Assembly: GCF_024320785.1 (NCBI RefSeq)
Contig: NZ_JANDBC010000001.1
Location: forward strand, 1,804,001 to 1,868,000
Reading direction: 5' to 3'
Source of the DNA: Gracilimonas sediminicola
GTDB lineage: Bacteria > Bacteroidota > Rhodothermia > Balneolales > Balneolaceae
DNA length: 64,000 nucleotides
The translations under genes and the position numbers were made by a program. The stretch's first letter is position 1, and each line of letters begins with the position of its first letter. This document shows, piece after piece, positions 1 through 64,000 of the stretch. The notes below the pieces were generated by a model. It did not search any database and was not told where the DNA came from. It saw only the letters and a list, made by a program, of their open reading frames with translations.

Positions 1-215
1 GAGCAAAGGAAAACCACATCTGCATGCTGAGATAATTCGGAATCAAATTTCAGATTTGTATCCCCTTCCAGGTCAGGGTGTGCTGTATAGAGAAATTCCC
101 CGCTATGACTTCGGCTCACTACACTCAGTAATTCCACTTCCGGATGGAGAAGTAAAATTCGGATCAGTTCTCCGGCTGTATATCCGGCTCCGCCAATAAT
201 GCCTGCTTTAATCAT
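1..215 (-). CDS. argC: N-acetyl-gamma-glutamyl-phosphate reductase, N-terminal part (runs off window edge)
   Basis: Reduces N-acetyl-glutamyl-5-phosphate to the semialdehyde with NADPH in arginine synthesis. Only the first 71 or so residues lie in the window. They begin MIKAGIIGGAGYTAGELIR, the typical ArgC opening with the GxxGYTGxEL-type dinucleotide-binding glycine loop, followed by a strand ending in DVVFLC. The ATG overlaps the last 8 bases of argG, so the two are very likely co-translated. Truncation is due to the window edge, not to a lesion that can be seen. Identification is firm for the visible part. Confidence 0.9.
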   Translation of the reverse strand, partial: MIKAGIIGGAGYTAGELIRILLLHPEVELLSVVSRSHSGEFLYTAHPDLEGDTNLKFDSELSQHADVVFLC

Positions 216-1404
216 GGTTTTGTATTTTTTGTTGGATGAGCATGGAGTTGGCCAGGATTTTGGTGAACCCTTTTACATCTTCACCACTCCAGGCGTTGTT
301 CATTTCTCCGTACTGCCCGGCCTTGCTGCCCATAAGATCATTTTCAGATTCAATGCCTTCCAGCTCAAATCGCTTGGGCTCCAGTTTTACAAAAACGTTA
401 CCGGAAACGGTTTTTTGGGTGTCTTCGAGAAAAGTCTCGATGTTGCGCATCACCGGGTCCAGGTATTGCCCTTCGTGCATCAGCATCCCGTACCATTCCG
501 CCAGCTGGTCTTTCCAGTACAGCTGCCATTTTCCCAGCGTATGCTTTTCCAAAAGCTGGTGCGCCTTGATGATGATTATCGGAGCGGCGGCCTCAAACCC
601 CACGCGTCCTTTAATCCCAATAATGGTATCACCAACGTGAATGTCTCTCCCGATACCGTAAGGTGCAGCGAGTTCGTTCAGTTTTTTAATTACTTCGACC
701 GGGGTTAATCGTTCACCATTAATCGTTACTGGTTCACCTTGTTCAAAACCGAGCTCAACCACTAACGGATCAGGATTCACGAACTCCGTTGGCCAGGCAT
801 CTTCGGGTAGTCCCTTGTGGGAGCTCAGCGTTTCGGCTCCTCCCACCGAAGTTCCCCAAAGTCCTTTGTTGATGGAATATTTAGCCTTTGCCCATTCCTG
901 TTCAATACCGTGTGATTTCAGGTATTCCACTTCTTCTTCACGGCTCAGTTTCTGATCGCGGATGGGAGTGATGATCTCGAGATCGGGAGCCATAACCTGG
1001 AAAACGAGGTCGAATCGAACCTGATCATTCCCGGCGCCTGTGCTGCCGTGAGCGATGGCATCGGCCCCGATTTCTTTGGCATATTCAGCGAGAGCCACCG
1101 CCTGGAAAACGCGTTCTGCACTCACCGAAAGCGGATAGGTATGATTCTTCAGCACATTACCGAAAATGAGGTACCTGATGCCTTTTTGATAGAATTCATC
1201 TTCCACGTTCAGCATCACATGATTTTTGATGCCCAGGTTGTCGGCCTTTTCAGCCAGGGCTTGTTCTTCTGATTCATCAAAACCACCGGTGTTTATGGCA
1301 GCAGTATGAACTTCATAGCCCTGATCTTTCGCCAGCCAAATAGCACAATAGCTGGTGTCGAGTCCGCCACTGAAGGCAAGTAAAACTTTTTTCTTTTTAT
1401 TCAT
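208..1404 (-). CDS. argG: argininosuccinate synthase
   Basis: Joins citrulline and aspartate with ATP to give argininosuccinate, the penultimate step of arginine synthesis, in the cytoplasm. The 398-residue protein is of normal family length. It opens with the N-type ATP pyrophosphatase P-loop AFSGGLDTSYC (residues 9-19), and carries a GSTGAGNDQVRFD segment typical of the citrulline/aspartate site. It sits between a GNAT acetyltransferase and argC, the arrangement seen in Bacteroidota arginine operons. Its ATG overlaps the stop of a small upstream reading frame by 8 bases. Nothing looks broken. Confidence 0.95.
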   Translation of the reverse strand: MNKKKKVLLAFSGGLDTSYCAIWLAKDQGYEVHTAAINTGGFDESEEQALAEKADNLGIKNHVMLNVEDEFYQKGIRYLIFGNVLKNHTYPLSVSAERVFQAVALAEYAKEIGADAIAHGSTGAGNDQVRFDLVFQVMAPDLEIITPIRDQKLSREEEVEYLKSHGIEQEWAKAKYSINKGLWGTSVGGAETLSSHKGLPEDAWPTEFVNPDPLVVELGFEQGEPVTINGERLTPVEVIKKLNELAAPYGIGRDIHVGDTIIGIKGRVGFEAAAPIIIIKAHQLLEKHTLGKWQLYWKDQLAEWYGMLMHEGQYLDPVMRNIETFLEDTQKTVSGNVFVKLEPKRFELEGIESENDLMGSKAGQYGEMNNAWSGEDVKGFTKILANSMLIQQKIQNHD

Positions 1405-1600
1405 GATTGAACCGTATTTGAGTTAACAATGTCATCGCGAGGAGTACAGATGTCGAAATGATTTCACCATAGCCTTTCGACGTGGCGATCTCCAAGCCAT
1501 ACCTGGAATCTTGTTTCCGGAAGATTTCCGCATCGTTATACTTCTTTATTGTGTAATCAAAGTCCGGGCTTCTCATAATGATAGCTTTGGATGAGTTCAT
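1397..1600 (-). CDS. small reading frame spanning a REP-like repeat; doubtful as a gene
   Basis: A 67-codon frame bridges the acetyltransferase and argG. Its ATG overlaps the acetyltransferase stop (ATGA) and its stop overlaps the argG ATG by 8 bases, so it is perfectly placed for translational coupling. Its second half, however, is a translation of a dispersed REP-like element (GLEIATS...SVLLAMT), a sequence type that produces similar spurious peptides in related genomes. I know no family for the first half. It may be a coupling leader created by repeat insertion rather than a functional protein. Confidence 0.25.
   Translation of the reverse strand: MNSSKAIIMRSPDFDYTIKKYNDAEIFRKQDSRYGLEIATSKGYGEIISTSVLLAMTLLTQIRFNHE
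1430..1498. repeat. REP-like dispersed element with inverted repeat
   Basis: The stretch runs from TGTCATCGCGAGGAG to GTGGCGATCTCC, the start and end words of a short palindromic element that is common and scattered in Bacteroidota-type genomes. Inside it GTCGAAA and TTTCGAC form a 7-base inverted repeat around a 16-base loop. It lies inside the arginine operon. The family assignment rests on remembered sequence style; copy number in this genome is unknown. Confidence 0.5.
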
Positions 1601-2244
1601 ATAAAAAACTTCAAAGGGTTAATGATTTTTTTAAGGAAAGATGCGGTCTTTAACCTCACCCAGCGATGAAATTTCTGAATATTCTGAGCTCGTTCTTCTT
1701 TTGGTTTGTCATTAGGGTGTTCGGGATCAAACATCATCCCCGTGCACAGGCAATTCTTGCGCTCATTGCGAGTCAGGATGTCGTAGTTCGGGCAGCTTTG
1801 GCATCCGCTCCAGAAGGTCTCATCCTGGGTCAGCTCCGAGAACGTAACCGGCTTGTAGCCCAGGTCGGAGTTGATCTTCATTACCGGCAGGCTGGTGGTT
1901 ATTCCGAATAATTTTGATTCCGGGTATTTCTTTCCGGAAAGCTCAAATGCTTTAGCCTTTATCTTTTTGGCGATTCCCTGTCCGCGGTAGTCCGGGTTTA
2001 CAATCAGCCCGGAATTGGCCACATACTTTTTGTTCTCCCAGATTTCGATGTAGCAAAAGCCGACCAGAGTTTCCCCGTCCAGGGCTATCACCGAGTTTCC
2101 ATTTCTGATTTTCATGGTAATGTACTCGGGTTTACGCTTGGCAATACCAGTGCCGCGCTGACGGGCAGCCACTTCGATCATGGCACAAATATCACCGGCA
2201 TAAGCAGTATGAGGGTCTGAAGCGATATGAATCTTTACGGACAT
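1597..2244 (-). CDS. GNAT-family N-acetyltransferase, probable N-acetylglutamate synthase of the arginine operon
   Basis: The 215-residue protein has a GNAT core at about residues 40-135: a central strand (VIALDGETLVGFCYIEIW), the NSGLIVNPDYRGQGIAKKI acetyl-CoA loop matching V-x-P-x-[YF]-R-G-x-G, and a distal SDLGYKPV segment. After the core comes a cysteine-rich part (CQSC, then CLC about 13 residues later) and a basic C-terminus. Proteins of this type stand directly upstream of argG in many Bacteroidota and are thought to supply N-acetylglutamate in place of classical ArgA; that role is inferred from context here. It is the first gene of the operon. The cysteine cluster could bind a metal or sense redox state. 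Confidence 0.75.
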   Translation of the reverse strand: MSVKIHIASDPHTAYAGDICAMIEVAARQRGTGIAKRKPEYITMKIRNGNSVIALDGETLVGFCYIEIWENKKYVANSGLIVNPDYRGQGIAKKIKAKAFELSGKKYPESKLFGITTSLPVMKINSDLGYKPVTFSELTQDETFWSGCQSCPNYDILTRNERKNCLCTGMMFDPEHPNDKPKEERAQNIQKFHRWVRLKTASFLKKIINPLKFFI

Positions 2245-2517
2245 GTTGGTAAATAAATAAAGTGAATTAGGGAATGAATAGACTTCTGTCGGGTAGAAGA
2301 AGTTATAGGTTAGGATCTCGCGGTTGTAAGATGAGAGCTGCTATGAAGCAGCTATAAAAATATGATTACCGCCGTCGGAGGGGCCGCCGGAGTGTGGTAA
2401 AATTGATCCTATGTGCGCATAAAATTTGCATGGCTCTAATGTAATCAATACAGCAGCTTTAAAACAACCCCTGAGATAGATTTTAACATTTGGGAAGAGT
2501 TCTGCTGATTTCTTCCT
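2245..2517 (-). promoter_or_regulatory. leader/promoter region of the arginine operon with inverted repeats
   Basis: This gap separates the operon from the end of the next gene upstream and must hold the arginine operon promoter. Visible structure: a perfect 6-base stem AGCTGC/GCAGCT with a TATGAA loop at 2336-2353; a GC-rich island bounded by TTACC and GGTAA at 2366-2400; and TGCGCATAAAATTTGCATG around 2414-2432, which loosely resembles an ArgR box (TGNAT-A/T-rich-ATNCA). No convincing -7/-33 pair can be named. The ArgR reading is speculative. Confidence 0.3.
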
Positions 2518-3357
2518 TTAATCCATCTCTCCAATCCGTTGCTGAAGGTACTCCGCATTATAGTACAGCAGGGCATAGCCTTCTTCGGTGATGTGTTTTC
2601 CCCGCTGGGCACTTAACTCATTGAGAAAAGCATTCAGCACGTTACCTGCCTGCTTGGGCTTATTCCTTTCAAGATGGCGTTCTACATTTCGTAGTTTAAC
2701 ATCCAGGCTGTTGCAAATCCCCTTGTTGGTAATCCATCCCAGTTCTTCACAAGAACGCCGGCGAAAGGTTTGGAGGGTGTCGGTGAAGTCTTGGATATTA
2801 GTAATATCTGAATTAGGACGAGGAAATATTGTCAAACCTTGCTTAGCCACATCAAAAAAAGATTCGTTTTCTACTGAATCTGGTTCATTTCCAGGGTCTA
2901 AAATAATCTGTTCCCAGCCTTCCATAAAATATTGCTGAATTGTAGGTAATGAATGACTCATAAAAGAAAAATTCTTTAAAGTACTATCAGGTGCTATCCT
3001 ATATTCCCGACTTGTTGATGAGTAAGAATACCTATTTGGATTAATCCCTGTATAATTTTTCCAGCCAACAGGTGATGATATGTCAAATATTTCTGCTTCT
3101 GAAAAAACCAACCAATACCAAATACTTTGATCGCTGGTACTATCATTATTAAGTTCATAATTGTACATGAAAGTGGAGTCTTGCTGTACTATATTTACTG
3201 AAATGCTAACATCAAATTTATCTTTCATTGGGTGAGTAAAGATAAGAATGGTATCTCCGTCAACTACTTCATGTCTGAGTTGGGCTTGTGAACAGAATGG
3301 TACTACATAAAGCAGGCAAAAAAGTAAGTACTTATTTTTTCTATTTGATGCGAACAT
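2518..3357 (-). CDS. secreted protein of unknown function with FIMAH-like C-terminal domain
   Basis: The 279-residue protein has a clear signal peptide (NKYLLFCLLYVVPFCSQA|Q), so it is exported. The middle looks like a beta-rich domain with no motif I recognise. The last 65 or so residues (LDVKLRNVERHLERNKPKQA...EEGYALLYYNAEYL) resemble FIMAH-type helical domains, short C-terminal modules found on secreted proteins of marine and environmental bacteria. It is a single gene with no operon partner; base composition falls toward its 5' end. Function is unknown; the domain assignment is a moderate-confidence pattern match. Confidence 0.7.
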   Translation of the reverse strand: MFASNRKNKYLLFCLLYVVPFCSQAQLRHEVVDGDTILIFTHPMKDKFDVSISVNIVQQDSTFMYNYELNNDSTSDQSIWYWLVFSEAEIFDISSPVGWKNYTGINPNRYSYSSTSREYRIAPDSTLKNFSFMSHSLPTIQQYFMEGWEQIILDPGNEPDSVENESFFDVAKQGLTIFPRPNSDITNIQDFTDTLQTFRRRSCEELGWITNKGICNSLDVKLRNVERHLERNKPKQAGNVLNAFLNELSAQRGKHITEEGYALLYYNAEYLQQRIGEMD

Positions 3358-3799
3358 GATAGTAAAAACTATAAGTTGTGGTGTTTAATCCTCGTTGTCC
3401 ACATTCCGTAGCTCCTGTTGCCAATACAATCCCAAGCCAAGCTATTGGATAATGAGCATTTTTTGTTCATCGATATAGGAAAGACTGCCGAAAAAACATG
3501 AGTCATAAATTCATCTTTTTCAGGTACCCATCTAAAGAAAGTAAAAACAACCGTCTTTGTTACAATTTTAGTTAATCTTTTTTGTTCCGGAATGATATGT
3601 CGGCTAAAAAATAATCCTGAATGGTTACTCTTACGGGAACGAAAACCTGCTAAACTTTCATTTTACATGCACTATTCATTAAGAGAGCAACCGCTTTTTA
3701 ACAGAAAAAGCAGATGAGCCGGACATCCCATCCGGCTCTTTTTTTGTTGAGCAAGCAAGTGAGCATAAATCACACTTTCCTGTTATACTTACCGTTGAT
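3358..3799 (+). other. 442-base intergenic region, possible small transcript ending at a terminator
   Basis: No credible protein gene. Near the right end GCTTTTT-aacag-AAAAAGC forms a small hairpin (3693-3711), followed closely by a strong intrinsic terminator. No plus-strand gene lies upstream to use that terminator, so a short untranslated RNA starting somewhere in 3500-3660 is possible. The leftmost part should hold the promoter of the minus-strand secreted protein. The last 50 bases should hold the promoter of the TPR gene, but no clear consensus is visible. Confidence 0.35.
3716..3745 (+). terminator. intrinsic terminator
   Basis: Perfect 8-base stem GAGCCGGA / TCCGGCTC with a 7-base loop, followed by a run of seven T. 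It reads on the plus strand, upstream of the TPR gene, and has no plus-strand gene before it. Confidence 0.75.
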
Positions 3800-5491
3800 A
3801 TGAATGCCATGAAATTTTTCCAGACCACCTTATTCTTTCTTTTGCTTTTGGGATGTGCTCCGGCTCTTGCCCAGATCCAGTCTGATACCCAGCTTACCGG
3901 CAAGGCGGCCTACATTCAGGGGATGGAAGCATTTGAAAACGAGGAGTTTGAAACGGCCAGGGAGTTATTCCTGGAGGCGCGTCGTAATCTGGAAGCACCT
4001 TCGGGTGTAAATTACGCACTGGCTGATACCTATCTGCAGCTGGATGACCTCCCGAAGGCTGCTCTTTATGGAAAGCAGGCCGTTGAAACCGAGCCGGAAA
4101 ATAAATGGTACCGCCTGAAGCTGGCCCAGATTTACCGGGCTGCCGGTCGTAACCAGGCTACGCTGGATGAGCTGACCACCCTGCTGGACTTTCACCCCGA
4201 TGATTTCGACGCCCTGTACATGCTCGCCGACACCTATAACGACTATGGCGAGTTTCTGAAATCAAATGAGACACTGGATCAGGTCCTGAAGCTGACCGGG
4301 CCCGATATACAGGTGCTGCTGATGAAGTTTAGAAATTTTGAAGCGCTGGCGGTTCCGGATTCGGCAGTGGCTCAGCTGGAAAAAGTGCGTGACATTGACC
4401 CGGATAATCTGGAAATGCTGAATATGCTGGGCGAATATTATGTGAGAAACGGTGAGCGCGACTCAGCCAAAAAAGTATTGTCTGATGCGCTGAACAGAAA
4501 TGCCCGTGATCCGCAATCACTCATAAACCTGGCCGGCATTTACCTCGACGAACAACGATGGGACAGTGCCGGCACCCTGTTAACGGATTTTATCGGTGAC
4601 CCACTTATTGAGCCGGTGGACAAAATGAACATCGCCCGGTTTCTGTATTCAAGAGTTCAGCAGGATTCCCAGAACATTCAGCTTAGAATTGAAACCGAGC
4701 GCGTCTTAGACACCCTTACCGAAAGTGAATCTGGTTACGGTCCGGCTTTCACCCTTGCCGGAGAGTTTTATGCCCAAACAGCTCAACCCGAAAAAGCTCT
4801 TGAGAATCTCGAGCGGGCAAACGAGTTGCTCCCTGAAGATGACATCGCGTGGAGGCAGCGCCTGCAGTTGTTGATGAGTCAGGAGAGGTACGAAGAAGCC
4901 ATTAAAGTAGGTGAAAAAGCAGACGAGTCGGTTCCGGATGATGCCTTTATTCAATTTTTTGTGGGTAGTGCCTATATGCTCACCGACCAAAATCAAAAAG
5001 CAGAAGAGTGGCTGGAGAATGCAACCCGCGCCCCGGCTCGCCGCCCATTCAAATCGATTGTGTACAGTACGCTGGGAGATGTGAGGGCGAATCTCGAACA
5101 TCATGAAGCATCAGATGAAGCCTACGAACTGGCCCTGCGCTACGACCCCGAGAACGACAATGCGATGAATAATTACGCGTATAATTTATCGGTTCGGGGA
5201 GAGAACCTGGAACGAGCCAAGGAATTAGCACTAAAAGCCATTGAAGTAGCTCCGGAAAATGCTGCTTACCTGGATACTGTAGGCTGGGTGTATTTCAAGC
5301 TGGGCGATTACGACCGGGCTAAAAGATTCATTGACGCCTCCATTAAAACCGGGGCGGCCAGCGCGGAAGTATTGGAACATATGGGCGATGTGGAAGAGCA
5401 GCTCGGCAATATGGATGAAGCCCGGGACTGGTGGCAGCAAGCATTGGAAAAAGATTCAACCCGAACACATTTGCAGGATAAAATAAATTAG
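3800..5491 (+). CDS. exported tetratricopeptide-repeat protein
   Basis: The 563-residue protein has an N-terminal signal (MKFFQTTLFFLLLLGCAPALAQ). The cysteine before APALAQ could be a lipobox, or cleavage could be at ALA|Q. The rest is TPR-like helical hairpins from about residue 30 to the end; the last repeats (NNYAYNLSVRGENLERAKEL, AYLDTVGWVYFKLGDYDRAK) are classical. It heads a run with the DUF4292 lipoprotein and an EnvC-like protein, a linkage common in Bacteroidota, suggesting a scaffold for envelope biogenesis. ATG at 3800 or 3809 could start it; the latter gives the more usual signal peptide. Molecular role unknown. Confidence 0.85.
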   Translation: MNAMKFFQTTLFFLLLLGCAPALAQIQSDTQLTGKAAYIQGMEAFENEEFETARELFLEARRNLEAPSGVNYALADTYLQLDDLPKAALYGKQAVETEPENKWYRLKLAQIYRAAGRNQATLDELTTLLDFHPDDFDALYMLADTYNDYGEFLKSNETLDQVLKLTGPDIQVLLMKFRNFEALAVPDSAVAQLEKVRDIDPDNLEMLNMLGEYYVRNGERDSAKKVLSDALNRNARDPQSLINLAGIYLDEQRWDSAGTLLTDFIGDPLIEPVDKMNIARFLYSRVQQDSQNIQLRIETERVLDTLTESESGYGPAFTLAGEFYAQTAQPEKALENLERANELLPEDDIAWRQRLQLLMSQERYEEAIKVGEKADESVPDDAFIQFFVGSAYMLTDQNQKAEEWLENATRAPARRPFKSIVYSTLGDVRANLEHHEASDEAYELALRYDPENDNAMNNYAYNLSVRGENLERAKELALKAIEVAPENAAYLDTVGWVYFKLGDYDRAKRFIDASIKTGAASAEVLEHMGDVEEQLGNMDEARDWWQQALEKDSTRTHLQDKIN

Positions 5492-5492
5492 C

Positions 5493-6254
5493 GTGAAGTT
5501 TAGATCCCGTCTTTCACTTTTAGCAGTCATGGGCCTTGGGTTTATCATCAGCTCGTGTACTTCAACCCGAACGGTTACCGAAGGGGATTTTACCCGTGTT
5601 GATATCCCCAAAGAAGAAGTGGTATCCCAAATACCAAACTATGCAACCGAACTGGATGCCATAAAAGGCAAGGGAAGAGCTTTGGTGAGTGAACCAGGGA
5701 ACAGCGACCGGGTGACCATCGATTTTGAAGCCAATCGGGAACTGAGTCTGCTGACGTTCCAAAACCGGATCGGGATTGAAGGCGGACAGATGCTGGTGGA
5801 CAGCGATTCTATACTGATCTACAATAAGCTCGACAAAATCGCTCAAAAGATATCTATTTATGACGGGCGGATGACCACCCTGAATGAACTCGCTTCCATT
5901 AACATTCTGGATCTGCTGAATTTTAAGGTGGATGCGGGGGATGTGCAGTCTGTTTGGGAAAGCAATAATTCCTATCAGCTGCGGTTAAAAAACGGAGCCC
6001 GGGTTTTTGTGAATAAGGAAAAAGGCTGGGTTCAGCAGGTGGATCAAACCCGAAGAGGCCTGGCTCCCTATTCCCGAATTATTTACGAAAGTTACGGCGA
6101 GCTGAATGGATTCACTTTACCAAGAAAAATAACGATCTTTAGCGCAGACGGAGATTCACGGGTCGTGTTTTTGGTGAGAAGCCTCGAAGTAAATCCGGGT
6201 AAACTAAATCTGGAAATTGATATTCCTAACGACATTAACATTCAAAGGATATGA
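5493..6254 (+). CDS. DUF4292 family lipoprotein
   Basis: The 253-residue protein starts at GTG one base after the TPR stop. It has a lipoprotein signal (LGFIISSC, cysteine about residue 22). The body matches DUF4292, a family with a LolA/LolB-like open beta-barrel style: strands such as RVTIDFEANRELSLLTFQNRIGIEGGQMLVDSDSILIYN followed by LRLKNGARVFVNKEKGW. Known members sit next to the same TPR and LytM genes. A lipoprotein-trafficking or outer-membrane role is suggested by fold resemblance only. It overlaps the next gene by 4 bases (ATGA). Confidence 0.85.
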   Translation: MKFRSRLSLLAVMGLGFIISSCTSTRTVTEGDFTRVDIPKEEVVSQIPNYATELDAIKGKGRALVSEPGNSDRVTIDFEANRELSLLTFQNRIGIEGGQMLVDSDSILIYNKLDKIAQKISIYDGRMTTLNELASINILDLLNFKVDAGDVQSVWESNNSYQLRLKNGARVFVNKEKGWVQQVDQTRRGLAPYSRIIYESYGELNGFTLPRKITIFSADGDSRVVFLVRSLEVNPGKLNLEIDIPNDINIQRI

Positions 6255-7576
6255 AAGCGAAAAGCTGCATCCGCATTATTGGAATTCTGACTTTGGTCCT
6301 GCTGACGGGTGCTGAGTCTTTCGCTCAAACGTATCAGGAGAAAAGAGAGGAGCTGCTGAAACGTCAGGAAAACACCCGTGCCGAAATTAATGTACTGGAA
6401 GCCCGAATTAAGAACTATCAGCAACGGGTTAGCCAAGCCGAAGAACGATTTGACAAGTCCTTTGAGCAATTTCAGTCATTGAATAACCTGATAGCCCTTC
6501 AGGATGATAAAATCCAAAGCCTGCAGCAAGAACAAAGTCAGATTGAAGCCGAAATTGAGCTGACGGAAAAGGAGATTGAGCTCAGAGAACAGGAACTGGA
6601 ACAGCTGATCGATAATTATAAGCAGATTATTCTATATGCCTATAAGAACGGCCGGGCAGGAAATCTGGAGCTGCTACTGACCTCAGAATCCATTAACCAA
6701 ATGGTGGTGCGGTCGAATTACCTGCAGCGATTTGAGGAGCAGAAGACCAAGCAGGCCGGGCTGATCAGAAAAAATAAGAAGGAGCTGGATCAGGTAAAAG
6801 ATGATTTGCAGGACAGTTATAAGAAAAATCAGGAAGTGATTGGAGAAATTCGGGAAGAAAAAGAAGAGTTGGGTGATCAGCGCCAGCAGCAGCAGCAGAC
6901 GGTAGAGAAAATTAAACAGGAACGAAGTACCTGGCTTGAGGAGCTTCGCAAAACCCGGCAGGAAAAAGAGAACCTGGAAAGCACATTCACCAACCTGATT
7001 GCTGAAGAAGAAAACCTGAGGGAAGCAGAGAACGAACGTTTACGCCGGCTGGAAGAGGCTCGAAATATTGCAGATGCTGCCCGCCGTGCCGATGAAGTAG
7101 AGAAATACTCCCGCCCGATTGTGCGTGAAAACTTTGTGAGCGATGAAGTGTTATTGACCTATGAAAATTCCTTTGCTCAGGCAAAGGGAGATCTTCCGTG
7201 GCCGGTAAACAGCAAGACGGTAGCCAAGAAATTCGGCCGTGTACGGAACCCGCTTTATGGCACGGTTACCGAACACCCCGGTATTGATATCGTAGCTGAT
7301 GCCGCCTCACCTGTAAAGTCTGTATCTGATGGGTATGTATTCCGTATTCAGCCCTTACCCGGTTATGGGGACGTGGTATTTGTAAAGCACGGTTCTTACT
7401 ACACCGCCTACGGAAACCTAAGCCGCATCGATGTGGAAGTGGGGTCTATTCTTGAGCGCGGGCAGCAACTGGGTTTGTCCGGAACCAGTCAGTCTGAATT
7501 AGGTGAAGTTATATTTTTCCTCGTACGCCGTGGTAACGAGAATTTGAATCCTGAAAATTGGTTGACTGCCAAGTAG
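6251..7576 (+). CDS. EnvC-like coiled-coil LytM (M23) protein, apparently non-catalytic
   Basis: The 441-residue protein has a signal peptide ending SFAQ, a long coiled coil (about residues 28-280, rich in E, Q, K), and a C-terminal M23/LytM domain (about 320-438). The first zinc motif is present (HPGID, H342 and D346), but the second HxH is replaced by EVIFFLV, and YxHL reads YGNL. LytM proteins lacking these ligands, like E. coli EnvC, act as activators of amidases rather than hydrolases; that role is inferred here. Gene order with DUF4292 and TPR genes supports a part in cell-wall remodelling at division. Confidence 0.85.
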   Translation: MKAKSCIRIIGILTLVLLTGAESFAQTYQEKREELLKRQENTRAEINVLEARIKNYQQRVSQAEERFDKSFEQFQSLNNLIALQDDKIQSLQQEQSQIEAEIELTEKEIELREQELEQLIDNYKQIILYAYKNGRAGNLELLLTSESINQMVVRSNYLQRFEEQKTKQAGLIRKNKKELDQVKDDLQDSYKKNQEVIGEIREEKEELGDQRQQQQQTVEKIKQERSTWLEELRKTRQEKENLESTFTNLIAEEENLREAENERLRRLEEARNIADAARRADEVEKYSRPIVRENFVSDEVLLTYENSFAQAKGDLPWPVNSKTVAKKFGRVRNPLYGTVTEHPGIDIVADAASPVKSVSDGYVFRIQPLPGYGDVVFVKHGSYYTAYGNLSRIDVEVGSILERGQQLGLSGTSQSELGEVIFFLVRRGNENLNPENWLTAK

Positions 7577-7690
7577 TTTTACTTTCCGTTAATTCAGGCG
7601 TTAAAAGATATGTTAGCATTGGAATTTGGGGTGCGTTTTTAGGAATTTCAGCTTATCTCAAAAACCCCAATTCAACCACTGCAAAACGTT

Positions 7691-8158
7691 TTGGATAATT
7701 TACCACGGTTTATTTTTTACGCTTCCGGCATTTTAATGATTTCAGCTGCCTTCACGCTCATCTCTTCTGAGTTTTTAAGCATGATCAGTAATCCTACCTA
7801 TGTAGGCCTGCTTGTACTTTTAGGCTTTGGGCTGGTTTATATGAATTTAGTCTTTCTCTCAGGCCGCCGGTTTATGAGGCGTTTACAGGGACCGAATCCC
7901 GCCCCTTATGTTTTCGCTCTTTTGGTTGCCGTGGCTCCGTTGGTATGGGTTCAGATTTATGATGCCGGACTGGGAGATTCCAGGCTTACTTTTATGTTTA
8001 CAGTGATTGTAGCCTGTGGATCGGGGGCTTTTTTCGGCCACCGTGCCGGACTAAAGGCCCAGGCCAAGTTCCAGGAAAACCTGAAAGAATATTTAAATCA
8101 GGACGAAAAAACTCCGGACGATTTAAAGCGTTCGCATGATAACCTCAACAAAAATTAA
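7691..8158 (+). CDS. small integral membrane protein of unknown function
   Basis: The 155-residue protein has about four hydrophobic segments (residues 8-28, 36-57, 72-90, 100-118) and a charged cytoplasmic-looking tail (FQENLKEYLNQDEKTPDDLK). No family recognised. The proposed start is TTG; the first in-frame ATG would delete 15 residues of the first membrane segment, so the TTG start looks right. It stands 114 bases after the EnvC-like gene and ends 4 bases before the M28 peptidase ATG, so it may be co-transcribed with either. Confidence 0.65.
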   Translation: MDNLPRFIFYASGILMISAAFTLISSEFLSMISNPTYVGLLVLLGFGLVYMNLVFLSGRRFMRRLQGPNPAPYVFALLVAVAPLVWVQIYDAGLGDSRLTFMFTVIVACGSGAFFGHRAGLKAQAKFQENLKEYLNQDEKTPDDLKRSHDNLNKN

Positions 8159-8162
8159 ATTT

Positions 8163-9536
8163 ATGAAACCATTTAAAGCTACTGCTCTTTCTCTTCTTTT
8201 TATTATTGCTTTTTCAGGATTTGCCCACGCCCAAACACCCGAAATGGAAGTGCTTAGGGAAATCGGAGCGGCTCCATCTGCCGACCGGATTGAAGCCGAT
8301 ATCACGAAACTGGTTAGTTTTGGAACCCGACACACCCTTTCCGACACAACCTCAGAAACTCGCGGCATCGGTGCGGCCCGGCGCTGGATTAAGGCTGAAT
8401 TTGAACGGATCTCCGAAAATTGCGGAGGTTGCCTCGAAGTTTTTTATGTGAGTGATGTTATTGAAGGAACGCGTCGTATCCCGGAGCCTACCAATGTTGT
8501 TAACGTGATAGCCATTCAGCGTGGTACTGCTGATCCTAACCGGTTTGTGGTGATGAGCGGTGATATTGATTCCCGCGTATCCGATGCGTTGGATGGAGAG
8601 TCAGAATCTCCCGGCGCCAACGATAATGCTTCCGGAGTGGCCGGGGTGCTGGAGTCTGCCCGGGTTTTGACGAATTATGAGTTTGAAGGATCTATCATGT
8701 ATGCAGCTCTTTCTGGTGAAGAGCAGGGCTTGTTTGGAGGTCAGATTCTCGCGGCTCATGCCAAAGAAAAAGGCTGGGATATTAAAGGTGTTTTAAACAA
8801 CGATATGATTGGAAATATCCAGGGTATTAACCAGGTGATTGATAATACCACCGCCAGGGTTTTTTCTGAAGGAACCCGCTATGTGGAAACAGAGCGAGAG
8901 GCAACCATTCGCCGCTATACCGGCGGTGAAGTGGATTCACCATCACGAAATCTGGCCCGTTATGTAGATAAAATGGCCGATTTGTACATCCGTAATTTAG
9001 ATGTAATGATGATTTACCGGCTTGATCGTTTTGGGCGCGGAGGACATCACCGTCCGTTTAATGAAGCCGGCTTCCCGGGAGTACGAATCATGGAAACCAA
9101 TGAAGATTACAACCGCCAGCACCAGGATTTACGAACCGAAGATGGTGTAGAATATGGCGACGTACTGGGCGAAGTGGAATTTGATTTTGCAGCCAAACTG
9201 ACCGGACTGAATGCGGTGGTAATGGCAGCGATGAGTTGGGCACCAAGTCCACCGGCAGAAGTAGAAATTGAGGGAGCTGTTCGCCCAAGTACCACCCTTA
9301 AATGGAAAGCATTGGACCCTGAGCAAAACCCTCAGCTGGCCGGATATAAAATTTACTGGCGACTCACCGATGCTAACCAATGGCAGAAAAGTGTGTTCGT
9401 ACCCGCAAATAAAACCGAGCACACGCTGGAGAATGTAGTTATCGACAACTACTACTTTGGGGTAGCCAGTGTATCAGAAGACGGTTTTGAGAGTCCGGTT
9501 GTGTTTCCGGGTCCTGCCGGCTCTTTTGGTGATTAA
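8163..9536 (+). CDS. secreted M28-family metallopeptidase with C-terminal fibronectin type III domain
   Basis: Start chosen at the ATG that opens a clean signal peptide (MKPFKATALSLLFIIAFSGFAHA|Q); an upstream ATG would add nine residues. The catalytic region shows D136 (SGDIDSR), D154 (GANDNASG), the E186-E187 pair (LSGEEQGL), D214 (NNDMIG) and H320 (YNRQHQD), as in zinc aminopeptidases. The first zinc-ligand histidine (normally GHxD) is D134 here. The last 90 or so residues form a fibronectin III-like domain (TTLKWKA...AGYKIYWR...YYFGVASVSEDG). Likely a periplasmic or secreted aminopeptidase. Two terminators follow it. Confidence 0.88.
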   Translation: MKPFKATALSLLFIIAFSGFAHAQTPEMEVLREIGAAPSADRIEADITKLVSFGTRHTLSDTTSETRGIGAARRWIKAEFERISENCGGCLEVFYVSDVIEGTRRIPEPTNVVNVIAIQRGTADPNRFVVMSGDIDSRVSDALDGESESPGANDNASGVAGVLESARVLTNYEFEGSIMYAALSGEEQGLFGGQILAAHAKEKGWDIKGVLNNDMIGNIQGINQVIDNTTARVFSEGTRYVETEREATIRRYTGGEVDSPSRNLARYVDKMADLYIRNLDVMMIYRLDRFGRGGHHRPFNEAGFPGVRIMETNEDYNRQHQDLRTEDGVEYGDVLGEVEFDFAAKLTGLNAVVMAAMSWAPSPPAEVEIEGAVRPSTTLKWKALDPEQNPQLAGYKIYWRLTDANQWQKSVFVPANKTEHTLENVVIDNYYFGVASVSEDGFESPVVFPGPAGSFGD

Positions 9537-9616
9537 GCCATTGTAATTAATGAGAAAAGCTGCAGAAAATTAGCGCAAGCGTCCGCTTGTGCGGTTTTCC
9601 ATTGGGATGATGTCTC

Positions 9617-9657
9617 AAAAAACGTAGGTCGGACAGCCTGTCCGACCTACGTTTTTT
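9617..9657. terminator. bidirectional intrinsic terminator
   Basis: A perfect 41-base palindrome: 20-base arms around one central base, with AAAAAA at the left and TTTTTT at the right. It can therefore end transcription from the M28 gene on the plus strand and from the facing phosphatase gene on the minus strand. Confidence 0.85.
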
Positions 9658-9670
9658 ATAAACTTGATGT

Positions 9671-9701
9671 AGCTCCAACGTTCAGCGTTGGAGCTTTTTT
9701 T
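9671..9701 (+). terminator. second intrinsic terminator in tandem
   Basis: A 10-base stem AGCTCCAACG / CGTTGGAGCT with a 5-base loop, followed by a T run. It lies 13 bases after the first hairpin and ends directly before the facing gene's stop codon. It reads on the plus strand. Confidence 0.8.
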
Positions 9702-9702
9702 A

Positions 9703-11292
9703 TTAACCGATATAAGCCGGTTCAATCACCCGCTCAATATTAATCTTCTTGCCCGTCACTTCTTTAAGCAGGTCAGATTTACGTTCGGCTCCCCAAATTT
9801 CCAGATAAGGCTCTCCCTCAGTACGGATATTCAACTTGATCTGATCCTTTTCAGAATAAACCTGCAGGTCTTTCACATTCTGATAGTGACTTCGGTCCAG
9901 CCCATCTGCCACGCGAAGAATGCCCGAAAGCTTTTTGATTCGCTTGCGAATAGCCGGGGGCATTTTCCAGTACTCACCATGTCGTTTTTTTGGGGTTGAA
10001 CGCCGGTGGTAACGGGCCACATTAGCGATGATCTCAATCTCGTCTTCCTTAAAGCCCTTCAAATCAGAGTGACGGATGATATACAGGGCATGTTTGTGGT
10101 GTTTGGAGTGAGAAATATAGTATCCGATGTCATGGAGATAGCTGGCATATTCCAGCAGTTCACGGTCGTTCAAAGTCAGCTCAAGTTCATCTTCCAGCGC
10201 ATCAAAAATAGTGAGGGCCATATTTGCTACATGGCGGGAATGCGCTTCATGCCAGTTTGTTTTTCTAAGGAGCTCAAAAACACTACGTCGCCTTGGGTCT
10301 GCAAAAGCTCCCGACCACTGCAGCCCAATCATGTCTTTCTTCAGGTAGCGGATTACAATCCCTTCGCGCAGTGCCTGGGAAGAAATTTTTACCGTTTTAA
10401 TGCCAAACTTCCGGATCAGAAAGTCCAGCAACACCACCCCGGTATTGATAAAGCCTACCCGCTTGGTATCCAGTCCGTCAACTTTTTTGCGCTCTTTCTT
10501 GCTGAGTTTAATAAACCAATCATAGAACTTTTTGAATTCTTCAGCCGAAAACTCCATCTCGTTCAGCGTAACATCGATGGACTTATCCTTGCGGGCGGCA
10601 ATCATCTGAGCAATGTTTTCCATGGTACCCGAAGACCCGATAATGGTATCGGTGCGGTGCTGGGCAAATGCCTGGGCTACATCCCGGAGTTGTTCTTCGT
10701 AGTGGGTTTCCAGCTTTTTAATGTCTTCATCGGTAATAGGGTCGGCGGGTTTGAAGATTTCCGTCATCCGGGAAACCCCGATTTTCTTGCTGGCGGTATA
10801 AAAGAATTCCTTTTCATTTCCGATCAGAAACTCCACGCTTCCACCCCCAACATCAGCCATCAGGACTGGTTCTTCTGTGAGCTTCACTCCATGTCGGACC
10901 GCAAGTCCGATCAGCTCGGCTTCAACACGGCCGGGAATGGCATTCATTTTAATGCCAATATCATCAATGCTTTTTTGAATGAACTCCCCGCCGTTTTCTG
11001 CTTCCCGAATAGCACTGGTTGCGTAGGCCAGAATTTCTTCACACTCGTAGCTGTCAGCCAGTCGCTTGATATTTCTTAGCGCCGTTAACCCTCGTTTAAA
11101 TGCCCCGTCAGAAAGGCGTTTGCCCATTCCGCCCTTGGCAAGCTGAACCATTTCCTTGAGTTTGTCGAGCGTTCGGAAGCTGCCGTCGGAGTAAACATCA
11201 ACTATAATGGCGTGGAAGGAGTTGGTGCCAATGTCGATGGCGGCGATGCGTTTGATGGGGGCAACCTGGTTGTTACTACTGCTGATGATCAC
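9703..11292 (-). CDS. Ppx/GppA-type exopolyphosphatase / pppGpp phosphatase with HD-like domain
   Basis: The 529-residue protein belongs to the Ppx/GppA family, which hydrolyses polyphosphate or pppGpp. The actin-like ATPase opening AIDIGTNSFHAIIVD (about residues 18-32), the VLMADVGGGSVEFLIG phosphate motif (about 147-162) and GSSGTMENIA are all present. From about residue 320 an HD-type helical domain follows, with SRHVANMAL, YASYLHDIGYYISHSKHHKHA and VARYHRRSTPKK. The substrate cannot be decided from sequence. It is transcribed alone, converging on the M28 gene. Confidence 0.9.
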   Translation of the reverse strand: MIISSSNNQVAPIKRIAAIDIGTNSFHAIIVDVYSDGSFRTLDKLKEMVQLAKGGMGKRLSDGAFKRGLTALRNIKRLADSYECEEILAYATSAIREAENGGEFIQKSIDDIGIKMNAIPGRVEAELIGLAVRHGVKLTEEPVLMADVGGGSVEFLIGNEKEFFYTASKKIGVSRMTEIFKPADPITDEDIKKLETHYEEQLRDVAQAFAQHRTDTIIGSSGTMENIAQMIAARKDKSIDVTLNEMEFSAEEFKKFYDWFIKLSKKERKKVDGLDTKRVGFINTGVVLLDFLIRKFGIKTVKISSQALREGIVIRYLKKDMIGLQWSGAFADPRRRSVFELLRKTNWHEAHSRHVANMALTIFDALEDELELTLNDRELLEYASYLHDIGYYISHSKHHKHALYIIRHSDLKGFKEDEIEIIANVARYHRRSTPKKRHGEYWKMPPAIRKRIKKLSGILRVADGLDRSHYQNVKDLQVYSEKDQIKLNIRTEGEPYLEIWGAERKSDLLKEVTGKKINIERVIEPAYIG

Positions 11293-11446
11293 GCTGGATA
11301 ATTGATTTGGAGCTTTGGATTAATCATACACAAAAGATAACCATTTTGATAATGGGGAATGACTGCCATTCTGTAGAAAAAACGGGCAAACACATTGCAT
11401 GAGTGTTGAAGAATTTACTATTTGCTCACTTTTAACATGCAATTAT

Positions 11447-11464
11447 TTACTGCTTTAGCAGTGA
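11447..11464. promoter_or_regulatory. hip operator-like palindrome 1
   Basis: TTACTGCTTTAGCAGTGA: an almost complete palindrome (ACTGC-TTTA-GCAGT core) that matches the other sites in this gap. HTH antitoxins such as HipB usually bind several such sites upstream of their own operon; binding here is inferred. Confidence 0.55.
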
Positions 11465-11497
11465 TAAAGTCTTTTTTAAGGGATTGTTCAGGGCAAA

Positions 11498-11515
11498 TTG
11501 CTGTTCAAGTTGTAA
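11498..11515. promoter_or_regulatory. hip operator-like palindrome 2 (degenerate)
   Basis: TTGCTGTTCAAGTTGTAA matches site 3 at 14 of 18 positions and starts exactly 20 bases before it, so the two would lie on nearly the same face of the helix. Confidence 0.45.
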
Positions 11516-11517
11516 AA

Positions 11518-11535
11518 TTACTGTTTAAGCGGTAA
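11518..11535. promoter_or_regulatory. hip operator-like palindrome 3
   Basis: TTACTGTTTAAGCGGTAA, the best representative of the repeated motif: TTACYG/CRGTAA half-sites around a TTTAA centre. Confidence 0.55.
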
Positions 11536-11588
11536 TTATTTTTATTTTGCATTGTTTTTAGGATGTTCGAGTTGTATAATAAGATTAA

Positions 11589-11606
11589 TAACTGCTATAA
11601 CGGTAA
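11589..11606. promoter_or_regulatory. hip operator-like palindrome 4
   Basis: TAACTGCTATAACGGTAA, 13 of 18 positions matching site 3, ends only 11 bases before the hipB ATG. A repressor bound here would cover the ribosome-binding region or transcription start. Confidence 0.5.
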
Positions 11607-11617
11607 ATAAAATTATT

Positions 11618-11854
11618 ATGAATTATTTTGGAAAACTTATTCGCTGTCATAGAAAACAGAGTAATTTAACACAAGTACAATTAGCTGATTTAGCCGGTGT
11701 AGGTAAGACGGTAGTATTCGATATCGAGCATGGCAAAGAAACAGTTCAATTTGAGAGCTTTCAAAAAGTATGCAGTGTACTCAATATTGATATAAAATTA
11801 GAGAGCCCGTTGATGGATTACTGTTTGAAGGAGGTATCAAATGAGAAAGGCTAA
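11618..11854 (+). CDS. hipB: HipB-like XRE/HTH antitoxin and autorepressor
   Basis: A 78-residue DNA-binding protein. The helix-turn-helix is TQVQLADLAGVGKTVVFDIE (about residues 18-38), the Cro/C1-type layout of HipB. ATG at 11618 is chosen because the family begins right before the first helix (MNYFGKLIRCHRK); an earlier in-frame ATG would add an odd 22-residue hydrophobic stretch overlapping operator 4. It overlaps hipS by 14 bases. As in known hip operons it should dimerise, bind the upstream palindromes, and contribute to neutralising the kinase. Confidence 0.88.
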   Translation: MNYFGKLIRCHRKQSNLTQVQLADLAGVGKTVVFDIEHGKETVQFESFQKVCSVLNIDIKLESPLMDYCLKEVSNEKG

Positions 11855-12155
11855 GGTTTATATGCATAATGAAGAAGCCGGTTGGCTAATTGAGGATGAG
11901 CTAAACCAAAAATATCGATTCATTTACGATGATTCATACAAAGGGAAAGCTATATCAGTAACGATGCCTGTTGAAGACAAAGAGTTTAAATTTGAACACT
12001 TCCCGCCTTTTTTTGAGGGACTGCTTCCGGAAGGCGTAAACCTGGAGGCTCTTTTAAGAACTAAAAAAATTGACAGAAACGATCGGTTTGCACAATTGAT
12101 GGCGGTAGGTGAGGATACCGTTGGGGCAGTAACTGTTAAGGAGATTAAAGCATGA
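11841..12155 (+). CDS. hipS: HipS-like antitoxin, equivalent of the HipA N-terminal subdomain
   Basis: A 104-residue protein corresponding to the N-terminal (N-subdomain 1) part of HipA: MRKAKVYMHNEEAGWLIEDE, then FFEGLLPEGVNLEALLR and DRFAQLMAVGEDTVGAVTV, the usual PFFxNLLPEG...GxD-x-xGAV signature. In ordinary HipBA this segment is fused to the kinase. In HipBST systems it is a separate protein and serves as the antitoxin of the HipT kinase; that role is transferred by homology. Its stop overlaps hipT by 4 bases. Confidence 0.85.
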   Translation: MRKAKVYMHNEEAGWLIEDELNQKYRFIYDDSYKGKAISVTMPVEDKEFKFEHFPPFFEGLLPEGVNLEALLRTKKIDRNDRFAQLMAVGEDTVGAVTVKEIKA

Positions 12156-13078
12156 CCCGATGTCCGATAACCTACGAGAGAATCGCCTCGGGACGGTACA
12201 GTAAAACCGGTCTTAATAAGCTCAACCCTGCACTAAAGGAGTTAAAACCTTTGCCTTTTGACCGAAAGGAGCAGGTTCAGGAAGCCCAAAAGAGAATGAC
12301 GAAAATGTCGATAGCCGGAGTACAGCCCAAACTAAGTGCACAATTAAGTATTAAGAACGAATCGTTTAAAATTGTGGACAGGCAGGGAAGTTACATACTG
12401 AAGCCTCAGTTATCAGACTATGATGAAGTTCCTGAAAATGAAGATGTAACGATGAAAATGGCTAAGGCAGCAGGTATTGAAGTGCCATTACATGGATTGA
12501 TCTATGCGAAAGACCAGTCGCTGCTTTACTTCATTAAGCGGTTCGACAGATTCGGGCAAGCAGGTAAAGTTCATGTTGAAGATTTTGCTCAGGTAGCAGG
12601 AATGAGCCGGGAAACAAAATACAATTACTCGATGGAGAAAGTAATTTCACTAATTGATAAGTACTGTACTTTTCCCATGGTGGAGAAAATGAAGCTATTT
12701 CGAAGGACCTTGTTTTGTTTCTTATGCGGAAACGAAGACATGCACTTAAAAAACTTCTCCTTTATATACAGAGATCAAAAAACAGAGCTTTCTCCGGCTT
12801 ATGACCTTTTAAATACAACGATCGTAATGTCAAACCCCGTGGAAGAGATGGCACTTCCACTGAAGGGGAAGAAGTCCAACTTCACTCAGGCTATTTTTTT
12901 CAAGTATTTTGGTGAAGAGCGAATGGAGTTGAATAATAAAGTGCTCACAACTATTAAAAAAGACCTTTGGGATGCACGCCAGGAATGGGAAAGGCTAATT
13001 AAAATCAGTTTTTTAAGCGACGAAAAAAAAGAAGCCTACTTTGAAATCCTGGAACAACGGTTTCAGGCTCTAAACTGA
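12152..13078 (+). CDS. hipT: HipT-like serine/threonine kinase toxin
   Basis: A 308-residue HipA-like kinase core without the HipA N-terminal subdomain, which is hipS here. The Gly-rich loop MSIAGVQPKLSAQ (S53) carries the regulatory serine position; K84 (ILKP) should bind ATP; GNEDMHLKN gives the catalytic D196 and N201; SPAYDLLNT gives metal-binding D218. All key residues are intact. Characterised E. coli HipT phosphorylates tryptophanyl-tRNA synthetase and stalls translation; the target here is unknown. In that HipT the loop motif has two serines (SIS); here it is SIA, leaving one. Confidence 0.88.
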   Translation: MTRCPITYERIASGRYSKTGLNKLNPALKELKPLPFDRKEQVQEAQKRMTKMSIAGVQPKLSAQLSIKNESFKIVDRQGSYILKPQLSDYDEVPENEDVTMKMAKAAGIEVPLHGLIYAKDQSLLYFIKRFDRFGQAGKVHVEDFAQVAGMSRETKYNYSMEKVISLIDKYCTFPMVEKMKLFRRTLFCFLCGNEDMHLKNFSFIYRDQKTELSPAYDLLNTTIVMSNPVEEMALPLKGKKSNFTQAIFFKYFGEERMELNNKVLTTIKKDLWDARQEWERLIKISFLSDEKKEAYFEILEQRFQALN

Positions 13079-13159
13079 CTTACCAAAATTTACTTGTGCA
13101 CTCGCTTTTGAATACCTACCATTAACCAACTTTTAAAAAGGAATAATTACCTCGTAAGT

Positions 13160-15661
13160 ATGAAGAAATTTGTTTTAACAGCTGTTGCAGCTTGTTTATT
13201 AGTAACCGGAAGCGCGCTTGCCCAGCTTCAGTCACCGGCTGAATTTTTAGGGTATGAATTGGGTGAAAAGTGGACTCCTCACTATAAAGTGATGAATTAT
13301 TTCCGGCACGTAGCTGATGAGTCCCCGATGGTTTCCCTTACCCAATACGGAACCACCAATGAAGGTCGCGAGCTGATGTATGCGGTTGTTACAACCGAGG
13401 CTAATCACCAAAATCTGGATGAAATTCGTACGAATAATTTAAAACTGGCCGACCTTGAAGCCGGTACTCCGAGTCCCAATCAAAAGGCGATTGTATGGAT
13501 GAGTTATAACGTACACGGAAATGAAACTTCATCCAGTGAAGCTGCCCTGAATACCGTTTATAAACTGGTTACAGAAAATGCTAATTGGCTGGAGAATACC
13601 GTGGTAATTATGGACCCGATGGTAAATCCGGACGGACGTGATCGTTATGTGAATTGGTACAGAAGCGTGGTTGGGGAGAATAAGAATGTACATCCTGAAA
13701 CGCGTGAACACCATGAACCGTGGCCGGGCGGCAGAACCAATCACTATTATTTTGATCTGAACCGGGATTGGGCATGGCAAACGCAAGTGGAGAGTCAGCA
13801 ACGAATCCGCGTTTATAACGAGTGGATGCCTCATGTGCATGTCGACTTCCATGAGCAGGGATACAATTCACCGTATTATTTCGCTCCGGCAGCCGAGCCG
13901 TTCCATATGGCGATCACAGACTGGCAGCGGCAGTTTCAGACCATGATTGGTAAAAACCACACCAAATACTTTGACGAAGAAAACTGGCTGTACTTTACCC
14001 GCGAGGTTTTTGACCTGTTCTATCCAAGCTACGGGGATACCTGGCCTACATTCAATGGGGCTATCGGGATGACTTATGAGCAGGCCGGCCACAGTTCTGC
14101 CGGGCGCGGAGTAATCACCGCCGAAGGGGATACCCTTACTTTACTCGATCGGCTTACTCATCACACCGTAAGCGGTCTTTCGACGGTGGAAATTACCGCT
14201 CAAAATTCGAAGCGGGTGATTCAGGAGTTTTCGGATTATTTCACCAATACAAACCGAAATGGAGCCGGCGAATACAAAACCTTTGTAGTGAAAAAGAGCA
14301 GCAACCCGGATAAAGTATCCCGGCTGCTGAGATACTTGGTAAATCAGCGCATCGATTTTGGAGTGGCAAGCCGTTCTTCCAATGCAAACGGATACGATTA
14401 CAGCACGGGTGAAACGGGTCGGGTTTCCATCGAGGAAGGTGATTATGTGATTAGCACGTATCAACCCAAGGGGACGCTGGTTCGGGTGTTGTTTGAGCCA
14501 AAGCCCGAGCTTGCAGATTCACTCACTTATGATATCACCGCCTGGGAAATGCACTATGCCTATGGAGTGGATGGCTATGCAATCAAAGGTCAGCTGGATA
14601 CCGAGCCCCTTTCCATGAGTATGGAAGATGAGCTCACTCCGGTTCTCGACAAGCCGTATGCTTATCTCGCAAAATGGAATTCTATTGAAGACTTGAGATA
14701 CCTGGCACGACTGCTGGATGAAGGTGTTGCGGTCCGGTATGCTGAAAAGGCTTTCACCCTGAACGGAAAAGAATATGCTCCTGGCACCTTAATCATCACG
14801 CGCAACGGAAATGAAAAACTGGGGGATAAGTTTGATGGAATTGTGAAGGATGAAGCGAATTTGCTGAACCGGATTGTCACTCCTGTTGCTACAGGATTTG
14901 TGGATTCCGGCAAAGATTTCGGCTCATCTTCGGTCCGCTATATTGAGAAGCCTAAAGTGGCTTTGCTCTCCGGTGAAGGAACCAACTCTAACATGGTGGG
15001 GCATATCTGGAACTACTTCGATCAGCAAATCAACTACCCGGTAAATCTGATTAATGCAGATGATGTGAGTTCTGTAAACTGGGATGATTATCACGTGCTA
15101 ATTCTGCCGGATACCTATGGCAGTGCTGTCGGAAGTGGAGAACTGGATGCTATAAAAGGATGGGTAAGTTCGGGCGGAACCCTGATTGCCGTTGGGAGTG
15201 CCAATAATGACTTAGCCGGAAAGGATGGTTTCAGCCTGAAAAGAAAAGAGCGGGAAAATGAGGAAAGTGAAGATCCTGAAGATAAGCTTCAAAAGTATGG
15301 GGAAGCTTCACGCGAACGGGCACAGTTCTTTAATCCCGGCAGCATATTCCTGATTTCGATGGATACCTCACACCCTTTAGCTTTCGGGTATGATGAAGAA
15401 TACATGTCACTGAAACTGGGGTCTTCTGCTTTTGATTATCTTGCAAACGGGTGGAATGTTGGAGCGGCCAAACCGGGAGCGCATCGCAGCGGTTTTGTGG
15501 GAAATAAAGCGAAGGAATCTCTGGAGCACACGCTTGCTTTCGGTGTTCAGGATATGGGGGCAGGTCACGTAGTGTATATGGTTGACAATCCCCTGTTCCG
15601 CGGTTTCTGGCACAACGGTAAACTGCTGTTTGGGAATGCTGTTTTCTTTGTGGGGAATTAG
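13160..15661 (+). CDS. secreted M14-family zinc carboxypeptidase-like peptidase
   Basis: The 833-residue protein has a signal peptide (AACLLVTGSALA|Q). The M14 domain holds the zinc ligands H119 and E122 (NVHGNETSSSE), a NPDGRDRYVN substrate segment, H231 (DFHEQG) and the catalytic glutamate E307 (MTYEQAG). After about residue 590 comes an alpha/beta domain like a class I glutamine-amidotransferase fold (KVALLSGEG, YHVLILPDTYG, WVSSGGTLIAVG), as in other large exported M14 proteins. It stands alone, downstream of the hip operon. Likely degrades peptides outside the cytoplasm; substrate unknown. Confidence 0.9.
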   Translation: MKKFVLTAVAACLLVTGSALAQLQSPAEFLGYELGEKWTPHYKVMNYFRHVADESPMVSLTQYGTTNEGRELMYAVVTTEANHQNLDEIRTNNLKLADLEAGTPSPNQKAIVWMSYNVHGNETSSSEAALNTVYKLVTENANWLENTVVIMDPMVNPDGRDRYVNWYRSVVGENKNVHPETREHHEPWPGGRTNHYYFDLNRDWAWQTQVESQQRIRVYNEWMPHVHVDFHEQGYNSPYYFAPAAEPFHMAITDWQRQFQTMIGKNHTKYFDEENWLYFTREVFDLFYPSYGDTWPTFNGAIGMTYEQAGHSSAGRGVITAEGDTLTLLDRLTHHTVSGLSTVEITAQNSKRVIQEFSDYFTNTNRNGAGEYKTFVVKKSSNPDKVSRLLRYLVNQRIDFGVASRSSNANGYDYSTGETGRVSIEEGDYVISTYQPKGTLVRVLFEPKPELADSLTYDITAWEMHYAYGVDGYAIKGQLDTEPLSMSMEDELTPVLDKPYAYLAKWNSIEDLRYLARLLDEGVAVRYAEKAFTLNGKEYAPGTLIITRNGNEKLGDKFDGIVKDEANLLNRIVTPVATGFVDSGKDFGSSSVRYIEKPKVALLSGEGTNSNMVGHIWNYFDQQINYPVNLINADDVSSVNWDDYHVLILPDTYGSAVGSGELDAIKGWVSSGGTLIAVGSANNDLAGKDGFSLKRKERENEESEDPEDKLQKYGEASRERAQFFNPGSIFLISMDTSHPLAFGYDEEYMSLKLGSSAFDYLANGWNVGAAKPGAHRSGFVGNKAKESLEHTLAFGVQDMGAGHVVYMVDNPLFRGFWHNGKLLFGNAVFFVGN

Positions 15662-15669
15662 AATAACGT

Positions 15670-15742
15670 CTTAAAGTGCGAAGGTGTTAACGTGAAGTAC
15701 TGTATGATTTACGTTAACACCTAAACACGTTCACACTTTAAG
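15670..15742. repeat. nested imperfect palindrome between convergent genes
   Basis: Outer arms CTTAAAGTG / CACTTTAAG and inner arms AGGTGTTAACGT / ACGTTAACACCT enclose a 17-base loop; between the arms the words GTTAAC and CACGTTCAC recur. It lies between two convergent genes and may end transcription in both directions, although it has no T run. It may also be a copy of a dispersed element. Confidence 0.5.
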
Positions 15743-15757
15743 GGCATGAAGGGAGTT

Positions 15758-17467
15758 CTAAATTTGGCGAAAAACCTCAAATGCCAGCCACCAATTCAGC
15801 TGATGGGCTAAGTCTTTATTGTTGTCATCATAAAAGCCGGTAATTAATTGATCGATTTTTCTATGGTCATAGGCTGAAAACTCTTTAGCTGATTGAGAGT
15901 TATGAAGGTCGCGGATGTATTCTTCCATAGTCATCAGGAAGTCAATGGTTTGTGGGCTTTCGTGCTTCATCCCAAGTTTTTGTTTTATTCTCATCCATAT
16001 CGCCGAGGTGTAGTCTTTCATCCAATATGGATAGGAGTAATCTCCTTTTATGAGAGGGGCGCTCTGGAGTTTGGAGGCGTTTCTTTTAATAAAAGATCGA
16101 AAAACCCGAGCATTCTTACGGTCCTTAACGGGTAAATTGAGAGCGAACTCGATTAAATCGGGCTGTAAAAAAGGCATGTAATTGAGCAGCTCATTATCAG
16201 AGCGAGCTTGCTCGGGGCCTGCCGCATTTGGTACTCGAGTCCTAACAGTAAATAAGTCCAGCCAGTTTTCTATACCGATTTCAGTGATATCCGGCATGGC
16301 ATCGATTTCTTCCTGAAGTTCCTCTTTTAAACCTGAAATCATCGAGTTATTGCATTCTTCAGTAAAGATGTCGGACCGATCCAGCCGCAAAAAGGGAATC
16401 AAAGCCGGAATGTCTTTTTTTAGTAAGGCGGTTTTGGCTCTTAAGAGTATGTTGTTCATGAAGCGGCGCCTGGCTATCTCTCCAAAACCTCCATCTATTA
16501 CTGAAAAACCTAAATCCTGAATTTTCTTATATGCTTGAAATCCTACAAAATGTGAAGGGGTTGATGTTAACATAGTTTGCCCGATAAAATCAGGAAGTAG
16601 GTCTTCGATTTCTTTGGCTTCAGGAATCCTTTCCTCAAAAACGTAATGTTCTTTGTTATAAAAACTGTTTAATAAAGTTGCGGTTTTTAAATCCGGGTGT
16701 CTTGCTTCGCCAAAGGTATGTGTGGTCCAATTTGAATTTGATTGCTGAAGAAGGATAGCAAAAAGGGTTCGTGAGTCCAGCCCACCTGAGAGTCCTAAAG
16801 AGAGAGGTTGTCCTTGTTTTAAAGGCAGAGTGCTGAAATTCGACAAAGCATTTATGAAGCTTTGAGGGTTGACTTCTCTATGGCTATGACTCCATCTGTT
16901 ATTTGAAATCGATACTCTTTCTGGATTTATAGTGGCATGACCACCCTGAGAAATACGTTCAACACCCTCTATAAAACTACCGTTAGAAAACTGGTTAATG
17001 GCCAGCCAGCGACTACCAAATTTTTCACAATTGATGGCGGTATGTGGAATGAGTTTTTTAATCCAGTCGAGCCTGGTAGAAAAAAGAACAAAATCTTTTG
17101 CCTGGTGAATAAACACATTCCGGATTCCCAGCTGGTCGGTGATCAATTCGGTCGTCTGATCATTCCACCGGCAGACCGAAAAATGACCATTAATTTGATG
17201 AAGATGATTAACTCCTTTCCCAATGGCCTGATCCCAATCATCTAAATCGTATAACTTAGGCTTTTCATCGTTCGAAATGCCGATACCGGATGCTACCCAC
17301 CCGGCCTGCTGATCTTCATCCAATTGGTAATGAGTGGTTTGATGATGACCTCCGGCAAGCAAGAAAAAGGACTCAGTCTCTACATTAAAGTCATTGCTTG
17401 AAGTAAGCGAAAGAATTGAATTCTTTAGTGATTGGTCACGACCTGCTATGCCAATAAACCAACCCAT
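15758..17467 (-). CDS. asparagine-synthetase-like protein lacking the glutaminase cysteine
   Basis: The 569-residue protein has the two-domain AsnB layout: an N-terminal Ntn-glutaminase-like domain (about 1-180) and a C-terminal ATP-pyrophosphatase domain with LSLGLSGGLDSRTL (about 222-235), VIDGGFGEIARRRF and PFLQPDLIEFALNLP. The start is MGWFIGIAG, so the catalytic Cys2 that glutamine-using enzymes need is absent; it cannot use glutamine in the normal way. It may form an amide bond with free ammonia or with another amine. Lasso cyclases share these features, but no leader peptidase or precursor is near. Its ATG overlaps the TPR lipoprotein stop by one base. Confidence 0.8.
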   Translation of the reverse strand: MGWFIGIAGRDQSLKNSILSLTSSNDFNVETESFFLLAGGHHQTTHYQLDEDQQAGWVASGIGISNDEKPKLYDLDDWDQAIGKGVNHLHQINGHFSVCRWNDQTTELITDQLGIRNVFIHQAKDFVLFSTRLDWIKKLIPHTAINCEKFGSRWLAINQFSNGSFIEGVERISQGGHATINPERVSISNNRWSHSHREVNPQSFINALSNFSTLPLKQGQPLSLGLSGGLDSRTLFAILLQQSNSNWTTHTFGEARHPDLKTATLLNSFYNKEHYVFEERIPEAKEIEDLLPDFIGQTMLTSTPSHFVGFQAYKKIQDLGFSVIDGGFGEIARRRFMNNILLRAKTALLKKDIPALIPFLRLDRSDIFTEECNNSMISGLKEELQEEIDAMPDITEIGIENWLDLFTVRTRVPNAAGPEQARSDNELLNYMPFLQPDLIEFALNLPVKDRKNARVFRSFIKRNASKLQSAPLIKGDYSYPYWMKDYTSAIWMRIKQKLGMKHESPQTIDFLMTMEEYIRDLHNSQSAKEFSAYDHRKIDQLITGFYDDNNKDLAHQLNWWLAFEVFRQI

Positions 17468-18402
17468 TAACTTTGCGCCAACTCAGCCTCGCTGGCAATG
17501 TACCCGAAGGCTGCCCAGTTGCCGGCTTCATACACTCCCTGCCAGATTTCTTTGGCTCTTTCTCCCCTGCCGTTGATGTGGTGCCAGAAACCAAGCCCGT
17601 AACCTAATGTAGCATTGTCAAGTTCGGAGTTCTCTTCGGTGATGATTTCATCCGGAGAAAACACACCTTTGAATACCATCAACAACTCATGGTAGCTGGT
17701 GTTTTCAATCAGTTCCATATCCGGTGAAACTTGCTCGAGTAATGCCCCGGCTTTCGCATCCCGGCCTAATTTTCGCAGGGTCATATATTTCCAGTATAAA
17801 AAAGCCACGCGCATGTCTGTATTATCGGAAACCTGAAGTCCATTTTCGTAAGCCAGGTTAGCCTGATCGTATTCTCCTTTAAGATAATGAGCCAATCCTA
17901 AGTGATACCAGGTATTGGTTTGGAGAGAGCTGAGCGGAATGTTTTGCTCATTGGGTAAGCCATCTTTTTCAGTGATATCGGGCTGACCTTCAAAAAGCTT
18001 TGCAGCTTGCTGAAAATCATCGATGGCTAAATCAAAAGCCCGGAGAGTGATGTATCTGTGCCCGCGGTGCCGGTACAATCTCGGTTTATCAGGAAACTGA
18101 TTAATGGCATCGGTAAAAAGCTGAACAGCCTGGCGGTAATCTCCGGCATAGGCAGTTTTCCGGGCTTCCCAAATCATGTGATCCACCATCCGGTCTTCCT
18201 GATAAGTCAACTTACTCAGCGAATCAATCCGAATTAAATATCGCTGGGGAATCGCCTGAATGTCGGTCTTCAGCGTATCGCCCAACAAAGAAATGGATTG
18301 AACTGAAATTGGGAGAGACTCAAAATCCGGTTGCTTTTTTTCGGGCTGACAGGAAATTAGAAGAAATGATAAAATCAGGAAAACCGGAATGAGAGACTTC
18401 AT
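17467..18402 (-). CDS. TPR lipoprotein
   Basis: The 311-residue protein starts with a lipoprotein signal (ILSFLLISCQ, cysteine about residue 18). TPR-like hairpins run from about residue 80 to 230, for example AYAGDYRQAVQLFTDAINQF, ITLRAFDLAIDDFQQAAKLF and YLKGEYDQANLAYENGLQ. The C-terminal part (ATLGYGLGFWHHINGRGERAKEIW) may be one more repeat. It is probably anchored in the periplasm-facing membrane. It is translationally coupled to the asparagine-synthetase-like gene, which is puzzling because the partner should be cytoplasmic. Function unknown. Confidence 0.82.
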   Translation of the reverse strand: MKSLIPVFLILSFLLISCQPEKKQPDFESLPISVQSISLLGDTLKTDIQAIPQRYLIRIDSLSKLTYQEDRMVDHMIWEARKTAYAGDYRQAVQLFTDAINQFPDKPRLYRHRGHRYITLRAFDLAIDDFQQAAKLFEGQPDITEKDGLPNEQNIPLSSLQTNTWYHLGLAHYLKGEYDQANLAYENGLQVSDNTDMRVAFLYWKYMTLRKLGRDAKAGALLEQVSPDMELIENTSYHELLMVFKGVFSPDEIITEENSELDNATLGYGLGFWHHINGRGERAKEIWQGVYEAGNWAAFGYIASEAELAQS

Positions 18403-18513
18403 AACTATTGGGTTAATTCAGGAATGATGATGACGGGAATATATTGTTTTGGAAGCATTTTTAAAGAACCTGGCGAAAATTCGCTCCGACGCAGAGCGAT
18501 CAGAGCGAGGCGT

Positions 18514-18563
18514 GGAGTTAGGATTAGTGATCGGAGTTAGGGTTGGAATTAGGATTAGTGATC
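18514..18563. repeat. short tandem-like repeat
   Basis: GGAGTTAGGATTAGTGATC and GGAATTAGGATTAGTGATC, 31 bases apart start to start, with a partial third unit (GGAGTTAGGG) between them. They lie in the gap between smc and the TPR lipoprotein gene. No known role. Confidence 0.6.
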
Positions 18564-18585
18564 TGCTGCAAACCAACTAAACTTC

Positions 18586-18605
18586 AACATTCAATATTGA
18601 ATGTT
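18586..18605. terminator. palindrome after smc, possible terminator
   Basis: AACATTCAATATTGAATGTT is a perfect 20-base palindrome just beyond the smc stop; part of it (TTCAATATT) recurs a few bases closer to smc. It is AT-rich with no T run on the minus strand, so terminator function is uncertain. Confidence 0.35.
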
Positions 18606-18620
18606 CATTATTCAATATTC

Positions 18621-21600
18621 TCAGAGCACGTCTTCCACTTCGTCCAGCTTTACGCCCACCAAGCGACTAACACCTGTAGTTGGCATCGTAACCCCGTACA
18701 TCATTTCGGCTTTGCTCATGGTCTTTTTGTTGTGGGTGATGATGATAAACTGAGTGTCTTCACTGAATTCTTTGATCATTTTGGCAAAGCGTTCGATGTT
18801 GGCGTCATCAAGCGGAGCGTCCACCTCATCCAATACACAAAACGGAGAAGGCTTCACCAGGTAAATGGCAAATAGAAGGGCGATGGCGGTCAGCGTTTTC
18901 TCCCCACCGGAGAGCTGTGAAATGCCGGATGGTCGCTTACCGCGCGGCTGTGCCTTAATTTCGATACGGGCTTCCAGCGGGTCTTCCACATCCTGCTCAA
19001 TTAAAAGATCACAATAATCATCGGCTTCAAACAGGGTTTTGAAAACTTTCTGAAAGTTTACCCGAATTCTCTCAAAGGTCTTATTGAAGCGCTCGGTAGC
19101 CGTTTCGTTAATCTCATCGATGGTTTCGAGCAGCTGTTCTTCGGCTTCTTCCAAGTCCTGGATTTGTTCTTCGTAGAAATCCAGCCGCTCTTTCTCCTCT
19201 TTATATTCTTCGATGGCCAGAGGGTTCACTTCGCCGATACTATTCAGCTTCTGCTTCAACCAGCTGATACGCTCCTTCACTTCCTCGGGGGTCTTGTCTT
19301 CCGGCATTTCAGCGCCTTCAATCTGCTTCATCAGGATGCCATAGGTTTCCCAGATATGGTCTGATAAAGCCTGGCTTTGCATCTCCATTTTTTCCCGGGC
19401 CATATCCAGATGATGCACCAGCTCCATGTTCACCTCTTTGCGGCGTCGGACTTCCTTCAGCTCTTTCTCAATCTCGTTGATTTTTCCGCGCTGTTTGGCG
19501 GCGGCCTCTTCCTCTTTTTCCAGCTCTTCATCGGCTTTTTTCTTAGCCTCGGCATTCTTTTCAATGTTGGATTGCAGCTCTTTAATGCGGGCACTCAGCG
19601 TATCGATTTCCTCCTTACTCTCTTCGGTCATAGAGGTTCGGTTTTTGATCCGCTTCTCTACATTCTCAATTCCGGTCTCTGCCCGCTGAACTTCTTTTTC
19701 CAGGTTCTCCACTTTGTTGCGAAGGTCCTGATGTTTCAGCTGAGTATCGTTATAGCGGCTTTGAGCAATAGACCGTTCGTCTTCCAAAGTCTCGAGCAGG
19801 TCTTTCTTTTCCTGCTGTTGTTCATCCAGCTCCAGCATTTTCTGCTGCAGTTCCTTTTGCTTGGGCTGAATGGAATCGAGTTCTTCCTGGGCGGTGCCTT
19901 CGCTGCTTTTCAGGTTGTCTTTACGGTTAACAAGTTCCCCGATATTCTTCTGATATACCTGAATTTTTGAGCTCAGGCTGTGTTGCTGCTGTTCCAGCCG
20001 GCGGACTTCCTGCTCTTTTTCCTTCAATGATTTGCTGAGCTCGCCTATATCCAGCTTCTCGTATTTCTCAACAATCTGTTGCAGGTAATCTTCCAGCTTG
20101 GAGATTTCTTTAGTGGTCTTGGTCTCTTCTTTTTCGAGCTTCTCAATTTTGTCTTTCAGCCCAACACGGATTCCGGCATTCTTGCTCTTACTTCCACTCT
20201 GGAAAAAACGGGAATTGGTAACCACTTCACCATCAAAAGTAACACCCACCAGTTCAGTATCTTTTTTGGTGGCGGAATAAGCGTCTTCTACCGAATCAAA
20301 AACCTTGGCATTACCCAACAGTAGTTGCTTCAGCGCCGAATATTCCCGTTTAGACTTCACCTCATCAAATAAGCTGCCATCTTTAACGGGGTAAGTGGCT
20401 GAAAGCTGGTCGAGCGGAATGAAGGTGGCGCGACCTTTATCATTTTCTTTCAGAATTTTAGCCGCTCGCTTGGCTTCATCCAAGGTTTTGACAACCACGA
20501 AATTCAGCACATCACCCAAAACGGCTTCAAGTGCTACCGCATGCTTTTCATCGGTATTGAAAATCTCAGAGACCGTGGTCATATCCTTAAAGTCGAACCG
20601 GTGATTTTCAATCAGGAACTTTACACTTCCCGGGAAGGCTTCGTTCGAGCTGGCAAGGTCGTTCATCAGCCGGATCTCAGACTCCAGCGACTCTTTTTTA
20701 CTCTGAAGGGTACGGAGCTCGTCTTTAATCTCATTCTGTTTTTCGGCAAATTGCTCACGTTTCTCACGGGCCGACTCTAACTCTTCTTCCAGCTCATCCC
20801 GTTCAACAACCAACGTCTCAAGCTTTTTCTCAATCAGCCCCTGCTCGCCGTTCATATTGTCGATCTCATCATTCAGATCCACAATCTCATCGTTGATGCG
20901 CTCCAGGTCACCTTCGGTATTTTCCAGGCGGCTTTCAATTTTGATGCGCTTGGTTTGAAGCTGATTCAGCTCATTATTTGTGGCGCTGATCTGAACCTCA
21001 ATTTCATACAACTCAGACCGTTCGCGGTTGTACTGCTGCTGAATCTGTCCGTATTTCTTTTTGGAATCCTCGAGGGCCTTCTCCGACTTCTCCAGGTCAT
21101 CATCAAACGATTCCAGCTTCTTCCGGCTCGAATCAAGCAGCTCATTCAGTTCCTTTAAGTCCTTTTTGCCCTGCTCAATGTCTTTGGCATATTCCGCAAT
21201 CACCTTCTTTTCGTTCTCAATCTTCTCTTTGGTGATGCGAAGGTTGGTATCAGCCTCGCGAATGGCATTGTGCAACTGACTTACCCGGCGCTGAGCTTCA
21301 GCTTGCTGTTTTTCCTTTTCGATGAGTTCTGCCCGGGCTTTTTCATCAGCCTCTTCCAGCTCCTCCATCGACTTATTGATATCCTTCTTTTCCTTATCCG
21401 CATTGGTAATGCGTTCCTGCAGAGGCTCCAGCTCAGATTTAATTTTGTTGAACTCGTGCAGCGTTACCGCTTTGTCTTTAATTTCGAGTTCATCCTTATA
21501 AACCTTGGCTTTCTCTGCCTTTTCGGCCTGAATTTCGAGCGAACGGGCTTTCTTGCGGAGCTCAACCAGCAGGTCATCAACCCGTTGCAAATCCTTTCTG

Positions 21601-22151
21601 GTCGATTCCAGCTTTCGAATCGTTTTCTTACGCTGATCTTTGTATTTGGTAACTCCGGCGGCCTCCTCAAACAAGCGGCGGCGGTCGTTGTTCTTGTCGT
21701 TCAGGATTTCCTCAACCATCTTCAACTCAATCACCGAATAGGCATCTGAGCCCATCCCGGTATCCATGAACAACTCCATAATATCCTTAAGCCGGCAGGA
21801 GGTATTGTTGATCAGGTACTCACTGTCTCCAGAGCGGTACAACCTACGGGTAATGGTCACCTCACTGTATTCGATAGGGAGAATGCCTTTGTCATTCACA
21901 AAAGTCAGCGAAACCTCAGCCATCCCCAGAGCTTTCTTTTGAGCGGTTCCGTTAAAAATCACATTCGCCATGGCCGAAGAGCGCAGCAAAGAAGGGCGCT
22001 GTTCACCCAGAACCCATCTCAGGGCATCTACAATATTGGATTTACCACAGCCATTGGGGCCTACGATAGAGGTAATCCCGCTGTCAAACTTCACTTTTGT
22101 TTTGTGAGCAAAGCTTTTAAATCCCTGAAGATCAAGTTCGGATATATACAT
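18621..22151 (-). CDS. smc: chromosome partition protein SMC
   Basis: The 1176-residue protein is of normal length for bacterial SMC, the ATPase that organises and segregates the chromosome with ScpA/ScpB. Walker A is SIVGPNGCGKSNIVDALRWV (about residues 28-47). Two long coiled coils flank a hinge at about 515-640, with PGSVKFLIENH and GDVLNFVVVKTLDEAK. The C-terminal head has the ABC signature QLSGGEKTLTAIALLFAIY and the Walker B segment PFCVLDEVDAPLDDANI. All ATPase elements look intact. It is preceded by a four-helix-bundle gene and frr on the same strand. Confidence 0.97.
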   Translation of the reverse strand: MYISELDLQGFKSFAHKTKVKFDSGITSIVGPNGCGKSNIVDALRWVLGEQRPSLLRSSAMANVIFNGTAQKKALGMAEVSLTFVNDKGILPIEYSEVTITRRLYRSGDSEYLINNTSCRLKDIMELFMDTGMGSDAYSVIELKMVEEILNDKNNDRRRLFEEAAGVTKYKDQRKKTIRKLESTRKDLQRVDDLLVELRKKARSLEIQAEKAEKAKVYKDELEIKDKAVTLHEFNKIKSELEPLQERITNADKEKKDINKSMEELEEADEKARAELIEKEKQQAEAQRRVSQLHNAIREADTNLRITKEKIENEKKVIAEYAKDIEQGKKDLKELNELLDSSRKKLESFDDDLEKSEKALEDSKKKYGQIQQQYNRERSELYEIEVQISATNNELNQLQTKRIKIESRLENTEGDLERINDEIVDLNDEIDNMNGEQGLIEKKLETLVVERDELEEELESAREKREQFAEKQNEIKDELRTLQSKKESLESEIRLMNDLASSNEAFPGSVKFLIENHRFDFKDMTTVSEIFNTDEKHAVALEAVLGDVLNFVVVKTLDEAKRAAKILKENDKGRATFIPLDQLSATYPVKDGSLFDEVKSKREYSALKQLLLGNAKVFDSVEDAYSATKKDTELVGVTFDGEVVTNSRFFQSGSKSKNAGIRVGLKDKIEKLEKEETKTTKEISKLEDYLQQIVEKYEKLDIGELSKSLKEKEQEVRRLEQQQHSLSSKIQVYQKNIGELVNRKDNLKSSEGTAQEELDSIQPKQKELQQKMLELDEQQQEKKDLLETLEDERSIAQSRYNDTQLKHQDLRNKVENLEKEVQRAETGIENVEKRIKNRTSMTEESKEEIDTLSARIKELQSNIEKNAEAKKKADEELEKEEEAAAKQRGKINEIEKELKEVRRRKEVNMELVHHLDMAREKMEMQSQALSDHIWETYGILMKQIEGAEMPEDKTPEEVKERISWLKQKLNSIGEVNPLAIEEYKEEKERLDFYEEQIQDLEEAEEQLLETIDEINETATERFNKTFERIRVNFQKVFKTLFEADDYCDLLIEQDVEDPLEARIEIKAQPRGKRPSGISQLSGGEKTLTAIALLFAIYLVKPSPFCVLDEVDAPLDDANIERFAKMIKEFSEDTQFIIITHNKKTMSKAEMMYGVTMPTTGVSRLVGVKLDEVEDVL

Positions 22152-22195
22152 TTATGGGTTGCGGGCTGTGTGTTGCGAGTTGCGGATTGTATGTT
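22152..22195. repeat. GTTGCGG-type short repeats beside the four-helix-bundle gene
   Basis: Between smc and the four-helix-bundle gene the words GTTGCGGG, GTTGCGAG and TTGCGGAT occur in a row. On the far side of the gene, 22562-22597, related inverted words occur (CCCGCAACGCG, CTCGCATCCCGA). Such low-complexity flanks suggest insertion of the gene as a unit. Confidence 0.4.
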
Positions 22196-22561
22196 TTAAG
22201 TTTGCCAGCTTGTTTCAACGTATTTGATAAAGCTGTTCAATTTTCGGCCTAAAGTATCATATTTATTAATCAAACCAGTCAATGGTTCTTTAGAAAAGTG
22301 TATGTCACTGATCATGTTTAATTGTGAAATGGTTTCATCGCAGGAAGAATGAGCAAAAATCAGGAATCGAACAAATTCATCTTTATAACGCCTTCTTCCG
22401 AAACCTTCAGCTATGTTGTCTTTTATGCTTTTTGATGATCTTCTTATTTGGCTTCCCTGTTCGTAAAGCTCGTACTTAGGTAACTTCATAGACATCTTAT
22501 GAATTTCAATAGCTAATTCATAAGCAAGCTGATAAACCTCTAAGTCTGTATAACTTTTCAT
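22196..22561 (-). CDS. four-helix-bundle protein (23S rRNA intervening-sequence / S23 family)
   Basis: A 121-residue all-helical protein with the family hallmarks: DLEVYQLAYELAIEIH at the start, QGSQIRRSSKSIKDNIAEGFGRR in the middle and RFLIFAHSSCDETISQL after it. Members were first seen encoded in intervening sequences of 23S rRNA, but most, like this one, stand alone between unrelated genes. The biochemical role is not known. It separates frr from smc and is flanked by GTTGCGG-type words, which hints that it was inserted. Confidence 0.85.
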   Translation of the reverse strand: MKSYTDLEVYQLAYELAIEIHKMSMKLPKYELYEQGSQIRRSSKSIKDNIAEGFGRRRYKDEFVRFLIFAHSSCDETISQLNMISDIHFSKEPLTGLINKYDTLGRKLNSFIKYVETSWQT

Positions 22562-22597
22562 AAATCCCGCAACGCGAAACTCGCATCCCGAGTCTCG

Positions 22598-23167
22598 TTA
22601 AACCGTCATTATTTCTTTTTCTTTTTTCTCGAGGAGTTCGTCAACTTTGGCGGTGTATTTATCGGTGAGGCTTTGCACTTCATCTTCGGCCTCGTACTTG
22701 GAGTCTTCGGAAAGGGATTCGCTCTCTACTTTTTTCTTGATGGCGTCGTTGGCGTCCCGGCGGGTGTTACGGATACTGATTTTCGCTTTTTCAGCAATAT
22801 CCTTAGAGTGCTTAACCAGTTCTTTACGTCGTTCTTCAGTGAGTACCGGAAGGGGAATCAAAATGCGTTCGCCGTCATTATTGGGATTCAGCCCAAGTCC
22901 GGCCGACATAATGGCTTTTTCGATGTCTTCCATACTGGATTTATCATAAGGCTGAACAACCAGAAGTCGGGCTTCCGGGGCGCTTACATTGGCCAGCTGC
23001 TGCAGGGGTGTTTGTGAACCGTAGTATTCAACTTTAATACCCTCAAGTAGAGCAGGATTGGCTTTTCCGGCACGTACGTGAGAAAGTTCCTTTTTGAAGT
23101 AAGCGGTGGCTTCATCCATGTTGATTTCAGCTTCATCGATGATTTCCTGTAATTCTTCCGATATCAT
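22598..23167 (-). CDS. frr: ribosome recycling factor
   Basis: The 189-residue protein splits post-termination ribosomes together with EF-G. Typical segments are present: SHVRAGKANPALLEGIKVEYYG near the start, NVSAPEARLLVVQPYD, AIMSAGLGLNPNNDGERILIPLP, LTEERRKELVKHSKDIAEKAK and RNTRRDANDAIKK. Length is normal for the family. pyrH, its usual neighbour in many bacteria, is not next to it here. It may be transcribed with the two genes downstream. Confidence 0.97.
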   Translation of the reverse strand: MISEELQEIIDEAEINMDEATAYFKKELSHVRAGKANPALLEGIKVEYYGSQTPLQQLANVSAPEARLLVVQPYDKSSMEDIEKAIMSAGLGLNPNNDGERILIPLPVLTEERRKELVKHSKDIAEKAKISIRNTRRDANDAIKKKVESESLSEDSKYEAEDEVQSLTDKYTAKVDELLEKKEKEIMTV

Positions 23168-23359
23168 AAGGCCAAGACTTTTATTTATGCTGATTGACTA
23201 ACTTTGCGAAGTTAATAAAATCAGAACTGAGGACAAACCCCGAAGAACATTGAGTATCGAATAGTAAGAGTTAAGTGGCAGAGTGCGAAAGTGATATAAA
23301 GTTTTCTGTAAGGAATTGGTTTTGTCTTGCTCTTACTTAGTAGGAAATTTTTTTGAGCC

Positions 23360-23374
23360 AGACCTAATAGGTCT
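23360..23374. repeat. perfect palindrome upstream of the tyrosine transposase
   Basis: AGACCTAATAGGTCT, two perfect 7-base arms around one base, 20 bases before the transposase start. RAYT enzymes act on short palindromes near their genes, so this may be a recognition site or a REP remnant. Confidence 0.5.
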
Positions 23375-23393
23375 AAATAGTAACGAATCACTC

Positions 23394-24032
23394 ATGTCAG
23401 CAAAATCAATTTTATTACAATCGGGGAGAACCTATCACATTTGGACTCACGCCAATGGGGATGATAACTTTTTCCGCTGCAAAGATAATTACCATTATTT
23501 CTTAAAAAAGTATCGCCTCCACGTGCATCCCGTTGTTGATACCTTTGCTTATTGCTTGATGCCAAACCACTTTCATTTTATGGTGCGTGTCAAAAGCGAG
23601 GATGAGATCCTGGATTTTGTAAGAAAGAAGAAAAAGAAGCCAAACTTTCAAGGTTTCCAAAACCTTGAAGGTTTGAGTAAAGCTATCAGTCAGCAGTTCT
23701 CTAACCTTTTTAACGCCTATACAAAAGCCTACAACAAAAAATACGATCGAAAGGGAAGTCTATTTATGTCAAACTTCAGGCGTAAGCTTATTGAATCAGA
23801 CGAGTACTTCGTTCGACTCTTCGTCTATATCCACAACAACCCCATTCATCACGGGTTCACCGATGACCTAAACGACTGGCCCTTTAGCAGCTGGCATGCA
23901 TATATAAGCAAGAAACGAACGGGCATCCGGACGGAAGAAGCCTTGGAATGGTTTGGGGATATAGACAGTCTTAAAGCTATTCACCGTAAATGCGGATATT
24001 TGAAAAGAGGAGTTTTACTTGAGGAGGGTTAA
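23394..24032 (+). CDS. REP-associated tyrosine transposase (RAYT, Y1/HUH type)
   Basis: The 212-residue protein is an IS200-like single-strand nuclease. The HUH-type motif is HFH at residues 59-61 in LMPNHFHFMV, and the catalytic tyrosine should be among those in NLFNAYTKAYNKKYDRKGSLF (residues 105-124). YIHNNPIHHG and WPFSSWHAY are family signatures. Start at ATG 23394, because translation upstream of it shows no family sequence. RAYTs are single-copy domesticated transposases linked to REP palindromes. A palindrome lies inside this gene at codons 83-95 and another upstream. Confidence 0.92.
   Translation: MSAKSILLQSGRTYHIWTHANGDDNFFRCKDNYHYFLKKYRLHVHPVVDTFAYCLMPNHFHFMVRVKSEDEILDFVRKKKKKPNFQGFQNLEGLSKAISQQFSNLFNAYTKAYNKKYDRKGSLFMSNFRRKLIESDEYFVRLFVYIHNNPIHHGFTDDLNDWPFSSWHAYISKKRTGIRTEEALEWFGDIDSLKAIHRKCGYLKRGVLLEEG
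23641..23675. repeat. near-perfect palindrome inside the transposase gene
   Basis: Two 16-base arms, reading CAAACTTTCAAGGTTT on the left and AAACCTTGAAGGTTTG on the right, with one mismatch pair around a 3-base centre. It is in frame and encodes a repetitive segment (PNFQGFQNLEGLS) between the HUH motif and the catalytic tyrosine helix. Confidence 0.8.
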
Positions 24033-24258
24033 AAAGCTGCTGCAGCAAAATTTGGAGCAATATGGGTAGAAATGTTCTCAACTCAAATCGTTCTTTAGCA
24101 GGTATAAAATAATCAAGATGTATGCAGCTGCTGAAAAAGCGCTTTTCTCATTTTTAAATGAACGATACTTATTTTGAACTAATTGGAATTATCCTGAACT
24201 TTAGTGTCCGTTTAATTTTCCTTAAAACCGCCTTACAGGCAGTAAAACAAAAGAATTT

Positions 24259-26028
24259 ATGGCGAAGGTAGAAGTGGTTATGCCCCAAATGGGCGAATCG
24301 GTAATGGAAGGCACAGTTATAGAGTGGGCCAAAAGCGTTGGCGACACGGTTGAAGTGGACGAAACTCTGCTGGAAGTAGCCACCGATAAGGTGGATACAG
24401 AAGTGCCCTCACCCGAAGCAGGCGTACTTGTGGAAGTACTTGCTGAAGAAGGAGATGTAATTGAAGTAGGTAAACCGATCGCCATTATTGAAACGGATAA
24501 AGATGCTGCCGGCGACGTATCCTCCGGTGGATCTGATGAAGCCGAAGAAACGGCACAGGAAGAAACGCAGGAAGCCGAAGCCCAACAAGAAACGGAAACT
24601 CAGGAAGAAGCACCCGCTGCTTCATCCGGCGGTGGTGACGAAGGTGAGCGTATCGAAGTACAGATGCCTCAAATGGGAGAGTCGGTTGTAGAGGCTACTG
24701 TAATCGGATGGTCTAAGCAGGTTGGAGATAAAGTTGAGGAAGATGAAACCCTGCTTGAGATTTCTACCGACAAAGTTGACAGTGAAGTACCTTCCCCGGC
24801 AGCAGGTACCCTCGTCGAAATTTTCGCTGAAGAAAATGAAACGATTGAAGTGGGGCAGACAATAGCAGTTATCGCAACCGGAGAAGGAGCATCCGCAAGT
24901 TCCGGTTCAGGTAAGCCCGCTCCTAAGAAAGAAGAGAAAAAAGAAACTAAAGCTGAACAGAAGCAGGAAGTTCAGCCGGCAGCGGCAACAAATGGTACTT
25001 CCGGCGGCTCCGAGCCACAGCGTGTGGGCAGTGACGGGCGTTTTTATTCTCCACTGGTTCGCTCCATCGCCAAAGAAGAAGGAATCAGCCAGGAAGAGCT
25101 GGAAAACATCGATGGTTCCGGACAGGGCGGACGCGTTTCCAAGAAAGATATTCTCGCATATGTTGAAGACCGAAAAGCCGGCAAAGTGTCTGCTCCGGCT
25201 CAGCAGAAACAGGCTGCTTCTGCAGGACTCAGCAAGCCTTCATCAGGTTCAAAAACTTCCGATGGATCTATTTCAGCCGGTCAGCTGGATGTGAAGCATT
25301 CTCCATCCGGTGATGTGGAAGTGATTAAGATGGATCGTATGCGCAAGATGATTGCCGAACATATGGTTCGATCCAAGCAAACTTCTGCACATGTTACCAC
25401 CTTTGCTGAAGTGGATGTAACCAAGATGGTAAAATGGAGAAATGCGAATAAGGTTAAGTTCCAGGAGAAAACAGGAACCAAGCTTACATTCACTCCTCTA
25501 TTTGTTGAGTCTATTATTAACGCCATGCTGGAGTTCCCGCTTATTAACAGCTCGGTTGTAGATGACGAAATTCACCTGAAGAAAGACATTAACTTTGGGC
25601 TGGCGGTTGCGCTTGGAACCGGCGGCGAAGGCGGGTTGATTGTACCAGTCATCAAAAAAGCACAGGAGAAGAACCTGGTTGGTTTGGCCAACTCCGTAAG
25701 TGAGGTAGCTGAAAAAGCCCGAAGCAAGAAATTAAGTCCGGACGATTTAGTGGGCGGAACCATCACCCTGACTAACTACGGAAGTGTGGGTAACCTGATG
25801 GGAACGCCCATTATTAACCAGCCTCAGGTAGCCATTATCGGAACGGGAGCTATTGAAAAGCGACCGGTTGTAATGGAAACAGATGCCGGTGATGTGATCG
25901 CAATCCGCCATATGATGTACCTCTCTATGAGTTACGATCACCGTATAATTGACGGTGCCCATGGCGGTGCTTTCCTGAATCGTATTAAAGAGATTCTGGA
26001 AGACTTCGATACCGATCGTACGGTATAG
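24259..26028 (+). CDS. sucB: 2-oxo acid dehydrogenase E2 (dihydrolipoamide acyltransferase), two lipoyl domains
   Basis: The 589-residue protein transfers acyl groups to CoA in a 2-oxo acid dehydrogenase complex, probably 2-oxoglutarate dehydrogenase. Two lipoyl domains (about 1-80 and 132-210) each carry a lipoyl-lysine in ATDKVD or STDKVD. An E3-binding domain follows (FYSPLVRSIAKEEGIS...GRVSKKDILAYV, about 265-312), then the catalytic domain with SYDHRIIDGAHGGAFL near the end, giving the active-site His and Asp. Linkers are Ala/Glu/Gln-rich. E1 and E3 are not adjacent. A branched-chain E2 is an alternative; the symbol is less certain than the family. Confidence 0.85.
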   Translation: MAKVEVVMPQMGESVMEGTVIEWAKSVGDTVEVDETLLEVATDKVDTEVPSPEAGVLVEVLAEEGDVIEVGKPIAIIETDKDAAGDVSSGGSDEAEETAQEETQEAEAQQETETQEEAPAASSGGGDEGERIEVQMPQMGESVVEATVIGWSKQVGDKVEEDETLLEISTDKVDSEVPSPAAGTLVEIFAEENETIEVGQTIAVIATGEGASASSGSGKPAPKKEEKKETKAEQKQEVQPAAATNGTSGGSEPQRVGSDGRFYSPLVRSIAKEEGISQEELENIDGSGQGGRVSKKDILAYVEDRKAGKVSAPAQQKQAASAGLSKPSSGSKTSDGSISAGQLDVKHSPSGDVEVIKMDRMRKMIAEHMVRSKQTSAHVTTFAEVDVTKMVKWRNANKVKFQEKTGTKLTFTPLFVESIINAMLEFPLINSSVVDDEIHLKKDINFGLAVALGTGGEGGLIVPVIKKAQEKNLVGLANSVSEVAEKARSKKLSPDDLVGGTITLTNYGSVGNLMGTPIINQPQVAIIGTGAIEKRPVVMETDAGDVIAIRHMMYLSMSYDHRIIDGAHGGAFLNRIKEILEDFDTDRTV

Positions 26029-26052
26029 CATGTATTTTTCATTTCCTAAATT

Positions 26053-26085
26053 CGGAGGCGCCCCCACAAAGGCGTCTCTTTTTAT
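26053..26085 (+). terminator. terminator between the E2 gene and panC
   Basis: GAGGCGCC and GGCGTCTC pair around an 8-base loop (one G-T pair) and are followed by TTTTTATTT. The T run ends about 6 bases before the panC ATG, so panC translation starts right at the terminator end. Confidence 0.65.
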
Positions 26086-26091
26086 TTGAAT

Positions 26092-26943
26092 ATGAAACAA
26101 GTTTCCACCATATCAGATATCCGTTCCGGCGTAGCTGAATTGAGAGCTGCCGGAAAAACCATAGCCTTTGTTCCTACCATGGGTGCGCTGCATGAAGGGC
26201 ATCTGTCCTTAATGCGCCTCGCTAAGCAAAAAGCCGATGAAGTAGTCGTTTCAATTTATGTGAACCCGACTCAGTTTGGTCCGAATGAGGATTTTGACAG
26301 CTATCCGCGGCAGATGGAGAAAGACCTGAAAGCATGTGAAGAGGAAGGAGTTTCAGTGGTCTTCACCCCTAACGACAAAATCATGTACGGCTCCGGAGAA
26401 CGGTATTTTGGAATCAGCATTGACGAGCTGAATGAAGATATGGACGGCGGAAGTCGCCCCAGTTTTTTTGAAGGAATTGCACTGGTGGTAAATAAACTCT
26501 TCAACATCATTGAACCGGATGTTGCTGTTTTTGGCCAAAAGGATATTCAGCAATTCCAAATTCTATCACGAATGGTGGAAGAGTTCAATCATGATATTGA
26601 ATTGGTGGCTGCCCCCATTGCACGTGCAAACGACGGGCTCGCACTCAGCAGCCGAAACGCTTACCTGAGCGATAAGGAACGGAAAATTGCTCCGGGCTTA
26701 TATCGTGCATTACAATATGTGGAAAAGCAAATCCGTGATGGAGTGGATGAGCCAAAGTTATTGTTAAAACATCAACAGGATGAACTGGAAGCGAAAGGCT
26801 TCAAAAATGATTATCTTAATGTGTTTTCCATGGATAATATGCAGCCGGTTCAAAAATTGGAGCCGGGCACAACATATATCCTTGCCGGCGCTGCATATTT
26901 AGGTAAAACGCGCCTGATTGATAATATAATTTTAGATCTCTGA
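26092..26943 (+). CDS. panC: pantothenate synthetase
   Basis: Condenses pantoate with beta-alanine using ATP to make pantothenate, the coenzyme A precursor. The 283-residue protein shows FVPTMGALHEGHLSLMR (the HxGH nucleotide-binding motif), SIYVNPTQFGPNEDF, FGQKDIQQ and LALSSRNAYLS, all normal for PanC. ATG at 26092 is preferred over TTG two codons earlier. panD follows after 10 bases, so the two genes supplying the last pantothenate steps form an operon. Confidence 0.96.
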   Translation: MKQVSTISDIRSGVAELRAAGKTIAFVPTMGALHEGHLSLMRLAKQKADEVVVSIYVNPTQFGPNEDFDSYPRQMEKDLKACEEEGVSVVFTPNDKIMYGSGERYFGISIDELNEDMDGGSRPSFFEGIALVVNKLFNIIEPDVAVFGQKDIQQFQILSRMVEEFNHDIELVAAPIARANDGLALSSRNAYLSDKERKIAPGLYRALQYVEKQIRDGVDEPKLLLKHQQDELEAKGFKNDYLNVFSMDNMQPVQKLEPGTTYILAGAAYLGKTRLIDNIILDL

Positions 26944-26953
26944 CTGAAGTACG

Positions 26954-27379
26954 ATGAAAATCACGATGTTTAAATCAAAATTGCACCAAATGGCGGTAAC
27001 CGAAGCCAACCTGATGTACGAGGGTAGCATTACCATCGATCAGGATTTATTGGATGCAGCCAACCTGTTGCCTTACGAAAAGGTGCAGGTGTTGAATATC
27101 ACCAACGGTTCGCGCCTGGAGACTTACACCATTCCCGGCGAAAGAGGAAGCCGTGTTTGCTGCCTGAATGGAGCTGCCGCAAGAATGACCCAAGTTGGAG
27201 ATCGCATCATCGTAATCAGCTATGCGGAAATGACACCCGAAGAAGCCAAAGATCATAAGCCGCGGGTGGTTATCGTAGATGAGAATAATGACCCTAAAGA
27301 GATTTTAGATAACACCCAGCCCGGAAAAAGCTATGACCTGGAAACAGGTTTGGTTGATAACACCCTGGTTGAAGAATAG
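26954..27379 (+). CDS. panD: aspartate 1-decarboxylase precursor
   Basis: Makes beta-alanine from aspartate for PanC. The proenzyme cuts itself at Gly24-Ser25 in MYEGSITID to form the pyruvoyl cofactor; both residues are present, at the positions seen in E. coli when translation begins at ATG 26954. [19 protein letters not shown] is the typical active-site segment. The C-terminal tail beyond residue 115 ([20 protein letters not shown]) is a little longer than in E. coli. Confidence 0.96.
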
Positions 27380-27540
27380 CTTCTGCTCACCTTTAGCTGT
27401 TCAAGAGAGCCATTCCCCAAAAGCGTCTCCTTCCCATTTCTTTGATGCTTTATGAAGCTTGAGAGTCGGATTATTGATTTTATTTAGGAAATAGGATAAT
27501 AAAATCAATACATTAGCGTACTTGTAAAACTATTTACATA

Positions 27541-27575
27541 GTATATTCGTCCATAGGTAAAAAGGGTATATTCGT
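27541..27575 (+). promoter_or_regulatory. repeated promoter-like element upstream of the efflux operon
   Basis: The 10-mer GTATATTCGT occurs twice, 25 bases apart, 25 and 50 bases before the adaptor ATG. TATATTCG resembles the Bacteroidota -7 box (TAnnTTTG), and a TTG lies 17 bases before the first copy. Two tandem starts or a repeated regulator site are both possible. Confidence 0.35.
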
Positions 27576-27599
27576 ACTCATTTCTAAATTAGTTATCAC

Positions 27600-28859
27600 A
27601 TGAAGAAAAAGTATTTGATTCCGGGTATCATCATTGGGCTTTCCATGATCGCCTGGTTTGTTTTTGGAGGAGAATCATCCGAAACCGTAGAGCTTACCAC
27701 CACCCCGAAGAAAGGGGAATTTGTAGTAGATGTTACCACTACCGGGGAATTGCGAGCCAAGCAATCCGTTGAAATTAAGGGGCCACAGGGTGTACGTGAG
27801 ATTCGTTTATTTAATATGAAAATTCAGCGCCTGATACCCGAAGGCACCATCGTGAAGGAGGGAGATTTTGTGGCCGAGCTGGACCGATCCGAAATTACAG
27901 GTCGCTTGCAGGACGCCATGCTGGAACTTCAGCAGGCTCAGTCTCAGGTTACCCAGGTATCTCTGGACAGTACGCTCACCCTTTCGCAAGCTCGTGATAA
28001 TCTCATTAACCTGGAATATGCACTGGAAGAGCGACAGATTGCTGTGGATCAATCCAAATATGAATCCCCGGCTGTTCAGCGTCAGGCTGAAATTGACCTG
28101 GATAAAGCCCGCCGACAGCTGGCTCAGGAAAAGAAGAATTACATCACCAAAGTAAAACAAGCGGAAGCCCAGATGAGTGAAGTGGAAGCTGATTTACAGG
28201 AAGAGCAAAACGAAGTGAACAAAATCAGATCGCTTCTTCAGCAGTTTACGGTGAAGGCCCCGGCCCAGGGAATGGTGATCTACAAACGAAACTATGATGG
28301 CAGCAAAGTGACCGAAGGAAGCGATATTAGTGCCTGGAACCCAACAGTTGCTGAACTCCCAGATTTTTCCGTGATGGAGTCAATTACCTATGTGAACGAA
28401 GTAGATGTTCAGAAAATAGCGAAAGACCAGAACGTGGAAATAGGCCTGGATGCCATTCCCGATAAAAACCTTTATGGAACCGTAACCAGCGTTGCCAACA
28501 TCGGTGAACAACGACCCAATTCGGACTCGAAAGTGTATGAGGTTATCATCGAAATTGCAGAAACCGACAGTGTTTTGCGCCCGGCTATGACCACAAGCAA
28601 CCGGGTAATTGTAAACCGCGTGCCTGATGCCATGTATATCCCGCTGGAAACTATTCACGTGCAGGATTCAACCAGTTTTGTCTTCAAAAAAGACGGATTG
28701 TCTCCGGTAATGCAGGAAGTTGAGCTCGGACTTATGAACGAAAATGAAGTGATTGTTCATCGCGGGCTTTCCATAGATGATGTGATTTACTTGTCGGTTC
28801 CCCAGGATACAGCCGGCATTGAGCGATTATACCTGGAAGAAGAAATCACATCCAACTAA
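27600..28859 (+). CDS. efflux adaptor (membrane fusion protein, HlyD/MacA type)
   Basis: The 419-residue protein has an N-terminal membrane anchor (YLIPGIIIGLSMIAWFVFG), a lipoyl/barrel-sandwich half (VEIKGPQGVREIRL), a long coiled-coil hairpin (about residues 100-215) and the second sandwich half (FTVKAPAQGMVIYKRNYDG). A beta-barrel domain follows (VEIGLDAIPDKNLYGTVTSV). It bridges the inner-membrane permease and the outer-membrane channel encoded next. It is the first gene of a three-gene operon. Confidence 0.9.
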   Translation: MKKKYLIPGIIIGLSMIAWFVFGGESSETVELTTTPKKGEFVVDVTTTGELRAKQSVEIKGPQGVREIRLFNMKIQRLIPEGTIVKEGDFVAELDRSEITGRLQDAMLELQQAQSQVTQVSLDSTLTLSQARDNLINLEYALEERQIAVDQSKYESPAVQRQAEIDLDKARRQLAQEKKNYITKVKQAEAQMSEVEADLQEEQNEVNKIRSLLQQFTVKAPAQGMVIYKRNYDGSKVTEGSDISAWNPTVAELPDFSVMESITYVNEVDVQKIAKDQNVEIGLDAIPDKNLYGTVTSVANIGEQRPNSDSKVYEVIIEIAETDSVLRPAMTTSNRVIVNRVPDAMYIPLETIHVQDSTSFVFKKDGLSPVMQEVELGLMNENEVIVHRGLSIDDVIYLSVPQDTAGIERLYLEEEITSN

Positions 28860-28873
28860 AGAAGGACTGAGCG

Positions 28874-30244
28874 GTGCTGCAGAAAATACTCTACAATCTT
28901 GATATTGCCCTTGAGGCCATTCAACGCAATAAACTGCGGGCTTTTCTAACTTCATTAGGAATTATATTTGGCGTTTCGTCGGTCATAGCCATGCTCGCCA
29001 TCGGTACCGGAGCTCAGCAGGAAGTGCTTAAGCAAATGGAGCTTTTGGGTACTAATAACGTCATCGTTCAACCGGTGGTAGAGCAGCGCGAAGGAAATGT
29101 GGGGGATGAAAATTCAGCCAAACAAGAGAAGAAAAAATTCTCTCCGGGCTTAAACCTGGAAGACCTTGAAAGCATTAAGCAGCTGGTCCCCCAGGTTGAA
29201 AAGCTCAGCCCGGAAATCATGTACGAGACTACATTTATCCGCGATGCTCGTATTCGGACGGGAAAACTCATTGGGGTGAATAAAGATTATTTTGGCATCT
29301 CGAACCTGGGCATTGTTGAGGGAAGCAACTTCAGCGATCTTCAAATCAAGAATGCAGACCCGGTTTGTGTGATTGGCTACGATGTGAAAACCCGATTTTT
29401 TGCCGGTGAAAGTCCGATTGGGAAGAAAATAAAGGTGGGGCATTTATGGCTCACCGTGGTTGGGGTTATCGAAAAGAAAGAGGTATCCACGGAGAACATC
29501 GAGAACCTGGGCATCCGAAATTTCAACCTGGATATTTATTCTCCGGCAACAACAGTTCTGCTGAGGTTTAAAAACCGGGCTGTACTCACCGGTAAAGACC
29601 TGCAGAGCAGTGGCGGAAGGTCGGTAATATTTATGGGCGGTGCCATGATCAGCAGCTCAGGAGGAGGGAATAATAACTCCGGCGATGGAAATTACAATCA
29701 GCTGGATAAACTCATTGTTAAGGTTACGGATACGAAGTACAGTGCTACCATTGCTGATGTAATTTCACGAATGCTGCAGCGTCGGCACAATGATGTGGTC
29801 GATTTCGAAATTATTGTTCCCGAGCAGCTATTGCAGCAGGAGCAGCGAACCAAACGTATTTTTAACATTGTGCTTTCCTCCATTGCTTCCATTTCACTGA
29901 TTGTAGGAGGTATTGGCATTATGAATATCATGCTCGCTTCGGTGGTGGAGCGATACCGTGAGATCGGAGTGCGCATGGCCGTTGGAGCTCAGAAGAAAGA
30001 CATTGAACTTCAGTTTCTCACCGAGGCTCTGACGATAAGTATTACCGGTGGTTTTATCGGGATTATTCTGGGGATGGCTTTCAGTTATGCCATCGAAGCA
30101 ACCGCAGATATCGCCACTATTGTAACCCCAATTTCCATTTTCATCTCATTCGGCGTAGCACTCGTCATCGGTGTGGTCTTCGGATACTACCCCGCCAAAC
30201 GAGCCGCTCAACACGACCCTGTACACGCATTACGACATGAATAA
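28874..30244 (+). CDS. MacB-type ABC transporter permease
   Basis: A 456-residue permease with GTG start. It has the MacB/FtsX layout: a first membrane helix (AFLTSLGIIFGVSSVIAMLAI, about residues 24-44), a large periplasmic MacB_PCD domain (about 50-320), then three helices near the C-terminus. FNIVLSSIASISLIVGGIGIMNIM and REIGVRMAVGAQKKDIELQFL are classical. Unlike MacB it lacks an N-terminal ATPase, and no ATPase gene stands in the operon, so the ATPase must come from elsewhere. It overlaps the TolC gene by 8 bases. Confidence 0.92.
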   Translation: MLQKILYNLDIALEAIQRNKLRAFLTSLGIIFGVSSVIAMLAIGTGAQQEVLKQMELLGTNNVIVQPVVEQREGNVGDENSAKQEKKKFSPGLNLEDLESIKQLVPQVEKLSPEIMYETTFIRDARIRTGKLIGVNKDYFGISNLGIVEGSNFSDLQIKNADPVCVIGYDVKTRFFAGESPIGKKIKVGHLWLTVVGVIEKKEVSTENIENLGIRNFNLDIYSPATTVLLRFKNRAVLTGKDLQSSGGRSVIFMGGAMISSSGGGNNNSGDGNYNQLDKLIVKVTDTKYSATIADVISRMLQRRHNDVVDFEIIVPEQLLQQEQRTKRIFNIVLSSIASISLIVGGIGIMNIMLASVVERYREIGVRMAVGAQKKDIELQFLTEALTISITGGFIGIILGMAFSYAIEATADIATIVTPISIFISFGVALVIGVVFGYYPAKRAAQHDPVHALRHE

Positions 30245-31721
30245 ACGTTTTTTCGGATTTCTGATTATTACCCTCGCTTTCTTTTCTTCGGAACTGGAAG
30301 CTCAATCTCAGCGAACATTAACCCTTGAAGAAAGCATTGAAATTGCCAAGCAAAATAGTCCGCTGGCACGTGCGGCAACGTTTGAGCTGGTTTCGGCCAA
30401 ATGGAGATATAAATCCTTTCGGGCTGATTTACTTCCCAGTCTCGATTTAGATGGAGACATCCCAAGCTATAGCCGGGCAATTACCGCGAACAGATTGGAT
30501 GACGGTTCCACGACCTATCAGGAAGAAAGCCAGTCACAGTCTTCGGTGAATCTTTCCATCAACCAAAACATCATGCCTACCGGGGGACGCTTATCACTGT
30601 CGAGTGGTATCAACCGGCTTATTTTGTTTGATGGGGGAATTAACGGAGAGAATATTTATCGCTGGCAAAGTACTCCGCTGGTAGCAACCTACTTCCAGCC
30701 ATTATTTCAGTTCAACAGCCTGAAATGGAGAAATAAGATTGAACCGCTTCGGTATCAAATTGCGCAGAAGCAGTATGTGGAAGACATGGAAGACCTCGCC
30801 TTCAATGTAACACAAAGCTTCTTCGATTTTCTGCTGGCAAAAATTAATGTTGAGGTGGCCGAGTTCAACGTTACCGTCAACGACTCTATTTATAATATTT
30901 CGCAAGGCCGTTACCAGGTGGGCAGTATTGCAGAAAACGATCTTCTTCAAAGTGAACTTGCCCTTCGAAATGCCGAGACCTCCCTTACCACGGCCAACCT
31001 GAACTTTCAGCGAGCGGAAGAAAACTTTAAAGCATTGCTGGGAATCCCGGATGAAACGGAAGTGGAAGTAATTATCCCGGAAGAAGCCCCCGACCTGAAT
31101 ATTGATGTAGACAAGGCTCTGGAGCTGGCCCGGGAAAATAACAGTACGTCGTTGGAGTTTGAGCTTAGTGAAATTCAGGCCAATCAATCATACGACCAGG
31201 CCCGCAAAGAAGCCGGGTTCTCAGCTTCTTTACAGGCAAGTTATGGGTTGAACCAAACGGCGGAAGATTTCAGTGAGGTGTACAGCGACCCGCAAAACCG
31301 CCAATTTTTTACCGTCGGATTTCAGATTCCCATTTTTAACTGGGGAAAGAATACGGCCGAGATTCAGGCGGCCCGAAATCAGCAGGCAGCAACGGCTAAT
31401 ACCATTGCCTACCAAAAGCTGCAGTTTGACCTGAGTGTTCGCAGTACGGTCCGGGAATTTTCACAGCTTCGCAGTCAGGTTGAGCTGGCAGAAACTTCGG
31501 ATGTAATTGCAGACCGGCGATATGAAGTAGCCAAAAATCGCTACCTGATTGGTAAGATTGACGTAACGAACCTGTTCATTGCCCAAAATGAAAAGGACAG
31601 TGCCCGACGAAGCTACATTCAGGCCCTGCGAAACTACTGGACAGGCTACTACAACCTTCGCCGACTCACCCTCTATAACTTCGAGCAAGGTCGGCCTATC
31701 GTATTAGATACGGATATTTAA
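30237..31721 (+). CDS. TolC-family outer-membrane efflux protein
   Basis: The 494-residue protein has a signal peptide (FLIITLAFFSSELEAQ). Start at ATG 30237 because this gives the export signal; an upstream ATG in the same frame lies within the permease gene. It has the two-fold OEP repeat, with coiled-coil helices such as VEVAEFNVTVNDSIYNISQG, ENDLLQSELALRNAETSLTT and EVAKNRYLIGKIDVTNLF. It should form the trimeric exit channel for the preceding adaptor and permease. Confidence 0.9.
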   Translation: MNKRFFGFLIITLAFFSSELEAQSQRTLTLEESIEIAKQNSPLARAATFELVSAKWRYKSFRADLLPSLDLDGDIPSYSRAITANRLDDGSTTYQEESQSQSSVNLSINQNIMPTGGRLSLSSGINRLILFDGGINGENIYRWQSTPLVATYFQPLFQFNSLKWRNKIEPLRYQIAQKQYVEDMEDLAFNVTQSFFDFLLAKINVEVAEFNVTVNDSIYNISQGRYQVGSIAENDLLQSELALRNAETSLTTANLNFQRAEENFKALLGIPDETEVEVIIPEEAPDLNIDVDKALELARENNSTSLEFELSEIQANQSYDQARKEAGFSASLQASYGLNQTAEDFSEVYSDPQNRQFFTVGFQIPIFNWGKNTAEIQAARNQQAATANTIAYQKLQFDLSVRSTVREFSQLRSQVELAETSDVIADRRYEVAKNRYLIGKIDVTNLFIAQNEKDSARRSYIQALRNYWTGYYNLRRLTLYNFEQGRPIVLDTDI

Positions 31722-31758
31722 GGCATAATAATGTTGGTTCCCCAATTCTTCTTTACCT

Positions 31759-31826
31759 AAAAAGAAATTGGAATAGAACACGGATGATAGGGATAGTTCA
31801 GATAATCACGGATATGAAGTGACTGA
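31759..31826. repeat. MITE-like repeat, left arm, copy A
   Basis: A 68-base unit beginning AAAAAGAAATTGGAATAGAA and ending in GTGACTGA. It is identical to copy B except for about six bases, and starts exactly 320 bases before it. GAACACGGAT and GGGAT words in it pair with the right arm. Confidence 0.85.
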
Positions 31827-32027
31827 ATAACATAAGTTTGGCATAATGATCCTGCATAATAGTCTGTGTATCCCGGTCAGGCGGCTTTCAGTCTGTCTGA
31901 CCGCTGTAAATTCAGCTTACCAGGCGCATTCAGACCAACCATCAGGCGGGTGATCCGTCAGGTGGATCTCATAGCCTGATATACTTACAGTTAGAAGCAA
32001 TATTTATCTCAAACTCAGATTAAACAT

Positions 32028-32060
32028 CTTAATCCGTTACATCTGCGTTATCCGCGTGCT
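32028..32060. repeat. MITE-like repeat, right arm, copy A
   Basis: CTTAATCCGTTAC...GTTATCCGCGTGC: an inverted, imperfect partner of the left arm (ATCCGCG pairs with CACGGAT-type words). It is 200 bases away from its left arm, so this copy carries an insertion. Confidence 0.7.
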
Positions 32061-32078
32061 AAATTTATGCTGAATTTG

Positions 32079-32146
32079 AAAAAGAAATTGGAATAGAACA
32101 CGGATGACAGGGATGGGTTAGATAATCACGGATATAAAGTGATTGA
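32079..32146. repeat. MITE-like repeat, left arm, copy B
   Basis: The second copy of the 68-base unit, directly followed within 4 bases by its right arm, so this copy is compact and about 105 bases long. Confidence 0.85.
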
Positions 32147-32150
32147 TTGC

Positions 32151-32183
32151 CTTAATCCGTTATATCCATGTTATCCGCGTTCC
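32151..32183. repeat. MITE-like repeat, right arm, copy B
   Basis: CTTAATCCGTTATATCC...TATCCGCGTTCC: complementary in reverse to the GGAATAGAACACGGAT start of the left arm with small gaps. It ends 35 bases before the stop of the facing dipeptidase gene and could act as its terminator hairpin. Confidence 0.7.
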
Positions 32184-32217
32184 ATTGAAAATCTAAATGC
32201 TACCAAGAACTTCTTAT

Positions 32218-33591
32218 TTACGAAGCGTAATCAGGCAGCAATTCTAAAAATCTGGCTGAGGTTTTGATTCCCCGGTGGAAGTCTTTCAGCGAGAAATTCT
32301 CATTAGGAGAATGAATAGCATTGCTGGTAAGCCCGAAGCCCATCAGGATAGATTCAACCCCAAGAACACGTTTGAAGTCGGCTACAATAGGAATGGAACC
32401 GCCTTCTCGTGAAAACAGGGCTTCGGTTTCATATACATCTTCAAAAGCCTGCGCCCCGGCTTTGAGGCCATAGAAGTCAAGATCGGTGACGGAGGCAAAC
32501 CCACCGTGGTGCTCATTAACGGTAACTTTAACGGTATCGGGTGCAAGCGACTCCACATGCTTTTTGAATAACTGGGCAATTTTATGCGGGTTCTGATCCG
32601 GCACAAGACGCATACTTACTTTGGCGTTCGCTTTGGAGGGAAGCACCGTTTTAGCGCCTTCTTTGGTGTAGCCGCCCCAGATTCCGTTTACATCCAGAGT
32701 TGGGCGGGCTGAAGATCGTTCAAGCGTTGTATACCCCTTCTCGCCGTGAAGGGCTTCTACATCCAGCGTTTTCTTGTACTCTTCTTCATCGAAGGGGAGC
32801 TGGGCAAAAGCCTCACGGTCCGCTTCCGTCAGAGGAACAACGTCATCATAAAAACCGGGAATCTGGATTACTCCATCCTCATCCTTCAGTTTGGCAATAA
32901 TTTCACACAATACATTCGCCGGGTTTTCAACGGCACCGCCATATACGCCGGAGTGAAGATCGCGATTAGGTCCAACCACTTCAATTTCCATGTATGCCAG
33001 TCCGCGCAGACCATAGGTAATGGAAGGCTGATCTTCCCCAAACATGGCCGTATCAGAAATAAGGACCATGTCGCAGGCCAGTAACTCCTGGTGCTCTTCC
33101 AGAAAAGGAACAAGGTTGGGAGAACCGATTTCTTCTTCGCCTTCCAGAATAAATTTCACATTTACAGGAAGTTCCTGTCCGGTTTTTATAAAAGATTCTA
33201 CTGCTTTTACGTGCGTAAAAGCCTGGCCTTTATCATCGCTGGCTCCGCGGGCGTAAATCAGTCCGTCTTTAATGGTTGGTTCAAAAGGTGGAGTATCCCA
33301 GAGCTCTTCAGGATCAGAAGGCTGAACATCGTAATGACCATAAATTAACACGGTGGGCCGATCATCATGAGGGCAGTGCTCAGCATATACAATCGGGTTG
33401 CCGGGAGTCTCATAGGTCTTTACCGTGTCAAGGTTCAGATTATTGAGCTGGCTGACTAAAAATCCGGCCGCTTTCTTAATCTCCTCTTTTCTGCTGGAGT
33501 CGGTGCTGACGCTGGGTATTCTCAGTAAATCAAATAACTCTTCAACAAATTTGTCTTTGTTCTGATCTATATACTCTTGAGTAGTACTCAT
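32218..33591 (-). CDS. M20-family metallopeptidase (dipeptidase)
   Basis: The 457-residue cytoplasmic-looking enzyme removes residues from short peptides. Metal ligands and catalytic residues are visible: IYGHYDVQPSDP (His and Asp), GASDDKGQ (bridging Asp), EGEEEIGSPNL (catalytic and metal Glu) and LHSGVYGG (lid-domain His). A final histidine is in LTSNAIHSPNENF. Length and layout match M20 dipeptidases with a dimerisation lid. It is a single gene with no signal peptide. Confidence 0.93.
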   Translation of the reverse strand: MSTTQEYIDQNKDKFVEELFDLLRIPSVSTDSSRKEEIKKAAGFLVSQLNNLNLDTVKTYETPGNPIVYAEHCPHDDRPTVLIYGHYDVQPSDPEELWDTPPFEPTIKDGLIYARGASDDKGQAFTHVKAVESFIKTGQELPVNVKFILEGEEEIGSPNLVPFLEEHQELLACDMVLISDTAMFGEDQPSITYGLRGLAYMEIEVVGPNRDLHSGVYGGAVENPANVLCEIIAKLKDEDGVIQIPGFYDDVVPLTEADREAFAQLPFDEEEYKKTLDVEALHGEKGYTTLERSSARPTLDVNGIWGGYTKEGAKTVLPSKANAKVSMRLVPDQNPHKIAQLFKKHVESLAPDTVKVTVNEHHGGFASVTDLDFYGLKAGAQAFEDVYETEALFSREGGSIPIVADFKRVLGVESILMGFGLTSNAIHSPNENFSLKDFHRGIKTSARFLELLPDYAS

Positions 33592-33694
33592 TAATAAATG
33601 GAAATTATTTTATGTTTTGTCTGTATTAATTTTCAGGCACCTATATACGCAAAAATAATCAAGCTTTGTATAAACTTCTGCGAGGACCGAAGGC

Positions 33695-34462
33695 TTATAA
33701 TATTTTTACTCCGTTATCCTGAATCCAGCCGAACTGGCCGTTGCCGAGCCGTACATAAAGCCAGTCAGGTTGTTCTTCGCTTTTCCAGTGATCGACGGTC
33801 AGGTCGTACCCCTCGTAAGCGATACTTTCCAGCGTTGCATCTGGGTTTGGGGCCTGCAATACGCGTTGGGAGTTGGAAATCAAAACGGCGGCATCGTACC
33901 GCTGATTAACGTAATCGGCATAGAAAGCCAACCCGGCTAAAGCTGATCCCGCTATAACCAATGCGATGACGTAGCTTGAAATATTCTGAAAGCTCAATTT
34001 GTTGAACCAGGTGAGGTATAGCAAGATCAACCCGGCGGTTGTAATAATAAATCCTATGAGAAATAACCCGGCAGCGGTAGGCACCTCATTGATCCACTGT
34101 ACCGCGCGATCCCAGGGTAACTTAGGCAGCATAGCCGATTGCCTGCTGAACTGACTGTCCACATAATCCAGGGCGGTTTCTGCCCGTGATGCCGTGGTAT
34201 TGTAATCAGTTGCTTTCAGGAAATAGAATTTGGCAAGGCCAAGGGAGTCGAGTTGTACGGCTGCAATCCCCATATTCAAGTAAAGGGCTCCTGAAACATG
34301 TCCCGATTGTTCGATGGATCGATAAAGTGTTAAGGCCTCAGTGAGATCCCCGTTTTCGAAAAGGGTATTGGCCTCATCGAAAGTGGCTTGTGGCGATTGC
34401 TGTGCAACCGACACCGTAAAGGAAAGCAAAAGCCAAACCGAGCAGAGCAAAAGCTTTTTCAT
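33695..34462 (-). CDS. batE: BatE-like TPR and SH3-type membrane protein
   Basis: The 255-residue protein has a signal peptide (LLLSFTVSVAQ), two TPR-like repeats (FDEANTLFENGDLTEALTLY, GALYLNMGIAAVQLDSLGLA), two membrane helices (about residues 130-150 and 163-183) and a C-terminal SH3-like domain (YDLTVDHWKSEEQPDWLYVRLGNGQFGWI). This is the BatE arrangement. It is last in the yebC-bat operon and overlaps batD by 4 bases. The Bat system is linked to stress tolerance and envelope integrity in Bacteroidota; its mechanism is unsettled. Confidence 0.82.
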   Translation of the reverse strand: MKKLLLCSVWLLLSFTVSVAQQSPQATFDEANTLFENGDLTEALTLYRSIEQSGHVSGALYLNMGIAAVQLDSLGLAKFYFLKATDYNTTASRAETALDYVDSQFSRQSAMLPKLPWDRAVQWINEVPTAAGLFLIGFIITTAGLILLYLTWFNKLSFQNISSYVIALVIAGSALAGLAFYADYVNQRYDAAVLISNSQRVLQAPNPDATLESIAYEGYDLTVDHWKSEEQPDWLYVRLGNGQFGWIQDNGVKIL

Positions 34463-36207
34463 GCCAGCTTACCTATTTTTTTGATTAATGCTTTTGTCTT
34501 TTCAATGTCAGAGTCGAGGGTTTCCTGAGTGGCATTGGGAGCGTAGGCAATGGTTTCGCACTTGGTAAGTAGCCGCTTCAGTTCCGCGGTGATTTCTGAA
34601 TCAGCAATCTGCTCTGTTTCCCGGATGATATCCTTATGTGAAAGCCCGGCGGGGGGCAGATTCAGTTTATCGGTTATAAATTGGACCAGTGCTTTTTCAA
34701 TCAGGTGATACCCGTCTTTGATGTCTGCTGCTTGCTCAGCCCTGGTTAAGGTTTTTGCGGCTGTATCAGAAGCCGTTCGGGACCTGGCAAACGCAGTGTC
34801 CGTGTTCATGCGGGTGTGATATTGCTTGTATCCATAAGCTGCTGCCGTTAGCAAAATCGGGAAGAATATGAGCGTCCACACCCAGCCCTTCTCATGCAGT
34901 GGGACGCCGGATGCCGATGTCCATTGGGCCAATCCGGTGATGGGTTGAATGTCTAACCGCAAATCATTTTGAGCAACCGTGCTTGCATTGGGATCGCGCT
35001 TGGCGGTGAAGGTTAATGCGGGCAGGCGGGTAATTTCGTAACGGTTGGAGTTGGGGTTGAAATGGGCAATTCGCGTTTCGGGGATAGTGAAGGTGCCTTC
35101 ATTCCGTGCAATAATGATATCCGTAAAGGTTCGTGTGCCGGAAATTTGGCGGTTTCTTCGGTCTATGGTAGAACCTTCCTGCGGATTATACTTTTCAAGT
35201 TCTTCGGGAAATGCATATTCAGGCTTATTTACGAGGGGTACATTCCCGGCTCCGCTGATGCGGGTAGTGATTTCAATGGTTTCTCCGACAAAGGCGTTTT
35301 TTGGAGAGATTTCCCGGCTGATTTCAAAATCACCCACAGCCCCGATAAATTCAGCATTTTGAGCTTCCGGAAGAGGTTGCACATCAAGAGTTACCGGGAT
35401 GGATTCAATGTTAAGCCGCTCCTGACCAAAGCCCAGTCCAAAAGGATCGGAGTTGCGCTGTTTACGAACCGAAACGGAAATCTCAAACGGACTCAAAGTC
35501 AGTTCTCCCGATTTTGTAGGGAAAAGAGCATACTGAATTAAACGGGCCCGCTGATAGCGAACACCATTAACAATGGTTGATGTGGTTTGAGCTCGCTGTG
35601 GGTATTCAAGTTCTTCTTTCCAGAATCCTTCTGCCTTCCAGCCCGGTGTTGGTTGATAGGAAGAAACCTCAATATCATTTTTGAAGTACAGCACCACATC
35701 GGCAATCACCTGCTGCCCCACAACGGGGTTCATGGTGCTCGGTTCCAGTCGCACATAAATATTGGGAGCCCGCTCTGCATCACCGGAGTTGATGGTAGAA
35801 GGATCCAGTACTTTAAAATCAATTGGAGACGTTTGAAAGGTCTCATTATTTACGTTTACCGTTATGGCCGGAACGGTATAGCTGCCGGCTGTTTGGGCAA
35901 TCAGGGCATATCCGAACGTGTAGGTAACGGTGGGACTTCCATTAACGAGAGAATATTTTTGACCACGGGAAGTACTGCCTCTGAGCCAGCGAAGTCCGTC
36001 AATTTCAGGAAGTACCGGTTGCTCTACCGATCCCATGCTGGTACCAGAAATGGTAACCTGTAATCTGACCTGTTCACCGGAATAGATGTTTACCTCAGAG
36101 AGTGAAGCTTCAACATCTACATCCTGCGCCTGACTTGTGGCAAAACAAGCCAGGGCAAAAATCATCAATAAGGATTGAAGAAGAGTTCGTTTACCAATCT
36201 TTGTCAT
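34459..36207 (-). CDS. batD: BatD family protein
   Basis: The 582-residue protein has a signal peptide (IFALACFATSQAQ), then repeated Ig-like beta domains typical of BatD: VDVEASLSEVNIYSGEQVRLQV, then FEISREISPKNAFVGETIEI. A membrane helix follows at about residue 455-475 (WTLIFFPILLTAAAYGY) with a cytoplasmic helical tail. BatD is a scaffold of the Bat system. It overlaps its neighbours on both sides by 17 and 4 bases, so it is strictly operonic. Confidence 0.88.
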   Translation of the reverse strand: MTKIGKRTLLQSLLMIFALACFATSQAQDVDVEASLSEVNIYSGEQVRLQVTISGTSMGSVEQPVLPEIDGLRWLRGSTSRGQKYSLVNGSPTVTYTFGYALIAQTAGSYTVPAITVNVNNETFQTSPIDFKVLDPSTINSGDAERAPNIYVRLEPSTMNPVVGQQVIADVVLYFKNDIEVSSYQPTPGWKAEGFWKEELEYPQRAQTTSTIVNGVRYQRARLIQYALFPTKSGELTLSPFEISVSVRKQRNSDPFGLGFGQERLNIESIPVTLDVQPLPEAQNAEFIGAVGDFEISREISPKNAFVGETIEITTRISGAGNVPLVNKPEYAFPEELEKYNPQEGSTIDRRNRQISGTRTFTDIIIARNEGTFTIPETRIAHFNPNSNRYEITRLPALTFTAKRDPNASTVAQNDLRLDIQPITGLAQWTSASGVPLHEKGWVWTLIFFPILLTAAAYGYKQYHTRMNTDTAFARSRTASDTAAKTLTRAEQAADIKDGYHLIEKALVQFITDKLNLPPAGLSHKDIIRETEQIADSEITAELKRLLTKCETIAYAPNATQETLDSDIEKTKALIKKIGKLA

Positions 36208-36727
36208 GCTTGGCGCTTCCGTCCGATTTTTTCTTCTTGAATTCTTTCAGTAATTCTTTCTCTTTCTGGGCCAGGGCCTGCAGTATTTTTTCCGCATCTT
36301 CTTTGCTGATCTGCTGCGAGTTCAGGTCTTCCGGGTTTATTTCCTGAGGATCTTGTTCCTGCTGTTCTTCCCCTTCACTTTGCTCTTGCTCCTGATTTTC
36401 CTGTTCCTGCTGCTCTTCCTCATTTTGCTGCTCTTGTTCTTGTTGTTGTTGATTCTGCTGGTTTTGTTGTTGCTGCTGATCCTGGTTCTGCTGTTGTTGC
36501 TGCTTTTTCTGTTCTTCCTGAAGCTTTTGCATCAGGGCATTCAGCTTTGGGTTATTCGGGAATTGATTAAGCCCGGTTTGAACCTGATCGATTGCAGCTT
36601 GCAAATCAGACTGTATGAACGACTGAGCACCGCCGTGGAAGTAATCCTCCGCCGTTTGAGATTGTGCAAAAACAGCGGTTGTAACCAAAAGGGAAAAAAT
36701 AAAAGCCATCAGTTTCTTCATGGTCAA
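36191..36727 (-). CDS. BatC-like protein with Gln/Glu-rich tail
   Basis: The 178-residue protein has a signal peptide (FIFSLLVTTAVFAQ) and one or two TPR-like hairpins (DYFHGGAQSFIQSDLQAAID). A stretch of about 70 residues made almost only of Q, E and N follows (about residues 70-135), then a lysine-rich end. It looks like a duplicate or half of BatC. The Q/E-rich part is encoded by simple CAG/CAA/GAA runs, which are prone to length change. It overlaps batC and batD. Confidence 0.75.
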   Translation of the reverse strand: MTMKKLMAFIFSLLVTTAVFAQSQTAEDYFHGGAQSFIQSDLQAAIDQVQTGLNQFPNNPKLNALMQKLQEEQKKQQQQQNQDQQQQQNQQNQQQQEQEQQNEEEQQEQENQEQEQSEGEEQQEQDPQEINPEDLNSQQISKEDAEKILQALAQKEKELLKEFKKKKSDGSAKHDKDW

Positions 36728-37368
36728 TTCGAGTCTATGTCTGAAACGTTTTTAATTCGTTCGATGAAATCGTTAAAAGCCCGAACGGTATCATCAGCAT
36801 CGAGGGCGCGTTGCATTAAATTATACGCCTCGGCATACTTGCGCTGTGCTACCAGTTTTTCGGCTTGTTCTTTCATGGCTAAGGCATATTCGCTGGGTTC
36901 CGGCGGTGGCTGGTTTTGTTGATTCTGATCCTGCCCTTCCTGTTCCTCTTCCTGCTCTTGTTGTTTGGCAAGAGCTTGTTCATAATTATGCTTTGCATCT
37001 AAATCATTCGGATTCAGCTTCAGGGCATTTTTGAAATGAGCAGCAGCAGGCTTCCATTTTTGTCCTTGAGTGAGCAGGGTGCCAATGTTATACTCTGCTT
37101 TGGCTTTATCTTCGGGCGATTCCGCCAAACCTCTGAATTCCATATAAGATTGAATGGCATCTTCCACTTTTCCTTGTTTTGCCTGAGCATTCCCAAGGTT
37201 GAAATACAACTTTGCGTTATCAGGGTCTTGTTCAATCGCAGAAAGATAAAGTTGTTCCGCCTGCTTATAATCACCGCTCTCATAGGCTTTATTGGCTTCC
37301 CGGCCATCTGTTATCGCAGAGGCTGTCAGCAGAAATAAAAGTGCTATGTATGAAAACGTTCGGATCAT
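36724..37368 (-). CDS. batC: BatC-like TPR protein
   Basis: The 214-residue exported protein has a signal sequence (TFSYIALLFLLTASA) and three clear TPR units: AYESGDYKQAEQLYLSAIEQ, LYFNLGNAQAKQGKVEDAIQ and HFKNALKLNPNDLDAKHNYE. A Q/E linker and another helical repeat follow (AEKLVAQRKYAEAYNLMQ). It starts 6 bases after yebC and overlaps the next gene by 4. BatA and BatB, the von Willebrand A-domain partners, are not in this window next to it. Confidence 0.82.
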   Translation of the reverse strand: MIRTFSYIALLFLLTASAITDGREANKAYESGDYKQAEQLYLSAIEQDPDNAKLYFNLGNAQAKQGKVEDAIQSYMEFRGLAESPEDKAKAEYNIGTLLTQGQKWKPAAAHFKNALKLNPNDLDAKHNYEQALAKQQEQEEEQEGQDQNQQNQPPPEPSEYALAMKEQAEKLVAQRKYAEAYNLMQRALDADDTVRAFNDFIERIKNVSDIDSN

Positions 37369-37374
37369 TCTACA

Positions 37375-38130
37375 TTACAGATTTTCAGCGAGAGCAACGG
37401 TTTCATCATCCATCAACATATTGGTGAATACGTTGTTGACGTCGTCATTCTCTTCAAATTTTTCCATCATTTTTAAGTTCGAGATGGCCGTGTCTTCATC
37501 TACTTTAGTTTCGGTTACGGCTTCCCGTATTAACGAAGCATTTTCTATTTCAAACCCGGACTCTTCAAGACGATTACGCACCTCAAAAAGTTCTTCACGG
37601 GTGGTGTAAACCACAAACATTTCGTCGTCGGTATCAACATCGGTGGCACCGGCGTCAATGGCTTCAAGCATAAACTCCTCATCATCGAGACCTTCTGAAG
37701 GTACCTGAATCATGCCTTTTTGTTCAAACATATAACCAACGGAACCATTGGTGCCCATATTACCTCCGTGCTTGGTAAAAATGTGCCGGATGTCGCTTAC
37801 CGTTCGGTTGTTATTGTCGGTAGTGACTTCGATAAAATAGGCAATGCCTCCGGGGCCGTATCCCTCAAAAGTGGTTTCTTCATAGCTGGCTCCGCCGGTA
37901 TCCTCACCGGTACCGCGTTTAATGGCTCTTTCAATATTGTCTTTGGGTACGTTATCAGCTTTGGCATTTTCGATGGCAAGGGATAAGCGGGGGTTGCCAT
38001 CCACGTCACCGCCGCCTTCGCGGGCAGCTACGGTAATTTCCTTGATGTGCTTGGTAAAAATCTTAGAACGCTTAGCGTCTTCTTTAGCTTTTTTGTGGCG
38101 AATGTTCGCCCATTTCGAATGTCCTGCCAT
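37375..38130 (-). CDS. yebC: YebC/PmpR family protein
   Basis: The 251-residue protein begins MAGHSKWANIRHKKAKEDAK, the family signature, followed by GGDVDGNPRLSLAIENAKADNVPKDNIERAI and YEGYGPGG-type and HIFTKHGGNMGTNGSVGYMF segments. Members were described as DNA-binding regulators and more recently linked to relief of ribosome stalling. Length is normal; the C-terminus is acidic. It leads the bat operon here. Confidence 0.95.
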   Translation of the reverse strand: MAGHSKWANIRHKKAKEDAKRSKIFTKHIKEITVAAREGGGDVDGNPRLSLAIENAKADNVPKDNIERAIKRGTGEDTGGASYEETTFEGYGPGGIAYFIEVTTDNNNRTVSDIRHIFTKHGGNMGTNGSVGYMFEQKGMIQVPSEGLDDEEFMLEAIDAGATDVDTDDEMFVVYTTREELFEVRNRLEESGFEIENASLIREAVTETKVDEDTAISNLKMMEKFEENDDVNNVFTNMLMDDETVALAENL

Positions 38131-38347
38131 AGGAATTATATACCGTTTTTTATGCTGTTACAATCCATAAATATACAAAAATGAATGCTTGTATAAGAAA
38201 TGCTTGCGTAGTTTTTTCTTTTGGACAACAGGGAAATCAATTTGTTTGAAACCAAACTGTTAAACCTTGTGTTGAGCTGCTAATCACTGCAATAGTTTAT
38301 GTATTTTTGAGTTCAATACATCTAACCCAGTAACCTTAATTGTTGGA

Positions 38348-39490
38348 ATGAATATAGGAATTGTCTGTTATCCTACTTTTGGCGGAAGTGGTGTTGTAGC
38401 TACTGAATTGGCGAAAACACTGGCTAAAAAAGGCCATAATATCCATATGATGAGTTATGCCAAGCCGGCCCGACTCGATACCCTCGAAACCGGTATTACC
38501 TACCACGAGGTGTCCATCAATTCTTATCCGTTATTTGAATACCCTCCTTACGATCTTGCCCTGGCAACGCAAATGGTAAACCTGATTGAGTACCAGGATC
38601 TGGACTTATTGCATGTTCATTATGCATTACCTCACGCAACCAGCGCATATTTAGCCAAGCAAATCATGGCCGAAAAAGCCCGTCATGTTCCGGTGATTAC
38701 CACTCTTCACGGAACGGATATCACATTGGTTGGCAGCGATCCGAGTTACAAACACGTAGTAGAGTTCTCGATTGATAAAAGTGATGGAGTGACGGCCGTT
38801 TCGGAATATCTGAAAAAAGAAACCTATGAACGGTTCAACATAAAGCAGGACATAAAAGTGATTCCCAACTTTATTGATCTGGATCGCTTCAAGAAATCGA
38901 ATAAAAGTCACTTTAAGAAAGCGATTTGTCCGAATGACGAAAAAGTGATCGTTCATGTTTCCAATTTCAGAAAAGTGAAACGGGTACCGGAGGTAATCAC
39001 GGTTTTTGCCAAGATTTTAGAATCCGGTATTGAATCCAAATTATTACTCGTTGGAGACGGACCAGACCGGCAAAAAGCCGAGCAACAATGTCGTGACCTG
39101 GGAATTTGTGAACATGTTCGCTTTCTCGGGAAGCTGGAGCAAGTGGAAGATGTGCTGTCTATCGCTGACCTGTTTTTGATTCCATCCGGCTCGGAAACCT
39201 TTGGGCTTGCTGCACTGGAAGCGATGAGCTGCAGCGTACCTGTAATCAGTTCTAATATAGGCGGACTACCGGAAGTAAATATTCATGGAGAAACCGGATA
39301 TCTGTGTGACCTGGATGATGTGGAATGTATGGCCGAATATGGTGTCAAAATTCTTTCGGATGCAGACCTTCACGCTAAGATGGCTGCCAACGCCAGAAAG
39401 CAGGCGGAGAGATATAATCAGGATGTGGTGGTTGAGGAGTACGAGAGGTTTTACGAAGACGTAAGCGCAAAACTATTGCATAGCGTGTAA
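38348..39490 (+). CDS. bshA: N-acetyl-alpha-D-glucosaminyl L-malate synthase
   Basis: First enzyme of bacillithiol synthesis: it joins GlcNAc from UDP-GlcNAc to L-malate. The 380-residue GT4 protein has the BshA-type N-terminus (MNIGIVCYPTFGGSGVVATE), LLHVHYALPHATSAYLA, HGTDITLVGSDPSY and the nucleotide-sugar segment GSETFGLAALEAMSCSVPVI. These are specific enough to separate it from general GT4 enzymes. It is monocistronic. Its presence suggests the cell uses bacillithiol as a thiol; bshB and bshC are not in view. Confidence 0.93.
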   Translation: MNIGIVCYPTFGGSGVVATELAKTLAKKGHNIHMMSYAKPARLDTLETGITYHEVSINSYPLFEYPPYDLALATQMVNLIEYQDLDLLHVHYALPHATSAYLAKQIMAEKARHVPVITTLHGTDITLVGSDPSYKHVVEFSIDKSDGVTAVSEYLKKETYERFNIKQDIKVIPNFIDLDRFKKSNKSHFKKAICPNDEKVIVHVSNFRKVKRVPEVITVFAKILESGIESKLLLVGDGPDRQKAEQQCRDLGICEHVRFLGKLEQVEDVLSIADLFLIPSGSETFGLAALEAMSCSVPVISSNIGGLPEVNIHGETGYLCDLDDVECMAEYGVKILSDADLHAKMAANARKQAERYNQDVVVEEYERFYEDVSAKLLHSV

Positions 39491-39494
39491 GTAA

Positions 39495-39866
39495 TCAGAA
39501 GAGCCCCCACTTTTTGGTGGCAGAGCAAGTGCCATCCGCTACATATTTTATCTTTTGAAGATTTAAGGTCTTATCTGAGGTAACCGAATCATCCAGAACG
39601 TAGGCAATGGCAATGATTACCTCTTTCATATCCTTCTCTATAAACTGGCTCTTTTTCTTTGTACAGATTACAATATGACTGATTTCCGTGTTGATGTCTT
39701 TCTTCTTATCAACCCAAAATACATTGTTCTCCAATTCGGCTATAAAATAATCGGAGCGGTTTTTAGCGGGTACCTGCTTCTGAACGGTAGCATTTATCGG
39801 AAGCTGATAGGTAAGCTCTTCAGGTCCTTTTGAAATGGATGTTATTTCTATATCAAATGGTTTCAT
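39495..39866 (-). CDS. conserved-looking small protein of unknown function
   Basis: A 123-residue protein with no signal peptide and no membrane helix. Predicted strands alternate (FDIEITSISKGPEELTYQL, YFIAELENNVFWVDKK, ISHIVICTKKKSQFI), with one helix (MKEVIIAIAYVLDD), suggesting a small alpha/beta fold. No family recognised. It converges on bshA, ending 4 bases from its stop. It may be transcribed from its own promoter in the gap before sucC's terminator. Confidence 0.6.
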   Translation of the reverse strand: MKPFDIEITSISKGPEELTYQLPINATVQKQVPAKNRSDYFIAELENNVFWVDKKKDINTEISHIVICTKKKSQFIEKDMKEVIIAIAYVLDDSVTSDKTLNLQKIKYVADGTCSATKKWGLF

Positions 39867-39908
39867 AGGCGGTGTATGAGATGATAGTTAATCCATTATA
39901 AATAAAAA

Positions 39909-39945
39909 AAGCCTGATCTTTTTACAGATCAGGCTTAGAATTGTT
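39909..39945 (-). terminator. intrinsic terminator of sucC
   Basis: An 11-base perfect stem AAGCCTGATCT / AGATCAGGCTT with a 6-base loop. On the minus strand it is followed by a run of seven T. It lies about 30 bases after the sucC stop. Confidence 0.85.
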
Positions 39946-39967
39946 TAATTCTTGACGGCTGCTACAG

Positions 39968-41173
39968 TTAAGCCAGCACTTTCGAAACTTCTTCAGCAGC
40001 TTCCTTAAGCAATACCGCAGAAATCACATTCAAATCACTGTTGTCGATGATTTCTTTGGCTTCTTTTGCATTGGTTCCCTGAAGACGTACAATAATCGGC
40101 ACATTTTTCACTTTTTCAGCAATCTCAGGGTCTTTCACCGCTTCGATAACACCGTTAGCAACACGATCGCAACGTACAATTCCGCCAAAAATATTAATCA
40201 GAATAGCCTTCACGTTTTGATCTTCAAGGATAATGCGAAATCCATTTTTTACGGTTTCAACATTAGCTCCGCCACCTACATCCAGGAAGTTGGCAGGTTC
40301 GCCGCCGGAAAGCTTGATAATATCCATGGTAGCCATCGCAAGTCCGGCGCCGTTTACCATACACCCAACATTTCCATCCAGTTTGATGTAGTTGAGGTTG
40401 TACTTTTGGGCTTCCAGTTCCAGTGGGTTTTCTTCTGACTCATCTTTGAGTTCAGCCAGATCTTTGTGACGATACAGTGCATTGTCATCAAAAGTTACTT
40501 TGGCATCCAATGCATAAACATCATTGTCTGGAGTGACGATCAGCGGGTTAATCTCGAACATGTTGGCATCGGTTTCTTCATAAGCTTTGTACAATGCCTG
40601 TACAAACTTAATGCCTTTTTTGAGCGCGTCTCCTTCAAGTCCTAACGCAAAAGCAATACGACGTGCCTGGTTTGGCTGGAGATCCATTCCCGGCTCAACC
40701 CATTCCTTAACAATTTTTTCTGGTGTTTCTTCGGCTACCTTTTCAATTTCAACGCCACCCTCGGTTGAGGCCATGATTACGTTTTTGCTCACTGCGCGAT
40801 CCATCAAAATACCCAGGTAGAACTCGGATTTGATATCAACACCATCGGTTACGTACAGGCGCTGCACCAGCTGCCCTTCTTCACCGGTTTGGATAGTCAC
40901 GAGCACATCACCCAGTAAAGATTCGGCTGCTTCTTTAACCTCATCAATAGATTTGCAGAGGACAACTCCTTTGGCGTTATTCTTTTTGGTTCGGCCTTTG
41001 CCTCGTCCACCGGCATGGATCTGAGCCTTCACAACAAAAAGGGAGGCTCCGTCTTCTTTCAGTTTTTTGGCAGCCTCAACCGTTTCTTCTACGGTAGTTG
41101 TTGCAATTCCGGCCGGAACCGCGACATTGTATTTTTCAAGAATTTCTTTGGCCTGATACTCGTGTATTTTCAT
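39968..41173 (-). CDS. sucC: succinyl-CoA synthetase beta subunit (ADP-forming type)
   Basis: Citric-acid-cycle enzyme subunit that binds nucleotide and, with SucD, makes succinate and ATP/GTP from succinyl-CoA. The 401-residue protein starts MKIHEYQAKEILEKYNVAVP; this ATG is chosen over one 14 codons upstream because it matches the family start. ATP-grasp features include VVKAQIHAGGRGKG, MFEINPLIVT and NGAGLAMATMDIIKLSGG, plus INIFGGIVRCDRVA. sucD is not adjacent. Confidence 0.96.
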   Translation of the reverse strand: MKIHEYQAKEILEKYNVAVPAGIATTTVEETVEAAKKLKEDGASLFVVKAQIHAGGRGKGRTKKNNAKGVVLCKSIDEVKEAAESLLGDVLVTIQTGEEGQLVQRLYVTDGVDIKSEFYLGILMDRAVSKNVIMASTEGGVEIEKVAEETPEKIVKEWVEPGMDLQPNQARRIAFALGLEGDALKKGIKFVQALYKAYEETDANMFEINPLIVTPDNDVYALDAKVTFDDNALYRHKDLAELKDESEENPLELEAQKYNLNYIKLDGNVGCMVNGAGLAMATMDIIKLSGGEPANFLDVGGGANVETVKNGFRIILEDQNVKAILINIFGGIVRCDRVANGVIEAVKDPEIAEKVKNVPIIVRLQGTNAKEAKEIIDNSDLNVISAVLLKEAAEEVSKVLA

Positions 41174-41398
41174 GGATACATTTTTAAGTATTAAAAGCGA
41201 TTTTTCGGGTGCCAATAATACCGAGATTAGGAGCTAAAAGAAAGGTGACTTTAGTCGACTGGTATTATTAGATATCCTTTTACATTACACTTTATTTCAA
41301 AATTGTTAAATCATAACGCTGTAGCCGATTGAAAGCGTTTCATTGCGAATATTCCTATTTCAGCTTTCTATACTTTCCTTTGGCATTTACAGCATACA

Positions 41399-41416
41399 AA
41401 CGCTAACTTTAGCGTT
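41399..41416 (+). promoter_or_regulatory. hairpin in the pyrR leader
   Basis: AACGCTA-acTT-TAGCGTT forms a 7-base stem, ending 8 bases before the AGAAGG ribosome-binding site of pyrR. It could affect pyrR translation. No full PyrR-type attenuator (anti-antiterminator plus terminator) is visible. Confidence 0.4.
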
Positions 41417-41438
41417 CAAAAAAAGAAGGTATTCCCGC

Positions 41439-41990
41439 TTGAAGAAAGCACAAATCATGACGGCCGAAGATCTGGATCGCATTTACCTGCGGTTTGCCCA
41501 TCAATTTTTGGAAGGCTATGATGATGTTGGCCGCCTTGCCATAGTAGGAATGCAGACGCGCGGTGTTCACATGGGGAAACGCATCGTGGAAGAAATCAGG
41601 AAATCCTTCAATACAACCATCGATTTTGGGGTGCTGGATGTAACCTTTTACCGGGATGATTATCGCTCCAAACTGAAAATGCCCGAGGTTAAAGTCACCG
41701 AAATTCCCTTCGATTTATACGACCGTGATATTGTGTTGGTAGATGATGTGCTATACACCGGACGAACGGTACGATCGGCAATGGATGCCCTTATGGCCTA
41801 CGGCCGACCGAGAAGCATTAAGTTTTGCTGTATGATTGACCGCGGACATCGGGAGCTGCCGGTAGCCGCAGACTATATGGGAATGTACGTTCCCACCTAT
41901 GAAAATGAAGAAGTGCGGGTAAAAGTAAATGAGTTAGACGGCGAAGATGCCGTGTATGTAGTAGAGGTGGAGGTAGCAGAGAATGGATAA
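41439..41990 (+). CDS. pyrR: PyrR bifunctional pyr regulator / uracil phosphoribosyltransferase
   Basis: The 183-residue protein binds PRPP and, in other bacteria, pyr mRNA. TTG at 41439 is chosen as start: it gives MKKAQIMTAEDLDRIYLRFAHQ, matching PyrR N-termini, and has AGAAGG 9 bases before it. The PRPP loop is DIVLVDDVLYTGRTVRSAMDAL (about residues 97-118), with DRGHRELPVAADYMG after it. It overlaps pyrB by 8 bases. RNA-based control is not evident in the leader, so in this lineage it may act only as an enzyme or regulate otherwise. Confidence 0.92.
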   Translation: MKKAQIMTAEDLDRIYLRFAHQFLEGYDDVGRLAIVGMQTRGVHMGKRIVEEIRKSFNTTIDFGVLDVTFYRDDYRSKLKMPEVKVTEIPFDLYDRDIVLVDDVLYTGRTVRSAMDALMAYGRPRSIKFCCMIDRGHRELPVAADYMGMYVPTYENEEVRVKVNELDGEDAVYVVEVEVAENG

Positions 41991-42933
41991 ACCTTCCGGA
42001 GAATATCCCTTCAAACAAAAGCACTTGCTGGGGCTTACCGACTACTCAGCAGATGACATCCGTTATGTATTGGAACAGGCCAAATATTTCAGAGAAATTT
42101 TAGATCGCCCGGTGCCTAAAGTGCCAACCCTTCGGGATAAGACTATTGTAAACCTGTTTTATGAAAACAGTACCCGAACCCGGCTTTCTTTTGAGCTTGC
42201 CCAAAAACGAATGGGTGCAGATGTGGTGAACTTCTCAACAAGCTCGTCCAGCACCAAAAAGGGGGAGTCGCTAAAAGATACCATTCGCAACATCAGCTCT
42301 ATGAAGATAGATATGGTTGTGGTTCGGCATGAGAGTCCGGGAGTACCTCACTTTCTTACCAAATGTGTGGATGCAGCAATATTGAATGCCGGGGACGGAG
42401 CTCACGAACATCCCACTCAGGCCTTGCTGGATATGTTCACCATGCAAACCATTCACCCCGATCTGACAGGCAAGAAAATTGCTATAATCGGGGATATCGC
42501 CCACAGCCGGGTGGTGAGGTCAAATATCATCGGACTGAAAAAATTGGGAGCCGATGTAGTTTTATGCGGGCCGAAAACACTGATGCCGGTATTTGTGAAA
42601 GACATGGGCGTTGAGGTTTCTTACGACCTGGAAGAAGCCCTGGCCTGGTGTGATATCGCAATGGCCTTGCGCATACAGCTGGAAAGACAGGAATCGGGCA
42701 CGGAGTTTTTCCCGTCCACAAGAGAGTACCATGAGCGGTTTGGAATTAAACTTTCTCATCTGGAAAAATATCCCGAGTTTAAAATCATGCACCCCGGTCC
42801 TGTTAACCGCGGAGTGGAAATGGAAAGTGAAGTCGCCGACAGCGACCGTGCGGTTATACTGGATCAGGTAACCAACGGAGTAGCGGTGCGGATGGCAATT
42901 TTATATTTATTAAGTGGTGGGAACCGAGTTTAA
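41983..42933 (+). CDS. pyrB: aspartate carbamoyltransferase catalytic subunit
   Basis: Makes carbamoyl-aspartate in pyrimidine synthesis. The 316-residue protein has the carbamoyl-phosphate motif FYENSTRTRLSFE (about residues 57-69), SSSTKKGESLKDT, HEHPTQALLDMFT and HPGPVNRGVEM, all diagnostic. No regulatory subunit gene pyrI follows, in keeping with unregulated trimeric types. It is coupled with pyrR by overlap, and a polysaccharide gene follows 7 bases after it on the same strand. Confidence 0.96.
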   Translation: MDKPSGEYPFKQKHLLGLTDYSADDIRYVLEQAKYFREILDRPVPKVPTLRDKTIVNLFYENSTRTRLSFELAQKRMGADVVNFSTSSSSTKKGESLKDTIRNISSMKIDMVVVRHESPGVPHFLTKCVDAAILNAGDGAHEHPTQALLDMFTMQTIHPDLTGKKIAIIGDIAHSRVVRSNIIGLKKLGADVVLCGPKTLMPVFVKDMGVEVSYDLEEALAWCDIAMALRIQLERQESGTEFFPSTREYHERFGIKLSHLEKYPEFKIMHPGPVNRGVEMESEVADSDRAVILDQVTNGVAVRMAILYLLSGGNRV

Positions 42934-42940
42934 TCAAACA

Positions 42941-44149
42941 ATGAGCGAAGACAGAAAAGTAGATATTTTAGATGTAGCCACAACGTTGGCTTTAAGAAAG
43001 AAGACGATAGCGATAATCGTGCTAACGGCGACCGTTATCGGCACTATTTTAGCTTTTGCCTGGCCGAAGACCTATCGATCGGAAGTGTCGTTTGTTGTTA
43101 CAGACGGGAATTCGATTAACCTCTCAGGCGGTGGTTTACTCAGCGGTTTGGCAGATATTCAGATGGGTGGAAGCAGTATTTCTGCAGAGCAAGTTCTGGT
43201 TTTGCTGAGAAGCACGGAAATTCAGGATCAACTGATTGATGAGTTTAACCTCGGGGAAGTTTATGGAAATGACATCCCCGAAGCCCAGCGAAAAATGTTT
43301 GATAACAGCATTGAAATTGAAGACATCCGTGAGGGCGGTATTGGTTTTAATTCCATTATTGCTTTGAAATTAGCCCACCTCGGGGATGATCCAGAACGCG
43401 TTTATAATCTGGTTAAAAGGTACTATGAAGTGGTTGATTCCACGGTTCAAAAGCTCAACAAAAAGAATGTTGAAGACGGGTACCTGCTGATCAAAAACCG
43501 GCTGGAGCAAAACCTGGCCGACATGGAAGAAGCTGAAGACAGTCTGGTTGCTTTTCAAAGCCGGTATGGAATTCTGGAAGTGGAAGAACAGGCGGCAGCT
43601 CAGATTGGTGCGATCGCAGAAGTAAGAACCGAGCTGGTGAAGTTGGAAATTCAAATCAACTACCTGCAGGATGTTCTGGGTGAAAACAGTTCAAAGCTTA
43701 CCGATTTAAGAACTCAGAAAAGAGCCCTTGAACGACGCTATAATAACCTCATTAAAGGCTCGGGTGAAGGATTGGAAACGACCGACGGGCAATTTGATAT
43801 TTTCCAGCCCGTGGAAAAAATGCCGGCCCTATTTGTGGAGTACTTAAGGAGATATCGTGAGGTAATGGTTCAGGAAGAGATTTACAAAGTGCTTTATCCG
43901 CAGTACGAGCAGCAAAAGCTCAGTTTTGAAGAAGCCACATCCGGACTGATGGTGATTGATAATGCCGTTAAGCCAACCTATAAGCACAGCCCCAAGCGAG
44001 CATATATCATGATTGCGGCTTTCCTATTTGGCTGTATAGTAGCATTCATAAAAGTTTATTTTGATAAATGGAAAGAAGAGAATCCCGAAGATTATGAGCG
44101 GTACCAAAAATTTACTTCGGCTTTAAGTTTTAGAAATGCTGACCATTGA
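42941..44149 (+). CDS. Wzz-type polysaccharide chain-length determinant / co-polymerase
   Basis: The 402-residue inner-membrane protein has two membrane helices, at about residues 22-42 (IAIIVLTATVIGTILAFAWP) and 358-378 (YIMIAAFLFGCIVAFIK). Between them is a periplasmic coiled-coil domain, and PKRAYIM just before the second helix is the Wzz-type proline-rich segment. ATG at 42941 is chosen over an upstream GTG inside pyrB. There is no fused tyrosine kinase. It should set glycan chain length and opens the polysaccharide locus, 7 bases after pyrB. Confidence 0.88.
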   Translation: MSEDRKVDILDVATTLALRKKTIAIIVLTATVIGTILAFAWPKTYRSEVSFVVTDGNSINLSGGGLLSGLADIQMGGSSISAEQVLVLLRSTEIQDQLIDEFNLGEVYGNDIPEAQRKMFDNSIEIEDIREGGIGFNSIIALKLAHLGDDPERVYNLVKRYYEVVDSTVQKLNKKNVEDGYLLIKNRLEQNLADMEEAEDSLVAFQSRYGILEVEEQAAAQIGAIAEVRTELVKLEIQINYLQDVLGENSSKLTDLRTQKRALERRYNNLIKGSGEGLETTDGQFDIFQPVEKMPALFVEYLRRYREVMVQEEIYKVLYPQYEQQKLSFEEATSGLMVIDNAVKPTYKHSPKRAYIMIAAFLFGCIVAFIKVYFDKWKEENPEDYERYQKFTSALSFRNADH

Positions 44150-45419
44150 TCGGTTATTTAACGGGGTGGTACTTGTAGCGCCGCTTGTTGTAGGAGCTTT
44201 ATTTACCGGCGTTTTTCTTGTGGCAGAGGACGGTAGTTCTGTGTTACCCATTACGTTTTTTCAAATTGCTCTCATCTTTTCGTTGGTAATTTTTTTGGCA
44301 AAAAAGCTTATTCAAGGAGACGTTACTATAGATGTTTATGGTCTTGAGGTTCTGTATGCGCTTTTTGTCGGTCTGATTTTTTTATCTATAGTTTATACCC
44401 CTGATCGGGAAGAAGCACTGTTTTATGTTTTCAGGTTTATTGCGTTGATAATAATGACGTACATAGTTTATGGAAGCATCAACTCTTTTGAACAGCTTAA
44501 GAAAATATGCTTCATAATTATAGGAGCGGCTTTATTGGTTGGAGCCTATAATCTATTACAAGTCTATATAAACCCTGAAATAGCGGCCTTTAATTATGCC
44601 GGTCAGGGGCAGAAATTAATGCGTTCTTCGGGCGGTGCACTGGACCCTAATATTTTTGCAAGCAACTACTTCCTGCCGATAATGATTTTGATGGGCTTTT
44701 TTAGTAAAGAAAAATCATTTTTTAAACGATTGGTTCTATTCGGTTTCATAGGTTTATTGATAGGCTCTGTATTACTAACCTATTCAAGAAGTTCTTGGGT
44801 AGCCATTGCTATCGGGACGTTTGTGATAATTTATTACACAAAGAACTACCGCATTATAGTGTATATGATGGTAGCGTTTTTAATTGCAATAGCATTAAGC
44901 GAGACAGTGCGACAGTTGGCTTTCAGTTTTTTAGAAAGATTTATAAATATTTTTGCCGGTTCTTCTGAAGACTCTTCAAAATACAGGATCTTACTTGGTG
45001 TAACAGCGATTTATATGATTTTGGACAGTTATTTAATGGGGGTTGGTTTTCAGGGATTTTCAACCGTTTTCAAAACTTATCATCCGCCAGAAACAACATT
45101 AGGTATTTATCAGCCACATAATCAATTTTATTCAGTTTTTGCAGAACTTGGGATCATTGGATTTATACTATTTATTGGCATTCTTTATGTGATATGGAAG
45201 ACATCGACTCAAACAATAAATGATATGCCAAAAGGGTCAAGTAAAAGGATTATATCAGTTTCACTTTTTGCTACTTTCATTGCTTATCTTGTCTTTTACA
45301 ACTTTTTGGGGGGTATGTATTATAACAGTATCCTTTTTATAGTAATTGGATTAATATTTGTATCAAATAAATTCATCGAAACTTCGGCAAGCACACAAAC
45401 GAATTTAGAAACAACTTAG
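44136..45419 (+). CDS. O-antigen ligase / polymerase-like membrane protein (Wzy/WaaL type)
   Basis: The 427-residue protein has about 11-12 hydrophobic helices and a large periplasmic loop between the later ones (YLMGVGFQGFSTVFKTYHPPETTLGIYQPHNQFYSVFAELGIIGF). The PHNQF...ELGIIG pattern is typical of the Wzy_C family. It either polymerises or ligates repeat units; which one cannot be decided. The DNA is AT-rich compared with pyrB. It overlaps the Wzz-like gene by 14 bases, and its end overlaps the open frame of the next gene. Confidence 0.85.
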   Translation: MLTIDRLFNGVVLVAPLVVGALFTGVFLVAEDGSSVLPITFFQIALIFSLVIFLAKKLIQGDVTIDVYGLEVLYALFVGLIFLSIVYTPDREEALFYVFRFIALIIMTYIVYGSINSFEQLKKICFIIIGAALLVGAYNLLQVYINPEIAAFNYAGQGQKLMRSSGGALDPNIFASNYFLPIMILMGFFSKEKSFFKRLVLFGFIGLLIGSVLLTYSRSSWVAIAIGTFVIIYYTKNYRIIVYMMVAFLIAIALSETVRQLAFSFLERFINIFAGSSEDSSKYRILLGVTAIYMILDSYLMGVGFQGFSTVFKTYHPPETTLGIYQPHNQFYSVFAELGIIGFILFIGILYVIWKTSTQTINDMPKGSSKRIISVSLFATFIAYLVFYNFLGGMYYNSILFIVIGLIFVSNKFIETSASTQTNLETT

Positions 45420-45436
45420 AAGGATCAGAGGCCCTT

Positions 45437-46528
45437 ATCGAAGAAGAAAAGAATCATACTGAAGATTACACAATCTCTGGTGAGCTACCATCGGTAACGG
45501 TAGGAATACCGGTACTGAATGAAGAAGATCATATCGAGAGAGTTATATCAGGTTTCCAATCAACCGAATATCCTAATTTGATTGAAATATTAGTCGCCGA
45601 TGGAGGGAGTACCGACCGAACACAGGAAATTGTTAATAAAATGTCGGAAGGCGACAGCAGAATAAAATTGATGCAGAATCCAGAAAAGTATCAATCTTTT
45701 GCTCTTAATAGAATGATTGAGGAAGCAAAAGGAGATATTTTTGTTCGTGCTGATGGTCACTGTTTATATCAGGAAGATTATCTTGAAAAAAACATCAAGG
45801 TATTTCTAACTACCAAGTCAAAAAATGTGGGGGGCTCCCAACGATATGTAGCTTCCAATAGAGCACAGGCCGGTACTACGCTGGCAGTGAAAAGTTTTTT
45901 GGGGAATGGTGGGGCAAAGTATATGAATGAAAATTATACAGGATATGCTGATACTGTTTTTCTTGGATGTTTTTGGACAAAAGACCTCAGGCAAATTGGT
46001 GGGTTTAGCACTAAAAACATTACCAATCAGGACTCGGAGCTTAATCTTCGGTTTATTGAAAAGTATGGAGAAGAGAGTATCTATATAAGTCCGGAAATAA
46101 AAAGCTGGTATTATCCGAGAAGTACATATTTGGGTTTATTTAAACAATACTTTAGGTATGGAAGGGGGCGACTACTTACAAAGCTGTTACATCCTAAGAG
46201 CTCTCCTATCCGTGGATTGATCCCCTTTATGTTTATCTGTGGTTTGATGATTTATGGTTTGTTAGACTTTTTTTTAGAACAAGATCTATATTTTTTCATT
46301 TTCCTTTTGTTTCTCATCGTTGTTCTGTTGGGAGAGTCAATGAGAGTGGTTACTAAGCACAAAGACAATTTTATTGAGGAAAATTGGACCGGAGAATCCC
46401 CCTCGCCGGGACTGCTGTCTTTATGGTTACACTCTATGGGCAGCATATTAGTAATGCAGGTAGGTCATTTTAGCGGGTTTCTATATCAATTGATCCGCAA
46501 ATTCTTATTTCGAGTCAAGGGTTGGTAA
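45437..46528 (+). CDS. family 2 glycosyltransferase with no standard start codon
   Basis: GT-A type transferase adding sugars to a lipid-linked glycan. The fold starts with LPSVTVGIPVLNEEDHIERV and continues with LVADGGSTDRTQEIV and FVRADGHCLYQEDYL (DxD-like), then NQDSELNLRF. Two or three membrane helices end the protein (LIPFMFICGLMIYGLLDFF). The frame is open from 45371, but no ATG, GTG or TTG exists before codon 45578, which lies inside the conserved fold. The start given is an ATC near an AGAGG box and is a guess; a -1 frameshift from the preceding gene is another option. Confidence 0.8.
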   Translation: MEEEKNHTEDYTISGELPSVTVGIPVLNEEDHIERVISGFQSTEYPNLIEILVADGGSTDRTQEIVNKMSEGDSRIKLMQNPEKYQSFALNRMIEEAKGDIFVRADGHCLYQEDYLEKNIKVFLTTKSKNVGGSQRYVASNRAQAGTTLAVKSFLGNGGAKYMNENYTGYADTVFLGCFWTKDLRQIGGFSTKNITNQDSELNLRFIEKYGEESIYISPEIKSWYYPRSTYLGLFKQYFRYGRGRLLTKLLHPKSSPIRGLIPFMFICGLMIYGLLDFFLEQDLYFFIFLLFLIVVLLGESMRVVTKHKDNFIEENWTGESPSPGLLSLWLHSMGSILVMQVGHFSGFLYQLIRKFLFRVKGW

Positions 46529-46552
46529 ACTACAATCACTAATCAGGAATCG

Positions 46553-46783
46553 TTGAAGAAAATCATTTCCATAGTTGGAGCTCGTCCGCAGTTTATCAAG
46601 CTTTCGGCTTTATCCAAAGAGCTGAACAAAAAGTATAATGAAGTCATAGTCCATACAGGTCAGCACTATGACAACAACATGTCTGAAGTATTTTTTGAAG
46701 AATTAGGTATTCAGGTGCCTAAGTATAATCTGAATAGCGGTTCTGGATGGCAAGAGAAATTGAAAACATACTATCTTAGATAA
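46553..46783 (+). pseudogene. remnant of UDP-N-acetylglucosamine 2-epimerase (wecB-like), N-terminal piece
   Basis: The first 66 or so codons match the non-hydrolysing epimerase start: [40 protein letters not shown] and YNLNSGSG. Full enzymes are about 370 residues. After GSG the frame goes wrong ([11 protein letters not shown] stop). In another frame the same bases give [10 protein letters not shown], like the family's MLxxIExVL segment, so a small deletion caused a frameshift, and a larger deletion removed the rest. It begins with TTG and is followed directly by a GT4 gene. Confidence 0.8.
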
Positions 46784-47902
46784 ATGGATAGTTCGTTTCC
46801 TAAAATCGTGCAGTTAAGTTCGGTTCATACCCTGTATGACACTCGGATATTTTATAAGATCTGCCGTTCTTTGGTAGATGCCGGGTATAACGTGGATCTG
46901 TTAGTACAGAATCCCGGAAATGAAGTGTTGGATGGTATAAAGGTTATAGGGCTTCCTGTTGCTAAAAAGAAATGGGATCGATTTCTGAAAACAATACCGG
47001 CTTTATTCAGAAAGGTTATTCAGTATCCTCAGGGCACAATTTTTCATTTCCATGATCCGGAACTTATTCCAATCGGGCTTTTCTTGAAAAGTTGTGGTTA
47101 CAGGGTAATTTATGATGTGCATGAAGATGTACCGGCCAGTATACTCGATAAAGAATGGATTTATAAGCCTCTCCGTAACCTTTTTTCCAGAATTGCAGAT
47201 AAATTAGAAAAGCTTGCTAACTCCAAGTTAGATGCTACAGTCGTAGTTACGAAATCAATAAGAGACCGATTTAATAAATCCACTTATTTGATTCAGAACT
47301 TTCCACAGTTATCTGAGCTTGAAATGACATCACAACGAGAAGCCCGGTTAGAATCAGCTCAGGTATTTTATGTTGGCCGGATTTCAAAACAGCGATGTAT
47401 TGTTGAAATGATTGAGGCGATTGAAAGAGCTAATGCCGAAAAAGAGATTACTTTTCTGATGGCCGGAGCATTTGATGACAATGAGTTGAGAGAATCAATA
47501 GAGAATAGAAAGGGCTGGAAGTTCACTGATTTTAAAGGCCGGATTAACCGAAAAGAACTTTCTAAATATGCGCAAAACTCATTTGCGGGCCTGGTTCTTT
47601 TTAAACCGGTCGCCAATCACATAAACGCTCAGCCTAACAAGCTATTCGAATATATGGCTCAGGGGTTGCCGATTATAGGCTCGGACTTTCCTCTTTGGCG
47701 AGAAATAGTGACGGAAAACCATTGTGGTCTTTTAGTTGACCCGGAAAAAGCCGAAGAAATATCTAAGGCTATATTATGGTTAGAAAGTCATCCTGAAGAG
47801 GCGAATAAGATGGGAGAAAATGGAAAGAAAATGGTGCTTAAAAAGTATAATTGGTCGATTGAGGAAAAGAAGTTGTTAAACTTATACAGTTCAATCTGCT
47901 AA
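46784..47902 (+). CDS. family 4 glycosyltransferase
   Basis: The 372-residue GT-B transferase opens with KIVQLSSVHTLYDTRIFYK, has an N-terminal lobe with VIYDVHEDVP, then the donor lobe with VFYVGRISKQRC, RINRKELSKYAQNSFAGLVL and NKLFEYMAQGLPIIGSDFPLWRE (E-x7-E type). The HDTRI-like start and DVHED motif resemble capsule/exopolysaccharide transferases. The ATG directly follows the epimerase remnant's stop. Its last 12 bases overlap the end of a convergent glycosyltransferase gene. Sugar specificity unknown. Confidence 0.88.
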   Translation: MDSSFPKIVQLSSVHTLYDTRIFYKICRSLVDAGYNVDLLVQNPGNEVLDGIKVIGLPVAKKKWDRFLKTIPALFRKVIQYPQGTIFHFHDPELIPIGLFLKSCGYRVIYDVHEDVPASILDKEWIYKPLRNLFSRIADKLEKLANSKLDATVVVTKSIRDRFNKSTYLIQNFPQLSELEMTSQREARLESAQVFYVGRISKQRCIVEMIEAIERANAEKEITFLMAGAFDDNELRESIENRKGWKFTDFKGRINRKELSKYAQNSFAGLVLFKPVANHINAQPNKLFEYMAQGLPIIGSDFPLWREIVTENHCGLLVDPEKAEEISKAILWLESHPEEANKMGENGKKMVLKKYNWSIEEKKLLNLYSSIC

Positions 47903-49063
47903 TACTTCAGTAAAGTTGTCAAGTAATCTTTTTTTGAATGCTTCACGTCCATATTTAGATGTTACTTTACTATGGATGACATTTCTATCGTAAGATTTAT
48001 ATTGTTCAGCCATTTTCCGGAGTTCATCGCTGAGCTTTCCGGAAGTGCCATTTTTGATTAATAGGCCGGTTTGGTCGTCAATGAGAAATCTGTTGCCTCC
48101 AACATCAGTGCAGATCACAGGAAGTCCACAAGCCATTGCCTCTAATATGGCCACGCTAAAACCCTCTCGCCGGCTTGGCTGGGTAAAGAAATCTGCAGCA
48201 TGATAATACTTAATAAGCTGGCCTGGAAGAACAGGTTGATGAATGGTGATATTGTCAAATGAATTGGCTTTAAGAAGCGAATGGATTTCGGTCATATAAC
48301 TTTCCGGCCCTGCCGCTCCAATAATATGGAAGTGGGTATTTTTTAATCCCATTTCTTCATTTATGGATTTGAGTAAGAGGTCAATCCCTTTTTCATGACG
48401 AATATTTGCTACTGTTAAGCTATGGGTTTTTTCTGTGTCCCAGTTCAACTCCTTTTTTGCAGAATCCTTTTCTTCTACAGCCGGGACATCATATAGATGT
48501 TCATCCACCATATTGTAAACGATTTCAGATTTTCGAGACAGAAATGGAAAGTGAGATTCCATGTCTTCTTTAAGCTTTGGGCCAGAATATAAAACCCTAT
48601 CTACGTGATGAAGAACCTCCCCAAACAGCTTGCTCAACGTTCTATTATTTTTACTTTGATACCAATCACTTCCATGTACAGTAAGTACTGTTTTAAAGCC
48701 CAACTGCTTCAGTTCAGGTATACACAGTGCATCCGGATAAATCCAGTGGACATTAATGACATCATAAGTTTGATTCTTAAAGTAATTCCCAACGGCTTTA
48801 GAAAGGCTTGCTGAAATGAGTGTCGGGAATCTTTTACGTGGAAATGATAAATATCGAAGGCGATTAGCTTCACAGTTAACAAGTAAATCAGAATGGTTCT
48901 TCCTTTTTCGCTTGGTAAATGGAATGGAAAAAGGGGTTGGTACAATTAAATCCGCCTCAATTCCCGGCTCACTATTGAGCATGGTCAATTGGTCTTTTAT
49001 GAACTTTCCTGAAAAAGGGTGAAGTTCTGTTGGGAAAAGGTGACTAATTAAAGCTATTTTCAA
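47891..49063 (-). CDS. family 4 glycosyltransferase, opposite orientation
   Basis: The 390-residue GT-B enzyme has MKIALISHLFPTELHPFSG at the start, VINVHWIYPDALCIPELKQLG and TVLTVHGSDWY in the acceptor lobe, and TVANIRHEKGIDLLLKSI and EGFSVAILEAMACGLPVICTD in the donor lobe (E-x7-E complete). It is the only minus-strand gene in the middle of the locus and runs head-on into the preceding GT4 gene, overlapping it by 12 bases. It must have its own promoter in the short gap before the flippase gene. Confidence 0.9.
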   Translation of the reverse strand: MKIALISHLFPTELHPFSGKFIKDQLTMLNSEPGIEADLIVPTPFSIPFTKRKRKNHSDLLVNCEANRLRYLSFPRKRFPTLISASLSKAVGNYFKNQTYDVINVHWIYPDALCIPELKQLGFKTVLTVHGSDWYQSKNNRTLSKLFGEVLHHVDRVLYSGPKLKEDMESHFPFLSRKSEIVYNMVDEHLYDVPAVEEKDSAKKELNWDTEKTHSLTVANIRHEKGIDLLLKSINEEMGLKNTHFHIIGAAGPESYMTEIHSLLKANSFDNITIHQPVLPGQLIKYYHAADFFTQPSRREGFSVAILEAMACGLPVICTDVGGNRFLIDDQTGLLIKNGTSGKLSDELRKMAEQYKSYDRNVIHSKVTSKYGREAFKKRLLDNFTEVLAD

Positions 49064-49138
49064 GAATTATTTGGTCTAAGTGAGAATGAGGACAAAAGTT
49101 TATACGATTCGATTAAAAATGAAATTTCTTTTCAACAT

Positions 49139-50410
49139 ATGAAAAAGCTTTATAAAAAAATCCCCAGTGAGTTGAGGGATATTTTTACTTTGGTTGTTGG
49201 AAATGGTTTTGCGCTATTTGTCCCTGTGATAGTTTCTCCGATAATAAGCAGGATGTATGATGCTACTGATTTTGGAGTATTTACTATTTATTTGGCCATG
49301 CTTTCTCTAATTAGTTCTTTTGCAACCGGGAGGTATGACTTTGCGATTTTAATAACCAAGAGTCGCTATAATGCGCAGCATTTGTTTAAAGTTGCTATGC
49401 TATTAACCATTGGCGTTGCAATGGTTGTAATGTTGATTACTTTGGTATTTTGGAAAGAGATTCTCCCGATATTCAATATTCCCTCTATGGGGGCATATTT
49501 ATTTTTAGTACCTATAAACATTCTTTTATTTGCTGTTATAAAAGCTTCACAGAATGGGCTAAACAGAGAAAAAGAGTATAGCCCTATATCAGTTAGCAAA
49601 ACGATCAGGTCAGTTTTAGTGGGTGGCTTCCAGGTAATTCTTGGGGCAATGGGGTTTTTAAGTGGAGGGTTAATTATTGGCAAGCTATCCGGGGATCTAT
49701 TTTCTTCAGGATACCTTTTAAGAAAATTGAATAAAGTAGATAATTATTTAACCTCTTCTTTTTCATTAAAAAGGGCTTCTTATTTGATGAAAAAGTATGA
49801 GAAGTTTTTGAAAGTAAATGCTCCCCATGCATTTGTAAACGCCCTCTCATTAAGTGTAATACCAATACTTCTGAGTTATTTTTTTAATGAAAAAACGGTT
49901 GGTTATTACGGTCTGGCCTATATGGTCTGTATTGTACCTGTACAATTAATAGCCAGTGCTTTTTATCAGGTATTCAGTCAAAAAGTATCTGAAATGTATA
50001 ACGATAAAATTAGTTTAAGAGGTTATACCAAAAAAACACTTAAACAACTTTTTATGTTATCAGTGATTCCATTCGGTATTCTTACTTTTTTCGGGCCGGA
50101 AATTTTTCAGTTTGTTTTTGGGGTAGAATGGTTAGTGTCAGGTGAGTTGGTTCAATTATTGGCGCCTTTTTTATTTATTGTCTTCCTAATTTCTCCAGTA
50201 ACCTATATTCCTTTGATATATAACGAGCATAATAAATCGTTTTATTTTGAGATAGCTCTCTTCATTATAAGAGTGGTAGCTATAATTGTAGGAGCAAATA
50301 TGGATGGCATTTACCTTGCTATTGGGTTATTCAGTGGAGTCAGCATATTAATACAGGTAATAAACTTAATTTGGATAATTAGTTTAACAAAAAAATATAA
50401 GATTGAGTGA
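49139..50410 (+). CDS. polysaccharide flippase (Wzx, MATE/MVF superfamily)
   Basis: The 423-residue membrane protein has about 12 helices. The opening LRDIFTLVVGNGFALFVPVIVSPIISRMYDATDFGVF is typical of Wzx flippases, which carry lipid-linked oligosaccharide units across the inner membrane. It is AT-rich, as expected for O-unit genes. It ends with TGATG, overlapping the ATG of the C5-epimerase-like gene by one base, so the two are coupled. Confidence 0.9.
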   Translation: MKKLYKKIPSELRDIFTLVVGNGFALFVPVIVSPIISRMYDATDFGVFTIYLAMLSLISSFATGRYDFAILITKSRYNAQHLFKVAMLLTIGVAMVVMLITLVFWKEILPIFNIPSMGAYLFLVPINILLFAVIKASQNGLNREKEYSPISVSKTIRSVLVGGFQVILGAMGFLSGGLIIGKLSGDLFSSGYLLRKLNKVDNYLTSSFSLKRASYLMKKYEKFLKVNAPHAFVNALSLSVIPILLSYFFNEKTVGYYGLAYMVCIVPVQLIASAFYQVFSQKVSEMYNDKISLRGYTKKTLKQLFMLSVIPFGILTFFGPEIFQFVFGVEWLVSGELVQLLAPFLFIVFLISPVTYIPLIYNEHNKSFYFEIALFIIRVVAIIVGANMDGIYLAIGLFSGVSILIQVINLIWIISLTKKYKIE

Positions 50411-51342
50411 TGTTTAGATGGCAGTATATAATACCCATTATCTTGATTATTTCAGGGTGTAACCTACTTTCTGAGAAATCTGAAAAAGTAAAAGATTTGT
50501 CGGAGGTAAACCTAAAAGCTTATTCAATTCAAGAGCTCCCCTATCATGAAATGCCATATATAAGAGAATATGTTCGCTCCATGACAATGGATGCTTTTGA
50601 CCAGGATTCAGTACCGATGTATGTGTACGATGGTACGCCCTATTACCACCCGGTATATATATCTGCTTTAGGAATTAGCTTTGTAGACGGATATGTACGA
50701 ACCGGTGATCCGGATTACCTCAAACTCTCCAAGCGCATCGCAAATAGGCTGGTCGAAAATGCTAATCAAGCAAACGATAAGTTCCTTTTCCCTTATAACT
50801 TTGATTACACCTATTCGAGCGGAGATTTCCTAAAAAGCCCATGGTATTCAGGGATGGCACAGGGCCGGATTTTAACTTTTTTTACCCGCCTATATAATGT
50901 AACCGGTGATCCTAAATATTCAGAGTGGGCTTCTAAAACTTTTGAATCTCTTAAGCTGCTTAAAAGCCAGGAAGAGCAATGGATTTCGCTTATTGATGTT
51001 GAAGGTTATTTTTGGATTGAGGAATACATAATAGAAAAACCTGTACATGTACTAAATGGATTTATCTTTGCAACATTTGGGCTTTATGATTACTACCTAA
51101 TGACGGGGGATGAAGAAGTATTAAAGCTGCTTCAGGCTTCTATTACAACTATAGAGCGGTACATAAGTGATTACCGTAATCCTGGTGGGATTAGCTTTTA
51201 TGATTTAAATAATAAGCCTACAAAAGAGTTCTACCATGGAGTGCACATTTCACAACTTAATACTCTACACAAGATTACAGGGGAGCAATATTTTAAAACG
51301 ATGGCTGACTCGTTGGAAAATGACTACCCAGCCCCTGATTAA
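50410..51342 (+). CDS. lipoprotein related to D-glucuronyl C5-epimerase
   Basis: The 310-residue protein has a lipoprotein signal (IIPIILIISGC, Cys about 17). The body matches the C-terminal catalytic domain of glucuronyl C5-epimerases: WYSGMAQGRILTFFTRLY (about 145-162), YFWIEEYIIEKPVHVLNGFI (about 200-219) and FATFGLYDYYLMTGDEEVL. C5-epimerases turn glucuronate into iduronate inside a polymer. Export suggests it acts on the glycan after flipping. It is shorter than animal enzymes and lacks their N-terminal beta part. Epimerase activity is inferred; a related (alpha/alpha) lyase or hydrolase role is possible. Confidence 0.8.
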   Translation: MFRWQYIIPIILIISGCNLLSEKSEKVKDLSEVNLKAYSIQELPYHEMPYIREYVRSMTMDAFDQDSVPMYVYDGTPYYHPVYISALGISFVDGYVRTGDPDYLKLSKRIANRLVENANQANDKFLFPYNFDYTYSSGDFLKSPWYSGMAQGRILTFFTRLYNVTGDPKYSEWASKTFESLKLLKSQEEQWISLIDVEGYFWIEEYIIEKPVHVLNGFIFATFGLYDYYLMTGDEEVLKLLQASITTIERYISDYRNPGGISFYDLNNKPTKEFYHGVHISQLNTLHKITGEQYFKTMADSLENDYPAPD

Positions 51343-51377
51343 AAATCTATTCAAAGGGAAAACAACCTAACTCGGTC

Positions 51378-53114
51378 TTAATTCCTAATATTCTGAATAG
51401 CTACATACGTAGTTATAATTCCGGTAATGGTGGTGATACCGGTCATGATCAGCTGTATGCGGGTGTTTTTGATGCTCTCTTTCTGAATTTGATAGCTTCT
51501 TAAGGCATTTAGTTCTTCTACCGGCTGGCGGTCAACAAATATGCGGTCGCCGGACTGGATTTCCGTTTCACCCGGGCGGTACCAGGTGGCGTTGCCTGCC
51601 TTGATCACGAATACACGGTCTTTGTCGGCCGACAAGGCAAACCCGCCGGCGCGGCTCACATAATCCATGGCATTGGCTCCCGGCGTGTAAGGGAAGTAAC
51701 CGGGATTATTAACCTGTCCAAATACGAAAAGTGTATTTTCGTCTCTGGGGATGTACAAACGGTCACCATCAAAAATCTTCAGGCCTGCAAGCTGACTTTC
51801 ATCTTTCAGGTCGATATACACTTTGTTTTGGCTGAGCTTGGTTTCCGCTTCCAGGTATTCCAAGCCTTGAATTACCTGATCGGAAGTGCGGCGCATCAGG
51901 TCTGCGTTGAACTTATTCGGAATTTCATTTCTGAAGCCGCCACTTCTCATCAGGTAGGCTGCTTGAGGCAAGGCATTGTTCGTCAACCCTCCTGAAAGTT
52001 CCAGCAGTTCAAGTGCGGTAGTTTCTCCGGAATAGACCGGAAAGTTGCCGGGAATTTCAACTTCACCATATACCCAGGCCGAAGCGGAAGTATTCTTCTC
52101 GTCACTAAATGGAGCTACTACCCGGTCATTGGGCTGTAGTTTGAAAGTGTCCCAGTTTTCAGGTTCAACGATAATTTTCTCAGCTCCGGTATCCGTTCTT
52201 CGGAATATCATCAGGTAGCTGGTGTCGGCAATCACTTCAAAACCGCCGCCTATTTGTAACAGTTTTTCCGGAGTGTCCCCTTTAATAAACTGAAACTCAT
52301 AATCTGCTTTCACGGCGCCGGAAATACTGACTTTCGGGGTTTCAATATTCTGTTTTTTCAGGGTGATGATGTCCCCGTCTTTAACTTTGGGATTAAATTC
52401 AGCATCCCCGATCCTGAAATAGGATACTAAATCGGCATACTCAACAGAACCGTCTTCCCGTTCGATTTTGATGTTCCGGTAGGCATAATTACCCTTTGTT
52501 AAAAAATCACTGGAATTGGAAAGGGAGGCATTTCTCAGGTCGCGGCTTCCGTCCGTCACGGATGAATAAATGGCTTGATCAACCCGCGATTGGGAAGGAA
52601 TCATATACTTCCCCGGGTATGGTACACCACCGGTAACCTGGATGTAAATCGGTCGGGGACTTTCAAGCGTGATAACCACGGAGGCATTTTTCACATAATC
52701 TTCTGATTCCTTTTTAATCTTTTGCTCGGCTTCAGAGATAGTCAATCCATCCACGTTAACAGGTCCAATAGATGGTATAATTAAATCTCCGGCGGGGTTT
52801 ACCATCACGCCACGGATAAAAAAGTTTTTAGAAGCTTCTACTCTAATCGAAAGCAGGTCATTTACTCCCAGCTCATAAGTGCTTTTGTCGATGGTGCCAT
52901 CATATGGAAGTTGCCGTGCAGCCAGTTGAATGCCAAGCGGATCTGAGTAATAACTTCCGTCAAAAATATCGAAGTTTAAATTTAGTCCCGTACCGCTTTG
53001 ACTGTTGCTTTGATTGTTTTGCCCAATGGCAGGATGCATCGCGCCCAGTATTAAACTTAGAAAAAGAAGAGCGCTGAACAGTCGTTTTGTAATCGATTTC
53101 AAATTGGTTCTCAC
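51378..53114 (-). CDS. polysaccharide export protein with SLBB domains (Wza-like)
   Basis: The 578-residue protein has a signal peptide (LFSALLFLSLILGAMHPAIGQ), a poly_export domain (YELGVNDLLSIRVEASKNFFIRGVMVNPAGDLIIPSIGPVNV, about residues 85-165), then several SLBB domains, for example VSISGAVKADYEFQFIKGDT, AWVYGEVEIPGNFPVYSG and LFVFGQVNNPGYFPYTPG. A C-terminal helix follows (LIMTGITTITGIITTYVAI). It should build the outer-membrane exit for the glycan made by this locus. It is transcribed against the other genes and follows an EamA transporter gene with 4 bases of overlap. Confidence 0.92.
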   Translation of the reverse strand: MRTNLKSITKRLFSALLFLSLILGAMHPAIGQNNQSNSQSGTGLNLNFDIFDGSYYSDPLGIQLAARQLPYDGTIDKSTYELGVNDLLSIRVEASKNFFIRGVMVNPAGDLIIPSIGPVNVDGLTISEAEQKIKKESEDYVKNASVVITLESPRPIYIQVTGGVPYPGKYMIPSQSRVDQAIYSSVTDGSRDLRNASLSNSSDFLTKGNYAYRNIKIEREDGSVEYADLVSYFRIGDAEFNPKVKDGDIITLKKQNIETPKVSISGAVKADYEFQFIKGDTPEKLLQIGGGFEVIADTSYLMIFRRTDTGAEKIIVEPENWDTFKLQPNDRVVAPFSDEKNTSASAWVYGEVEIPGNFPVYSGETTALELLELSGGLTNNALPQAAYLMRSGGFRNEIPNKFNADLMRRTSDQVIQGLEYLEAETKLSQNKVYIDLKDESQLAGLKIFDGDRLYIPRDENTLFVFGQVNNPGYFPYTPGANAMDYVSRAGGFALSADKDRVFVIKAGNATWYRPGETEIQSGDRIFVDRQPVEELNALRSYQIQKESIKNTRIQLIMTGITTITGIITTYVAIQNIRN

Positions 53115-54109
53115 TTTGTTTTTACAGATTTCTTAAAGGAAGTTACAGTTAATCGTGCTAACACTATTCCGGTAATAACTAATCCGGCCCCAATATATTG
53201 AAGAACGGAGAGTTCTTCACCTAATAAAACCAGTCCGAATATCAGCCCTAATACCGGTACCAGGTTTTGGTAAGCGGCTGTGCGTACTGCACCGATCATT
53301 TTCACTCCGTTATTCCAGATGATGTAAGCCAAGCCAATCGATAAGGCCCCGCTATAGAAAATCCCGCCATAGCCAATGTATGAAATTCCACTCCACTCCA
53401 GTTTTATCAGGAAGGGCAGACCGACGATCAATAAGGCAATCAGCCCGACAACCGACATAAATGCCGAATATTGTATAGGGCTGTAAATAGCCAGGTATTT
53501 TCGGGAAAGGATAGTGTAGGTTGCCCAGCACACGGCGGCTACAAGGGTAATGATATTTCCAAGGAAAGTCTCGGATTCAAAAGAAAGGGTATCCTGCCCA
53601 CCCATTATGATGAGTGTAACTCCGGCAAAAGCAAATAAAACGCCGAGACCTTTCAGCAGTGTAAGTTTCTCATCCGTAAAAAACTGAGAAAGCAATGCTA
53701 CCCAAATGGGAATGGTGCCCAGCATCACGGCGGCATTTGCAGCATAGGTGTAATTCACCCCGATAATGAAAAACAGCTGGTAAAAAAGATTGCCAACTAT
53801 CCCGATGCCCACCAATTTCCAAAAATGGTCTTTCTTTACTTTTAGAGAATGTCCTCTTTTGCGGGCTACATACCATAACAAAGCGGTGGCGAAGATAAAC
53901 CGAAGTGCATTGAAGCTGTAGGGGTCCATCTCGCGCAGAGATACTTTTACAATGCTGAAGTTCAATGCCCAGATAATGGCTACAAGGATCAGGCTGAGGT
54001 CAATTAAATACGGTCGCTTCAAAGACTGATTTTTTTGGTGAGGCAAAAGGTAAGGGTTAAGCAGTTTTAAACCGAACTTTTTATTGAACCCCAACACTGC
54101 TACACCCAA
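53111..54109 (-). CDS. EamA/DMT-family transporter
   Basis: The 332-residue protein has ten hydrophobic helices in two EamA repeats (LILVAIIWALNFSIVKVSLREMDPYSFNALRF and TLVAAVCWATYTILSRKYL). Substrate unknown. The start is TTG at the farthest upstream point; the first 35 residues before the first helix are poorly conserved-looking, so translation may start later, for example at another TTG about 20 codons on. It leads the SLBB gene by a 4-base overlap and is divergent from tetR. Confidence 0.82.
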   Translation of the reverse strand: MGVAVLGFNKKFGLKLLNPYLLPHQKNQSLKRPYLIDLSLILVAIIWALNFSIVKVSLREMDPYSFNALRFIFATALLWYVARKRGHSLKVKKDHFWKLVGIGIVGNLFYQLFFIIGVNYTYAANAAVMLGTIPIWVALLSQFFTDEKLTLLKGLGVLFAFAGVTLIIMGGQDTLSFESETFLGNIITLVAAVCWATYTILSRKYLAIYSPIQYSAFMSVVGLIALLIVGLPFLIKLEWSGISYIGYGGIFYSGALSIGLAYIIWNNGVKMIGAVRTAAYQNLVPVLGLIFGLVLLGEELSVLQYIGAGLVITGIVLARLTVTSFKKSVKTK

Positions 54110-54210
54110 TGAATTGGGATCTGAGTAACGAATTCGTGGTCATAATTTTTTACCCGAAAAAGTTAGGAACTATTTCAGAATGTCTGTAGTTTTGTGACCT
54201 CAATTCAAAA

Positions 54211-54227
54211 AATGACTTGAAGTCAAT
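54211..54227. promoter_or_regulatory. TetR operator-like palindrome upstream of tetR
   Basis: AATGACTTGAAGTCAAT: arms TGACTT/AAGTCA around one base, ending 3 bases before the tetR ATG. It closely matches a second site near the end of tetR, before the efflux genes. Confidence 0.6.
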
Positions 54228-54229
54228 AT

Positions 54230-54934
54230 ATGGGAACATCGGAGCGCAAAGAGCGCGAGAAAGAACAAAAAAAGGTGCTGATCCTGGAGTCGGCCGAGGA
54301 GTTGATTCTCGAGAAGGGACTTGATCACCTTAATATGGATGAAGTGGCTGAGCGGGCAGAGGTTAGTAAAGGGTCGTTATACCATTATTTCAAAAATAAG
54401 TCTGACCTGGTGCTGGGCATATGTAATAAAGCCACCAATATGCTTTCTAAGCAGATTTCGGATGTTTTAACCCGAGACCTTCCCGGTATTGAGATGGTAT
54501 ATACCATCGGGGCAACCTTTCTGAACTTTGTGCGATCTCATCCGGAGTTTTTCCGTTCCATGCGCTTTTTTGATAACCTGAAAGACACTGATCAGCTTGG
54601 TGAGAGTGAATACATCGAAATGTGCCAATCTAATATGGATACTTCTTTTACAAGCATGGTTCGTGCTATTCAGATTGGCATGCAAGACGGATCCATCAAC
54701 GATTCATATGATGCAAAAGAGCTGGCCATTCTTCTGTGGAGCACCTCCCACGGAATGGTGAACCTGGCTTATTTACATCAGAACACCCCGCACTTTCATC
54801 TTTTGGAAAAGAACAAAGTAGAGATGAATTCTTTGTTCGAAGGCTATATGAAACTCATAGGTTGTGGAATTGCAACGGATGAGAGTAAAAAAGACATTGA
54901 CTCAAAGTCAATTTTTGAAACAGAATCTAAATAG
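54230..54934 (+). CDS. TetR-family transcriptional regulator
   Basis: The 234-residue protein has an N-terminal TetR HTH (about residues 14-60), with ILESAEELILEKGLDHLNMDEVAERAEVSKGSLYHYFKNKSDLV matching the family closely. The C-terminal ligand domain is helical and not specific. It stands directly before a tolC-adaptor-RND operon and so likely represses both itself and the pump. Two matching palindromes support this: one just before its ATG and one within its own last codons. Confidence 0.93.
   Translation: MGTSERKEREKEQKKVLILESAEELILEKGLDHLNMDEVAERAEVSKGSLYHYFKNKSDLVLGICNKATNMLSKQISDVLTRDLPGIEMVYTIGATFLNFVRSHPEFFRSMRFFDNLKDTDQLGESEYIEMCQSNMDTSFTSMVRAIQIGMQDGSINDSYDAKELAILLWSTSHGMVNLAYLHQNTPHFHLLEKNKVEMNSLFEGYMKLIGCGIATDESKKDIDSKSIFETESK
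54896..54912. promoter_or_regulatory. TetR operator-like palindrome upstream of the pump operon
   Basis: ATTGACTCAAAGTCAAT: perfect 7-base arms around CAA. It lies within the last codons of tetR and 75 bases before the tolC ATG, sharing TGACT-nnn-AGTCAAT with the site before tetR. Confidence 0.6.
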
Positions 54935-54987
54935 AACCGTAGAAGCTCCCGCTTTTTTTGAACCCATTTTCAGAACCACTTAAACTA

Positions 54988-56460
54988 ATGACAACTCACT
55001 CACCCATGAGATTTACTTTCCTTGTAACAGGATTGCTTTTGCTCTTACAATCAACGGCATTTGGACAGGTAAAAGGCGACTCACTATTTGCTGACGCAGA
55101 ACTAACACTGGAAGATGCCATCAAAGTGGCCGTTGCCAACAATCCACAGGTTAACCGGGCGCTGCTTTCCGTAAAAGATGCGGATGAACTCGTTGATATT
55201 GCGTACAGCGAAGTGTATCCGAATATCTCTTCAAGCATGAGCTACACCCGGAACTTTGAAGTGCCTGTAAACTTTATTCCGGCCATCATATTTGATCAAA
55301 ATGCAGATCCCGATGAATTGGTGCCTGTAGCATTCGGAACGGATAATAACTGGCAGGGTGGATTTACGGTTACCCAAAACATTTTCCGGGGCGAGGTTTT
55401 TGTAGGACTTTCCACTTCCGAAATTTTCAAGACTGTACAACAGGAGAACCTTCGGGCCACAACTCAGCAGATTATAACACAAGCCCGGGTAGCTTACTAC
55501 CAGGTGTTGGTGGCTAAAGAGCAGCTGAGGCTGCAGGAAGCTCAGATCAGGCGAATTGAGCAGAACCTGAAAGAGAATCGCGCACGACAGCAGGCCGGTT
55601 TGGTTGACGAATACGCCGTGCTTCAGCTGGAAGTGCAGCTGAGCAATCAGCGTCCGCAGTTAATCGAAGCCCAGTATGCGGTTGATGAAGCTTACCGGGG
55701 GCTGAAGGTGGCTTTGGGATTACCGCTACAGGTTGATTTTGAAGTGAAGGGAAATTTAAACGCGTTTGATATTGTATCGGAAGATGCCGGTGCGGAGGAG
55801 AATGCCCAGATTAAGAGAATCGATCAGATGAATCCCTTTATCTACCAGAGGGAAGAAGAAACCATGAACTCGTTTATGGATGAGCGCGGCGATCTTCGTA
55901 TTCTGGATGCACGACTAAACCTGAATGAAAAAGAAATTCAGGCGGTGAAGAGCCGGTTTCTGCCAACCATCACAGCATCCTATAACTTGCAATGGAGCGC
56001 AGCCGAACCGGGCAGTCCCACCTTCTTCGAAAACAACACAAGATTTCAAACACTCGGGATTAATGTAAGCCTGCCCATATTTGAAGGCTTTAAAAGAATG
56101 GCAGATGTTCAGCGTGCCCAAATTTCCCGGAAGGATATCGAAGAGCAAATTCGCGCAGCTGAATTATCAGCTGAAAATGAGGTTGCATCTGCAGCCGAAG
56201 AGCTGAATAAAAGTTTTGAAACAGCAGAAGCTCGCAAACAAGCTCTTGAGCAAGCCGAGGAAGGATACCAGCGGGCGCTTGCAAGACTGGAGAATGGTAT
56301 CGGTTCACAATTAGAAGTTACTGATGCCGAAGTTCAGGTCCGTCAGGCGGAAGTAAACTATGCGCTGATGGTGTTTGAATATCTGAGTGCCAAAGCACAG
56401 TACGACCTGGCAACCGGTCACGTACCTTTTGTTGATACTATGGAAATGGAAGTAGAATGA
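54988..56460 (+). CDS. TolC-family outer-membrane efflux protein
   Basis: The 490-residue protein has a signal peptide (FLVTGLLLLLQSTAFGQ). ATG at 54988 is chosen; one 6 codons later is also plausible, while a TTG further up would spoil the signal. Two OEP repeats are visible: LEDAIKVAVANNPQVNRALLSV with ARVAYYQVLVAKEQLRLQEAQ, and LRILDARLNLNEKEIQAVKS with GYQRALARLENGIGSQLEVTDAEVQVRQAEV. It forms the exit duct for the RND pump encoded after it. Confidence 0.9.
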   Translation: MTTHSPMRFTFLVTGLLLLLQSTAFGQVKGDSLFADAELTLEDAIKVAVANNPQVNRALLSVKDADELVDIAYSEVYPNISSSMSYTRNFEVPVNFIPAIIFDQNADPDELVPVAFGTDNNWQGGFTVTQNIFRGEVFVGLSTSEIFKTVQQENLRATTQQIITQARVAYYQVLVAKEQLRLQEAQIRRIEQNLKENRARQQAGLVDEYAVLQLEVQLSNQRPQLIEAQYAVDEAYRGLKVALGLPLQVDFEVKGNLNAFDIVSEDAGAEENAQIKRIDQMNPFIYQREEETMNSFMDERGDLRILDARLNLNEKEIQAVKSRFLPTITASYNLQWSAAEPGSPTFFENNTRFQTLGINVSLPIFEGFKRMADVQRAQISRKDIEEQIRAAELSAENEVASAAEELNKSFETAEARKQALEQAEEGYQRALARLENGIGSQLEVTDAEVQVRQAEVNYALMVFEYLSAKAQYDLATGHVPFVDTMEMEVE

Positions 56461-56492
56461 TTTTTAACAATAAAGACACGAACTCAATCGAA

Positions 56493-57575
56493 ATGAAAAA
56501 ATTTAATCTGATTTTAATAACTGTTTTTGCAGCCATTATTGCTGCCTGTTCGGGAGAAGCCCCGGAAATTGCCAATGATGAAGTTGTGGGAAAAACGGTG
56601 AACGTAGAAACAAGAACGCTTCAGCCGGAGACATTCAGAAGTCAGCTTCGGGTAGTGGGAAATGTGGAAACCAAAAACGACATCATGATTTCCGCTGAAG
56701 TGGCCGGACGTATTATGGAGCAGTCAGTTCCGGAAGGTGCTAAAGTTAAAAAAGGCCAAACCATCCTGAGGATTGATGATGCCAAGCTGAGACAGGAAAA
56801 AGCCCGACTTGAGGCAGCAACCGAACAAGCCCGTGAAAATTATGAGCGACTGCAGCGGGTGTATGAGGAAAGTGAAATCGGCTCAGAAATTGATGTGCTG
56901 AACGCCAAGTTCAATTATCAGCAGAACAAATCCGCGCTGGAGTCGATTAAAGTTGACCTGGAAAACACAACTATTTCAGCTCCTTTTGCCGGTACGGTAG
57001 AGCAGTACATGCTGGAGGAGGGCGAAATGGCAAGTCCCGGAATGCCTGTGGTCAGGCTGATCGGAACCAACACGTACATCGTAACGGCCGGCGTACCTGC
57101 CCGCTATGCAGATGTGGTGCAGTCAGGTGACGATGTTGAAGTATGGTTCGATACTCAGAATGCAGATACCCTTCAGGGAGAAATTTCTTTTGTTGGAAAC
57201 AGTATTGACCCGCAAAGCCGCACATTCCGAATCGAGGTTCTGCTTCCGGTTCAGCAAAAAAGCTATAAGGTGGATATGATTGCCAACCTGCGCCTGAATA
57301 CACTGATGGAAGAAAACGTGCTGATTGTAAGCGAAGAATTTATCTATAAAGAAGACGACGAGTTCATCACATATGTAAAAACAGAGAATGAGTCCGGCGC
57401 TCCGGTTGCAGAAAGGAGAGTTGTGGAATTAGGGCCGTCTTACCGGTCGGATGTAATTATAAGAAGCGGAATTGCTCCCGGTGAAGAGTTGATTACCATT
57501 GGGTCGGCCTTTCTTAATGATGGTGTGAGACTCAATATTGTGGAATCTCGTGAGAGCGATCTTGCATCCAATTAA
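56493..57575 (+). CDS. RND efflux adaptor lipoprotein
   Basis: The 360-residue protein has a lipoprotein signal (LITVFAAIIAACSG). ATG at 56493 is chosen because it gives a normal signal; an ATG at 56457 overlapping the tolC stop is possible. The lipoyl halves (EVAGRIMEQSVPEGAKVKKGQTILRI and TTISAPFAGTVEQYMLEEGEMASPG) flank a coiled-coil hairpin, followed by beta-barrel and membrane-proximal domains. It connects the RND pump with the TolC duct. Confidence 0.92.
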   Translation: MKKFNLILITVFAAIIAACSGEAPEIANDEVVGKTVNVETRTLQPETFRSQLRVVGNVETKNDIMISAEVAGRIMEQSVPEGAKVKKGQTILRIDDAKLRQEKARLEAATEQARENYERLQRVYEESEIGSEIDVLNAKFNYQQNKSALESIKVDLENTTISAPFAGTVEQYMLEEGEMASPGMPVVRLIGTNTYIVTAGVPARYADVVQSGDDVEVWFDTQNADTLQGEISFVGNSIDPQSRTFRIEVLLPVQQKSYKVDMIANLRLNTLMEENVLIVSEEFIYKEDDEFITYVKTENESGAPVAERRVVELGPSYRSDVIIRSGIAPGEELITIGSAFLNDGVRLNIVESRESDLASN

Positions 57576-57608
57576 TGATTTTAAAAACGATTTTGGAGAA
57601 ATAGTACG

Positions 57609-60600
57609 ATGAGTACCGACGATATAACAAATGGTGCCGGCGCAAAACGATCTATTCCGGACAGTTCAAACCGGAAAGAATTTTGGCTTTCCTCATTTTC
57701 GATAAACAACCGCATCAGCGTGTTGGTTTTGATTATGTTGGTAGCTGTTTTGGGGATTGTGTCTTATATCACCATTCCCAAAGAGTCTTTCCCGAACATT
57801 ACAGTTCCGAATATTTTTGTGGTAACGATCTATCCCGGAGTATCTCCCGAGGATATGGAAAGCCTGATTACCCGTAAGCTGGAGGATGAACTGAGTAACA
57901 TCAGTGATGTTAAAACCATGACCTCCACCTCTTCGGAAGGGTATTCGAACATCAACCTGGAGTTCAACACCGGGATTGATATCGATGAAGCCCTGCAGAA
58001 AGTGCGGGAGAAAGTTGACCTGGCAAAACCGGAGCTTCCGGAAGATGCCGAAGACCCGACTATTCAGGAGGTAAACCTCTCCGAGTTCCCCATTATGCAG
58101 GTAAACCTGTCGGGCGATTACAGCCTCGACATCCTTAAAGAAATTGCTGAGGATTTACAGGAAGATATTGAAGCCGTTCCTTCCGTTTTAGGGGTTGATT
58201 TAACCGGTGGTTTGGAGCGCGAGGTTCAGGTAGATGTGGATCTGCCCAAGATGAAGTACTACAACCTCAGCTTCACTGACATCATCGCGGCCATTCAGCA
58301 GGAAAACGTAACGGTACCCGGTGGCGATATTACCGTAGGCACAAAGAACTTCCTGTTACGGGTGCCCGGGCAGTACGAAACAACGGCTCCGCTTGAAGAT
58401 ATTGTGGTTAATGCGGATGATGACAAACCGGTTTACATCCGGGATGTTGCTACCGTTACTTTTGGATATAAAGAGCGGGAAACCTATTCCACCCTCGATG
58501 GATCGCCGGTAATCACACTCGGGATCAAGAAAAGAACCGGGCAAAATATTCTGGATACTTCCACCGAAGTGAAGTCTATTCTCGAAGAGGCATTGCCTGC
58601 TCTGCCGCCGAGTACGGTTTATAAAATAACCAACGATCAGAGTAAAGACGTGGTAAGTATGGTAGCTAACCTGGAGAATAACATCATCTCAGGTCTGATC
58701 CTGGTAGTAGGTGTATTACTCTTTTTTCTTGGGGTGAGGAATGCCTCATTTGTAGGTGTCTCTATTCCGCTTTCCATGTTTTTATCGTTTATTATACTGA
58801 GCGCGTTGGGAATCACCATGAATATGATTGTGCTGTTTTCCCTGATACTGGCACTGGGGATGTTGGTGGATAATGCCATTGTAGTGGTGGAAAATATTTA
58901 CCGCTACCTGGAGGAAGGTTTTGATAACTTTGAGGCCGCCAAGAAAGGAACCGGTGAGGTAGCATTGCCCATTATTTCTGGAACAGCAACGACTCTTGCT
59001 GCCTTCGCCCCCATGATTTTTTGGCCGGGTATTGTCGGGGAGTTTATGGGATACTTGCCGAAAACTCTAATTATTACCCTGAGTAGTTCCCTGTTTGTTG
59101 GGTTGATTATCAACCCGGTAATCTGTGCATTATTTATGCGGGTTGATACTGAGCAGGGTAAAGCAGTGATGACAAAAGCAGGAAAAATCACTCTTTATGT
59201 TTTTTTGAGTCTCATTGGATTAGTTTTACTTATTTCAAGTTTTATAACTTGGACCATGCTGATCACACTTGGGGTGATACTTTGGGTATCCAATAAATAT
59301 GTTCTTGAGCCTATTGGTAATTGGTGGCAGCGAGAGGGTCTTAATAAGGTGCTGGATCGATATGAAAGAATATTAGCTTGGACTTTAAATGGTGTTGTGG
59401 GCCCATTAATTACTTTCGTTATAGCTGGAATTGTATTTATTGGCAGTTTCCTTTCATTGTATTTTTTCTTTCCGGGATCAGAATTCTTCCCGGAAGACAT
59501 CCCGCCAAGAGACATCTACGTTCAAATTGAAACACCTGTTGGTTCGGATGTGGAGTTCACAAAAAGCGTAGTGGATAAAGTAGCCGCTCGTGTTGAGCAA
59601 ATGCCCTACAACGTGGATTACAATACTATTCTGGCAACATCGGGTGCGGCAATTACCAGCGACCCGGCCGCCTCGGGAGGGAATTCAACCCATCTCGGAA
59701 CGGTTGCCATTAATTTTGTGGATTATGAAGAACGCCAAAAAGGCGTGTTTGAAGCCATGGAATACATGCGGAATGATTTGTCCGGGCTTGTTGCCGGCGC
59801 AAAAATCACCGTAGAAAAACCACAGGACGGCCCGCCCACCGGACCTCCGATTAACCTTGAAATCTCCGGTCCTCAAATGGATCAGCTAACACGCATCTCA
59901 AACCGTGTGCTGGAGATTATGGAAGAAGATTCCATCTTCGCTAAATTGGATGGACTTGAAACCGATTTACCGGAAGCCAGACCGGAAGTGAAAGTCGAAG
60001 TGGACCGTGAAAAAGCAGCACTTTTCGATTTAAATACCAATGAAGTTGGGATGACGGTGCGACAGGCCATCAACGGTGTAGAGGCTTCAAAGTTCCGGGA
60101 TGGAAAAGAAGAATACGAAATTATTGTCCGCCTTTCGGATGAGTACAGAGATGATCTCAGCACCCTGGCAGATCTGACTATATTCCAGGAAGGAATTCAG
60201 GTCCCTCTTTCAGAAGTGGCCACCTGGGAAGTGAGTGATGGCTTCGGCGGAATCCGTCATAAAGAGTCAGAGCGGGTTATTACCGTTAGTGCGGATGTTC
60301 GCTCCGGTTACCAGTCAAATGCCGTGTTAGCCGAAGCGCAGGTGCTGTTACAGGATTACCTGGATGGACTTCCCGGCGGCTACTCGTACGAATGGACAGG
60401 GCAGCAACAGGATCAGCAGGAGTCGTTTGAGTTCCTGGGCAAAGCCTTCTTGATAGCTTTATTCCTTATTGCGTTTATTTTGGTTTCACAGTTCAATTCA
60501 GTAGCCAAGCCGGTCATTATTTTAAGTTCGGTGATTATGTCCACCGCCGGAGTATTTTATGGATTGGTGACCTTCCAGATGGCCCTTGGTCTGATGGCTA

Positions 60601-61106
60601 TACTTGGAATTATATCGCTGGCCGGGGTAGTGGTGAATAACGCCATTGTACTTATTGACTATGTTGATATTCTGCGAACCCGGGACGGACTCGACTTACG
60701 CAGCGCCTTGATTGAAGGCGGGAAAGTTCGTTTCCGGCCGGTAATTTTAACGGCTATCACAACAACTCTTGGCTTGGTACCGCTGGCAATCGGTTTCAAC
60801 TTTGACTTCATAACCTTAGTCAGCAGCCCGATTACCTTCTTTTCAAACCTCAGTGAGTACATTTTCTGGGGTGGTGAACAAGCAGCCTGGTGGGGCCCTA
60901 TGGCTATCGCCGTTATTGTTGGGTTGATTTTCGCCACTGCCTTAACGCTTATCCTTGTGCCTGTACTTTACAGCGTCATTGAGCGAGGCAGAAGAAAAGT
61001 GAATACCATTATGTTCGGAACAACCGAGCCGGGTATTATAAAAGACCAAAGTGAGTTGAATGGCGAATCTAAAGGCAAACCTGCTTTAGAACCTTCAGCC
61101 GGCTAA
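57609..61106 (+). CDS. RND-family efflux pump, HAE1/AcrB type
   Basis: The 1165-residue inner-membrane proton antiporter exports drugs or other amphiphiles. TM1 (SVLVLIMLVAVLGIVSYITI) follows a cytoplasmic N-terminus. Signature segments include FPNITVPNIFVVTIYPGVSPEDME, NISDVKTMTSTSSEGYSNI, LALGMLVDNAIVVVENIYRY (TM4 with the proton-relay aspartate) and GIISLAGVVVNNAIVLIDYV. It is longer than AcrB (about 1050) because of two extra hydrophobic stretches between TM6 and TM7 (about residues 527-560) and a loop before TM12. No frameshift visible. Confidence 0.95.
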   Translation: MSTDDITNGAGAKRSIPDSSNRKEFWLSSFSINNRISVLVLIMLVAVLGIVSYITIPKESFPNITVPNIFVVTIYPGVSPEDMESLITRKLEDELSNISDVKTMTSTSSEGYSNINLEFNTGIDIDEALQKVREKVDLAKPELPEDAEDPTIQEVNLSEFPIMQVNLSGDYSLDILKEIAEDLQEDIEAVPSVLGVDLTGGLEREVQVDVDLPKMKYYNLSFTDIIAAIQQENVTVPGGDITVGTKNFLLRVPGQYETTAPLEDIVVNADDDKPVYIRDVATVTFGYKERETYSTLDGSPVITLGIKKRTGQNILDTSTEVKSILEEALPALPPSTVYKITNDQSKDVVSMVANLENNIISGLILVVGVLLFFLGVRNASFVGVSIPLSMFLSFIILSALGITMNMIVLFSLILALGMLVDNAIVVVENIYRYLEEGFDNFEAAKKGTGEVALPIISGTATTLAAFAPMIFWPGIVGEFMGYLPKTLIITLSSSLFVGLIINPVICALFMRVDTEQGKAVMTKAGKITLYVFLSLIGLVLLISSFITWTMLITLGVILWVSNKYVLEPIGNWWQREGLNKVLDRYERILAWTLNGVVGPLITFVIAGIVFIGSFLSLYFFFPGSEFFPEDIPPRDIYVQIETPVGSDVEFTKSVVDKVAARVEQMPYNVDYNTILATSGAAITSDPAASGGNSTHLGTVAINFVDYEERQKGVFEAMEYMRNDLSGLVAGAKITVEKPQDGPPTGPPINLEISGPQMDQLTRISNRVLEIMEEDSIFAKLDGLETDLPEARPEVKVEVDREKAALFDLNTNEVGMTVRQAINGVEASKFRDGKEEYEIIVRLSDEYRDDLSTLADLTIFQEGIQVPLSEVATWEVSDGFGGIRHKESERVITVSADVRSGYQSNAVLAEAQVLLQDYLDGLPGGYSYEWTGQQQDQQESFEFLGKAFLIALFLIAFILVSQFNSVAKPVIILSSVIMSTAGVFYGLVTFQMALGLMAILGIISLAGVVVNNAIVLIDYVDILRTRDGLDLRSALIEGGKVRFRPVILTAITTTLGLVPLAIGFNFDFITLVSSPITFFSNLSEYIFWGGEQAAWWGPMAIAVIVGLIFATALTLILVPVLYSVIERGRRKVNTIMFGTTEPGIIKDQSELNGESKGKPALEPSAG

Positions 61107-61127
61107 AGCTCGAAAAACGAATAGTTA

Positions 61128-61166
61128 AAGCCCGTCATCTTTTTAAAAGGAAGACGGGCTTTTTTG
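61128..61166 (+). terminator. intrinsic terminator of the pump operon
   Basis: AAGCCCGTC pairs with GACGGGCTT, with extra CTTTT/AAAAG pairing inside, followed by TTTTTTG. It lies about 20 bases after the RND stop. Confidence 0.8.
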
Positions 61167-61212
61167 TTTGTGAAAACTTTTATCTTATAAGAAAAATTAA
61201 AAACAACATTCT

Positions 61213-61620
61213 GTGATACAACGACTACAAACGGTATTTTTGGCACTGGCATCCATACTTAATCTTTCGGTTTATTTTACCCCTATTTACGAGAAAGCTA
61301 TGAACGATCCCCAGCTCTGGATTGGCATTGGCCTGGCAAGTTCGTTGTTAGTGGCTTTGATCATAAATGTCTTTTCCATCTTCCTCTATAATAACCGGAA
61401 AAATCAGATAGCTTGGGTGAAACGAGCTGCGCTGCTGCAGGTAATCGGACTTGGGTTTTGTGTGGGGGTTTTATTTTCGTTGGGAGGAATCGGAACCTAC
61501 CTTTGGGATGAAGCGCTTGGAACCGGGCTTGTAATTGCAGGACTCCTGTTTCAGATTTTAGCACTTCGTTTTATTAAAAAAGATGAGGAATTAGTCCGTT
61601 CAATGGATCGAATCCGATAG
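61213..61620 (+). CDS. DUF4293 family membrane protein
   Basis: The 135-residue protein has a GTG start and the family opening MIQRLQTVFLALASILNLS, with four membrane helices (about residues 7-25, 35-57, 68-90, 98-118). The role is unknown. It is characteristic of the Bacteroidota group, which helps with taxonomy. It has 7 bases to the next EamA gene and may be co-transcribed with it. Confidence 0.85.
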   Translation: MIQRLQTVFLALASILNLSVYFTPIYEKAMNDPQLWIGIGLASSLLVALIINVFSIFLYNNRKNQIAWVKRAALLQVIGLGFCVGVLFSLGGIGTYLWDEALGTGLVIAGLLFQILALRFIKKDEELVRSMDRIR

Positions 61621-61627
61621 GAGTATT

Positions 61628-62545
61628 TTGAGTCAGGATTATTCAAAAGCTAAAGTTTATCTGATCCTTATAGTTGGGCTCACCACCTTTGGCTTTGCCC
61701 CCATTTTAGTGAAGTTTGCTACCGAACATTCGGCCCTTTTGTTAGTGGCCATACGTACGGTAGGCGCTTTTCTGATGCTGCTCCCGTTCTATATCTATCA
61801 AAAAAAGAGCGACAAATACGATGTAAAACCGGTGGGCAATGAAACCAAATGGATGGCCTTTGCCGGTATCGCTTTAGGACTCCACTTCATACTTTGGATC
61901 AGCTCACTTTATTACACCTCGGTGGCTTCAGCTTCGGTGCTGGTTACCATCCACCCCATTATGTTGATTGTAGCAGAACGGGTATTGTACAAAATGGAGT
62001 TTGCTCCCACCGTTTGGATTGGAGTGTTTATTGCTTTTGCCGGATCCGTTCTTCTGGGAATCTCTGATTACAATACGGAGTCAACCTTTGCCAACCCCTT
62101 GCTTGGAAATGCGATGGCTTTCGGGGCAGCGGCCATCTTTGCCGTTTATTTTCTGATCGGGAGAAAAATCCGGCAAAATCGATCCTGGCTTGGGTATGTA
62201 TTCCCGGTGTATGGTTATGCGGCAGCAACCTGTGTGGTCATTTTGCTGATTGTGGAAGGAATTCCCCAGCACATTTCCCCGGTGGTGATTTGGGTAGGGC
62301 TGGGATTAGCCATAGGCCCGCAGCTGATGGGCCACGGTTCCCTGAATTATGCCGTTAAATTCGTTTCGCCGACACTACTTTCCACCTTAATTCTGACCGA
62401 ACCCGTATTTGCGACCGTACTTGCGTTTTTTATCCTCGGAGAACTTCCGGCGATTCTTTCTTTTGTGGCCATTTTTGTGACCTTAGTCGGGGTAGTGCTT
62501 ACCTGGAAAAAGAAGCCGAAGCATAAGAGAGAGATCGAAGAATAA
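61628..62545 (+). CDS. EamA/DMT-family transporter
   Basis: The 305-residue protein starts at TTG and has ten helices in two EamA units (YLILIVGLTTFGFAPILVKFATEHSALLLVAIRTVGAF; GNAMAFGAAAIFAVYFLIGRKI). SSLYYTSVASASVLVTIHPIML and LTEPVFATVLAFFILGELP are characteristic. Probably an exporter of small metabolites; substrate unknown. It is a different gene from the EamA transporter near the SLBB gene. Confidence 0.9.
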   Translation: MSQDYSKAKVYLILIVGLTTFGFAPILVKFATEHSALLLVAIRTVGAFLMLLPFYIYQKKSDKYDVKPVGNETKWMAFAGIALGLHFILWISSLYYTSVASASVLVTIHPIMLIVAERVLYKMEFAPTVWIGVFIAFAGSVLLGISDYNTESTFANPLLGNAMAFGAAAIFAVYFLIGRKIRQNRSWLGYVFPVYGYAAATCVVILLIVEGIPQHISPVVIWVGLGLAIGPQLMGHGSLNYAVKFVSPTLLSTLILTEPVFATVLAFFILGELPAILSFVAIFVTLVGVVLTWKKKPKHKREIEE

Positions 62546-62814
62546 CCCGGCTATTTCAACTCATTTTATCCAATAAGAAGAGTTAGTTTGTAGAAATTTG
62601 ATATAGAGAATATCGGTAAGTCAATACAAATCAGTGGTAAAAGACATTTCGCGAACCTTTTCGGTTATTTCAACGTTAGAAATGCTGAATTAGATTAAAC
62701 ATTACTAAGAATTCAGGAATTCAGCTTAAATAGGTGTATCATTACTTCCGGCAGATGGAATTGTGACTTCATTATAGAATTGATTTCAAACAATAATGAA
62801 ACCAACATCACTTA
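62546..62814 (+). other. intergenic region before the MltF-like gene
   Basis: A 269-base AT-rich gap with no credible reading frame, no hairpin with T run and no clear promoter consensus. It must hold the promoter of the transglycosylase gene. Confidence 0.4.
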
Positions 62815-64000
62815 ATGCTATTTGAAAGAGACAACATTATTGGAGTGTCTAAGTATCTGCTCCTCACCGGCTGTGGAGCTATGCTTTTCTTAAGCTGTTC
62901 GCAATCTTCAGACACACGCGAGAACAGCGAAACCCTCCCTGTTTCTGTAAGTGAACCCGTTGAGAGAGATTTTGCAGAGATTAAAAGGAATGGCGTACTC
63001 CGTATGATTACCAGCTACAGTTCGGGCTCCTATTTTCTGTATAAAGGAGTTCAGGTTGGTTTTGAATACGAGCTGCTGAAAGCCTTCACAAAAGAAAATG
63101 ACCTTGCCCTTGAGGTTGTGATTACCGGCCCCGATGAAAGTCCCTATGACCTGCTCAATAGCGGTCGCGGAGATATTATAGCGGCCAATTACACCATCAC
63201 CCCCGAAAGAAAGCAGGTGGTAGAGTTTACCCGTCCGTACAACATGGTTGATCAGCTTATTGTCGTTTCGGATGATCTGGGTTTTAAACCGGAAAGTATT
63301 TCGGATATGGAGGGAATTCCCATCAGCGTTCGCCGAAACAGCTCGTATTACGTTCGCTTAAAAGAGCTTAAAGATGAAGGCTTCCCGGTGAACATCAACA
63401 TTATTCCTGAAGATATGGACACCGAGTCGGTATTATTTCAGGTAGCCGATGGTACGTATGAAGCTACCGTTGCCGACGACAATATTTTTGATGCGGCCGA
63501 TAAATACATGAATGGCCTTATAAAAGGACCACTAATTGCCGAAAGTGATACCATTGCCTGGGCAGTCCGCAAAAATGCCCCCGATCTCGAATATCAGCTA
63601 AACCGTTTCCTGTACAAGCATTTTCGTTTTGATGAGGATGGGGTTCCCAAACGCTCTGCATTTCTGAATGTATTAAGGAAAAAATACTTTGAGTCGGGCA
63701 ACCAAATAGCTGATTATTACAGCCCTAATTATCAGGGAGAGCAATATGGCACCATTTCTCCCTATGATAATATGATTCGTGAGGTAGCCGATGAAATGGA
63801 TGTCGACTGGGTGATGCTTACCGCTATAGCTGCGCAGGAATCGAAATTTAATCCAAGCTCGGTGAGCTGGGCAGGAGCTGTCGGGATTATGCAGGTGTTG
63901 CCAAGGTTCTCAGAAATCTCATCCGACTCATTGTACATCCCGGAAGTGAATATTCGTGAAGGGGCTAAAATTCTGGCTTCTCATCTTGATCACTATGCTT
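62815..64000 (+). CDS. MltF-like membrane-bound lytic transglycosylase (3' end outside the window)
   Basis: A lipoprotein (signal ending MLFLSC, about residues 23-28) with an extracellular solute-binding type 3 domain (about 55-290: RNGVLRMITSYSSG, FEYELLKAF, DIIAANYTITPERKQVVEFTRP) and then the start of an SLT domain with the catalytic glutamate in MLTAIAAQESKFNPSSVS, followed by WAGAVGIMQVLPR. This order is that of MltF, which cuts peptidoglycan. The frame is open to the edge; only part of the SLT domain is visible. Start ATG at 62815; a later ATG just before the lipobox is unlikely. Confidence 0.88.
   Translation, partial: MLFERDNIIGVSKYLLLTGCGAMLFLSCSQSSDTRENSETLPVSVSEPVERDFAEIKRNGVLRMITSYSSGSYFLYKGVQVGFEYELLKAFTKENDLALEVVITGPDESPYDLLNSGRGDIIAANYTITPERKQVVEFTRPYNMVDQLIVVSDDLGFKPESISDMEGIPISVRRNSSYYVRLKELKDEGFPVNINIIPEDMDTESVLFQVADGTYEATVADDNIFDAADKYMNGLIKGPLIAESDTIAWAVRKNAPDLEYQLNRFLYKHFRFDEDGVPKRSAFLNVLRKKYFESGNQIADYYSPNYQGEQYGTISPYDNMIREVADEMDVDWVMLTAIAAQESKFNPSSVSWAGAVGIMQVLPRFSEISSDSLYIPEVNIREGAKILASHLDHYA

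What the first reader, a model, noticed from the sequence alone, without database searches (positions are those of the whole stretch)
11618..13078. Tripartite HipBST-type toxin-antitoxin operon with a one-serine SIA loop
Three overlapping genes encode an HTH repressor, a separate HipA N-terminal subdomain and a kinase core lacking that subdomain. This is the layout of HipBST, where HipS, not HipB, is the main antitoxin. The kinase has all catalytic residues (K84, D196, N201, D218). Its Gly-rich loop reads SIA; characterised E. coli HipT has SIS, with two phosphorylated serines. Only S53 is left for autophosphorylation, so self-control may differ. A HipBST-type system in this lineage seems little studied.
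Basis: partly seen in the sequence, partly recalled or inferred. Interest (0 to 1): 0.75.

Follow-up and report, generated by a model that had tools for sequence, protein, structure and literature searches.

The report
Ordinary HipBST toxin-antitoxin with spaced operators
A three-gene bacterial toxin-antitoxin operon that belongs to a type already worked out in Legionella; its one-serine kinase loop is normal for that type, but the evenly spaced repressor sites in front of it turn out to be conserved in distant bacteria.

Summary
The three genes are real and intact: hipB 11618-11854, hipS 11841-12155, hipT 12152-13078, in a Balneolaceae genome. This is a HipBST module of the Legionella-type subclade (HipBST-Lp), not the E. 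coli type: the best solved-structure match of each protein is the L. pneumophila subunit.

The headline anomaly dissolves with the right comparator. Published HipT-Lp also has one loop serine (SVQ). Of 60 distinct Lp-type HipTs read, none has the two-serine loop; 49 read SIQ, and 5, all from Balneolaceae, read SIA. TrpS is a poor first target guess, since TrpS and GltX did not rescue HipT-Lp toxicity.

Published Legionella operators have 53-bp gaps, the same pitch. I find a three-site chain in 51 of 56 usable loci; 102 of 104 distances are 69-73 bp, although spacer sequence is at chance level between distant members. That fixed pitch is the interesting part.

Verdict: a good member of a known kind, with a conserved regulatory geometry worth testing.

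The parts
11447..11464 (.). operator O3 (TTACTGCTTTAGCAGTGA), putative HipB site
   Evidence: 14 of 18 bases self-complementary
11518..11535 (.). operator O2 (TTACTGTTTAAGCGGTAA), 71 bp after O3
   Evidence: 14 of 18 bases self-complementary
11589..11606 (.). operator O1 (TAACTGCTATAACGGTAA), 71 bp after O2 and 11 nt before hipB
   Evidence: 12 of 18 bases self-complementary
11618..11854 (+). hipB, 78-aa Cro/C1-type HTH protein, putative autorepressor
   Evidence: HTH_3 37.7 bits; TIGR03070 67.1 bits, under cut-off; best PDB match HipB(Lp) 8ezt, E 5e-17
11841..12155 (+). hipS, 104 aa, free HipA N-subdomain-1, predicted antitoxin
   Evidence: Couple_hipA 85.8 bits; TIGR03071 93.6 bits; best PDB match HipS(Lp), E 6.1e-30
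12152..13078 (+). hipT, 308 aa, HipA-like Ser/Thr kinase core without N-subdomain-1, predicted toxin; loop S53-I54-A55
   Evidence: HipA_C 170.7 bits; colinear with HipT(Lp) 8ezr, E 1.8e-108
11359..13084 (.). stretch with no counterpart in same-genus genome G005, where 31 bp take its place; holds the three operators and hipBST

Best explanation
It is an intact Legionella-type HipBST toxin-antitoxin module. [quoted passage not shown] HipS, the detached HipA N-subdomain-1, docks on the kinase near its glycine-rich loop, forces the loop out and so blocks ATP binding. HipB does not neutralise HipT by itself; it binds three operators upstream of the operon and, with HipT and HipS attached, autoregulates transcription. 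Shown here by sequence: gene layout, conserved catalytic and HipS-contact residues, and three operators at a fixed pitch of about 71 bp shared with distant loci. The SIA loop is a Balneolaceae-level change of SIQ at a position that varies within the subclade (Q, A, G or P). The loop serine is present in each of the 57 HipTs read that have no other lesion.
For: Best PDB match of each protein is the L. pneumophila HipBST subunit; HipT matches HipT-Lp at E 1.8e-108 and the E. coli O127 HipT entries (7ab3-7ab5) at 2.7e-32 at best. Residues whose mutation abolished or weakened HipS binding in HipT-Lp (D133, R134, E144, K157, K201; PMC9325769, passages read) are D132, R133, E143, K156 and K200 here, identical in 59 of the 59 sequences that reach them; R154 (R153 here) in 58 of 59. 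HipS Trp65 of E. coli is V66 here, I65 in Lp (PMC10653801, section 11). Consensus-free lag scan: 26 of 38 rows (duplicates included) have their best repeat at 70-73 bp out of lags 25-129. 102 of 104 operator distances are 69-73 bp. No operator site in 18 control loci with HipT under 45% identity. A strict paired-operator pattern in 395 genomes hit 13 places in 8 genomes, each upstream of a hipBST-Lp locus; reversed control 0.
Against: No toxicity, neutralisation, DNA-binding or kinase data exist for this operon. The cellular target is unknown even in Legionella. E. coli HipT S59A, which also reads SIA, is non-toxic (PMC10627512, passages read). The two Legionella papers disagree on R154: binding much reduced in one, neutralisation intact in the other (PMC10653801, section 10). 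Only the published length and spacing of the Legionella operators were compared, not their letters, and O1 lies 11 nt before hipB here against 24 nt reported there. HipB misses the NCBIfam cut-off. The operator consensus was chosen after seeing the sequences it was then counted in.
Confidence: 0.85

Rival explanations
1. An E. coli O127-type HipBST: HipT phosphorylates TrpS, HipS wedges a Trp into the active site, and loop phosphorylation gates neutralisation.
For: Same gene order; homologous subunits.
Against: Two-serine loop absent here and found in 0 of 60 subclade members. The HipS Trp position is Val. HipT is far closer to HipT-Lp. The three-operator array is present here, whereas PMC10653801 (discussion, passages read) reports the Legionella operator motifs absent upstream of E. 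coli hipBST. TrpS did not rescue HipT-Lp toxicity (same paper, section 13).
Confidence: 0.06
2. The SIA loop makes HipT non-toxic, as S59A does in E. coli HipT, so the operon is a tamed or regulatory kinase rather than a toxin.
For: E. coli HipT SIA is non-toxic although it still autophosphorylates (PMC10627512, passages read). SIA is found in 5 of the 9 Balneolaceae genomes with a match, of 92 searched.
Against: Position 55 is Q, A, G or P in the 60 proteins, so serine there is not required. The published partners of that residue in HipT-Lp, D145 and K201, are kept in SIA members. HipT-Lp stays toxic with S54A or S54D (PMC10653801, section 12). hipS and the operators are retained with SIA HipT.
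Confidence: 0.12
3. A decayed split hipA, i.e. a pseudogene lineage.
For: Copies with lesions exist in the subclade: L005, L058 and L161 carry catalytic changes or a stop.
Against: Here the three ORFs are intact with all four catalytic residues; hipT w is 0.076 against G007; the same split layout is found in distant loci.
Confidence: 0.02

Closest known systems
HipBST of Legionella pneumophila (Lpg2368-2370; PMC9325769, PMC10653801; PDB 8ezr, 8ezs, 8ezt, 7vkb)
   Same: Gene order; best PDB match of each protein; single loop serine; no HipS Trp; conserved HipS-contact residues; three 18-nt operators with 53-bp gaps.
   Different: Loop SIA instead of SVQ; host Balneolaceae; O1 11 nt before hipB instead of 24; operator letters not compared; no experimental data here.
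HipBST of E. coli O127:H6 (PMC10627512, PMC8262856; PDB 7ab3-7ab5)
   Same: Tripartite layout; kinase core and detached N-subdomain-1.
   Different: Two-serine SIS loop, HipS Trp65, TrpS target; Legionella operator motifs reported absent there; HipT match only E 2.7e-32.
HipBA of E. coli K-12
   Same: HipA_C kinase and HTH HipB.
   Different: Two genes; HipA carries the N-subdomain-1; HipB is the antitoxin; other operators (from passages of PMC8262856 and PMC10653801).

Membership tests
HipBST, Legionella-type subclade | hipB-hipS-hipT order with overlapping or abutting genes | tested here: met
   overlaps of 14 and 4 nt
HipBST, Legionella-type subclade | HipS is a free HipA N-subdomain-1; HipT lacks it and keeps the kinase motifs | tested here: met
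   PF13657 in HipS, PF07804 in HipT, catalytic residues present
HipBST, Legionella-type subclade | closest characterised proteins are the Lp subunits | tested here: met
   best PDB match of each protein; no tree with Legionella rows was built
HipBST, Legionella-type subclade | three evenly spaced 18-nt operators with 53-bp gaps | tested here: met
   11447, 11518, 11589; geometry compared with PMC10653801 section 9, operator letters not compared
HipBST, Legionella-type subclade | HipT toxic; HipS, not HipB, neutralises | not testable with these tools
   only residue conservation seen
HipBST, E. coli O127 type | two phosphorylatable residues in the loop (SIS and similar) | tested here: not met
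   SIA here; 0 of 60 subclade members read S-x-S
HipBST, E. coli O127 type | HipS Trp65 wedge | tested here: not met
   V66 here
HipBST, E. coli O127 type | TrpS as target | not testable with these tools
   no target assay; the nearest relative does not behave so (PMC10653801 section 13)
Split hipA pseudogene | loss of catalytic residues or reading frame | tested here: not met
   K84, D196, N201, D218 kept; ORFs intact; hipT w 0.076

The most novel reading that the evidence does not exclude
The fixed pitch of about 71 bp between three HipB sites is kept from Balneolaceae and Flavobacterium to contigs labelled Ignavibacteriales and Acidobacteriota, and it matches the published Legionella gaps, while the DNA between the sites has randomised. 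This would mean that HipBST complexes on neighbouring operators contact each other and build one defined higher-order complex (a loop or wrap) that reads the HipS:HipT ratio: a regulatory architecture conserved across phyla and unlike the known hipBA operators.
Probability: 0.35. Interest if true: 0.6.

Novelty: new member of a known kind. Interest (0 to 1): 0.4.

Why it matters
It corrects a comparator: within Legionella-type HipBST a single loop serine is normal, and Balneolaceae SIA HipT is a natural counterpart of an E. coli HipT mutant reported non-toxic, so testing it would say whether loop position 3 matters outside the E. coli branch. The operator array gives a compact, testable regulatory signature for the subclade: in 395 genomes the strict paired pattern hit only upstream of hipBST-Lp loci, though it found just 8 of the 17 genomes with such a locus. 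Its fixed pitch asks a direct structural question about how tripartite antitoxin complexes sit on DNA.

Tried and rejected
Rejected: E. coli-type membership (loop, HipS Trp, distance); pseudogene. No sign of carriage by phages: no match in the phage records at E 1e-10, and no relative confirmed in viral contigs by a scan that finds close relatives only. Plasmids: 6 records match at E 1e-40, each under 60% identity.

Led little: the consensus promoter scan was no better than shuffles (6 found against a shuffled mean of 4.7, sd 1.9). The genome-wide operator scan with one mismatch gave 16 places against 23 for the reversed control: the three operators, one inside hipS, and 12 elsewhere, one of them an exact match at C3:208318 whose neighbours I did not look at; so no sign of a wider regulon, but it was not excluded. 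In one search the slice chosen for G007 was mostly hipT, not upstream DNA, so that row was ignored. dS is saturated in most comparisons beyond G007. In some searches L141 was counted although its hipB lies at a contig edge; I leave it out of the 56. L090 and L091 are cut duplicates of the window and G007 and are left out of the 60. No structure prediction was run: HipT aligns to 8ezr over its whole length, and the tool takes single chains only.

Full report
What is there. The window carries hipB (11618-11854), hipS (11841-12155) and hipT (12152-13078) on the + strand, overlapping by 14 and 4 nt. Pfam and NCBIfam place them as an HTH protein near couple_hipB, a free HipA N-terminal domain and a HipA_C kinase core. 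The genome is in Balneolaceae: a locus of G240, which the tool calls same family, is 100% identical over 3,912 bp to a contig titled Rhodohalobacter sulfatireducens (the family of that genus is recalled, and supported by contigs titled Balneolaceae). PF07804 matches once in the genome.

Which kind. The best solved-structure match of HipT, HipS and HipB is in each case the L. pneumophila HipBST subunit (E 1.8e-108, 6.1e-30 and 5e-17). HipT aligns with HipT-Lp end to end with one single-residue gap. The E. coli O127 entries (7ab3-7ab5) match at 2.7e-32 at best. E. coli HipS Trp65 is Val66 here; Lp has Ile there, and PMC10653801 section 11 (read) shows that Lp neutralisation does not use that Trp. 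The same paper (section 6, read) states that Lp-type homologs are widespread in the FCB superphylum.

The one-serine loop. I collected Lp-type HipTs (at least 49% identity) from the genome search samples (57 relatives; 395 phylum genomes; 92 family genomes; 348 genomes of the genus of G239; these samples overlap) and from genome contigs. The genus of G239 is Flavobacterium by a 100% identical locus. After removing identical proteins and two cut duplicates (L090, L091), 60 distinct proteins remain: SIQ 49, SIA 5, and SVQ, SVG, SIG, ALP, YIQ, AIQ one each. None has S-x-S. Three further truncated matches had no locus and were not read. The five SIA proteins are Balneolaceae (window, G007, G394, G240, G444). 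In the tree (made before G444 was added, so with four SIA rows) they lie in one branch (91/91) that also holds the long-branched ALP protein of G022. The tree needs two changes for the SIA label, with a single origin not ruled out, so SIA is most simply a local change of SIQ.

Loop serine and catalysis. Three of the 60 lack Ser53, and each has another lesion: L005 (D196E, N201D), L058 (N201F) and L161 (in-frame TGA, 67-residue product). The other 57 keep Ser53 and all four catalytic residues. The link was noticed on the first two cases; L161 came later, and its stop could be a sequencing error. It suggests that Ser53 is kept as long as the kinase works, although HipT-Lp S54A and S54D remain toxic (PMC10653801, section 12, read). 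The residues whose change abolished or weakened HipS binding in HipT-Lp (PMC9325769, passages read) are identical in 59 of the 59 sequences that reach them for D132, R133, E143, K156 and K200, and in 58 of 59 for R153. PMC10653801 (section 10, read) found that R154A of HipT-Lp is still neutralised.

Three operators. The repeat finder shows repeats at 11447, 11518 and 11589, each 71 bp from the next. A consensus-free lag scan over 38 rows (four of them duplicates) put the best repeat at 70-73 bp in 26, out of lags 25-129; in the window itself the 71-bp lag came second to the 62-bp repeat. PMC10653801 section 9 (read) describes three 18-nt operators with 53-bp gaps upstream of Legionella hipBST, i.e. 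the same pitch, bound by HipB in EMSA; its discussion (passages read) says that the motifs are absent upstream of E. coli hipBST. O1 lies 24 nt before hipB there and 11 nt here. With the consensus TTACYGYTWWARCRGTAA at 14 of 18 or better, 34 loci (four duplicates dropped) hold 95 sites, and 27 of 34 hold at least three; the window and G007 have a fourth, weaker match between O3 and O2 that is off the 71-bp grid. Dinucleotide shuffles average 0.1 site per locus and never reach three (680 shuffles). 18 control loci with HipT under 45% identity hold none; the HipB matches that anchor three of these (L021-L023) are weak. The consensus was chosen, so the site counts are not an independent test, but spacing is not built into it.

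Spacing. In the larger set (L141 removed for lack of upstream DNA) 51 of 56 loci have a three-site chain, two have two sites and three have none (L005, L045, L046). The chain rule allowed 60-80 bp. Of 104 distances 57 are exactly 71 and 102 lie in 69-73; the other two are 61 (L041). Two of the three exceptions look like eroded arrays: L005 keeps two sites 137 bp apart, and L045 has a diverged triple at 72 bp. Mononucleotide shuffles gave any two-site chain in 2 of 2,850 (L141 included). Three distinct HipTs had no hipB match in the DNA held (L063, L066, L161). Many loci are Flavobacterium, so they are not all independent. Between loci with HipT under 60% identical, equal-length spacers are 36% identical, against 34-35% for shuffled spacers; operators at the same index are 74% identical, part of which comes from choosing them by consensus. 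So length rather than sequence is conserved between the sites. Three-site arrays also occur on contigs titled Ignavibacteriales and Acidobacteriota (L065, L064); these are MAG contigs and could be misbinned.

Specificity. A strict pair pattern (no mismatch, 51-55 bp gap) in 395 phylum genomes gives 13 places in 8 genomes, every one upstream of a hipBST-Lp locus; the reversed pattern gives none. Only 8 of the 17 HipT-positive genomes carry the strict pattern; the window does not, since O3 and O1 each differ from it by one base. In the own genome, one-mismatch matches (16) are fewer than the control (23); one exact match lies elsewhere, at C3:208318, not followed up.

Genomic setting. 10 of 10 genus genomes have the ppx-like gene and the M14-peptidase-like gene that flank hipBST in the window (gene names are recalled, not from a family search); in G002 and G009 they lie on different contigs. 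Two of the ten, the window genome and G007, have Lp-type hipBST, at the same place, with 96% identical DNA downstream; G004 and G008 have only distant HipT-like matches (40% or less). In G005 the flanks align up to 11358 and from 13085, with 31 bp between, so 11359-13084 (operators plus hipBST) is absent as one block. Gain in the window-G007 lineage or loss in G005 fits; this was not resolved.

Mechanism. Shown: layout, residues, operators. Inferred from Lp: HipS ejects the glycine-rich loop, HipB represses, and HipT and HipS join HipB on DNA. Target unknown: TrpS, GltX and PheST did not rescue HipT-Lp (PMC10653801, section 13, read). The SIA loop equals the E. coli S59A mutant, reported non-toxic (PMC10627512, passages read), so toxicity of this HipT must be tested rather than assumed.

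What is not in print, as far as searched. Four paper searches were made. The word operator occurs 19 times in PMC10653801 and one to three times in the other HipBST papers listed, which I did not read for it. [quoted passage not shown] In what I read I saw no report of the array outside Legionella; supplements and figures were not available. PMC10653801: abstract, outline, sections 6 and 9-13, and passages. PMC9325769, PMC10627512 and PMC8262856: passages only.

Noticed in passing
L045 and L046 (G177, G221): Two related HipTs with SVG or SIG loops pair with a HipS that has Trp at the E. coli Trp65 position, and lack the consensus operators; L045 shows a diverged triple at 72-bp pitch.
   Followed up: partly
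L005 (G022), L058 (Flavobacterium yafengii), L161 (G635): HipT copies without the loop serine also carry catalytic changes or a premature stop; L005 keeps two operator-like sites 137 bp apart, L058 keeps three.
   Followed up: partly
window 11293-13159 and L101-L105: The ppx-M14 gap holds other cargo in relatives: a transposase-like ORF in G004, a 170-aa lipoprotein-like ORF in G006, G008 and G001, a 7-kb stretch in G003 (names from recall).
   Followed up: no
plasmid record NZ_LR134418.1 (listing only): A Legionella HipT relative is annotated as a Dot/Icm effector, though the abstract of PMC10653801 reports no translocation of HipT-Lp above control.
   Followed up: no
window 11502-11518 and 11564-11580: A second repeat, TGTTC[AG]AGTTGTA[AT]AAT, 62 bp apart, lies just before O2 and O1; possibly paired promoter elements.
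   Followed up: no
G000:C3:208318-208335 (outside the window): An exact match to the operator pattern away from hipBST; single site, neighbours not examined.
   Followed up: no
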